From the NCBI GenBank assembly GCA_903887005.1, contig CAISOH010000446.1, positions 1-32,822 of the forward strand: a stretch of 32,822 bases of DNA, given 5' to 3'. Below, piece after piece: positions 1 through 32,822 of the stretch. This stretch comes from an uncultured Bacteroidota bacterium (lineage in GTDB: Bacteria; Bacteroidota; Bacteroidia; Chitinophagales; Chitinophagaceae). The position numbers were made by a program, and so were the translations under genes. Every line of letters starts with the position of its first letter. Within the stretch, counting starts at the first letter, position 1. Below the pieces are notes generated by a model. That model saw nothing but the letters and a program-made list of their open reading frames with translations, was not told the origin of the DNA and did not search any database.

Positions 1-1
1 C

Positions 2-124
2 GCAATATCGCAGGACAGGATAGATAAAGTGCAAGAAAAGCTCAACAACAGGCCTAGAAAAAAGAACAATTTTACCTCACCAATTAAATTGCTAAATTTA
101 CATAACGTTGCATTTGCTGCTTGA
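2..124 (+). CDS. IS30-family transposase, C-terminal end (partial)
   Basis: An open frame enters from the left edge of the window and stops at TGA 122-124, giving the last 40 residues of a protein. The tail contains QEKLNNRPRKK followed by a few residues and ends in NVAFAA. From memory of the family, IS30 transposases of Bacteroidota end in just this way: a helix with 'VQ.KLNNRPRK', then a short proline-containing stretch and 'VAF' at the terminus. The DDE catalytic core would lie to the left of the window and cannot be judged. The insertion sequence must end shortly after the stop codon, because by about base 145 the DNA already reads as part of an unrelated minus-strand gene. I could not identify the terminal inverted repeat without the other end. 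Confidence 0.75.
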   Translation, partial: AISQDRIDKVQEKLNNRPRKKNNFTSPIKLLNLHNVAFAA

Positions 125-304
125 ATTCAGCCCTACCCCTATTTGCCCAATGCAGAAAATAAACATCCATGTTATCATATCCACCCTGGTTTCTTTTATT
201 TCTTTCGTTAATCTTAAGTCTAACTGGATTATTTCTTTATCAATATTATTGTCTAACGCCTTGAAATCATCTTTCCACAGGCTTTTATGTTCAATTGCAT
301 TCAT
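98..304 (-). pseudogene. Truncated coiled-coil/membrane protein (DUF1640-like), cut by the IS30 end
   Basis: The 68-codon frame starts at ATG 302-304. It encodes a charged, probably helical part (KEIIQLDLRLTKEIKETRVDM) and then the start of a membrane segment, ITWMFIFCIGQIGV. Small Bacteroidota proteins of the DUF1640/CCDC90-like type carry this order of coiled coil and 'WMFIFWIGQIG' followed by a full hydrophobic helix. Here the helix breaks off after GQIGVG and the last dozen residues (LNSSSKCNVM) are polar. The reading frame also overlaps the 3' end of the transposase on the other strand. I infer that the insertion removed the natural C-terminus. The family assignment is from motif memory only. 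The frame may be unexpressed. Confidence 0.45.
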
Positions 305-403
305 AAACCGGCATTAATTGGCAAAGTTCATTTTCAGTATAAATACAAGGTTACTAAATTTAAAAATACGAAAAATAAAATTCAATTTACACACAAATTG
401 AGC

Positions 404-421
404 TCCCGATAGCTATCGGGA
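404..421. repeat. 18-bp perfect palindrome TCCCGATAGCTATCGGGA
   Basis: TCCCGATAGCTATCGGGA is its own reverse complement over all 18 bases. It stands alone, 46 bases before the rhomboid start codon. A palindrome of this sequence is, from memory, frequent between genes in Bacteroidota genomes. It has no loop, so it is as likely to be a protein-binding or dispersed repeat site as an RNA hairpin. Confidence 0.6.
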
Positions 422-455
422 AGCAATTAAGCCATTGAGCAATTAAACATTTAGT

Positions 456-463
456 TATTTTTG
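456..463 (+). promoter_or_regulatory. -7 box TATTTTTG before the rhomboid gene
   Basis: TATTTTTG matches the Bacteroidota -7 consensus TAnnTTTG. It ends four bases before the ATG at 468, so transcription starting the usual few bases downstream would begin at or very near the start codon. No clear upstream TTTG box is present at the expected distance. The same box-to-ATG distance is seen at gpmI. Confidence 0.4.
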
Positions 464-467
464 CGTC

Positions 468-1316
468 ATGACACATTTCAGGCCCGGCGGGTTCCAGGCA
501 TTCCCCAATATTGTAAAGAACCTTATCATCATCAATGTATTGATGGTTTTATTGCAATTCGCATTTATAAGGTTGGGCATTAATCTCGATACCTACCTGG
601 CGCTGCATTACTGGACATCGCCACAGTTTCGTTGGTGGCAGTTGTTTACGCATATGTTCATGCACGGCGATCCGATGGATGTGCAGGCCACTATAATGCA
701 TATATTTTTCAACATGTACGCCCTGTGGATGTTTGGAAGGATACTGGAAAACGTATGGGGCCCCCAAAGGTTTTTGATCTTTTATCTTGTCTGTGGCCTA
801 GGAGCTGCATTATGTCATATGTCGGTGCTCTCTATAGAATATACCAGCTTTCACAATGCATTCATGCACTACCAGGAAAATCCCAATTTCGTAAATTATG
901 CCCAGTTCATCCGCCACCACAACAATCTGGATAAAGTAGAACCATTCAATAATATTATGAATTTCTGGTCGTCCAATAAAGAATGCGGTAATTGTGTAAC
1001 AGAGTCAATACGGTTACTTAACGAGCAATATTCGATGATGATCAATGAACCTACCGTAGGCGCTTCCGGGGCTGTTTTTGGGTTGCTGTTCGCATTCGGG
1101 TATTTATTTCCTAATACCGAACTATATATCATTTTCATTCCTATCCCCATTAAGGCAAAATGGATAGTTACCGCTTATGGATTAATAGAACTGACCCAGG
1201 GCCTTAATAATTCAGCAGGCGATAATATCGCCCATTTCGCCCACCTTGGCGGCATGTTATTTGCTTTCATATTGTTAAGAATATGGAAGAAAAATAACCG
1301 CAACGATTTTTATTAA
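468..1316 (+). CDS. Rhomboid family intramembrane serine protease
   Basis: This 282-residue polytopic membrane protein carries the rhomboid signature: GASG at 198-201 with the nucleophile Ser200, and the second catalytic residue His259 in AHLGG. An HGDPMDVQATIMHIFFNMYALWMFG stretch, here written only in part, corresponds to the conserved first-loop and TM2 region with its histidine and asparagine. Rhomboids cut transmembrane helices of substrate proteins inside the lipid bilayer. Between about residues 112 and 192 there is a long polar insert with two cysteines close together (CGNC), before the TM helix that carries Ser200. An insert at this place is common in Bacteroidota rhomboids. A second rhomboid-like gene follows after 13 bases, so the two are probably co-transcribed and may work as a pair. 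The substrate is unknown. Confidence 0.9.
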   Translation: MTHFRPGGFQAFPNIVKNLIIINVLMVLLQFAFIRLGINLDTYLALHYWTSPQFRWWQLFTHMFMHGDPMDVQATIMHIFFNMYALWMFGRILENVWGPQRFLIFYLVCGLGAALCHMSVLSIEYTSFHNAFMHYQENPNFVNYAQFIRHHNNLDKVEPFNNIMNFWSSNKECGNCVTESIRLLNEQYSMMINEPTVGASGAVFGLLFAFGYLFPNTELYIIFIPIPIKAKWIVTAYGLIELTQGLNNSAGDNIAHFAHLGGMLFAFILLRIWKKNNRNDFY

Positions 1317-1329
1317 TAACTTTAGGCGG

Positions 1330-2241
1330 ATGAATACAGGACGCAAAAGATCAGCTTTATCATACATACCCGGTTATGCAAATAATGCGGTATTGCAGTT
1401 AATTATCTTCTCTGCGGTTGCTTATGTAATACTTTCCCTTATATGGGCCGTGATGATGCTGGTTTATCAGAGCGACGCCAATTTCAATCAATATTTCATA
1501 CCCAATCTTGCCTTGCCTGCAATCGCCGTTTTCAAGGGCCATTGGTGGACAATATTCACTTACGGATGGCTTCAGTACCCGCATGGTTTTTGGGAAATGC
1601 TGAGTAATATGGTATGGCTTTATTGTTTCGGCTCGGTGGTGCAGATGCTGGTAGGGCCTAAACAAGTAATACCATTGTATGCCTATAGCCTGCTTATCGG
1701 CGGCATATTATATTTGCTCGCTCAATTATTACCCGGCGAATTAGGGAAACCTCCGCACACAATAGGTTTGTTTGGCCCGCGCGCCGGACTCATTGCTATG
1801 GCTGCCGCTGCTGTTACGCTTACACCCAAATACAGGTTTTATCTCACGGAAACATTCAGCATACCCCTGATAGTGTTAGCAGGCATATTTGGCGCATTAA
1901 TGTTAATTGGTTCGGGTTTTTTCTTACCGGTTATCATAATGCTCCTTGGCGGGGGCCTCACCGGTTATGGTTATATTAGGCTCCTGCAGGCAGGCTACAG
2001 GCCAGGCCAATGGATGTACCAGGTTACAGAGGCAATAGCCGGAATAGTAACTCCAAATGAAAACGCCTCATGGAAAAATAACAACAGAAAGAGAAATGAA
2101 GCGCTCAAAAAAACATACGAACCTAAAACCGGCATCTCGCAAAAACGCATAGACGAAATACTTGATAAAATACTCCAGAAGGGCTATAATTCACTTACTC
2201 CGGAAGAAAAAGATACACTCATGAAGGCGGGGAAGGAGTAA
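1330..2241 (+). CDS. Rhomboid-like protein lacking the catalytic residues, with DUF6576-like tail
   Basis: This 303-residue protein has the membrane topology of a rhomboid (WWTIFTYGWLQ, a WEMLSNMVWLYCFG helix, several glycine-rich helices). The nucleophile motif GxSG is replaced by GPRAG at 149-153, and the AHLGG histidine motif is replaced by IMLLGGG. Neither the serine nor the histidine is present, so it should be proteolytically inactive. After the last helix there is a charged region and a short C-terminal module (SQKRIDEILDKILQKGYNSL) typical of DUF6576, which Bacteroidota rhomboids often carry. Inactive rhomboids in other organisms act as chaperones or sorting factors. A role in binding substrates for, or regulating, the upstream protease is an inference from operon position only. 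Confidence 0.85.
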   Translation: MNTGRKRSALSYIPGYANNAVLQLIIFSAVAYVILSLIWAVMMLVYQSDANFNQYFIPNLALPAIAVFKGHWWTIFTYGWLQYPHGFWEMLSNMVWLYCFGSVVQMLVGPKQVIPLYAYSLLIGGILYLLAQLLPGELGKPPHTIGLFGPRAGLIAMAAAAVTLTPKYRFYLTETFSIPLIVLAGIFGALMLIGSGFFLPVIIMLLGGGLTGYGYIRLLQAGYRPGQWMYQVTEAIAGIVTPNENASWKNNNRKRNEALKKTYEPKTGISQKRIDEILDKILQKGYNSLTPEEKDTLMKAGKE

Positions 2242-2335
2242 TTAATTGTTTTTGCCTTTTTACGAGTTTACATTTTGTACCTCCATCTTTTTTAAAAAAA
2301 ATCAGCAATCAAAGTGAATAATCCCAAATATTCAT

Positions 2336-2343
2336 TAAGTTTG
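2336..2343 (+). promoter_or_regulatory. -7 box TAAGTTTG before the Cys-rich leader ORF
   Basis: TAAGTTTG fits TAnnTTTG exactly. Transcription would begin around 2350, about ten bases before the ATG of the small ORF at 2361. No clear -33 TTTG was found at the right distance. The position relative to the ORF supports the view that the ORF lies at the very 5' end of the cysS transcript. Confidence 0.45.
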
Positions 2344-2360
2344 TTTCAAATTATACTTTC

Positions 2361-2453
2361 ATGTCACAGCACAGGATTGTTGGAAAAAATCTACGGGCAT
2401 TTGCACAATTCATAGTTCAGCACGATGGTTGTTGTTTCTGCTGTTGTAACTAA
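2361..2453 (+). CDS. Candidate cysteine leader peptide upstream of cysS (30 aa)
   Basis: A short frame, ATG 2361 to TAA 2451, encodes 30 residues. It starts MSQHRIVGKNLRAF and ends DGCCFCCCN. Five of the last seven residues are cysteine, encoded by TGT TGT TTC TGC TGT TGT at 2430-2447. Cysteine is otherwise rare, and the next gene encodes cysteinyl-tRNA synthetase. Leader peptides rich in the amino acid that the downstream gene handles are the sensors of ribosome-mediated attenuation: low charged tRNA-Cys stalls the ribosome on the Cys codons. A TAnnTTTG box lies just before it, and self-complementary segments begin at its stop codon. I infer a cysteine-responsive leader. The peptide itself probably has no function. 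The N-terminal half looks basic and may be conserved, which I cannot test. Confidence 0.6.
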   Translation: MSQHRIVGKNLRAFAQFIVQHDGCCFCCCN

Positions 2454-2581
2454 GTACCTCCTTTGTTGCCTACTGATATGTTGTTAAAACAAAGGCTGCA
2501 TTCATAATATATTCTTCCCGGTACTTTATCCGTTTCTTTTTAACTTATTTTTGCATCCGTTTAAGCGTTTCCTCACGGGAA
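2452..2581 (+). promoter_or_regulatory. Candidate attenuator region between leader ORF and cysS
   Basis: Three complementary segment pairs are visible. AAGTACC (2452-2458) pairs perfectly with GGTACTT (2520-2526). Inside it, CCTTTGTT (2460-2467) pairs with AACAAAGG (2488-2495). TTCCCG (2515-2520) can instead pair with CGGGAA (2576-2581), which competes with the outer stem at base 2520. The first arms begin at the leader stop codon, so a ribosome finishing the leader would cover them, while one stalled on the Cys codons would leave most of them free. There is no obvious U-run after either stem, so a classical intrinsic terminator is not shown. Rho-dependent or translational control is possible. 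The folding was judged by eye. Confidence 0.35.
2546..2553 (+). promoter_or_regulatory. Second -7 box TATTTTTG closer to cysS
   Basis: TATTTTTG matches TAnnTTTG and lies 56 bases before the cysS ATG. If used, it would give a leader-free basal transcript of cysS next to the regulated longer one. The upstream -33 position has only TTTA. Confidence 0.35.
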
Positions 2582-2609
2582 CCGTTTCAAACACAATTTT
2601 GAACTAATT

Positions 2610-4103
2610 ATGTCAGAACTTCATTTTTATAATTCTTATACACGCCGTAAGGAAAAGTTTGAATCTATAACACCGGGTTATGCCGGTTTATATGTCTGCG
2701 GCCCTACCGTTTCCGGCGAGAGCCACCTGGGACATGCCCGCCCTTACATTACTTTCGATGTGGTGCAGCGCTACCTGAAACATCTCGGCTATAAAGTGCG
2801 GTATGTACGCAATATCACCGATGCAGGCCACTTTGAAGAAGAAGGCCGCGAAGCAACCGATAAAGTAGATGAAAAGGCCAAGCTCGAAAAGCTGGAACCT
2901 ATGGAACTGGTACAAAAATATACCAATCTGTACCACTGGGGTATGCATCTTTTTAATTGCGAAGACCCTGCTATAGAGCCAACCGCCACAGGCCATATCA
3001 TAGAGCAGATAAGCATGATCGAAACGATCATTGAAAAAGGTTATGCCTATGAAGTAAACGGCTCCGTCTATTTCGATGTTAAGAAATACGCCGGAAATTA
3101 TCCTTACGGCAAGCTATCGGGTCGTGTATTAGACGATCAGCTTGAAACTTCCCGTGATCTGGACGGACAGGATGAAAAACGCAATAAGGCTGATTTTGCA
3201 CTCTGGAAAAATGCTCCGCCGGAACATATCATGCGCTGGAAAAGCCCATGGGGAGATGGCTTTCCGGGCTGGCACATTGAATGCTCTGCCATGAGCAGTA
3301 AGTACCTCGGCGAAACATTTGATATTCACGGTGGCGGAATGGACCTGCAGTTCCCGCACCATGAAAGCGAGATTGCCCAGAGCACCATAGCCCACGGCCA
3401 TCCGCCGGTTCGCTACTGGATACACAACAATATGATCACCATCAACGGTAAGAAGATGGGCAAGAGCTATAACAATGTGATAAAACTGTCTGAGTTGTTT
3501 AGCGGCAATCATCCCATATTAGAGCAGGCATATCATCCTATGGTTGTCCGTTTTTATATTTTACAAACCCACTACCGCAGCACCCTCGACTTTTCAAATG
3601 AAGCGCTGCAAGCATCAGAGCGGGCTATACGAAGGCTTTGGGAAGCATATGAATTACTTCAGAAGCTCAACCATCCCGGCAACACCGAAGCGCAGGATAA
3701 AACCCTTGACCAGCAGGTAGTGGCCTGGTGCAATGAATTATCAGACTTCATGAATGATGATTTCAACACAGCCAAAGTAATTGGTAACCTTTTTGAACTC
3801 GCACCGGTAATAAATGGCATAAAAGGTGGCCAGGTTGCTGCCGGTGCGCTTTCCTCAGGTACATTTGCCATGCTGAAAGATACCTTTAAAATTTTTCTTG
3901 AAGATATCCTTGGTATGCAGCCGCTCCAGGCGCAGCAAAGCAACAACCTGGATAATGTGCTTTCCATATTGATAGAAATCAGGAAAGACGCCAAAAAAAG
4001 AAAAGACTTCGCCACCAGCGACCAGATAAGAAACAAGCTTGCGGAAGGCGGGATTTTGCTAAAGGATGAAAAGGATGGAAGTATGAGTTATACGATTGAA
4101 TGA
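2610..4103 (+). CDS. cysS: Cysteinyl-tRNA synthetase
   Basis: CysS attaches cysteine to tRNA-Cys, a cytosolic class I aminoacyl-tRNA synthetase reaction using ATP. The protein has 497 residues, close to the family length. Visible features: Cys30 in YVCGPTV (zinc ligand position), the HIGH-type motif HLGH at 39-42, the HIECSAMS segment with a further zinc-binding cysteine, [18 protein letters not shown], and the KMSKS-type motif KMGKS at 282-286. The C-terminal part has the helical DALR-like domain and ends in a short lysine-rich region. It is preceded by the Cys-rich leader ORF and a 156-base region with possible secondary structure. The stop codon is 12 bases from the darT start, so darTG may be read by the same transcript. 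Confidence 0.97.
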
Positions 4104-4115
4104 TAAGAAAATGCA

Positions 4116-4736
4116 ATGACTGACCTGAATAAAATTTATCTTTTCAGGATGACGCATATTGATAATATACCGCACATCTTAAAGTGCGGTATTACACATG
4201 TATCATCACCCAACTGTAATAAGCAATACATACCAATTGGTGATAGTAGTCTTATAAACAGCAGGGCAGGATTTATTATGCCAAACGGGAAAAAAATAGG
4301 AACTTATATACCTTTCTATTTTTGGGGCAGGATGCCAATGCTGTATGTAATCCAGAAAGGATTCAATAACGTTGCAGTCACAAACCCTGAAAATATTGTA
4401 TATTGTGTACTTACTATAGCTAAAGTTATTGAACATAAACTGGAATTTGTTTTTACAAATGGCCATGCGGTAGATCAGTATAGCGATTTTTTTGGGATAA
4501 CCGATATTGCCCAAATTGAAAATATTGTAGATTTTAATGCAGTCAAAACACAATATTGGAAAAACGACAATGACCTCGATTTGAAACGAAGAAAAGAAGC
4601 AGAATTTTTAATTGGATGCGATATTCCTGTTACTGCAATTGCAGGTTATATTGTTTATAGTGAAAACGCTTGTGTTAAATTGCAGCAAATGGGTGTTAAA
4701 AATGAAATCAGAATAAATAATAATTTTTACTTTTAG
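4116..4736 (+). CDS. darT: DarT-type DNA thymidine ADP-ribosyltransferase toxin
   Basis: The 206-residue protein fits the DarT family (DUF4433), which uses NAD+ to ADP-ribosylate thymidine in single-stranded DNA and so blocks replication. It has the N-terminal motif LFRMTHIDNIPHIL at 9-22, YIPFYFWGRMPML around 64-76 with Arg72, FTNGHA with His117, and RRKEAEFL at 158-165, where Glu163 matches the catalytic glutamate. The order toxin then antitoxin with a 6-base gap is the normal darTG layout. Base composition is visibly more AT-rich than in cysS just before it, which suggests later acquisition. DarTG systems act as toxin-antitoxin modules and as phage defence. All key residues appear to be present, so the toxin should be active. 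Confidence 0.9.
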   Translation: MTDLNKIYLFRMTHIDNIPHILKCGITHVSSPNCNKQYIPIGDSSLINSRAGFIMPNGKKIGTYIPFYFWGRMPMLYVIQKGFNNVAVTNPENIVYCVLTIAKVIEHKLEFVFTNGHAVDQYSDFFGITDIAQIENIVDFNAVKTQYWKNDNDLDLKRRKEAEFLIGCDIPVTAIAGYIVYSENACVKLQQMGVKNEIRINNNFYF

Positions 4737-4742
4737 GAAGCC

Positions 4743-5789
4743 ATGATAAAATATGTAACAGGCGATTTATTGATGAGCAATGCACAAGCCCTTGTAAATA
4801 CCGTAAACACGGTAGGTATTATGGGCAAAGGAATCGCATTGCAATTTAAAAATACATTTCCTGATAATTATAAACAATACCTAAAAGCCTGTAAAGAAAA
4901 GTCATTTCAGGTAGGCAGTCTTTTTGTAACAATAGATGATTCATTACACTCCGGTCAAAAGATAATTATCAATTTTCCAACAAAAACAGATTGGCGGAAA
5001 CCATCAGAGTATAGTTATATTGAAAATGGTTTGAAAGAACTGGCAAAGGTGATTAAAGAACGGAATATCAAATCAATTGCCATACCGCCGTTAGGCGCAG
5101 GAAATGGTGGCCTTGAATGGAATAAGGTTAAACATTTAATCGAACTTTATTTAGCTGATATTGATTGTGATATTTCCATTTATCAACCAAATTATATAAT
5201 ACAGGAAGCATTAAAAAAAGAACGTGTAAAGCTTACCCCTGCAAGGGCAATGTTGCTTGCAGTACTATTTGACCTTGTAAAAAACGGAGAATTCGTGTCG
5301 GAATTTGCGGCGGAAAAGATTGCTTATTTCCTGCAACGTTTCGGAGCCAAAACAATCTTTAACCTGGATTTCCAGCCAAACTTCTACGGCCCGTATTCAG
5401 GCAAGGTAAAACATGTACTTTATTACCTGAATGGCAGCTATATAAGCGGTTATGGCGCTAAAGATAAAAAGCCCTTTGAAGAACTTAGTTTAATGATGGA
5501 TGCGGAGTCAGATGTAATTGCTTTTCTCAATGGCCCGGGGCATAATGAATATAAACTGATAGTCGAAAAGACAAAAACTTTCTTATTTGGTAACTATTCC
5601 TACTTCGCTTTGGAATTACTCTCTACAATTGATTATATCATGCAAACTGAAAAAATAAATTCTCTTGATAAAATCCAGGCAAAATTGATCAGTTGGAGCG
5701 ACCGTAAGAAAACACTTTTTTCAAATCAGAAATTTGTGTCCATCGCATTACAGAACTTGCAAAAAAATAATCTTTGTGAAAAGAACTAA
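4743..5789 (+). CDS. darG: DarG antitoxin: macrodomain DNA ADP-ribosylglycohydrolase with C-terminal toxin-binding domain
   Basis: DarG removes ADP-ribose from thymidine and also binds DarT. The N-terminal macrodomain (about 1-155) shows ITYVTGDLL-like start MIKYVTGDLL, VNTVNTVGIMGKGIALQFK at 18-36, FPTK with Lys81 at the catalytic lysine position of the family, and the glycine-rich loop GAGNGGLEW at 118-126. The C-terminal half (LTPARAMLLAVLFDLV onward) corresponds to the second domain of full-length DarG, which in known examples blocks the toxin directly. Length (348) is normal. It lies 6 bases after darT. Its 3' end overlaps or abuts a small ORF of unknown function, so the operon probably continues. 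Confidence 0.9.
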   Translation: MIKYVTGDLLMSNAQALVNTVNTVGIMGKGIALQFKNTFPDNYKQYLKACKEKSFQVGSLFVTIDDSLHSGQKIIINFPTKTDWRKPSEYSYIENGLKELAKVIKERNIKSIAIPPLGAGNGGLEWNKVKHLIELYLADIDCDISIYQPNYIIQEALKKERVKLTPARAMLLAVLFDLVKNGEFVSEFAAEKIAYFLQRFGAKTIFNLDFQPNFYGPYSGKVKHVLYYLNGSYISGYGAKDKKPFEELSLMMDAESDVIAFLNGPGHNEYKLIVEKTKTFLFGNYSYFALELLSTIDYIMQTEKINSLDKIQAKLISWSDRKKTLFSNQKFVSIALQNLQKNNLCEKN

Positions 5790-5946
5790 ATTCCCTGAAG
5801 ATTACATGGATCATCTTAAAATTAAAAATGCGGAAAAAGATGCAAATTTTGTGGCTTGGACAGATGTAAAGGCAAAACTTGATAAAGTGCATGGACTCAA
5901 CTCAACAGAGCTTTCTACATCTCTGAAAGCAAAGGTGAAAAAATGA
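5776..5946 (+). CDS. Small hypothetical protein between darG and the ABC exporter
   Basis: A frame of about 56 codons from GTG 5776 (46 codons from ATG 5806) ends at TGA 5944-5946, which overlaps the ABC exporter start in an ATGA arrangement. From the internal methionine the product begins MDHLKIKNAEKDANFVAWTD, is lysine-rich and ends KAKVKK. I do not recognise it. The 4-base stop/start overlap suggests translational coupling to the exporter, and the GTG start would overlap the darG end. The AWTDVKAKLDKVHGL segment looks helical. It could be a small antitoxin-like or accessory protein, or chance coding. The start is uncertain: an ATG at 5734 is also in frame but would overlap darG by 56 bases. 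Confidence 0.45.
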   Translation: MKRTKFPEDYMDHLKIKNAEKDANFVAWTDVKAKLDKVHGLNSTELSTSLKAKVKK

Positions 5947-7763
5947 AAAAAATATCACGTCTCCTAAAATACCTCGCAGAATATAAAGGCAAAATTGCCC
6001 TTTATTTTACTGCAAACCTGTTGAGTATTTTATTCGGGCTGCTTTCATATACGATGCTCATCCCTGTTCTTAATGTATTGTTTGGAACTAAGGATACAAA
6101 ACCAATTCCTGTAGTTACCGGTAAACCTGTAACAATCGGACTTATTCAGCAGGCCACTGATTATTTTAAAAACTTTATTCAGCACCAGGACAGGCTCACT
6201 GCATTAGCTTATATATGCGTTACGGTAGTGGTTTTTACTATCCTGAAAAACCTCTTTCTGTACTTCGCTCTTTATACGCTCAACCCGCTCCGAAATGCAG
6301 TGCTTCGCAGGTTACGCGATGAAATGTTTACGAAAACTTTATCCCTGCCAATTGGGTTTTTTACCGAAGAAAGAAAAGGCGACCTCATATCGCGCATGAC
6401 AAACGATATCAACGAAGTGGAACTATCTATAATGGGCGTCCTTGAAGTATTTATCCGCGAGCCGTTAACCATACTTTTCTACCTCGGCTCCATGATATAC
6501 ATAAACTATAAACTTACCCTGGTACTGGTGTTTTTCTTACCCATATCAGGACTGATAATCGGCAGGATAAGCAAGTCGCTCAGAAAGTCGTCTAATATTG
6601 CACAAGAGCAGTTGGGCAGTATGCTCGGTATTATAGACGAAACATTAGTAGGTATGCGGGTATTAAAAGCATTCAATGCTGAAAATCACCAGCATCTTCG
6701 GTTCATGAAGTTCAATAATACCTTGTTCCGTACCCGTAACCGGATTGCGGCGCGCCGCGAACTGGCATCGCCCATGTCTGAAACAATGGGTATCATAGTG
6801 GTAAGTATTATTTTATGGTTTGGTGGTAAAATGGTATTTGCCGGTAACGGTTTTGACGGGGCTACCTTCATAGGTTATATAGTTTTATTTACCCAGATCA
6901 TTAACCCATTCAAAAGCCTTTCATCGGCATTTTATAATGTGCAAAAAGGCACATCGGCGCTTGACCGTATTGAACATTTACTGGGTGTTGAAAATACCAT
7001 TAAAGAGTTGCCGGATGCAAAGCCAATCAAATCTTTTAAGCATTTTATAGAATTTAAAAATGTTCAGTTTTCTTACGGCGAAAAGAAGATTCTGGATGGC
7101 ATAAACCTGAAAATAGAGAAAGGGAAAGTGATAGCGCTGGTGGGTACTTCCGGCGCTGGTAAGTCCACGCTCGTTGACCTTATACCAAGGTTTCACGATG
7201 TTTCCGGCGGGGAAATTCTGATTGATGGCATTAACGTTAAAGAATGCAAGCTTGATGACCTCCGCCGCCTCATGGGTGTTGTTAGCCAGGACCCGATACT
7301 GTTTAACGATACTATTTACAGCAACATAACATTGGGAACCGGCGGCGCTACACAGCAACATGTAGAAGAAGCAGCACGCATAGCCCATGCCGATAATTTC
7401 ATAATGCAAAAACCGGAAGGCTATCAGACGGTCGCCGGCGACCGTGGCGCAAGGCTCAGCGGCGGAGAACGCCAGCGTGTTACCATTGCCCGTGCGGTTT
7501 TAAAAAATCCTCCTATCCTGATATTGGATGAAGCTACTTCTTCCCTTGATTCAGAAAGCGAACGCATTGTGCAGGAGGCTATCAACAAGCTGATGGAAAA
7601 CCGTACCTGCATCGTTATTGCCCATCGCCTGTCAACAGTAAAACACGCTGATGAGATCATTGTTATGGAACATGGAAAGATAGTGGAGCGCGGCACTCAT
7701 ACGGCTTTAATAAGTAAAGACGGCATTTACAAACACCTGGTTGACATGCAGCAAGTAAAATAA
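5943..7763 (+). CDS. ABC exporter, MsbA-like, fused permease and ATPase
   Basis: This 606-residue half-transporter has six predicted membrane helices in the first ~330 residues (type I exporter fold, with ERKGDLISRMTNDINEVE in the coupling region) and a C-terminal ATPase. Walker A is GTSGAGKST (401-409), the signature LSGGERQR (505-512), Walker B ILILDEATS (525-533), and the switch histidine lies in IAHRLS (His561). It should work as a homodimer in the inner membrane. MsbA-type members export lipid A or other lipids and drugs, but the substrate cannot be told from sequence. The start codon overlaps the stop of the preceding small ORF. bioD follows 51 bases later. Confidence 0.93.
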   Translation: MKKISRLLKYLAEYKGKIALYFTANLLSILFGLLSYTMLIPVLNVLFGTKDTKPIPVVTGKPVTIGLIQQATDYFKNFIQHQDRLTALAYICVTVVVFTILKNLFLYFALYTLNPLRNAVLRRLRDEMFTKTLSLPIGFFTEERKGDLISRMTNDINEVELSIMGVLEVFIREPLTILFYLGSMIYINYKLTLVLVFFLPISGLIIGRISKSLRKSSNIAQEQLGSMLGIIDETLVGMRVLKAFNAENHQHLRFMKFNNTLFRTRNRIAARRELASPMSETMGIIVVSIILWFGGKMVFAGNGFDGATFIGYIVLFTQIINPFKSLSSAFYNVQKGTSALDRIEHLLGVENTIKELPDAKPIKSFKHFIEFKNVQFSYGEKKILDGINLKIEKGKVIALVGTSGAGKSTLVDLIPRFHDVSGGEILIDGINVKECKLDDLRRLMGVVSQDPILFNDTIYSNITLGTGGATQQHVEEAARIAHADNFIMQKPEGYQTVAGDRGARLSGGERQRVTIARAVLKNPPILILDEATSSLDSESERIVQEAINKLMENRTCIVIAHRLSTVKHADEIIVMEHGKIVERGTHTALISKDGIYKHLVDMQQVK

Positions 7764-7814
7764 AGGATGCAAAAAGCCAGACAATATGATGTGTAAGTTT
7801 TTAGCATTGACAAA

Positions 7815-8447
7815 ATGACCAACTCAATAGCAATACTCGGTATCCATACCGGCATCGGTAAAACCATTGCCTCTGCCGTAATAGCTGAGGCAACAGGCGC
7901 TGATTACTGGAAACCTGTACAGGCAGGAACAGAAGAAAGAGATACCGCAATGGTAATGCAACTGATCACTGATGGCGCAAACCGGGTGCACAGGGAAGCG
8001 ATAATTTTATCAAGACCCATATCCCCGCATTCGGCAGCAGCCATTGATGGCAGGGAGATAGACTATACAAAATTTGAATGGCCGGTGACGAATAAAAAGT
8101 TGCTGATAGAAACCGCAGGTGGTATATTATCACCTATGGCAGCAACTACCACTATGGCTGACTTTGTAAAACATTACCAACTGCCCGCGATACTAATTGT
8201 GCAAAATTACCTCGGCAGTATCAACCATACGCTGTTAAGCATAGAAGTATTAAAAAGCAGGGGAATTCATTTGTCAGGTATTGTAATGAACGGGAATGAA
8301 AATAAATCGTCAGAATCATTTATAGAGCATTACGGTAAAATTCCGGTCATCGCCAGGATACCGCATTTTAATAAGTTAGATAATCATTCAATAATAAAAT
8401 GCGCCGCGCAGATAAAAAACTCACTGAATAATCTATTTCTGAATTAA
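7815..8447 (+). CDS. bioD: Dethiobiotin synthetase
   Basis: BioD closes the ureido ring of dethiobiotin from 7,8-diaminopelargonate, CO2 and ATP, the step after BioA. The 210-residue protein starts with the P-loop GIHTGIGKT (9-17), then YWKPVQAGTEERDT, the LSRPISPHSAA substrate-binding segment, and IETAGGILSPM, which corresponds to the family's 'EGAGG' switch region with ETAGG instead. Length is normal. It is on the same strand as bioA but a toxin-antitoxin pair stands between them. No bioF, bioB or bioC is in this window. Confidence 0.92.
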   Translation: MTNSIAILGIHTGIGKTIASAVIAEATGADYWKPVQAGTEERDTAMVMQLITDGANRVHREAIILSRPISPHSAAAIDGREIDYTKFEWPVTNKKLLIETAGGILSPMAATTTMADFVKHYQLPAILIVQNYLGSINHTLLSIEVLKSRGIHLSGIVMNGNENKSSESFIEHYGKIPVIARIPHFNKLDNHSIIKCAAQIKNSLNNLFLN

Positions 8448-8498
8448 GACAAAAACGTTTCCAAATATTTTTCCTTAAATTTACAGTAGTAAAAATCA

Positions 8499-8750
8499 AT
8501 GATTATGGTGCCTGAAACGGTAAGAGAAAAATTGCATGAATATATAGACCATGCTGATGCTAAAAAAATACAAGCTATATATACCTTGGTGGAAAATGAA
8601 ATAGAAGAGAGAGCTTACCAGTATGATGAAGCAACCTTAAAAATACTTCGGAATACAAGCAGGGATTATTTTGCCGGCAAAATAAAAGGTTATCCGGTAG
8701 AAGAATCAATGAAACGTATAAAGAAACAAATAGGGAAGCGTGCTTTATAA
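8499..8750 (+). CDS. Antitoxin-like protein of a RelE/ParE module
   Basis: The 83-residue protein is mostly helical and charged (REKLHEYIDHADAKKIQAIY, then a region with ATLKILRNTSRDYFAGKIKGY and a lysine-rich end). This resembles small Bacteroidota antitoxin components ('addiction module protein') that are followed by RelE/ParE toxins. Assignment rests mainly on size and on the toxin gene that overlaps its 3' end by 11 bases, the usual antitoxin-first order. The second methionine (8505) may be the true start. TATTTTTC about 25 bases upstream is one base off the -7 consensus. It is inserted between bioD and bioA. Confidence 0.75.
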   Translation: MIMVPETVREKLHEYIDHADAKKIQAIYTLVENEIEERAYQYDEATLKILRNTSRDYFAGKIKGYPVEESMKRIKKQIGKRAL

Positions 8751-9033
8751 TCTTATAATTACAAAAACGGCGGAAGGGCATATTGTGGATGCCTGTAATT
8801 ATTATGAAACACAACAATCAGGGTTAAGTGACCGGTTTTTAACTGAATTGTTCGATGCCTGCAAAAAAATATCTTCTAACCCTCAGCATTACAGCTTTAT
8901 TTCTTCAAACCCAAAAGATAAGTTCAGAGACATTAAGCTATACAAATTCCCCTTCGTAGTGATTTATGAAATCAGCGGCAACGATGTAATCGTTATTGCA
9001 GTTTTTAATACACACAGAAGTCCAATGTATTAA
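8740..9033 (+). CDS. RelE/ParE-family toxin
   Basis: The 97-residue protein has the RelE/ParE layout: a first strand YNLIITKTAEGHI, two helices (VDACNYYETQQSGLSDRFLTE and a second ending in KKISSNP), then the strand pair with FRDIKLYKFPFVVIYEI and the final VIAVFNTHRSP. RelE members cleave mRNA on the ribosome and ParE members poison gyrase. Family level is clear, the exact target is not. It starts with GTG inside the last codons of the antitoxin gene, so translation is probably coupled. The stop is 98 bases before bioA, which appears to have its own promoter. Confidence 0.87.
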   Translation: MLYNLIITKTAEGHIVDACNYYETQQSGLSDRFLTELFDACKKISSNPQHYSFISSNPKDKFRDIKLYKFPFVVIYEISGNDVIVIAVFNTHRSPMY

Positions 9034-9093
9034 TGTAAAATAACCAGGGGAAATAAAGAAATATTATCTCATTCTTTTCTGCTTTCAACCTTT

Positions 9094-9115
9094 TACTTTT
9101 GAATTTTTACTTTTG
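9094..9115 (+). promoter_or_regulatory. Two tandem -7 boxes TACTTTTG upstream of bioA
   Basis: TACTTTTG occurs at 9094-9101 and again at 9108-9115, 14 bases apart inside a T-rich repeat. Both match TAnnTTTG. The second would place the transcript start near 9122, about ten bases before the bioA ATG. This suggests bioA is not dependent on read-through from bioD and the toxin-antitoxin genes. Confidence 0.4.
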
Positions 9116-9131
9116 AATTTTGAATTAAATT

Positions 9132-10415
9132 ATGCCCACAATTAAAGAGCGCGATAAACAGGTTATATGGCATCCTTATACTCCTATGAAGGCATGGCCG
9201 GAGGCTATTGCAATTGCAAAAGGAGAAGGTGTTTACCTGATTGATGAAGATGGCAACCGCTATATAGACGCTATCTCATCATGGTGGGTAAACCTGCATG
9301 GACATTCGCATCCTTACATTGCCCAAAAGGTGAGCGAACAATTGTCTGTATTGGAACATTGTATTTTCGCAGGGTTCACACATGAACCCGCGGTAAGGCT
9401 TGCAGAGCGGCTTTTGGAGATACTGCCCAATGGAATGAAAAAGATATTTTATTCCGACAATGGCTCTACGGCTGTTGAGGTAGCCATTAAAATGTCGCTG
9501 CAATACTGGAACAATAAAGGCATTAAAAAGAAAAAGCTAGTAGCATTACAAAACGCCTATCATGGCGATACTTTCGGCGCAATGGCGGTAAGCGGCAGAA
9601 GTATTTTTACAGAGGCATTTTCAGATTTCCTTTTTGACGTTGCATTTATCCCTTTCCCTTCCGGAGAACATGCTGAACAAAGTATTGCTGTTTTGGAAGG
9701 CCTGCTGCAAAAAGGCGATGTAGCGGCATTCATCGCAGAACCATTGGTGCAGGGCTCTTCCGGCATGAATATGTATAGCGCAGACACACTTGAACAGTAT
9801 TTCCGGCTCTGCAAAAAATATGATACGCTCATTATTGCAGACGAAGTTATGACTGGTTTTGGCAGAACAGGGACGCTCTTCGCCTGCGATCAGATCAATA
9901 CATCTCCGGACATTGTTTGCTTGTCCAAAGGGCTGACAGGCGGCTCTATGCCTTTGGGTGTTACAGCTACCTCCCAGGCTGTCTTCGATGCTTTTTATGA
10001 TGATGACAAGATGAAAATGCTGTATCACGGACATTCATTTACCGCCAACCCCACTATATGCACCGCGGCACTGGCAAGCCTTGATCTTTTGTTGCAGCAG
10101 AGTTGCGAAGACAGCAGGAAGCGTATCATTCATGCCCATGCTGCATTTGCTACCAGCATTATTGCGGATCCATTAGTTGCAGCTATCAGGCAAACGGGCA
10201 CTATCATTGCTATTGAGCTAAAAACGGACACCCCTTCTTATCACAGCAATATGCGCGACTTCCTGTACCAGTTCTTTTTAGACAAAAAAATAGTGATGCG
10301 CCCGCTAGGCAATATCATTTATATATTACCTCCCTATTGCATCACCAACTACGAGCTGAACTATGTATATAGTTGTATCAAGGAACTGCTTGAAGAATTG
10401 AAAAATCAAAACTGA
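9132..10415 (+). CDS. bioA: Adenosylmethionine-8-amino-7-oxononanoate aminotransferase
   Basis: BioA transfers the amino group of S-adenosylmethionine to KAPA, giving the BioD substrate. It is a PLP enzyme of fold type I. The 427-residue protein shows IWHPYTPMKAW near the start, the AISSWWVNLHGHSHP motif with the aromatic pair typical of BioA, YSDNGSTAVEVAIKM for phosphate binding, YHGDTFGAMAVSGRS, DEVMTGFGRTG with the PLP-binding aspartate, and the Schiff-base lysine Lys266 in LSKGLTGG. Length is normal. It is separated from bioD by a toxin-antitoxin pair and followed by a strong palindrome that ends the operon. Confidence 0.95.
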   Translation: MPTIKERDKQVIWHPYTPMKAWPEAIAIAKGEGVYLIDEDGNRYIDAISSWWVNLHGHSHPYIAQKVSEQLSVLEHCIFAGFTHEPAVRLAERLLEILPNGMKKIFYSDNGSTAVEVAIKMSLQYWNNKGIKKKKLVALQNAYHGDTFGAMAVSGRSIFTEAFSDFLFDVAFIPFPSGEHAEQSIAVLEGLLQKGDVAAFIAEPLVQGSSGMNMYSADTLEQYFRLCKKYDTLIIADEVMTGFGRTGTLFACDQINTSPDIVCLSKGLTGGSMPLGVTATSQAVFDAFYDDDKMKMLYHGHSFTANPTICTAALASLDLLLQQSCEDSRKRIIHAHAAFATSIIADPLVAAIRQTGTIIAIELKTDTPSYHSNMRDFLYQFFLDKKIVMRPLGNIIYILPPYCITNYELNYVYSCIKELLEELKNQN

Positions 10416-10428
10416 AATTGACTCGTAC

Positions 10429-10465
10429 AGAGGTGTGCCACACCTTAAAGGTGTGGCACACCTCT
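10429..10465. terminator. 18-bp inverted repeat with one-base loop, likely bidirectional terminator / repeat family member
   Basis: AGAGGTGTGCCACACCTT (10429-10446) and its perfect reverse complement (10448-10465) are separated by one A. The element lies between the convergent bioA and the minus-strand gene ending at 10477, a position that suits a bidirectional terminator. A long U-run is missing on both sides. Two close relatives occur at 26566 and 26629, so this is also a dispersed palindromic repeat. Confidence 0.65.
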
Positions 10466-10476
10466 TAAAAAAATTC

Positions 10477-12288
10477 TCACTCATTAAACCCCCATGCCTT
10501 CATATTATCCACTACAATTTCCTTATCACTCAAAACATTCTTGAACCATATCTGCAGGGAGTCATAAGGTTCTTTAGGTAATTTCATGTCAAGTGAAATC
10601 TCCTTTGTTTCCCCGTCATTCAGCAGCCGGAAAACACGAAGCATATTATACCGGGCGCTCTTGTTGGTATCGGTTTCATTCGTTCTTTTCAGCTTCACTA
10701 TGAACTGCGTCATATTCCATCCGTCCCATTCTTTTTTTGTGCAGCGGAAAGTGGCCTGTACCCTTATCCATTGCATACCCTGCCCTGTGAACGGCACGCT
10801 TAATGCCGGAGTTATCTGCCCACCTCTCACCAATAAAGAACGTCTGCCGCTGATTGCCTGTGATGTAAAAAAAGTTCCGGAATCGCTTTCAAAATCATTC
10901 TGGTAAACAAGGCGCATATTCTTTGGCTGCCCTTCAAACAAGTCCGTATTATCTCTTAATACAATTGTACTCCCCGGCGCGCTCCATCTGCCAGCCACCC
11001 GCCAGAAATATCGCTTCGTCATGAAGTCAGGATCATACAATGCCCCTTTATGATAATGGTAAGTGATCCAGACATTCATGTACAAAAAGATCAGAACAAA
11101 CGGAGTAAATATCCATGCCAGGGTTTTACGGTTCAATGCTGCATTAGCCAGTGCAGCGATAGGGAATATTAAAACCGGATAGCTCTGTATCATCGCCCTG
11201 CCGCCATACCACCAGATATCCCACGAGCATACTATATAATAATTAAACAGGAAAAAAGTAAGGATAGCAACTTTGTTTTTACCGTTTCTGATGAATGGGA
11301 TAATGCCAATAAAAGCAAAGATCATCATAGGCGAATATATCAGCCAGCCGCTGCGGTAACTTACCGTATAAGGCCTGAAATTGGGATGCAGGAAAGAGAA
11401 TCCCTGGTCGCCGTAACTATATACCAGCCAATGCCCCGATACATATTTCCAGTAAATAAGCTGAATAGAAACTACCAGTAGCGCACAAAATCCGGCAATT
11501 GCCAGCGCCTTAAAATGCGTTCCAAAAAGAGCCAATTGCTTTTTGATCTGTGACACAGTTAAACCCTCCATTCCCCATAGCAACGGTATCATGCAGGCTA
11601 TAACATCAGTAAACCGGGTAAGCGTAGCCAGCCCCACAAGCAACCCTATTCTTACTGCATACTTAGTCTCAAAAGACCGGTAGAAATAATGCGTATTCAG
11701 CAGCAGGAACACATAGACCGTAAACAGCCAGCAGTGCGACATCCCATTGTCTATGCACGAATATTCAATATAGTTGGTGCCAGCCGCAACTAAGAACAAA
11801 GTTATTGCTGCTACTTTATCGTTATAAAATTCAAGAAGCAGTTTCCTTAAATACCAAAGTCCGAGAATGGATATTAAAAAACCGCCGAGTTGTATGGCAA
11901 ACTGATAAGGCAGCGAAAACCCATCCCTCGCATATCCCATCATGCCTGCGGCCAAATGAGCGGCAGTAAAAAAAGGAAGGTACATAACAGCCATCCCCGA
12001 GGAATACTTCATTACGTAATTACCATTATCCGTTTGCATCGCCTGCATAAAAAATTCATTGCAGGGATGGTACTTGCTGATGATACTGTCCTTAAATGTC
12101 TGATGCTTCAGGTCCTTATAAATAAATATCGAAGGGAGGTACCAGTAATAGCCCGAAACATCCCACGAAATAGTTGCCTCAGAGTTTCCTTGCTTCCAGC
12201 GGGGGTAAAAGAAAAAACTGGTGTAGCACATTAATGCAACACATAGAAACCAGCAGTAACGGGATAATTTGTTGTTTATGTCCTTCAT
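10477..12288 (-). CDS. Large membrane protein, GT-C-like glycosyltransferase candidate
   Basis: The 603-residue protein starts with a membrane helix and then an outside loop with SWDVSGYYWYLP (Asp43), which recalls the acidic motif in the first loop of GT-C glycosyltransferases. Around ten hydrophobic helices follow up to about residue 400, with RFTDVIACMIPLLWG and YIVCSWDIWWYGGRAM in between. The last ~190 residues are soluble and look beta-rich. GT-C enzymes use lipid-linked sugars at the outer face of the inner membrane. Here the topology fits but I see no decisive motif, so the function is open. It stands alone on the minus strand, convergent with bioA and divergent from the EGF-like lipoprotein gene. 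Confidence 0.6.
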   Translation of the reverse strand: MKDINNKLSRYCWFLCVALMCYTSFFFYPRWKQGNSEATISWDVSGYYWYLPSIFIYKDLKHQTFKDSIISKYHPCNEFFMQAMQTDNGNYVMKYSSGMAVMYLPFFTAAHLAAGMMGYARDGFSLPYQFAIQLGGFLISILGLWYLRKLLLEFYNDKVAAITLFLVAAGTNYIEYSCIDNGMSHCWLFTVYVFLLLNTHYFYRSFETKYAVRIGLLVGLATLTRFTDVIACMIPLLWGMEGLTVSQIKKQLALFGTHFKALAIAGFCALLVVSIQLIYWKYVSGHWLVYSYGDQGFSFLHPNFRPYTVSYRSGWLIYSPMMIFAFIGIIPFIRNGKNKVAILTFFLFNYYIVCSWDIWWYGGRAMIQSYPVLIFPIAALANAALNRKTLAWIFTPFVLIFLYMNVWITYHYHKGALYDPDFMTKRYFWRVAGRWSAPGSTIVLRDNTDLFEGQPKNMRLVYQNDFESDSGTFFTSQAISGRRSLLVRGGQITPALSVPFTGQGMQWIRVQATFRCTKKEWDGWNMTQFIVKLKRTNETDTNKSARYNMLRVFRLLNDGETKEISLDMKLPKEPYDSLQIWFKNVLSDKEIVVDNMKAWGFNE

Positions 12289-12432
12289 TGTTTTTTGGAA
12301 CTCCCTGGCAAGTATTGGCTAAGGTACTTTAAATAATATTAGAAGTAAATTGAACCGCTATATTCTTCCCCGCCGAAACCCAAGTCGTTTATCTCCATGT
12401 AAATTTTTATCCAATTTGTTAAACTCTCCCTG

Positions 12433-12440
12433 TACATTTG
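12433..12440 (+). promoter_or_regulatory. -7 box TACATTTG for the EGF-like lipoprotein gene
   Basis: TACATTTG matches TAnnTTTG, and a TTTG lies at 12415-12418. The gap of 14 bases is shorter than usual for the -33/-7 pair. The box is 64 bases before the proposed start codon. This is in the 216-base divergent region; I saw no matching box for the minus-strand gene. Confidence 0.35.
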
Positions 12441-12504
12441 CTCAATGCCAATACACAACTTAATTTTACCTGATTCTATTTTCATACAATTTTAATTTTT
12501 TATT

Positions 12505-13023
12505 TTGAAAGCCATCCGCCATATTTTAATTACTACGCTTATCATTTTATGTGCCATTGGGTCTGTGTTATATACCAGTTGCACCAACAAGTGCGGAAGC
12601 ACCACTTGCCAGAATGGCGGCACCTGCGCTAACAATGTTTGTGTATGCCCCACAGGTTATTCCGGCAATAGTTGCGAAACAGGCTGGTCAGACGGTTCTA
12701 TTGGCACCTATAATTGCAGCAGGGCAAGCTGTGTTCCTGCCGTGACCGGGGGAAATGCCTGGGTAAGCTCCGTTACCAAGAGCTCCGTAAATGGGGGTTA
12801 CATGATAAATATTTCCAACTTCGACAACTCCAATACTACCATTTCCGGCAAAATAGACAGTGCTATTGGTGGCGTCAATAAGATAATAGTCAGTCCGGCT
12901 GCCGGCTCAAACGGGATAAATGCAAGCGGTACCTACTCAAACGGTGTCATAACGCTCCACTTTACCACATCATCTGTAGGTGGCCCGGGCTATACCTGCG
13001 ACATGACTATGAAAAAGCAATAA
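12505..13023 (+). CDS. Lipoprotein with one EGF-like domain
   Basis: The 172-residue product starts with a hydrophobic signal (ILITTLIILCAIGSVLYTSC) whose cysteine suits lipidation. Directly after comes CGSTTCQNGGTCANNVCVC and PTGYSGNSCE, a six-cysteine EGF-like pattern. The rest (about 60-172) has NVTISN-like beta-rich sequence, two more cysteines and ends in CDMTMKKQ. EGF domains are uncommon in bacteria but occur in Bacteroidota surface proteins, where they suggest calcium or protein binding outside the cell. The only start that keeps the full signal peptide is TTG at 12505, because a stop lies just upstream in frame. A later ATG at 12549 would cut the hydrophobic segment. Function is unknown. 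Confidence 0.75.
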   Translation: MKAIRHILITTLIILCAIGSVLYTSCTNKCGSTTCQNGGTCANNVCVCPTGYSGNSCETGWSDGSIGTYNCSRASCVPAVTGGNAWVSSVTKSSVNGGYMINISNFDNSNTTISGKIDSAIGGVNKIIVSPAAGSNGINASGTYSNGVITLHFTTSSVGGPGYTCDMTMKKQ

Positions 13024-13084
13024 TCTTTTTTTACTTAAAGTGAGTTCGGAGTTCTAATCACTGAAAACCAATAAGTTGCAAACT

Positions 13085-13195
13085 CTCTATAACCTGTGTT
13101 TTATGTCACCCTTTCAGGGTTTTGCTATTTTTGAATTTCATTTTCTATAATAATGTCATCCCATCGGGATTTTACCCTTGTATTGGTTGAATTTC
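13085..13195. repeat. Two diverged copies of a ~50-bp hairpin repeat between convergent genes
   Basis: Copy one (about 13085-13139) and copy two (about 13144-13195) both run: CTCTATAA-like start, ATGTCAnCC, a 5-bp hairpin with a 3-base loop, TTTT, and GAATTTC at the end. The hairpins are ACCCT-TTC-AGGGT and ATCCC-ATC-GGGAT: different bases but the same pairing. The T-run after each hairpin could end transcription of the lipoprotein gene. Confidence 0.5.
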
Positions 13196-13224
13196 AAAAC
13201 AATAGACCGTCGAACTGACGTTAC

Positions 13225-14403
13225 TTAAAAGACCTTCACCGTAAATCCTGGGAATATTTGTTTGAAGTTATCCGTAATTATTATCTCGGGTTCAATTGTG
13301 AACTTAGGCCTGATCAGCAAATCAGTAAAGATTTTCAAGGTCGTATTTTTAAAGTATCCCCCTTTATTGATTGCCAGGTACCCTATCCCGAATGTAGCCT
13401 CTTTCCCTAACCAGCTTACACCATTAGATTCATAGATACTGCCTGTGCTCAGATTAATAAACCAGTTATCATTCATCACAAAATCACCCTTCATGTCCTT
13501 ATCAAAGAAGAAATATGGCGAGACACTCAGCCTTACAAAATCCCGGTCGCGGTTTACTTTCCCTACATAATGATTCCATTGCAGCCCTAATTCAGTCACA
13601 GGTACTACCGTGCTTCTGACCAATCCTGCCCCCATGCTGAAATTAACATCAAATTTTCGCCTTGACCACGCGTTAGGCGCTAATTCATTTTCCATTAGCA
13701 GGTTGCGATATACTTTTATGTTTTTGCCGGTGAAGTACGGATTATATTTTATTGTTACCGGGTGCCTGTAAATAAATTTTTTGGCTTTTTTCGAGAACGA
13801 TCTCTTTTCCAATGTATCAACAATCCCCTTAAGTACATTATCAGCTATTACTTTGTCCACATCATAATAATTATCGAGCAGGAAAGTAACCTGTATGGAA
13901 TAAGGGATGGTACATTTTTGTATCCCGAACCCCTCTCTTGATTTATGAATAATGATACGGACAGTATCCTGCTCAAACTTCAAGCGTGATATATCTCCAT
14001 CCTTGTTTACAAACATACTTCCATTTGGATTGTATTTCCTGACGCGTATCTTCTTGTAAGTATATTCCGAATTAATGGCATAATCAATACGCATATTACC
14101 GGTTGGATTACTATTAAGAGAATCCTTGTAAAATGCAATATCCTTGCGAAAACCTGTCAGGATTGAATCTAAATTTCTAAAATCCTGATAATCACTCAAA
14201 TCATTTAACTCCAGTATCATCCTGCCTTCTTTCAGCGTCACAAAATCCCGTATATTAATCCAGGAATCCCATGTATTAAACGTCAGGTCTGCCTTGCTGG
14301 TATTCATTGCTCTTAATGCTCCGGCAGTGTAACCGTTCTGGGCATAAACCTTCCCTGTCAGGCCTATGACAGTAAGCGCTGCAATTAAGATCAGTTTTTT
14401 CAT
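13225..14403 (-). CDS. Exported protein, probable outer-membrane beta-barrel end, in a sigma-factor operon
   Basis: The 392-residue protein has a clear signal peptide (MKKLILIAALTVIGLTGKVYA). The middle part is mixed, with several long polar segments, and from about residue 245 the sequence alternates in the way of beta strands (FDVNFSMGAGLVRS, LQWNHYVGK, ATFGIGYLAI) and ends in VKVF. A terminal phenylalanine is the usual signal for outer-membrane insertion. I do not recognise the family. The start is only 4 bases after the stop of the anti-sigma-like gene, so the three genes form one operon. It may be the sensor or the output of that regulatory pair. Confidence 0.65.
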   Translation of the reverse strand: MKKLILIAALTVIGLTGKVYAQNGYTAGALRAMNTSKADLTFNTWDSWINIRDFVTLKEGRMILELNDLSDYQDFRNLDSILTGFRKDIAFYKDSLNSNPTGNMRIDYAINSEYTYKKIRVRKYNPNGSMFVNKDGDISRLKFEQDTVRIIIHKSREGFGIQKCTIPYSIQVTFLLDNYYDVDKVIADNVLKGIVDTLEKRSFSKKAKKFIYRHPVTIKYNPYFTGKNIKVYRNLLMENELAPNAWSRRKFDVNFSMGAGLVRSTVVPVTELGLQWNHYVGKVNRDRDFVRLSVSPYFFFDKDMKGDFVMNDNWFINLSTGSIYESNGVSWLGKEATFGIGYLAINKGGYFKNTTLKIFTDLLIRPKFTIEPEIIITDNFKQIFPGFTVKVF

Positions 14404-14407
14404 TCTG

Positions 14408-15214
14408 TTAGTTTTGGGTGTTAAATATGCTTTTCAGAAAAATGGGCTGTTGATAATTTGTGATTGTATTAGCCGGAACTTCATTGCCATAGTACCCCTC
14501 GCGATACAAACTGTTCGACCTGAATACCAGCCTGTTTCCACGTTTTATTTCCTTTATCTCATCTATTTCTCTAACCACATCATTTATATGCGCTACCGGC
14601 AACCGGCTGATAACAACAGCATCATTACCATTTATGACCTCCTGTGCTGTTGCAGGTGTTCTGTTAATACCCGCAAGTTCATTGATATGTATCACCTTCA
14701 TTTGTGCCGTCACTGCCGGAGTGGCAGGCAAAGTATTAGTTACAACTCTTACATCGGCTTTTTGTTCCGCAACCGGTGCGGGTGGCGCATTTGCAATGAT
14801 TGGCGCTGTATTTTCAGCTTTTGGTTTTTCAATCTGCCTATGGTGCTTCAAGCCCTTAGCTATAACGGGATATGGATTTCTTATTATGGTCTTTACGTTT
14901 TCATTTACCGGCTCTTGTTTTGGTTTTGCAAATGCTGTGCCGGGTGCCGCCGGTGTATGATTGATTACATTGCTATTAATTGCAGCTACTTCAATACCCG
15001 TCTGTCTATACCCTGCCCATATGCATACAAACAACAGCAATACTGCAGCGGCAGCCATCCAATATTGCGGCCGTATCTTTTTCGCCGGCTTCTGTTCCAG
15101 ACGCTCCTGGAGCTTGTCCCATGCCGCTTCCTTGCCATATACAATACCTCCTGATAATGTATCCAGCGATGTTATCTTTTCCCTCAGCAGCTTATCACTC
15201 TTATTATTTTTCAT
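14408..15214 (-). CDS. Anti-sigma-factor-like single-pass membrane protein
   Basis: The 268-residue protein has a polar N-terminal ~48 residues (cytosolic), one membrane helix at about 51-68 (YWMAAAAVLLLFVCIWAG), and a long proline/alanine-rich outer part. This is the layout of ECF anti-sigma factors in Bacteroidota: an N-terminal sigma-binding part and a periplasmic sensor part. There is no zinc motif HxxxCxxC. The start overlaps the end of the sigma gene by 11 bases, supporting translational coupling and a role as its regulator. The assignment rests on layout and position, not on a domain I can recognise. Plus-strand frames over this gene are shadows. Confidence 0.65.
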   Translation of the reverse strand: MKNNKSDKLLREKITSLDTLSGGIVYGKEAAWDKLQERLEQKPAKKIRPQYWMAAAAVLLLFVCIWAGYRQTGIEVAAINSNVINHTPAAPGTAFAKPKQEPVNENVKTIIRNPYPVIAKGLKHHRQIEKPKAENTAPIIANAPPAPVAEQKADVRVVTNTLPATPAVTAQMKVIHINELAGINRTPATAQEVINGNDAVVISRLPVAHINDVVREIDEIKEIKRGNRLVFRSNSLYREGYYGNEVPANTITNYQQPIFLKSIFNTQN

Positions 15215-15746
15215 TGTAGCATCCTTTTTCTTTCATTATCTTTTGCAATAACACCCTCGCTTTATTCAACTGCGATTTTGAGGTACCCTCCGATATTCCA
15301 AGCATTCCCGCGATCTCTTTATGGCTGTATCCTTCCACCACAAACAGGTTAAATACAGTGCGGTAACCGGATGGCAAAGTCATTATCAACTGAAAAATCT
15401 CATTTGTATTCATGCGCGCTAACATTCCGTCATCAACACTAATCTCCTGCGCATACCCCTCATCCATTATCTTCAAACTACCCTTCTTTCTAAGGAATAT
15501 GAGGCACTCATTCACCATTATCTTTTTCAGCCAGCCGCCTATACTACCCTGCCCCTTATATTCAAACCTGTCTATTGATTTAAAGAAATTATAAAAACCG
15601 TTGAGCATTATTTCTTCCGCATCCGGCAGGCTTTTAACATAGCGCATACACACCATCAGCATCCCATCTGAAAATGAGTCAAATAAATGCTTCTGGGATA
15701 TCCGATCCTGTTTTTTACATCCTGCGATGGCTTTTTCAAAAGTCAT
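15204..15746 (-). CDS. ECF-type RNA polymerase sigma factor
   Basis: The 180-residue protein has the two ECF domains. Sigma-2 covers about 20-90 (HLFDSFSDGMLMVCMRYVKS, LPDAEEIMLNGFYNFF, GWLKKIMVNECLIFLRK), and sigma-4 covers about 115-170 with LPSGYRTVFNLFVVEG and the helix-turn-helix YSHKEIAGMLGISEGTSKSQ. It directs RNA polymerase to a regulon that probably includes its own operon. The next gene, overlapping by 11 bases, encodes a membrane protein with anti-sigma layout, and an exported protein follows. The region upstream (15747-16024) has T-rich repeats but no good TAnnTTTG box on this strand, which would fit autoregulation with a different promoter type. Confidence 0.9.
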   Translation of the reverse strand: MTFEKAIAGCKKQDRISQKHLFDSFSDGMLMVCMRYVKSLPDAEEIMLNGFYNFFKSIDRFEYKGQGSIGGWLKKIMVNECLIFLRKKGSLKIMDEGYAQEISVDDGMLARMNTNEIFQLIMTLPSGYRTVFNLFVVEGYSHKEIAGMLGISEGTSKSQLNKARVLLQKIMKEKGCYNEK

Positions 15747-15942
15747 TCTTTAAATCAAAAGTTAAAAGTAATAACCAAAAAGTATTGCAAATTCAAAAAC
15801 CAAAATTCAAAAACCAAAAAATGTGAACTTTGTGTTTGCTACATTAATATATGCTGTTTCGTTTAAAAAGGTTGCTTCTTTGTCAGAATATTTTTTAATG
15901 TTGATCCCTCTTCCCATAAATAAGGGTACTCCATTTAACGAC

Positions 15943-16012
15943 TTAACTTATTAACCTTTTAACCAATTAACCTTTTAACCCTTTAACTTTTTAACCTTTT
16001 AACCAATTAACC
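15943..16012. repeat. TTAACC-type tandem tract upstream of gpmI
   Basis: About 70 bases consist of TTAACCTTTTAACCAATTAACC and close variants with a period near 8. It lies directly before the gpmI promoter box. A similar tract sits at 26677-26746. The rest of the 278-base divergent region (15747-15942) holds A-rich repeats such as CAAAAACCAAAATTC and no gene. Confidence 0.6.
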
Positions 16013-16020
16013 TACCTTTG
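16013..16020 (+). promoter_or_regulatory. -7 box TACCTTTG before gpmI
   Basis: TACCTTTG matches TAnnTTTG and ends four bases before the ATG at 16025. As at the rhomboid gene, this would give a transcript with almost no 5' leader. No TTTG stands at the -33 position in the repeat tract. Confidence 0.4.
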
Positions 16021-16024
16021 CACC

Positions 16025-17560
16025 ATGTCTAAAAAAGCAATCCTCATTATTATGGATGGCTGGGGCAAAGGCCACGTGCCTTCCGCTGACGCTATCGCTC
16101 ATGCCAATGTACCTTTTGTAAAATCATTGTACGATAAATACCCCAATACGGAACTGATTACCTGCGGTGAGGCTGTTGGCCTTCCTGACGGGCAAATGGG
16201 CAATTCGGAAGTAGGGCACCTGAACATAGGCGCAGGCCGTATTGTTTACCAGGAACTACAGCGGATAAATGTAGCCGTAAGAGACGGAGAACTGGAGCGC
16301 AGCCCTATACTGCAGGCCGCCTTTGATGCTGCCAAAGGATCAGGCAAAACAATGCACTTTATTGGCCTTGTCAGCGATGGCGGCGTACATTCTCATATCA
16401 ACCACCTGAAGGCATTGTGTACCCTGGCGCAAAAAAATAATATCCCCAGCGTTGCAGTTCATGCTTTTACCGACGGGCGCGATTGCGACCCCAAAAGCGG
16501 GCTTGCATTTATAGCTGACCTGCAGGCGCATTTACAACATACCGGTGGTATGCTCGCATCTGTAATGGGACGCTTCTACGCTATGGACCGCGACAAGCGC
16601 TGGGAGCGGGTAAAAATAGCCTACGATGCGCTGACTCATGCCACCGGCAAACATGTTATTGATCCGGTTGAGGCGATAGAAAGATCCTATACCGATGGCA
16701 TAACAGACGAATTTATTAAGCCCATAATCGCATGCAATATCAATGGCGATCCCCTGGCCACCATTAAAGACGGCGATGTGGTTGTTTGCTTCAATTTCCG
16801 CACAGACCGCTGCCGCGAGATAACAACAGCGCTAACGCAGCAAGCCTTTCCGGAGCAGGATATGCATCCATTGGAACTGCATTATGTAACCATGACGGAA
16901 TATGATAAAAGCTTTAAAAATGTAAATGTCATATTCGGTAAACAGGACCTGGGCAATACCATGGGTGAAGTGCTGGAAGCAAATGGCAAAAAACAAATCC
17001 GCATAGCGGAGACAGAGAAATACCCGCACGTTACTTTCTTCTTTTCAGGTGGCAGGGAACAGCCTTTCAACGGAGAGAAACGCATCATGATACCATCACC
17101 ACGAACAGTGGCTACTTATGATCAGAAGCCGGAGATGAGCGCTTATGAAGTTACAGAAGCCATACTCCCTGAAATTGAAGGCCAAACCGCGGATTTCATC
17201 TGCCTCAATTTCGCCAATGCCGATATGGTGGGACATACCGGTGTATGGGAGGCGGTAGTAAAAGCTGTAGAAACTGTGGACAAATGTGTAGGCCGTATAG
17301 TACCCGCTGCCCTTGACAACGGATATGCCATATTTCTCACCGCCGACCACGGCAATGCCGACTTCCTCATAAACGAAGACGGAACACCAAATACCGCGCA
17401 TAGCCTTAATCCCGTTCCATTATTTCTGATTTCCAATGATTTCAAAGGAAGGCTAATACCCGGCAAACTCGGAGATATAGCCCCCACAATATTAAATTAT
17501 ATGGGTTTAAACATACCTTCAGAAATGACCGGAGAGATATTGACAGTGAGTGGGAAATAA
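16025..17560 (+). CDS. gpmI: 2,3-bisphosphoglycerate-independent phosphoglycerate mutase
   Basis: GpmI interconverts 3- and 2-phosphoglycerate in glycolysis and gluconeogenesis with two metal ions (usually Mn2+) and a phosphoserine intermediate. The protein has 511 residues, the normal length. It shows the first metal site IMDGWG near residue 10, the catalytic serine Ser61 in MGNSEVGHLNIGAGR, the substrate-binding stretch GLVSDGGVHSHINHL, HAFTDGRDCDP, MGRFYAMDRDKRWER, and the C-terminal metal ligands in NFANADMVGHTG, LTADHGNAD and TAHSLNPVP. It is a single gene, ended by a strong hairpin at 17698-17734. Confidence 0.97.
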   Translation: MSKKAILIIMDGWGKGHVPSADAIAHANVPFVKSLYDKYPNTELITCGEAVGLPDGQMGNSEVGHLNIGAGRIVYQELQRINVAVRDGELERSPILQAAFDAAKGSGKTMHFIGLVSDGGVHSHINHLKALCTLAQKNNIPSVAVHAFTDGRDCDPKSGLAFIADLQAHLQHTGGMLASVMGRFYAMDRDKRWERVKIAYDALTHATGKHVIDPVEAIERSYTDGITDEFIKPIIACNINGDPLATIKDGDVVVCFNFRTDRCREITTALTQQAFPEQDMHPLELHYVTMTEYDKSFKNVNVIFGKQDLGNTMGEVLEANGKKQIRIAETEKYPHVTFFFSGGREQPFNGEKRIMIPSPRTVATYDQKPEMSAYEVTEAILPEIEGQTADFICLNFANADMVGHTGVWEAVVKAVETVDKCVGRIVPAALDNGYAIFLTADHGNADFLINEDGTPNTAHSLNPVPLFLISNDFKGRLIPGKLGDIAPTILNYMGLNIPSEMTGEILTVSGK

Positions 17561-17581
17561 GTGTTTTAGGTAAGATGTTCA

Positions 17582-17643
17582 TGGCACGAAGCAAAGTGCG
17601 CTTTGTAATGTGTGAGGCTGCTTCGTACCTCGCAGTGACTCGA
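17582..17643. repeat. Intergenic dispersed repeat (CGAGGTACGAAGCAG type)
   Basis: On the minus strand the sequence reads GTCACTGCGAGGTACGAAG followed by CAGCCTCACACATT. From memory this is a form of the widespread intergenic repeat with 'CACTGCGAGG.ACGAAGCA', whose chance translation gives SLRGTKQ. GCACGAAGCA (17584-17593) and TGCTTCGTAC further on are complementary with one mismatch, so it can fold. It sits between the convergent gpmI and porP-like genes. Confidence 0.5.
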
Positions 17644-17697
17644 ATGAGTTATGTAATTGGTACTTTCCGGCATGTGAAGCAACCATCAAGGTTTTTA

Positions 17698-17734
17698 AAA
17701 CTACAAAAGCGCCCAATGAGCGCTTTTGTAGTTT
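17698..17734. terminator. Intrinsic terminator shared by gpmI and the PorP/SprF gene
   Basis: AAACTACAAAAGCGC (17698-17712) pairs perfectly with GCGCTTTTGTAGTTT (17720-17734) around a 7-base loop, CCAATGA. A-rich and T-rich flanks on the two sides allow it to work in both directions, which suits its place between two convergent genes. Confidence 0.8.
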
Positions 17735-17784
17735 ATAACAAATAATACATGTTTTAGATACGGTCACCCTTAGGGCCGGGGTTA

Positions 17785-18846
17785 TTAACGATAGTTATTT
17801 ACCGGTTCTGCAAAACGCGGGCACATAACGGGGTCGCGGGGATCCTTTCTGTGCAGGTAACTGCCCCTGATGTACAACGTTATTTCGGTTGCTGAAACAC
17901 CATTTGTACCTGCCGATAATGATGAATTATTGACATCGTAAGAATAGCCGATACTGATATTCTTATAGTCAACCTTCACTGTTGGTATGAATGCATCCTG
18001 GTAACGGTACATAGCGCCAAAACTAAAAGAAAAAATACTCGGCATACCGGGAGGCCAGCTTTTGTATGTGAAGTAACCGCCTACTAAAAATTCGCCGTAA
18101 GGATGCTGGATGGTGTAATTCGTATGTCCTGTGAAACTGAATTTTTCGCCAAGCGGGCAGTGGAAACCTGCTGCCATCTGGAATTTGATCGGCAATTTTA
18201 CGAGTACATCCCCGCCATTGAATATTTCAGTCGGGCTGTTGATATGGTATGCGCTTACGCCAAGATAATAGTTTAAACTGCTGTTGAGGTCAAGTGAACT
18301 GTTGAGGCTTACTCCGGCCCCTACATCATAATTATTAAGGTTTTTGAACACCCCGGTTTCACCTGTAGGATTTGTAGAAAGATACTGGCCCTGTTGATAT
18401 TGGTTGCTGGTCATAAAAAGCCCCTGGTCAACAGACCTTGTTATATAACCGCCGGTAAGCCCCACAGAAATATAAGTATTGTGTTCGTCTTCCATTGCCT
18501 TATTATAACTGATGGCCGGATATATCTGTGTGCTGGTGAAATTGATTGACCCTGCTTTATCAAAAGTAGCCACCAGGCCAAAACTAAGATAATCGCCCAC
18601 TTCCCTGTTTACCAGGATACGCGTTTCACCCGATACCATTGTGGTTGTATATGGTTTGGCAAAATTACCCCACTGGCTGCGGTAATCAAGCCCAACCTTA
18701 TATTCATCGCTGAATATACCGGTAAGGGCAGGGTTACGGAGGATCGCATTCTCATAAAACTGTGAAAAATGCACATCCTGCCCGCTGCTTTTAATACTTA
18801 GCCCAAGCAGCACACTAACAGAAAATATGATTAAATAACGTTTCAT
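17785..18846 (-). CDS. PorP/SprF family type IX secretion membrane protein
   Basis: The 353-residue protein has a signal peptide (MKRYLIIFSVSVLLGLSIKS) followed by the family hallmark QDVHFSQFYENAILRNPALTG, then FSDEYKVGLDYRSQWGNF. The rest is a series of beta strands ending near the C-terminus with a disordered proline-rich tail. PorP/SprF proteins are outer-membrane partners that help secrete or anchor type B type IX substrates such as the SprB adhesin. The gene begins 28 bases after the end of a giant adhesin gene with a type B sorting domain, the classic sprB-sprF arrangement. I infer that it serves that adhesin. Confidence 0.92.
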   Translation of the reverse strand: MKRYLIIFSVSVLLGLSIKSSGQDVHFSQFYENAILRNPALTGIFSDEYKVGLDYRSQWGNFAKPYTTTMVSGETRILVNREVGDYLSFGLVATFDKAGSINFTSTQIYPAISYNKAMEDEHNTYISVGLTGGYITRSVDQGLFMTSNQYQQGQYLSTNPTGETGVFKNLNNYDVGAGVSLNSSLDLNSSLNYYLGVSAYHINSPTEIFNGGDVLVKLPIKFQMAAGFHCPLGEKFSFTGHTNYTIQHPYGEFLVGGYFTYKSWPPGMPSIFSFSFGAMYRYQDAFIPTVKVDYKNISIGYSYDVNNSSLSAGTNGVSATEITLYIRGSYLHRKDPRDPVMCPRFAEPVNNYR

Positions 18847-18874
18847 CGCTTACTTTTTTATGTTTTTTAAACCA

Positions 18875-21800
18875 CTATCTCACCAACGAAATATCACCCT
18901 GGTATTTAAACGTCTGGCCACCTAATTCGCATATCGCCTGAACTTTATACATGAACACATCCGGCTCCAGAACTTCTCCCTTGAAGGTACCATCCCATCC
19001 TGCGGCAGGATCATTCGGGTTGACATTTTCTACCTGGTAAACCAATTGTCCCCACCTGTTATATATCTGGAACAGGGTGATGGTCTTAAGCCCTTTGCCG
19101 CTGATATAGAAACGGTCGTTCATACCATCTCCGTTAGGGGTGAATACATTTGGAATAAATACCTGGTCGCTGTTACATCCTATGAATATCGTGACAGTAT
19201 CATAAGAAGTACAACCATAAATAGACGTTACCGTTACTGTATAAGTAGTGGTAGGGGCCGTCGGAGTAATCTTTGGATTTGCACAGGTATCGCAGGAAAC
19301 CGTATTTCCCGGCGTCCATACATACGTCTGTATCGGGGTATTGGTTATGGTAGTCGTCATCTGTACAGCAGTACCTGCCGATACATGTTCCGATTTAGGC
19401 GTTAGTAATATTACAGGGTATGGCTCCACGCTTACCTTTACCTTCACTGTATCAAAGAAACAGGCGTTTTCCCTTATCACCAAAGTATAGGTGGTAGTGG
19501 TATCAGGCGTCGCTATCGGGTGATAACTGGTTGGATTGTCCAATCCTGTTGCCGGGGTCCATAAATAAGATGGTATATCCAGGTTACTGCTTACACTATG
19601 ACTGATTGCCCACAACTGTGCGCTGCCGCCAATACAGATTGCTGTATCTCCGGATACCTGGTTGAAATTCGTATCCAGCACAGATATCTTTACACTCATA
19701 GAATCCACACAACCAAAGTGTGTGTAACCTTTCACGAGGTAAACCATATTAAAAGTATCTGTTGCAATCGGGTTGGCGCATGAATCGCAGGACAGGAACA
19801 GGTTTGGCGACCATACATAAGAATAAGCGCCGAACGCGAGCAATTGCAAAGGAGTACCGCGGCATAAAGTAATCGGGAAATAATTTGGCTCCGAAACCAC
19901 TGAAATTATCGGAGGCGGTATTACTATTATCAGGATACCTACCGAATCCTTACAGCCGAAATGATCTATGGCAGTAGCCTCATATTTTGTAGTTTCTGAA
20001 GGGGAGGCAACAGTAGTATCGCAAATGGTACAATTCAGCCCGGTAACAGGCGTCCATGCAAACAGGCTGACATCATTCCCAGAAGCCGTCAATGTAGTAT
20101 GTCCTCCGGCACAGATAGTATCCATTCCTGTGATCTTTAAATGGTTGAGTAAAGTATCCACATCAACAGTAACTTTGACCGTATCCGCGCAATGAAAAGT
20201 TGATGAGCCAATAACGGTATAAGTGGTAGTAATCGTAGGGCTGGCAGTAACTACGGCCCCGGTTGTAGGTACTAAGGCATAAGCAGGTGACCAGATATAG
20301 GTACTTGCCCCTGATGCTGTCAACACATCAGATCCGCCCCTGCATATCATGCCAGGAGGGGCTTTTGTAATTGTTACAACAGGTGGCCCATGGACCCATA
20401 TTTGAATAGAAGCTTCACAACCTGTAGCAGGAATGAAATATATTATAGTATCAGTGCCTACAGATACGCTGGTCACCAGGCCGGTCGTATCAATAGTGGC
20501 AATTGCAGTATTAGTACTGCTCCATATACCGCCGGGTGTACCATCTGTAAGCAGCATGGTAAAACCAATGCAGACATCCGGACCGCCTGAGATATTTGAT
20601 GGCAGGCCATGTATCAATACACTGGCTGTGGTAATACAACCGTGAGTATTTGTGTATGTAATAGTAGCACTACCGCCGGAGATACCCTTTATTACTCCGG
20701 TAAATGAATCTACAGTGGCAACTGCAGTATTACTGCTTGTCCACACACCACCGCCGGGTAAACAGAAAAATTGTGTCCACGAGCTTACGCAGGCGCTGTC
20801 AACTCCTGTTATCTTACCCGGTAATGGGTTCACATATACCGTATCATAGACAGGGCATCCATTACCCGTTAAGTAAGTAATGATCGCACTGCCGGAGTCA
20901 ACACCGGTAACAACACCGGTAGATGACCCAATTGTTGCTACTAAGGTATTGCTGCTTGTCCATATGCCGCCGGTAACAGCATCACTTAATGTTATTGTAA
21001 GTCCTTTACATACAGAATCAGGTCCTGTAATAGGCGCTACCGGGAATACTCTTACTGTATCCGTCACAAAACATCCGAATCCATTCGTATAATGCACTGT
21101 ATCCAGCCCCGACGATATACCTCCGAAAAGGCCTGATGCCGGATCAATAGTACCAATACCCGTAAAGACACTGCTCCATACACCTCCACCTCCCGCATCA
21201 TTAATTGTAACTGTATCGCCCTGGCAAACAGCGCCGGGAGTTACTATTGTATCCGGTATCGGATTGACCGTAATAAGTATCTGGGAGCTGCACCCTGAGG
21301 GTAATATGTAATATATGCTTGTAGTACCGGAGGCTCCGGCCTTAATAACTGCAGTACTGGGGATAGAAGGAATAATGGGGGTGATTGTAGCTATTGTTGT
21401 AATAGCGCTGCTCCATGTACCGCCGGGAATGGCATTGGTTACAGTATCAGTAATACCGGAGCACAGCGTATCTGAGATATGTCTTATAATATTAGCTACC
21501 GGATATATAGTTACCGTCATTGAAGCAACACATCCTGAAGCTGTGGTATAATATATAGTGTCCACACCCGCATTAACATTAAACGTAAAGCCCGTATCAA
21601 TATGGCTCGGATCAAAGGTCAGGAGTGAAGTATTACTGCTGCTCCAGGTACCTGATGGGAAAACACCGAAAACCGTATCATAATAAATTCCTATGTCACC
21701 AGCACACAAAGTATTGGGGCCTGTGATACCGGCAAACGTATCAACAGTAACAGTAAAAGTCTGAAGACAACCCACAGAACCAAGAGAATAAGTAATAACA

Positions 21801-24145
21801 GCTGTACCCGGACTTAACGCGGTATCAACTCCCAATAAATAATCCACATTTACAATTGCAGGACTACCGCTGGTCCAGGTCCCTCCTGGTGGTAGATCAC
21901 TTAAAGTAGATGTCTGGCCCTGGCAAAGAGTTGGTGAGCCAATAATAGTACCCGGCGCAGGCGTAACTGTTACATTGAAGTTTACACTACATCCTGTACT
22001 AAGTATATAATGTATAACAGTAACACCAAACCCAACACCGGTAACAACGCCCGTAAACGAATCCACTGTGGCTACACTAGTAGCGCTGCTGGTCCATATT
22101 CCACCTGAAGTAGCATCGCTCAGAGAAAGAGTGGCGCCTACGCAAATAACATGCATTCCGGTAATAGTATCCGGTAACGGATTGACCGTTTGCGTCCTTG
22201 TTGTAAAACAACCTGTACCCAGTGTATAGGTTACAGTTAAAGTACCTGGCAACGGACCACCCGTAATGAATCCGGCACAGTCAATGTGAGATCTACCAAC
22301 ACCCATCGGGGAATAACTCCATGGACAACCCTTTGTAGAGGTAGGAGTACAATGTAAATAGAAAGCATCGCCCACACACATCGAGTCCGGACCGGTAATT
22401 GGCCCCGGTACCGTATCAATGGTTATGACCAGCATCTGGCTGCACCCGGTGGGGAATTTATAAAAAATGGTATCCAGCCCCGGGCTTACGCCATATACAG
22501 CGCCCGTAAATGGGTCAATTGTTGCAATCGCAGGATTACTGCTGCTCCAAGCGCCCCCAATGCTGGTTTCAGTTAAAATAATAATTGAATCACCCTGGCA
22601 TTCTTCTTTTATTGTCCAGGCTATAGTATCAGGCACCGGATTAACGGTTATTACAGTGTCCCTGAAACACCCTGTTGGTAAAGTATAAGTTATGGTATCC
22701 TTGCCGAAAAAATTCCCTGTAACAGTGGTAGAACTACCCGTAGTTGGGGATATAGAAACATTTCCATTACTTATTGTCCAAGTACCGCCGCCTACAGAGT
22801 CGCTGATAACTGTTGACATGCCCAAACATGCAAAGAGTGAACCTGTAATCAGCGAAGGTCTTGGATTTACGGTTACTATCGTATCCCTTGTGCAGCCTCT
22901 TGGCGATGAAGATGTATATCTGATAGTGGCAGTGCCACCCTTTACGCCAAAAACAATACCTGTACCCGCACCCACTGTTGCAATGGTAGGATTGAGACTG
23001 CTCCATGTTCCTGCTATCAAATTGCTCAAAGTTGTTGTTGACCCCTCGCAAATGGTATCATTTCCGGAAATTACGGAAGGCAACGGCCAAACTGTAAAGG
23101 AGTCAGTTACACTGCAACCAGTGCCTTTAAGATGATAAGTAATATAGTCACGGCCGGGGTTAAGGGCCTGAACAAAGGCATGACCGGTAAAAAGGGCGCC
23201 TGATACAGTAACACCGCCACCACCGGCGCCACCACCGTTAAATGTTCCGCCACCGGGAGTTGAATCAATATCATACACCCACATATTGTCAAACCAGGCG
23301 CACATATCGCGTACGCCGCTGATAGCCCGTGGTGTTTTATTAATTGTTATCGGACCGAAGGTAGTGCTGCAACCTGCAATTGTATAAGTTATTGTGGTAA
23401 TAATACCGGGCGTTAAAGCTATTAATTCACCAAAGTTAAAAGGATCAAATTTTCCAAAAAGCGGATTACTGCTGGTCCAGATACCAGGACCGGTAACAAG
23501 AGCTTTAGTAGTAATGAGTGAAGCATAGTTTGCACTATCGAATTGACAAATTGAAGAAGGCCCGGTAATTGTTCCGGGTATCATTACAAGGTCTCCGAAA
23601 TCTGTTGGCAATGGGCCGGCACAGGTTGTAATACCATTAATACCGGTGGCAACTGTAGCACAAATGGAACCTGGCCCTGTTGTGGTAGGAGAAAGTGGTT
23701 GTACCTTTAAACCGCTGATGGTAATTTGATCTGCAGCAGTAATGGTTGGACAAGTAATAAGTATCTGCAAGTCACCAGCGGAAAAAGAAGGGGTTGTGGA
23801 TGTGATATCACCGCCAGCAAGCCGTGTAATTGTTGGAAGAATCGGACAAAATTGCCATCCGGTCGGTGGATGCAGTGTTAAAACATCTCCTCCAACAGCG
23901 AAATCAGTATTAACAGTCTCGGTTATTACAATGTTGCCCAAAGTAGTACATAAAGGCGTAGAGCCACCAACAGCAGATGTATAGCAGATCAAAGTGCCCC
24001 CGCCGGCAGGAGTCACAGTTACCTGTGCAAACCCTGTATAGGTAAAGCAGCTAAGAATAAAAGCTAAAAAAAATATTTTTACTGCTCTTCTTTGCGCACT
24101 ATACCCTGTATCAATAGCAGTTATAAGTAAAGAAAGTTTTTTCAT
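18875..24145 (-). CDS. Giant cell-surface adhesin with Ig-like repeats and type IX (type B) C-terminal sorting domain
   Basis: The 1756-residue protein has a signal peptide (hydrophobic part about 24-41). Then come about 13 or 14 modules of 70-80 residues with the shared pattern GP..C.G...L....GG.WSS.N..IATV....G.V.G...G...I.Y....GC, similar to bacterial Ig-like (Big_2) domains. About five further modules with TTTYTV..T...GC resemble PKD domains. The C-terminus, IPNVFTPNGDGMNDRF to YKVQ and ISLVR, is the gliding-motility-associated CHU_C domain, the type B signal for type IX secretion. It should be secreted and displayed on the cell surface for adhesion or gliding. Repeats are diverged at DNA level, so the tract is old rather than recently expanded. 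A PorP/SprF gene follows. Confidence 0.93.
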   Translation of the reverse strand: MKKLSLLITAIDTGYSAQRRAVKIFFLAFILSCFTYTGFAQVTVTPAGGGTLICYTSAVGGSTPLCTTLGNIVITETVNTDFAVGGDVLTLHPPTGWQFCPILPTITRLAGGDITSTTPSFSAGDLQILITCPTITAADQITISGLKVQPLSPTTTGPGSICATVATGINGITTCAGPLPTDFGDLVMIPGTITGPSSICQFDSANYASLITTKALVTGPGIWTSSNPLFGKFDPFNFGELIALTPGIITTITYTIAGCSTTFGPITINKTPRAISGVRDMCAWFDNMWVYDIDSTPGGGTFNGGGAGGGGVTVSGALFTGHAFVQALNPGRDYITYHLKGTGCSVTDSFTVWPLPSVISGNDTICEGSTTTLSNLIAGTWSSLNPTIATVGAGTGIVFGVKGGTATIRYTSSSPRGCTRDTIVTVNPRPSLITGSLFACLGMSTVISDSVGGGTWTISNGNVSISPTTGSSTTVTGNFFGKDTITYTLPTGCFRDTVITVNPVPDTIAWTIKEECQGDSIIILTETSIGGAWSSSNPAIATIDPFTGAVYGVSPGLDTIFYKFPTGCSQMLVITIDTVPGPITGPDSMCVGDAFYLHCTPTSTKGCPWSYSPMGVGRSHIDCAGFITGGPLPGTLTVTYTLGTGCFTTRTQTVNPLPDTITGMHVICVGATLSLSDATSGGIWTSSATSVATVDSFTGVVTGVGFGVTVIHYILSTGCSVNFNVTVTPAPGTIIGSPTLCQGQTSTLSDLPPGGTWTSGSPAIVNVDYLLGVDTALSPGTAVITYSLGSVGCLQTFTVTVDTFAGITGPNTLCAGDIGIYYDTVFGVFPSGTWSSSNTSLLTFDPSHIDTGFTFNVNAGVDTIYYTTASGCVASMTVTIYPVANIIRHISDTLCSGITDTVTNAIPGGTWSSAITTIATITPIIPSIPSTAVIKAGASGTTSIYYILPSGCSSQILITVNPIPDTIVTPGAVCQGDTVTINDAGGGGVWSSVFTGIGTIDPASGLFGGISSGLDTVHYTNGFGCFVTDTVRVFPVAPITGPDSVCKGLTITLSDAVTGGIWTSSNTLVATIGSSTGVVTGVDSGSAIITYLTGNGCPVYDTVYVNPLPGKITGVDSACVSSWTQFFCLPGGGVWTSSNTAVATVDSFTGVIKGISGGSATITYTNTHGCITTASVLIHGLPSNISGGPDVCIGFTMLLTDGTPGGIWSSTNTAIATIDTTGLVTSVSVGTDTIIYFIPATGCEASIQIWVHGPPVVTITKAPPGMICRGGSDVLTASGASTYIWSPAYALVPTTGAVVTASPTITTTYTVIGSSTFHCADTVKVTVDVDTLLNHLKITGMDTICAGGHTTLTASGNDVSLFAWTPVTGLNCTICDTTVASPSETTKYEATAIDHFGCKDSVGILIIVIPPPIISVVSEPNYFPITLCRGTPLQLLAFGAYSYVWSPNLFLSCDSCANPIATDTFNMVYLVKGYTHFGCVDSMSVKISVLDTNFNQVSGDTAICIGGSAQLWAISHSVSSNLDIPSYLWTPATGLDNPTSYHPIATPDTTTTYTLVIRENACFFDTVKVKVSVEPYPVILLTPKSEHVSAGTAVQMTTTITNTPIQTYVWTPGNTVSCDTCANPKITPTAPTTTYTVTVTSIYGCTSYDTVTIFIGCNSDQVFIPNVFTPNGDGMNDRFYISGKGLKTITLFQIYNRWGQLVYQVENVNPNDPAAGWDGTFKGEVLEPDVFMYKVQAICELGGQTFKYQGDISLVR

Positions 24146-24181
24146 AAGCCTGACCTTAAATAATTAATCAATTTCTTTAAA

Positions 24182-24219
24182 CGGACGGTAAACATACTAA
24201 AAAAAAGCATTACCGTCCG
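24182..24219 (-). promoter_or_regulatory. 10-bp inverted repeat CGGACGGTAA upstream of the adhesin
   Basis: CGGACGGTAA (24182-24191) and TTACCGTCCG (24210-24219) are perfect reverse complements with 18 bases between them. They lie 37-74 bases upstream of the adhesin start codon. The arms could be a dimer-protein binding site or form a hairpin in the 5' leader of the adhesin mRNA. No terminator-like T-run follows on the minus strand beyond CATACTAA-type sequence in the loop. Confidence 0.45.
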
Positions 24220-24399
24220 AAAGTTACATTATTTTTTTCAGAAAACAAGAGAATTCATTAATGTATTACAAAATATCCAACTACCGGTTAATAAAATCCG
24301 GCTTTCCCCGATAAATCAGGTAAAAATACCCAATATATTTCCGAAGCGTCAAAATACCACAAATATACCACACTTTGAGGGTGCACGGACAATAACTTT

Positions 24400-24513
24400 A
24401 TACCAATACTCATTCTAAATTAGTTTATCCTCACTTGCCTATAAACCCCATCTAAAGGGAGATGTTATCCATTACCCGCATTTTTTGGACTAATTTATCA
24501 CAGGTATTGGTAT
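24400..24513. repeat. MITE-like element with 10-bp terminal inverted repeats
   Basis: ATACCAATAC (24400-24409) is the exact reverse complement of GTATTGGTAT (24504-24513). The ~94 bases inside are non-coding and contain CCCGCATTTTTTGGACTAA and TTTATCACAGGTATTGG. Small size, terminal repeats and lack of coding potential suit a miniature transposable element, but I see no target-site duplication and only one bounded copy. Confidence 0.4.
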
Positions 24514-24639
24514 TAAAGGTTAGTTGTAACAAAAACAGCCGTGTTTTCAATTTTTTTTCGGGCCGGATTTCCCGGTAAGTATTCGAATTACTAAATTCTA
24601 TAAATGACGACTATGCGCTATACACTTCACTTGTCATAT

Positions 24640-24735
24640 GTAGTCTAAACTCACATTTACCTGTTAACCCGGGAAACTAAAGGAGGTTTTATCTGCGACC
24701 CACATTTTTGTGGACTAATTTATCAAAGGTATTGA
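24640..24735. repeat. Diverged direct copy of the 24418-24512 segment
   Basis: Order and wording follow the first copy: TAGTCTAAACTCAC for TTAGTTTATCCTCAC, then CTAAAGGAGG for CTAAAGGGAG, then CCCACATTTTTGTGGACTAA and TTTATCAAAGGTATTGA. Both copies have the same orientation and start about 222 bases apart. The second copy has lost the left terminal repeat. Confidence 0.5.
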
Positions 24736-24835
24736 TCTACTAAATGGAATGAATTGCCTTAGGAAGGTTGACAAAATAAAAGAACGATGCACATGATTCT
24801 TTCATCTGCATCGTCCCGCTATAAATAGCGTATCC

Positions 24836-25125
24836 TTAATGATACACAACCTGCATACCCAACCTGAGCGCTATGTCTCTTTCTAATTGTGCGCCGCGGC
24901 TGTCCTGCCAGTCAGAAAGCAGGTGTACCTCATCACATTCCAGCATTTTCTTAATGTCGTTGCGAACTGCCTCGCCCCATGTTTTTGTATCATCGGTAAC
25001 GGCATCGGGTTTTACAACATGGTAGCCCATGCAGGATAGCTGCTTTGCCATCACGTTGAATTTATCTTTTACATGCCCTTGGGCAATCCTGTTATCTTTC
25101 CTGCTATATATGCCGTCCTGTTCAT
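24836..25125 (-). pseudogene. DUF4406 protein gene broken by a one-base frameshift
   Basis: The in-frame part (24836-25054) encodes a C-terminal region with TWGEAVRNDIKKMLECDEVH and LLSDWQDSRGAQLERDIALR, ending LGMQVVYH, the pattern of DUF4406, a fold related to nucleoside deoxyribosyltransferases common in phages. Just upstream, ATG 25123-25125 starts MNRTAYIAGKITGLPKG and then hits a stop. This is the missing N-terminus of the family. A shift to the -1 frame at AAGGGCATG (about 25073-25083) joins the two as ...LPKGHVKDKFNVMAKQL, giving a full-length protein. A one-base deletion in a G run explains it best. A sequencing error is possible. The gene is at the distal end of the phage-like group. 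Confidence 0.75.
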
Positions 25126-25234
25126 AATGAACGTTTTATGTAATGGTGAATAATTGTGTTTTTGTACGTTTAAATATTTTTTAAAATCATGCCACCAGTT
25201 CTCACCTCATTAAGGCCGGTAGTGAAATAAATGC

Positions 25235-25480
25235 TTAAATGAAGAGCGAAAGTAATGTTCTGAGTAATCTGGGTTTGGCAGGGGCCGGCTTTCGTTTCTG
25301 ATGCTTCGCATTTGCCATAAAGGTGAGCAATAACTCATGCTTTATTTGACGCTTGGTTGCGCCTGCATCCCTGTAAATATCGGGATCAACGGAGGATGAT
25401 AAGTAAAAGGCACTCCTTCGGGAGGCATCTGCAAGCTGCTCTATAGGCAGCAAGGTATTTTGTTGTCTGTAGCTTTTCAT
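25235..25480 (-). CDS. Small hypothetical protein in the phage-like gene group
   Basis: The 81-residue product begins MKSYRQQNTLLPIEQLADAS and is rich in basic residues, with KRQIKHELLLTF in the middle and KPAPAKPRLLRTLLSLFI at the end. I do not recognise it. The start is 6 bases after the stop of the 55-codon gene upstream, so the two are likely translated from one transcript. The 109 bases between its end and the DUF4406 gene hold no gene that I can see. Confidence 0.5.
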   Translation of the reverse strand: MKSYRQQNTLLPIEQLADASRRSAFYLSSSVDPDIYRDAGATKRQIKHELLLTFMANAKHQKRKPAPAKPRLLRTLLSLFI

Positions 25481-25486
25481 ATTATG

Positions 25487-25654
25487 TTATGCGGCTTTTT
25501 TTGTTTCAAAATAAAATAACTCATCCTTCACTACCTCTATCCCTGTACCTATCACTGCTTCACGCCGTTCAGCGATTGCATATTTTTCTATCACTTCCTC
25601 AAACTGAGCAATGACAATGGCTGTTTTTGTCTTTTTAGCATTTCCTGTTTTCAT
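25487..25654 (-). CDS. Small hypothetical protein (55 aa) in the phage-like gene group
   Basis: An ATG at 25652-25654 opens a 55-codon frame ending at TAA 25487-25489. It begins MKTGNAKKTKTAIVIAQFEE, continues VIEKYAIAERREAVIGTGIE and ends in VVKDELFYFETKKAA. The sequence is helical and charged with a normal amino-acid composition. It is followed after 6 bases by the next small gene on the same strand, which supports that it is real. I do not recognise a family. Confidence 0.5.
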   Translation of the reverse strand: MKTGNAKKTKTAIVIAQFEEVIEKYAIAERREAVIGTGIEVVKDELFYFETKKAA

Positions 25655-25761
25655 TGAATTCCTTCATTCGCTGTTAATAGTGTTATAATAATTTTCATGC
25701 CACAGAATTAAATACCAACTGACCAGCCTATAAACCCTTTAACTATTAAGCCTTTACTCAA

Positions 25762-26079
25762 TCACGCCGCCAGACTGTTCATTTTTTTAAGCAGATTATC
25801 TACTATCAGGCTGGCATATTTGTCCCTGCTTATGTCCAGCATATTCCACAACTGGCAAAAAACTATCGCTTCTGCCCCTGAGTGGCTTAAGGTGTACATA
25901 TGCTGGTTTCGTTTCAGCATATCATTAAGCTGGTAAAGTAATTCCAACAGGTATTCCTTTAAAAGTTGCTGGTGTTCATTAACGGGAGCAAATTCTTCCA
26001 GCATTTCTTCGCATATTTCTTTCAGCGCCTCTAAGCGCTGTTGGCAGATGCGTAATCTGATTCCTCTTTTCTTAGCCAT
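25762..26079 (-). CDS. Hypothetical helical protein overlapping the DnaA-like gene
   Basis: The 105-residue product begins MAKKRGIRLRICQQRLEALK and is almost entirely predicted helix (EICEEMLEEF, LLKEYLLELLYQLNDML, GAEAIVFCQLWNMLDISRDKYA). I do not recognise it. Its start lies within the 3' part of the upstream DnaA-like gene, an overlap of 49 bases in another frame, longer than usual for coupled genes. A later start would reduce the overlap, but no other ATG is near the N-terminus. It belongs to the same minus-strand gene group. Confidence 0.55.
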   Translation of the reverse strand: MAKKRGIRLRICQQRLEALKEICEEMLEEFAPVNEHQQLLKEYLLELLYQLNDMLKRNQHMYTLSHSGAEAIVFCQLWNMLDISRDKYASLIVDNLLKKMNSLAA

Positions 26080-26492
26080 AGATTAACGGATTTTAAAGCA
26101 GTGTTATATTTTTTCAGGAATCTGAGGTCTCCTGTATAGATCAGGTTATGGGCCCTCGTCATTCCGCTGATGATGGATGTATGGTCCTGCCCGCCGAAAA
26201 GTGTGGCTATATCACTCAAAGTCAGATAAGTGAAATTCATGCGCAGAAACAGTGCTCCTATAAAACGCAGTTCTGCAATTTCCCGTGCGCGCGACTTCAT
26301 CCGGAAACAGTCATAACTCATATCAAGCGAGAGCGCAATTATTTTCAGCATTTGTTCCGGTGTCTTAAATGTATCCTCGGCAGGATAAAGCATTATATTT
26401 ACCCTCATACCTGTCTTGTACTTTATCTGGCGTTGCGCGGAGCGGGCAATATGCCGCGCGCTTTTTATCTGTTGTGCCGGTGCGTAATTCAT
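26031..26492 (-). CDS. Stand-alone DnaA domain IV-like DNA-binding protein
   Basis: The 153-residue protein contains the DNA-binding signature of DnaA domain IV: RAREIAELRFIGALFLRM, LTLSDIATLFGG and QDHTSIISGM, matching the family pattern 'R.REI..AR.IAMYL', 'LSLP.IG..FGGRDHTTV'. The AAA ATPase of DnaA is missing. The 60 residues in front are basic (KSARHIARSAQRQIKYK) and then resemble the start of domain IV. Such short proteins occur in phages and mobile elements of Bacteroidota and may bind DnaA boxes to control replication or transcription. It is part of the minus-strand gene group behind the MuB-like ATPase. Confidence 0.75.
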   Translation of the reverse strand: MNYAPAQQIKSARHIARSAQRQIKYKTGMRVNIMLYPAEDTFKTPEQMLKIIALSLDMSYDCFRMKSRAREIAELRFIGALFLRMNFTYLTLSDIATLFGGQDHTSIISGMTRAHNLIYTGDLRFLKKYNTALKSVNLWLRKEESDYASANSA

Positions 26493-26565
26493 ATAATTCG
26501 TCTTTAGTCTTTCTTAAAAATTTGTTTCTTTTTTTTAAATGCAAAGTCAATTTTTTTTGGTCTGT

Positions 26566-26598
26566 AGGTGTGCCACACTTTAAAAGTGTGGGACACCT
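26566..26598. repeat. Palindromic repeat, second copy (AGGTGTGCCACACTTT)
   Basis: Left arm 26566-26581 and right arm 26583-26598 are reverse complements over 16 bases with one mismatch, around a one-base loop. The core GTGCCACAC...GTGTGG is shared with the copy at 10429. It lies in the 255-base gap between the DnaA-like and MuB-like genes, which contains no gene. The chance frame across it (HTFKVWHTY) is not a real protein. Confidence 0.65.
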
Positions 26599-26628
26599 GT
26601 GAACCGGGTTGCTGGCTGGTGGCCGGGA

Positions 26629-26661
26629 AGATGTACCACACTTTGAAAGTGTGGCACATCT
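26629..26661. repeat. Palindromic repeat, third copy (AGATGTACCACACTTT)
   Basis: Left arm 26629-26644, loop G at 26645, right arm 26646-26661, with one mismatch in 16 pairs. Relative to the second copy the outer base pair has changed from G-C to A-T on both arms, so pairing is kept. It stands 30 bases after the second copy in the same orientation. Confidence 0.65.
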
Positions 26662-26676
26662 GTGAAAACCTCACCA

Positions 26677-26746
26677 AACCCTTTAACCCTTTAACCAATT
26701 AACCCTTTAACCAATTAACCCTTTAACCAATTAACCCTTTAACCAA
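26677..26746. repeat. AACCAATTAACCCTTT tandem tract at the end of the MuB-like gene
   Basis: Three exact copies of the 16-base unit AACCAATTAACCCTTT run from 26693 to 26740, followed by a partial one. The bases before it (26677-26692) are a shorter AACCCTTT variant. The tract ends right at the stop codon of the MuB-like gene. A relative lies upstream of gpmI. Confidence 0.7.
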
Positions 26747-26747
26747 A

Positions 26748-27596
26748 TCAAGCCGCATTTTTCATTTGGGTTTGCTGCATGATCAGTTGGGTTGCCGTAT
26801 GCAGGTTGTGGCAGGATTCATTGATATGGTTTATCGTATCTTCATCATACAATCCATTTGCGCGGCATACCAGTTCCACATCTTTTGGTCCAGGGCAGCC
26901 AAGAGTAATAAACCTGCGGCCTATGCTCTTGTATATATCATCAAAACCTACTTTTTTCAATCGTACTCCTTCTATAATGCGCATGCGCAACTGGTCTCCT
27001 CCCATGATTACGATACCTGCATTTCCCGCCAGGCTGTTTGCCAGTAAAACCACCAGGTGAAGCACGCGGTCTTTTAGTTTGTGCGCATCATCGAGTATCA
27101 GCAGCGGCTCTTCTTTTTCAATGATAGTATTTGCAAATTGCTGCATCATTTCGGGAACGGTTCCATGGGCTTCAATACCTGCAGCATTCACTAATGCGGT
27201 CATAAATGATTTCCGGTTAAATTCTTCGTTGCAGGCAATGTAATAAGCCGCATCATTCTCGCGTATATAATGGCTGGCAGTGAATGTCTTACCAAGCCCG
27301 GTACCTATTGATATACCGTAGGTCATGGAGTAATGCTGTGCATCGCTGAAAAGAATGCGCAACAATAAGTAGGCGCTGGTATCTGCGGGCTGCCATTCGC
27401 CGCAATAAAAACCTACCTGCCTGGCTATATGGTACCAAAGCCTTTCGCTCAGTAATTCCCAATTGTGGTTTTTAACCTGTGAGATAGTAGATGAGCTGAT
27501 TCCCTTTAAACTTTCTGCCGCCTTTGTCTGGCTGTCAAAGTTGTTTACGTAACGCACTAATGCGTCTCTTACTTGTCTTTTTTGTTCGTTTGTCAT
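26748..27596 (-). CDS. MuB-like AAA ATPase (transposition target-selection type)
   Basis: The protein (282 residues from ATG 27596; an in-frame ATG at 27629 adds 11) has an N-terminal helix-turn-helix part (SQTKAAESLKGISSSTISQV) and an AAA ATPase with Walker A GTGLGKT and Walker B PLLILDDAHKL. This is the layout of Bacteroidota homologues of phage Mu MuB, which binds DNA and ATP and brings the MuA transposase to target sites. I chose 27596 because family members begin close to 'MTNE.K..I'. The gene faces the S24 repressor gene across a 150-base region with two promoters. No MuA-type transposase is found between them or elsewhere in the window. Confidence 0.82.
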   Translation of the reverse strand: MTNEQKRQVRDALVRYVNNFDSQTKAAESLKGISSSTISQVKNHNWELLSERLWYHIARQVGFYCGEWQPADTSAYLLLRILFSDAQHYSMTYGISIGTGLGKTFTASHYIRENDAAYYIACNEEFNRKSFMTALVNAAGIEAHGTVPEMMQQFANTIIEKEEPLLILDDAHKLKDRVLHLVVLLANSLAGNAGIVIMGGDQLRMRIIEGVRLKKVGFDDIYKSIGRRFITLGCPGPKDVELVCRANGLYDEDTINHINESCHNLHTATQLIMQQTQMKNAA

Positions 27597-27665
27597 ATAT
27601 AACTGTTTTGAGGTTACGGATAGTGTCATGGGTTAGCACATCTTTACTCATTTAAAATTTTTAGA

Positions 27666-27752
27666 CAATTAATTTGGCATAAATAAATTTATTCTGTATT
27701 TTTGTCTCGGATAAACGATTAATTTCGATACAAAGATAATCCAAATTAATTG
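27666..27752. promoter_or_regulatory. Three operator-like ATTAATTT sites between repressor and MuB-like gene
   Basis: CAATTAATTTGG (27666-27677) has an exact inverted copy CCAAATTAATTG (27741-27752). Between them is CGATTAATTTCG (27716-27727), which shares the ATTAATTT core. The first covers the -33 box of the repressor promoter, the second lies at both predicted start points, and the third lies in the spacer of the MuB promoter. This fits binding by the adjacent repressor, but the AT-rich context makes chance matches easier. Confidence 0.5.
27673..27704 (+). promoter_or_regulatory. Repressor promoter: TTTG and TATTTTTG
   Basis: TTTG (27673-27676) and TATTTTTG (27697-27704) are 20 bases apart, a full match to the Bacteroidota -33/-7 pair. 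The transcript would start near 27711 and run into the repressor gene. The -33 box overlaps an operator-like site at 27666-27677. Confidence 0.6.
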
Positions 27753-27763
27753 ACTATTCCAAA
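27731..27763 (-). promoter_or_regulatory. Promoter for the MuB-like gene on the minus strand
   Basis: On the minus strand TTTG (27763-27760) and TATCTTTG (27738-27731) are 21 bases apart, again a complete promoter. The start would be near 27724, which is downstream of the repressor start from the other side, so the two transcripts face each other and overlap by about a dozen bases. Confidence 0.6.
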
Positions 27764-27794
27764 TTTTGTGGAAAATAATTTTAAATTTGACCCC

Positions 27795-28637
27795 ATGTAC
27801 TTAGCATCTAATCTAAAAATTTTAAGAAAGAAATCCGGCAAGACGCAGGATGCGCTTAGCGTTGACGTTAAAATTGGCCGCACGACCATAGCGAATTATG
27901 AAGCGGGCGTCAGTGAGCCAAATCTGGAAACATTACTCACATTTTCCAATTATTTTGGAATTTCTTTAGACGATCTTCTGTCAAAAAATATGGAAGAATC
28001 GCTAAAATCCAAAGAAAAAGATCTGATGTTACGGTCTGCATTCTCAAAGAAGGGAGCAGATAGACCGGTATTTTCCGCAAAACCTATAATAGGCTATAGC
28101 AACATACCCAAAATAATAACCGTTGATAATAGCGGCAACGACAATATTATATACGTACCTGTAAAAGCAAGGGCCGGTTATCTCAACGGATACGGGGACG
28201 TAGAATTTATGGAAACCCTGCCCACCTTCCGCCTGCCGGGATTGAACAATGCCACCTACCGTATGTTTGAAGTGGATGGCCCCTCCATGGCGCCCAACGT
28301 GCTTCATGGCGATCGGATAATAGGTGAGTGGATAGATGAACTGGATAAAATCCGTGATAACCGTGTTTATGTAGTAGTGCATACCGGCGGGGTTGCCGTA
28401 AAGCGCGTGGTCAACCGCCTCAAAGAGCGCGGCAAACTATACCTGAAATCAGACACCATAGTACACCGCCATGAGTTCCCGACCCTTGAAATAGACCCGG
28501 AGGATGTAAAAGAAATATGGTATGGCCGTATGAAATTAAGCAGCGACTTCAGTGAACCCGCAGAAGTCTATCACCGCCTCGCCGACCTGGAAATGGATGT
28601 AATGGAAATGAAGAATCTGCTGAAGAAGGGGGAGTAA
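27795..28637 (+). CDS. Phage-type repressor: XRE helix-turn-helix plus S24 (LexA/CI-like) peptidase
   Basis: From ATG 27795 the protein has 280 residues: an XRE DNA-binding domain (NLKILRKKSGKTQDALS to YFGISLDDLLSK), a linker, an Ala-Gly pair in KARAGYLNGYGD that fits the autocleavage site, and a C-terminal peptidase with Ser164 in DGPSMAP and Lys203 in VAVKRV, the catalytic dyad. Proteins of this kind keep phages silent and cut themselves when RecA is activated by DNA damage. An upstream TTG at 27750 is in frame and would add 15 residues, but it overlaps an operator-like site. The gene faces the MuB-like gene, as the Mu repressor faces its early genes. Confidence 0.87.
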   Translation: MYLASNLKILRKKSGKTQDALSVDVKIGRTTIANYEAGVSEPNLETLLTFSNYFGISLDDLLSKNMEESLKSKEKDLMLRSAFSKKGADRPVFSAKPIIGYSNIPKIITVDNSGNDNIIYVPVKARAGYLNGYGDVEFMETLPTFRLPGLNNATYRMFEVDGPSMAPNVLHGDRIIGEWIDELDKIRDNRVYVVVHTGGVAVKRVVNRLKERGKLYLKSDTIVHRHEFPTLEIDPEDVKEIWYGRMKLSSDFSEPAEVYHRLADLEMDVMEMKNLLKKGE

Positions 28638-28652
28638 CGAGGATAAGTTAAT

Positions 28653-28660
28653 TATTTTTG
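28653..28660 (+). promoter_or_regulatory. -7 box TATTTTTG before the Fic gene
   Basis: TATTTTTG matches TAnnTTTG, ends 18 bases before the ATG at 28679 and overlaps an in-frame TTG at 28658. A transcript starting near 28667 would exclude that TTG, which supports the ATG as the start. Confidence 0.4.
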
Positions 28661-28678
28661 TCCCGGACTTTAAACATT

Positions 28679-30046
28679 ATGGAGCTAACCAACCTCATAA
28701 ATAATATTGAATTATTAAGGCGGGAATTATCTGCCCTTCAGCCACTGCCAGCCGAAAGGCAGGAAAAGTTAGACAAGAAGTTCCGGCTTGAATTTAATTA
28801 TAACTCCAACCATATAGAAGGCAATACCCTTACTTATGGAGAAACTATGCTCTACCTGATCTTTGATAAGACTACAGGAGAGCATGAAGGGCGGGAATAT
28901 GAAGAAATGAAAGCCAGTGATGCAGCCTTAAAACTGGTACAGGATTTTGCGGCTGATAATGAGAGACCGCTTACAGAAGCATTCATTAAGAATCTCAATA
29001 AAATTATTTTAGTGAGACCTTATTGGGCAAATGCTATTACACCCGATGGCCAAAATACACGTCGTGAAATAAGTATTGGTGATTATAAAAAATATCCTAA
29101 TTCAGTAAGGCTGCAAAACGGTGAAATGTTTCATTATGCCTCACCTCAGGAAACGCCATCTTTGATGGATGATTTGATACAATGGTATCGCGAAGAAACA
29201 GAAAAGAAAGAGTTGCACGCGATTGTTATTGCTGCTTTACTTCACTATAAGTTTGTACGTATCCACCCTTTCGATGATGGTAACGGGCGTATTTCTCGTT
29301 TATTGATGAACTATGTAATTTATTATCATGGACTTCCGCCAGTCATCATTAAATCAGCAGATAAAAAAAACTATTTACAGGCATTAAACAAAGCAGATAC
29401 AGGAGATATAAACTCATTTGTAGAGTATATAGCAAAGCAATTGTTATGGTCTTTAGAATTATCAATAAAAGCTGCAAAAGGAGAAGATATTGAAGAAGGT
29501 GATGATGTAGATAAGGAGGTTGCTATTTGGAAAAAAGAATTAAAAAGTAAAAAAACAGTTCAGGTAATTCCCAAATCTGCAGATACTTTAAAAAAACTTT
29601 ATCTTGAAAACTTGCGTCCCTTTATAGGGAAAATGGAAAATAGAATTGCTGAAAATTTTAGAGATCTATTTAACAATTGGGAGATATCGGCAATAGCGAA
29701 TAATGAAGAAGTAATTGGCGGCTTACCTTTTCTTGATGCGATTTTTGACAGTACACGTCCTTTTCTTATAGAATCACCTGAAAATTTATTTTCTATTAGA
29801 GTTGATACCAATTTAAATGGTTTTAATAGGAATCTAAAAAATCATTTTGGTGTAAGTGTAAAGATTGAGGTGTTATTTAATCCTAATGATTACCAGCTAA
29901 AAGTTTTTACTCATAGAGGAACACAGCAATATTTAGATGGGGGAAGAATATATAATCAAACAATCACCCTACAAGAGCAGGAAACCATAATAAACAATAC
30001 AGTAAAAAACATCTTCACCTACATCAAAGAAAACACAGAAATGTAG
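28679..30046 (+). CDS. Fic family protein (putative AMP-transferase)
   Basis: Fic enzymes transfer AMP or related groups from nucleotides to target proteins. The protein (455 residues from ATG 28679) has the catalytic motif HPFDDGNGR at 196-204 with His196. It has the N-terminal inhibitory helix motif SNHIEGN (Ser43, Glu47), whose glutamate blocks ATP binding in this class (class II Fic). The domain ends near 280. About 170 further residues follow, more AT-rich in DNA, with LENLRPFIGKMENRIAENF and HRGTQQYLDGG, which I do not recognise. The gene starts 21 bases or more after the repressor stop, on the same strand, with a promoter box of its own. It could be a neighbour of the element or carried by it. 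Confidence 0.87.
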   Translation: MELTNLINNIELLRRELSALQPLPAERQEKLDKKFRLEFNYNSNHIEGNTLTYGETMLYLIFDKTTGEHEGREYEEMKASDAALKLVQDFAADNERPLTEAFIKNLNKIILVRPYWANAITPDGQNTRREISIGDYKKYPNSVRLQNGEMFHYASPQETPSLMDDLIQWYREETEKKELHAIVIAALLHYKFVRIHPFDDGNGRISRLLMNYVIYYHGLPPVIIKSADKKNYLQALNKADTGDINSFVEYIAKQLLWSLELSIKAAKGEDIEEGDDVDKEVAIWKKELKSKKTVQVIPKSADTLKKLYLENLRPFIGKMENRIAENFRDLFNNWEISAIANNEEVIGGLPFLDAIFDSTRPFLIESPENLFSIRVDTNLNGFNRNLKNHFGVSVKIEVLFNPNDYQLKVFTHRGTQQYLDGGRIYNQTITLQEQETIINNTVKNIFTYIKENTEM

Positions 30047-30089
30047 CCTACACTTTTTGCTTCTCACTTTTGACCTTTAACTTAAAAAA

Positions 30090-30527
30090 CTACCTCAGCC
30101 TGTCCACCGACTTCACCAGCTTTTCATCCCTTCTGATACCCAAAATGGCCATAAAAAGAAATACCAGGGCTATCACCGGCAGTACGGAACCTATCCAGTA
30201 ACTGCCGCTTGTTGGAGGTGGAACTAATTTACTTAAATTGTTTACGCGCATCAGCAGCATCGAAATAAAAGCGGCTATTGCAACCATGCCGAATGCCGTC
30301 ATCCTTATTTGCCGTTTGCGGTTATTAAACATAAATATGGTCACCAGCGGTAACATTGTCATCACAACCGTAATAAGCAATGAAGGATAATGGTCGCTGA
30401 CCCGGACCTGCCCCAAAGTATCCACACCATTTACCAGGGTATGGGTTTTGTATAAGTCAAAATAAAGCACGCCTGCGTTCATCAGGGAAGCTAAAAAAAG
30501 CCAGAGAGACTGTGTACGTTGTATCAT
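30090..30527 (-). CDS. DUF4293 family membrane protein
   Basis: The 145-residue protein begins MIQRTQSLWLFLASLMNAGV, the family's typical start, and has four hydrophobic helices with short loops between (a periplasmic loop with LVNGVDTLGQ, then MLPLVTIFMF, GMVAIAAFISMLLM and VLPVIALVFLFMAILGI) and a basic C-terminus (RRDEKLVKSVDRLR). DUF4293 proteins are found across Bacteroidota and have no known function. It lies downstream of serS on the same strand, 148 bases away. Confidence 0.85.
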   Translation of the reverse strand: MIQRTQSLWLFLASLMNAGVLYFDLYKTHTLVNGVDTLGQVRVSDHYPSLLITVVMTMLPLVTIFMFNNRKRQIRMTAFGMVAIAAFISMLLMRVNNLSKLVPPPTSGSYWIGSVLPVIALVFLFMAILGIRRDEKLVKSVDRLR

Positions 30528-30530
30528 TTT

Positions 30531-30555
30531 AAGTCAAAAGTTAAAAGTCAAAAGC
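30531..30555. repeat. Heptamer tract (TTTTGAC/TTTTAAC on the minus strand) before the DUF4293 start
   Basis: On the minus strand the bases before the ATG read TTTTGAC TTTTAAC TTTTGAC and then TTAAA. A related tract lies at 30062-30080 after the Fic gene, before bioA (9080-9128) and before the sigma gene (15750-15800). The remaining bases 30556-30674 hold no gene. Confidence 0.5.
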
Positions 30556-30674
30556 AAAAAATTTTCAGAATATTCGTAATACTATTTGTTATCAGAAACG
30601 TTTGCGATTTGACGGTTAAATTATTTTGTTACCCATACAATCCTAATTCCCAATTACAAATTCCTAATCCCATT

Positions 30675-31946
30675 TTATGAAATCATTTCCTTTCCAAAAT
30701 ACGGCTGCAATGCAGCAGGTATTTTTATTCCATCCTTTGTCTGGTTGTTCTCCAGCAGGCACGCTATTATACGGGGCAATGCCAGTGAACTGCCATTCAG
30801 CGAATGTACTAATTGTGTTTTGCCGGTAATGTCTTTAAACCTTACCTTCATTCTGTTGGTCTGGAAAGTCTCGAAGTTAGATACAGAGCTCACCTCAAGC
30901 CAGCGTTCCTGCGCTGCGCTATACACCTCAAAATCGAAAGTAAGCGCCGAGGCGAAACTCATATCGCCTCCGCATAACCGCAATATACGGTATGGCAGTC
31001 CCAGTTCCTGCAGCAGCCCTTCCACATGTCTCACCATGCCGTCCAGTGTTTCATAGCTCGTGGCCGGATGAGCCAGTTGCACTACCTCTACCTTATCAAA
31101 CTGGTGTACACGATTCAGCCCGCGAACGTCCTTGCCATAAGAGCCTGCCTCGCGGCGGAAGCAGGGCGAATAAGCCGTCATCTTCACCGGCAGGTCCACT
31201 TCCTGAATAATCGTATCGCGGTATATATTCGTCACAGGCACCTCTGCAGTAGGTATCAGGTAAAAACCATCGATCGTCACATGATACATCTGCCCTTCCT
31301 TATCCGGCAATTGCCCCGTGCCATGCGCCGAGGCCTCGTTCACCATAAAGGGCGGGCAAAATTCTTTATATCCCGCCCTTGTATTATAATCGAGAAAATA
31401 ATTGATAAGCGAACGTTGCAGCCTTGCGCCCTGTCCCATAAAAACCGGGAAGCCGGCGCCTGTTATTTTATTGCCCAGTTCCAGGTCCATAAGGCCATAT
31501 TTGGCGGCAAGGTCCCAGTGCGGCAGTTTTTGTTCGTTTAGATTGGGCATTTCTCCGCCGGTGCGCACCACTTCATTGTCTTCAGGTGTTTTACCGGCAG
31601 GTACACTGCTGTGCGGGAGGTTGGGTAATTTCACAAGTGCTTCATACTGTTCAGCTTCCAGTTCTGCAAGTTTTTGGGCCAGTATTTTAGCATGTTCCTT
31701 ATGTTGGGCCACCTGGGCTTTCATCTCTTCAGCCTGTTGCTTTTCACCCTTGGCCATTAGTTGCCCTATGGCCTTAGCTGCGCTGTTTGCAATTGCAGAA
31801 AGGTTATCATTCTCTACCTGCAGCTTACGGCGATGCTCATCAATGCTGATGATGCGGTGAACCAGTTCCGGTTCCTTAAAATTCTTCTTCTTCAGTCCTT
31901 CGAGTATCAGTTCTTTATTTGTCCTGAATAATTGTATAGGTAACAT
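30675..31946 (-). CDS. serS: Seryl-tRNA synthetase
   Basis: SerS charges tRNA-Ser (and tRNA-Sec) with serine. It is a class II synthetase. The 423-residue protein has the N-terminal helical arm that grips the tRNA (about 30-110, a coiled coil with SAIANSAAKAIGQLMAKGEK and LAQKLAELEAEQYEALVKLP), motif 2 FRREAGSYGKDVRGLNRVHQ, and motif 3 ALPRIIACLLENNQ near the end. The TAEVPVTN segment for substrate binding is present too. Length is normal. A promoter box lies 20 bases upstream. The DUF4293 gene is next on the same strand. Confidence 0.97.
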   Translation of the reverse strand: MLPIQLFRTNKELILEGLKKKNFKEPELVHRIISIDEHRRKLQVENDNLSAIANSAAKAIGQLMAKGEKQQAEEMKAQVAQHKEHAKILAQKLAELEAEQYEALVKLPNLPHSSVPAGKTPEDNEVVRTGGEMPNLNEQKLPHWDLAAKYGLMDLELGNKITGAGFPVFMGQGARLQRSLINYFLDYNTRAGYKEFCPPFMVNEASAHGTGQLPDKEGQMYHVTIDGFYLIPTAEVPVTNIYRDTIIQEVDLPVKMTAYSPCFRREAGSYGKDVRGLNRVHQFDKVEVVQLAHPATSYETLDGMVRHVEGLLQELGLPYRILRLCGGDMSFASALTFDFEVYSAAQERWLEVSSVSNFETFQTNRMKVRFKDITGKTQLVHSLNGSSLALPRIIACLLENNQTKDGIKIPAALQPYFGKEMIS

Positions 31947-31965
31947 AAATCAGATAATTAAAGCC

Positions 31966-31973
31966 CAAAGATA
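31966..31973 (-). promoter_or_regulatory. -7 box TATCTTTG before serS
   Basis: On the minus strand TATCTTTG matches TAnnTTTG and ends 19 bases before the ATG, predicting a leader of roughly a dozen bases. No TTTG stands at the -33 position. The rest of the region to 32138 holds no gene I would support, though two 14-15 codon frames exist. Confidence 0.45.
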
Positions 31974-32138
31974 ATCTTAATGGCTTAATCCCGATACTTT
32001 GTACTTATACTATAGGCAACTTTCGGATGCAAAGCCCCTGCAAAAAGACATTTGATAGTAAGAATCCATAACAAAAATCTCATGGCGCAGTTTTTCTTAG
32101 TATTATTGAGCAGCCTTTGCTGTTTGTAAAGTATAGCT

Positions 32139-32705
32139 ATGTCAAAATATTTTTTTTTCCTGCTGTTATCGTTTATATGCAGCTGTAATACAGCAGTACC
32201 CCCGGGAGTTGCTTTTGTAAAAGTTGATACACTGGTTGCCGTTTACCCGACCCTTCCCGCCGATAGCGGTTATGAGGATAGTGCCTCTTTATATAAAGGC
32301 CATGATACGGATTTGCCGGAAAAAATCGTAGCCTTCGCCAAAACCCAGATAGGTATTCAATATAATTATGGCTGCACAAGCCCCGCCACGGGGTTCGACT
32401 GTTCCGGTTTTATTACTTATGTATTTCATCATTTCAATATTCCCGTACCAAGATCATCTGTTGATTTCACTGATGAAGGCAAAGAAATACCCCTGAAACA
32501 AGCAAAACCCGGGGACATTATTCTTTTTACCGGCACGGATATAAGGAAAAGAATAGGTGGCCATGTCGGCATTATTGTTGAAAATGATAATGGGAATATC
32601 CAATTTATCCATGCTACATCCGGCAAAGAAAATGCTGTAACCATAACATCTTTGGATAATTATTACCTGTCGAGGTTTATGAAAATCAGGAGAATTATTC
32701 CATAA
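32139..32705 (+). CDS. NlpC/P60 family lipoprotein (cell-wall endopeptidase)
   Basis: The 188-residue protein has a lipoprotein signal (MSKYFFFLLLSFICSC, lipidated Cys16) and an NlpC/P60 domain over about 60-188. The catalytic residues are Cys88 in GFDCSGFITYVF, His142 in GGHVGII and His158 in FIHATS, and YGCTSPATGFD leads into the active site. Enzymes of this family cut peptide stems in peptidoglycan (often D-Glu to diaminopimelate). It would act in the periplasm, attached to a membrane. The gene is a single unit, divergent from serS. Confidence 0.92.
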   Translation: MSKYFFFLLLSFICSCNTAVPPGVAFVKVDTLVAVYPTLPADSGYEDSASLYKGHDTDLPEKIVAFAKTQIGIQYNYGCTSPATGFDCSGFITYVFHHFNIPVPRSSVDFTDEGKEIPLKQAKPGDIILFTGTDIRKRIGGHVGIIVENDNGNIQFIHATSGKENAVTITSLDNYYLSRFMKIRRIIP

Positions 32706-32775
32706 TTCTACTTTAACAGGTTAAAAATAATAAGAAAAATCGGATAAAAAGCTTGGTTGTTTCGTTTGATTGTTT

Positions 32776-32783
32776 TATATTTG
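32776..32783 (+). promoter_or_regulatory. -7 box TATATTTG near the right edge
   Basis: TATATTTG matches TAnnTTTG in the last AT-rich stretch. It probably belongs to a gene that starts beyond the window. The stretch 32706-32822 holds no gene within the window. Confidence 0.3.
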
Positions 32784-32822
32784 TTATTCATAAAACAATA
32801 TAAATCATACGATAAAACATAG

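Follow-up and report, generated by a model that had tools for sequence, protein, structure and literature searches.

The short open reading frame (ORF) that precedes cysS in a Flavipsychrobacter-like member of the Chitinophagaceae (Bacteroidota) probably encodes a leader peptide that acts in cis on cysS by sensing the supply of charged tRNA-Cys, and would belong to a cysteine regulon read by the ribosome. This reading comes from a window of 32,822 nucleotides, the whole stretch of DNA analysed here, and from its comparison with relatives. At the level of sequence, the comparison supports the ORF, its run of Cys codons, a coding constraint within the genus, the position of a promoter-like box, a hairpin at the leader stop codon across the set of loci, and the target genes. 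An earlier note on the window had proposed ribosome-mediated control of cysS by charged tRNA-Cys; this proposal is favoured by the genes concerned, namely cysS, cysH and some cysE; the particular stems named as the switch are not supported as one shared by relatives.

Every sequence element named in that note was recovered in the window at its position, on the forward strand. A promoter-like box of the TAnnTTTG type, TAAGTTTG (P1, 2336–2343), a putative promoter by the Bacteroidota consensus, lies 17 nt upstream of the ATG of a leader ORF of 30 codons (MSQHRIVGKNLRAFAQFIVQHDGCCFCCCN, ending GCCFCCCN; 2361–2453, stop codon TAA at 2451–2453), and similar ORFs occur in relatives. The proposed sensor is the codon cluster TGT TGT TTC TGC TGT TGT (2430–2447), whose Cys codons occupy 2430–2435 and 2439–2447 and supply five Cys among the last seven sense codons. 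An outer stem, AAGTACC (2452–2458)/GGTACTT (2520–2526), begins inside the leader stop codon, and an inner stem, CCTTTGTT (2460–2467)/AACAAAGG (2488–2495), lies 3' of it. An alternative 7-bp pair that emerged from the present analysis, GTTAAAA (2483–2489)/TTTTAAC (2538–2544), is incompatible with part of the inner stem, and the competing pair of the note joins TTCCCG (2515–2520) with CGGGAA (2576–2581). Between leader and cysS lies a second promoter-like box, TATTTTTG (P2, 2546–2553), followed by a possible hairpin GTTT...AAAC (2559–2592), picked out by eye in genus members, for which RNAalifold on their alignment returned no consensus. The proposed target, cysS (cysteine–tRNA ligase, 2610–4103, ATG at 2610), was identified by TIGR00435 at 440.1 bits (cut-off 340) and by a match to PF01406.

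A short ATG ORF with at least five Cys in eight codons near its end arose in only one of 5000 dinucleotide shuffles of positions 2242–2609. Judged from the sequences of nine genus leaders, the leader frame is under purifying selection within the genus: over 14 codons, pN/pS was 0.39 in this frame, whereas the other two gave 0.91 and 0.73, and pN was lower than pS in 35 of 36 pairs.

The expectation that the small ORF and its Cys cluster would be conserved in relatives was borne out, as leaders with at least three Cys were found upstream of cysS in 16 of 32 genus regions and, under the strict test, in 43 of 150 family regions, and Cys-run leaders were detected in 16 of 53 other genera (those, among 92, with coordinates listed). 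For this survey, 214 cysS upstream regions were assembled and 187 distinct ones kept, five being dropped as too short or masked (L021, L056, L100, L132 and L235) and 22 as identical over the last 200 nt; 15 loci had been removed by hand beforehand as duplicates of other genomes, and the cysS start is approximate wherever the match began after residue 1. Cys-run short ORFs passed the strict test in 44 of the 187 regions, compared with three on the reverse strand and at most one in any of 20 shuffle sets (the sequences being related, this and the other shuffle comparisons overstate significance). The next residue, Leu, gave 10 forward and 14 reverse, every other residue gave at most six forward, and a looser test for Cys returned 52 forward versus two reverse. 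Elsewhere in the order, 37 cysS regions belonging to other families yielded a single match, a dubious one. With 16 of the 32 genus regions and 37 of the 53 other genera lacking it as well, the leader is dispensable. The set of 50 cysS leaders used below combines 43 strict and seven relaxed ones; L220 (dubious), L062 and L098 (3 Cys, L098 being near-identical to L095) were left out, and the near-identical pairs L024/L259 and L110/L184 were kept. The last Cys is the final residue in 31 of these 50 leaders and lies at most three residues from the stop in 48.

Leaders of the same kind were found before cysH in 23 of the 30 best-scoring family loci, a frequency that may be overstated, as these were the best of 80 genomes with a match and the query was itself leader-bearing. 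This gene, whose identity is backed by Pfam and NCBIfam profile matches, had been pointed to by a pattern scan of 19 relatives, in which loci were read for 30 of 191 sites. Outside the family, six of 28 class-wide cysH loci displayed an ORF with at least three Cys, four of them convincing and all from one genus; no leader was found in the other 22, and the reverse strand gave one. For cysE, three strict and one relaxed leaders were retrieved among 28 loci, two of the 30 (L407 and L408) being omitted as weak matches. Upstream of hisS, which served both as a control and as a test of generality, the strict test found Cys runs in none of 30 loci, and no His runs were found; one weak 3-Cys ORF was seen, in L428.

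Could such ORFs arise by chance, or from TTG/GTT-type DNA repeats read as Cys? These repeats are common, since a first Cys-type pattern occurred at 94 sites of the window's own genome versus 12 for the reversed pattern; loci read for 30 of the 94 held six short ATG ORFs, none convincing. One of these six, at L162, sits just before, or overlaps, the start of a 223-codon ORF. A second pattern gave 82 sites, 30 with automatic loci and 52 others, of which 12 end in TGG (no stop) and 40 were taken as 39 stretches; the 63 own-genome sites scanned contained nine short ATG ORFs ending CCC-stop, none with a promoter-like box, which tells against this origin. The enrichment is also specific to frame and strand, and short ATG ORFs with a run of at least three Cys occur in 45 of 150 family regions versus 10 for Leu and nine for Val, which such repeats are insufficient to explain, so that this origin can practically be dismissed. 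A small Cys-rich protein, for instance a metal-binding one, lying next to cysS by coincidence would fit the constrained frame and the motif around IQH.GCC that recurs in most of the nine compared genus leaders. Across genera, however, only the Cys run adjoining the stop is common, leader length varying from 11 to 37 and Cys count from three to six; the peptide of the window matched no Pfam or NCBIfam family; and, for the genes compared, such ORFs stand before three cysteine genes and not before hisS. We therefore consider this protein most improbable. The promoter-like boxes bear on another possibility, that P2 alone drives cysS while the leader is part of a separate short RNA that serves some other purpose. 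A box of this type separates the leader stop from cysS in the window, as it does in 23 of 50 leader loci (shuffle mean 3.4, maximum 9), and 74 of 100 leader-less family loci carry one in the last 70 nt ahead of cysS. Yet 27 of 50 leader loci contain no TAnnTTTG box in that interval, 20 of 50 have a box solely upstream of the leader when TAnnTT[T/C]G is allowed, and the leaders precede three different cysteine genes, all of which makes exclusive use of P2 very unlikely as a general explanation; in the window itself, transcription from the box at 2546 alone, which the earlier note had named as refuting its proposal, may still occur. Upstream of the leader ATG, a TAnnTT[T/C]G box is present within 45 nt in 38 of 50 cysS leader loci (shuffle mean 2.5, maximum 7), and its spacing to the ATG is 4–7 nt in 26 of these 38, the corresponding start sites being predicted.

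The alternative stems that had been put forward as the switch fared unevenly. A nested pair of stems, each 7 bp or longer, exceeds chance in the window (four of 1000 shuffles of 2445–2545), but a stem as long as the 6-bp competing pair appeared in 157 of 300 shuffles of 2500–2600, and the stems are not common to relatives. Indeed, TTCCCG, CGGGAA and the outer AAGTACC/GGTACTT stem were found in the window alone among 15 genus leader loci. L008 displays a different stem, AAAGCGA/TCGCTTT, where the outer stem of the window sits; L004 and L009 have ATTTGTT/AACAAAT, with a 5-nt loop, near the place of the inner stem, and also carry the GTTAAAA/TTTTAAC pair without sequence change, which makes it weak evidence. 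As far as sequences can tell, these specific stems are not supported as a common switch. RNAalifold on the genus leaders gave no consensus structure and no conserved alternative fold, and the stability of the whole leader (2352–2620) was not above that of shuffles (z +0.54). No Rfam family, T-box or other leader included, reached its gathering score in the window, the sole match at E<=5 in 2240–2640 being a snoRNA model (E 4.4).

Across loci, predicted structure is strongest at the leader stop codon, with a mean z of −1.12 (s.e. 0.18, n = 50) at −12 to +33 for cysS and of −0.92 (s.e. 0.18, n = 27) at −30 to +15 for cysH; from +24 onward, z is near zero or positive in both sets. The stop-hairpin score of the cysS set was reached by none of 500 shuffle sets, and that of the cysH set by 4, 0 and 2 of 300 at three settings. 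Taken singly, 15 of 50 cysS leader loci gave p<0.1 for this hairpin and 28 of 50 a z below −1 at −12 to +33; in the window alone it was not significant (p 0.40). A classic terminator-type attenuator was rejected, intrinsic-terminator-like sites being present in just eight of 50 leader loci, a weak excess over shuffles (mean 1.9, maximum 4).

How the leader is read out leaves room for two further explanations. The closest experimental precedent, the leaderless polycysteine short ORFs of mycobacteria, operates by translation attenuation (Canestrari et al. 2020, as relayed in the available portions of PMC13236596, PMC9031893 and PMC9094748); applied here, the released leader RNA would mask the cysS start, a stall at the Cys codons would expose it, and transcription would be unaffected. 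Masking the Cys codons in folding models raised mean start-site openness of cysH from 0.516 to 0.559 (26 loci, with no null set), but left that of cysS unchanged (0.594 to 0.602, n = 50). Replacing the leader end by shuffles likewise had no predicted effect on the start site (cysS +0.005, s.e. 0.007, n = 50; cysH −0.013, s.e. 0.011, n = 27), and the cysS spacer at +24 to +69 is modelled as less structured than its shuffles (z +0.34, s.e. 0.09). Start-site masking, which had no effect in these models and whose small cysH rise was not upheld by shuffles, was thus rejected, and translation attenuation of the mycobacterial style appears rather doubtful. Bacteroidia ribosomes are described as failing to recognise Shine–Dalgarno sequences (available text of PMC9976891), so the usual masking model may not carry over. 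Alternatively, a C/U-rich, G-poor spacer could load Rho once the ribosome has gone, the stop hairpin playing no role. The spacers are indeed poor in G (cysS: G 0.113, C 0.22; cysH: G 0.108, C 0.25), with a modest C-over-G excess (0.107 versus 0.056 in leader-less loci), terminators are few, and a study of 2005 invoked Rho for actinobacterial Cys leaders that have no terminator (PMC1262725, in the text available). However, this would leave the folding peak at the stop codon unexplained, and ribosome stalling upstream would keep the spacer accessible, so that the plain model predicts the wrong sign unless the hairpin or the ribosome covers the loading site; sequence alone is also no reliable caller of Rho sites. 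On balance we judge it unlikely.

In the leader-peptide reading that we prefer, transcription would start just upstream of the leader. Under a shortage of Cys-tRNA, the ribosome would stall in the Cys run, at or near the stop codon, the hairpin would stay open and the gene would be expressed. When it is plentiful, the ribosome would finish and depart, and the RNA would be free to form the stop-codon hairpin, upon which the G-poor, pyrimidine-rich stretch 3' of it would favour termination before the gene, perhaps with Rho. We infer that the box is an active promoter, that the ribosome stalls and that the response has this sign; the read-out, likewise inferred, is the least certain step. In the Chitinophagaceae, the same device would act before many cysH and some cysE. 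It is plausible, if somewhat short of probable, that cysS, the cysH operon and cysE form a regulon with a new kind of read-out, involving neither Shine–Dalgarno masking nor an intrinsic terminator, but a stop-codon hairpin on G-poor RNA, to which IQH.GCC may add nascent-chain stalling in the genus.

Among known systems, Bacteroid-trp RNA (RF01692) is presumably a Trp-codon attenuator. It differs in its amino acid, and the window contains no RF01692 match. The available text of PMC2864571 presents it as a cis-regulatory RNA from Bacteroidota that takes its name from trp. The idea of cysS attenuation has itself been put forward before, since the uORFC-8-2 motif, published in 2021, is a predicted cysS attenuator in Rhodobacterales (PMC8632094, in the portion available). 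There too, a leader ORF with Cys codons precedes cysS and ribosome-mediated attenuation is predicted; the Cys codons lie in a stem, which we count as a likeness to the present leaders. By contrast, that motif usually has two tandem Cys codons at 14–15 and a consensus terminator stem with a U-run, whereas the present leaders have three to six Cys, mostly at the end, mostly lack a terminator, belong to another phylum and have no Rfam match, the two being set apart by description only. Cys leader peptides were also described for the cys operons of Mycobacterium and Propionibacterium acnes and for cbs of Bifidobacterium longum; they share Cys codon runs close to the stop, the lack of a conserved terminator and the suggestion of Rho, but concern Actinobacteria, and cysS is absent from the main text (PMC1262725, as available). 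The mycobacterial polycysteine ORFs, as far as the sources above describe them, are likewise short Cys-run ORFs attached to several cysteine genes; they lie at or near the transcript start and are read by the ribosome, as is predicted for the present leaders. They differ in phylum and in a read-out by translation attenuation; the present leaders target cysS and show no hiding of the start site in folding models.

In the literature searched, a ribosome-read cysteine regulon is unreported for Bacteroidota, and no Cys leader of cysS was found there for this phylum, although a comparative study of 2010 by Lopatovskaya et al., cited in the available part of PMC4833913, may pre-empt it. A short, frame-specific element upstream of three cysteine genes offers a directly testable system for amino-acid sensing by leader peptides, and supplies a rule by which small ORFs missing from annotations can be sought in Bacteroidota. 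Co-regulation of cysteine genes without a common transcription factor could thereby be explained.

Every element described by the earlier note upstream of cysS could be located in the window at its position. The leader ORF (2361–2453, stop codon TAA at 2451–2453) carries its Cys codons at 2430–2435 and 2439–2447; when the intergenic sequence was dinucleotide-shuffled 5000 times, a comparable Cys cluster appeared once. A promoter-like box (2336–2343) lies 17 nt before its ATG. Directly 5′ of the leader are two adjacent rhomboid-domain membrane proteins (468–1316 and 1330–2241), of which the latter also matches DUF6576 towards its end, and a DarT/DarG toxin–antitoxin pair lies 3′ of cysS, 12 nt past its stop codon (4116–4736 and 4743–5789; NF048013, 178.3 bits, and NF048014, 390.4 bits).

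The regions upstream of cysS were gathered from the window's own genus, named relatives, the family Chitinophagaceae and other families of the order, yielding 214 regions, 187 of them distinct (150 from the family, 37 from outside it). Under a strict test (ATG ORF of 6–45 codons with at least four Cys within eight codons near its end), 44 of the 187 regions displayed a Cys leader on the forward strand versus three on the reverse strand, and shuffling left none or one per set (20 sets). Leu, the next-best residue, gave 10 forward and 14 reverse matches, and every other residue fell far below Cys; a relaxed test (three Cys in six codons) detected 52 forward versus two reverse. The family accounts for 43 of the 44 strict leaders; L220, the sole match from outside it, was removed as it lies far from cysS. 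Leaders with at least three Cys were found in 16 of the 32 regions of the genus and in 16 of 53 regions representing one other genus each. Judging from these strand, shuffle and residue counts and from this patchy occurrence, the leader is real, specific to Cys and often lost or gained. Four genus loci devoid of a strict leader (L018, L019, L020 and L023) retain CGATGTTG at about the matching place, and are possibly decayed or short leaders. Within the 5.96-Mb draft genome of which the window is one contig (32.8 kb), no second convincing Cys leader emerged among the pattern-scan sites read (30 of 94 for the first pattern, with 63 sites scanned for the second).

The 50 leaders retained (43 strict, seven relaxed) are 11–37 codons long (median 18). 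The last residue is the last Cys in 31 of them, and at most three residues follow it in 48, while the peptide outside the Cys run differs between genera, as judged by eye. Nine genus leaders could be aligned around IQH.GCC: over 14 codons, pN was 0.245 and pS 0.627 in frame, a ratio of 0.39, with pN below pS in 35 of 36 pairs; the two alternative frames gave ratios of 0.91 and 0.73. This low in-frame ratio supports translation of the leader within the genus. A subgroup of cysS leaders (L086, L095, L097, L098, L103 and L108) shares the C-terminus C.CG(I/N)A; three of these, L086, L095 and L108, have a TATCTTTG box directly adjoining the leader stop codon. Several further loci (L088, L089, L102, L105 and L110) have, just 5′ of cysS, the sequence TTCTTCATT, which is the complement of the leader start AATGAAGA; this complementarity was noted by eye and is unscored.

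A pattern scan of 19 relatives also retrieved a Cys leader before cysH (phosphoadenylyl-sulfate reductase; NF002537, PF01507) at locus L311. This CysH protein has matches in 80 of 117 family genomes, and none at E ≤ 1e-10 in the window's genome. Among the best-scoring 30 of these 80 matches (L321–L350), 23 displayed a short ORF with at least three Cys in eight codons near its end (none on the reverse strand) and 19 one with at least four; this sample may favour leader-bearing relatives, since the query itself carries a leader. Outside the family, four of 28 cysH loci had convincing leaders, all in one genus. In 11 of 14 genomes chosen by eye, the coordinates put cysE 3.2–3.4 kb away from cysH. 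The cysH leader probably stands at the head of an operon for sulfate assimilation, in which many genomes have cysE some 3.3 kb further along. Upstream of cysE itself, strict leaders were found in three of 28 loci and a relaxed one in one more. The hisS control gave no strict Cys leader and no His run in 30 loci, and a weak three-Cys ORF in one.

The RNA structure proposed by the earlier note fared less well. Its two nested stems are improbable by chance (4 of 1000 shuffles contain such a pair at 7 bp or longer) but are not a fold shared by relatives, and its competing TTCCCG/CGGGAA pair is at chance level, an equally long stem being offered by 157 of 300 shuffles. Indeed, the window alone possesses TTCCCG, CGGGAA and AAGTACC/GGTACTT among 15 genus leader loci, which speaks against these stems as a shared switch; L008 has a different stem at the place of AAGTACC/GGTACTT, and L004 and L009 a relative of the inner stem. 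A GTTAAAA/TTTTAAC pair, excluding part of that inner stem, is common to the window, L004 and L009, with zero base changes. Whole-leader folding energy in the window is ordinary (z +0.54). Across loci, sliding-window folding is strongest, relative to shuffles, at the leader stop codon, with a mean z of −1.12 (s.e. 0.18) at −12 to +33 for cysS (n = 50; z below −1 in 28) and −0.92 (s.e. 0.18) at −30 to +15 for cysH (n = 27); values are near zero furthest upstream, and near zero or positive from +24 on. The score for a stem with the stop codon in its loop was 11.83 for cysS versus 9.25 (s.d. 0.51) in shuffles, none of 500 shuffle sets reaching it; for cysH, it was reached by 4, 0 and 2 of 300 shuffle sets under three settings. 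Taken singly, 15 of the 50 cysS loci had a stop hairpin at p < 0.1, and the window's own was not significant (p = 0.40). Typically, the last Cys codons pair with the bases immediately after the stop, as in TTGTTGC/GCAACAA of L191. Past the hairpin, the RNA is G-poor and rich in U and C in both sets, and terminator-like sites occur in eight of the 50 leader loci (shuffle mean 1.9, maximum 4).

The nearest published systems are the mycobacterial polycysteine leaderless ORFs, to which citing papers attribute translation attenuation (PMC13236596, PMC9031893, PMC9094748), the actinobacterial Cys leaders, described as lacking a terminator and with Rho suggested (PMC1262725), and the Rhodobacterales cysS motif uORFC-8-2, described as having a terminator (PMC8632094). 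For a Flavobacterium, one study reports strong indications that amino-acid operons are preceded by leader-peptide attenuators, as well as structure in the 5′ UTRs of aminoacyl-tRNA synthetase genes, the passage concerned not naming cysS (PMC9723704); leader-like small ORFs are mentioned for Bacteroides (PMC7366714). Our literature search retrieved no Cys leader of cysS for Bacteroidota.

A TAnnTT[T/C]G box lies at most 45 nt before the start of 38 of the 50 leaders (shuffle mean 2.5, maximum 7), only 4–7 nt from the ATG in 26. The TAnnTTTG-type box is the Bacteroidota promoter consensus; if these boxes are promoters, as that consensus suggests, such spacing would make many of the leader ORFs all but leaderless. 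For the window, expression of cysS from its second box (2546–2553) alone is possible. A TAnnTTTG box stands between leader stop and cysS in 23 leader loci, the window included, and 74 of 100 leader-less family loci have a box within the last 70 nt before cysS; we read the second box as a plain cysS promoter retained in some leader-bearing genomes. It is absent in the other 27 leader loci, and in 20 of the 50 the pre-leader box is the sole one (TTCG allowed). In those genomes, a single transcript most likely spans both leader and cysS.

The arrangement we propose is thus a leader beginning beside a promoter-like box, a Cys run closing at the stop codon, a hairpin spanning that codon and a bare, G-poor stretch leading to the cysteine genes. 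By analogy with established leader-peptide attenuation, the Cys codons would be translated slowly when charged tRNA-Cys is scarce, and the stalled ribosome would keep the stop hairpin from forming. The read-out might alternatively consist in masking of the start site, which finds no support in folding models: the openness of the cysS start site there is independent of the Cys codons. We favour transcription attenuation, the weakest step of the scheme, in which the stop hairpin and pyrimidine stretch would halt RNA polymerase, alone or with Rho. The target genes suggest the sign of the response: CysS or CysH would rise when Cys-tRNA is short.
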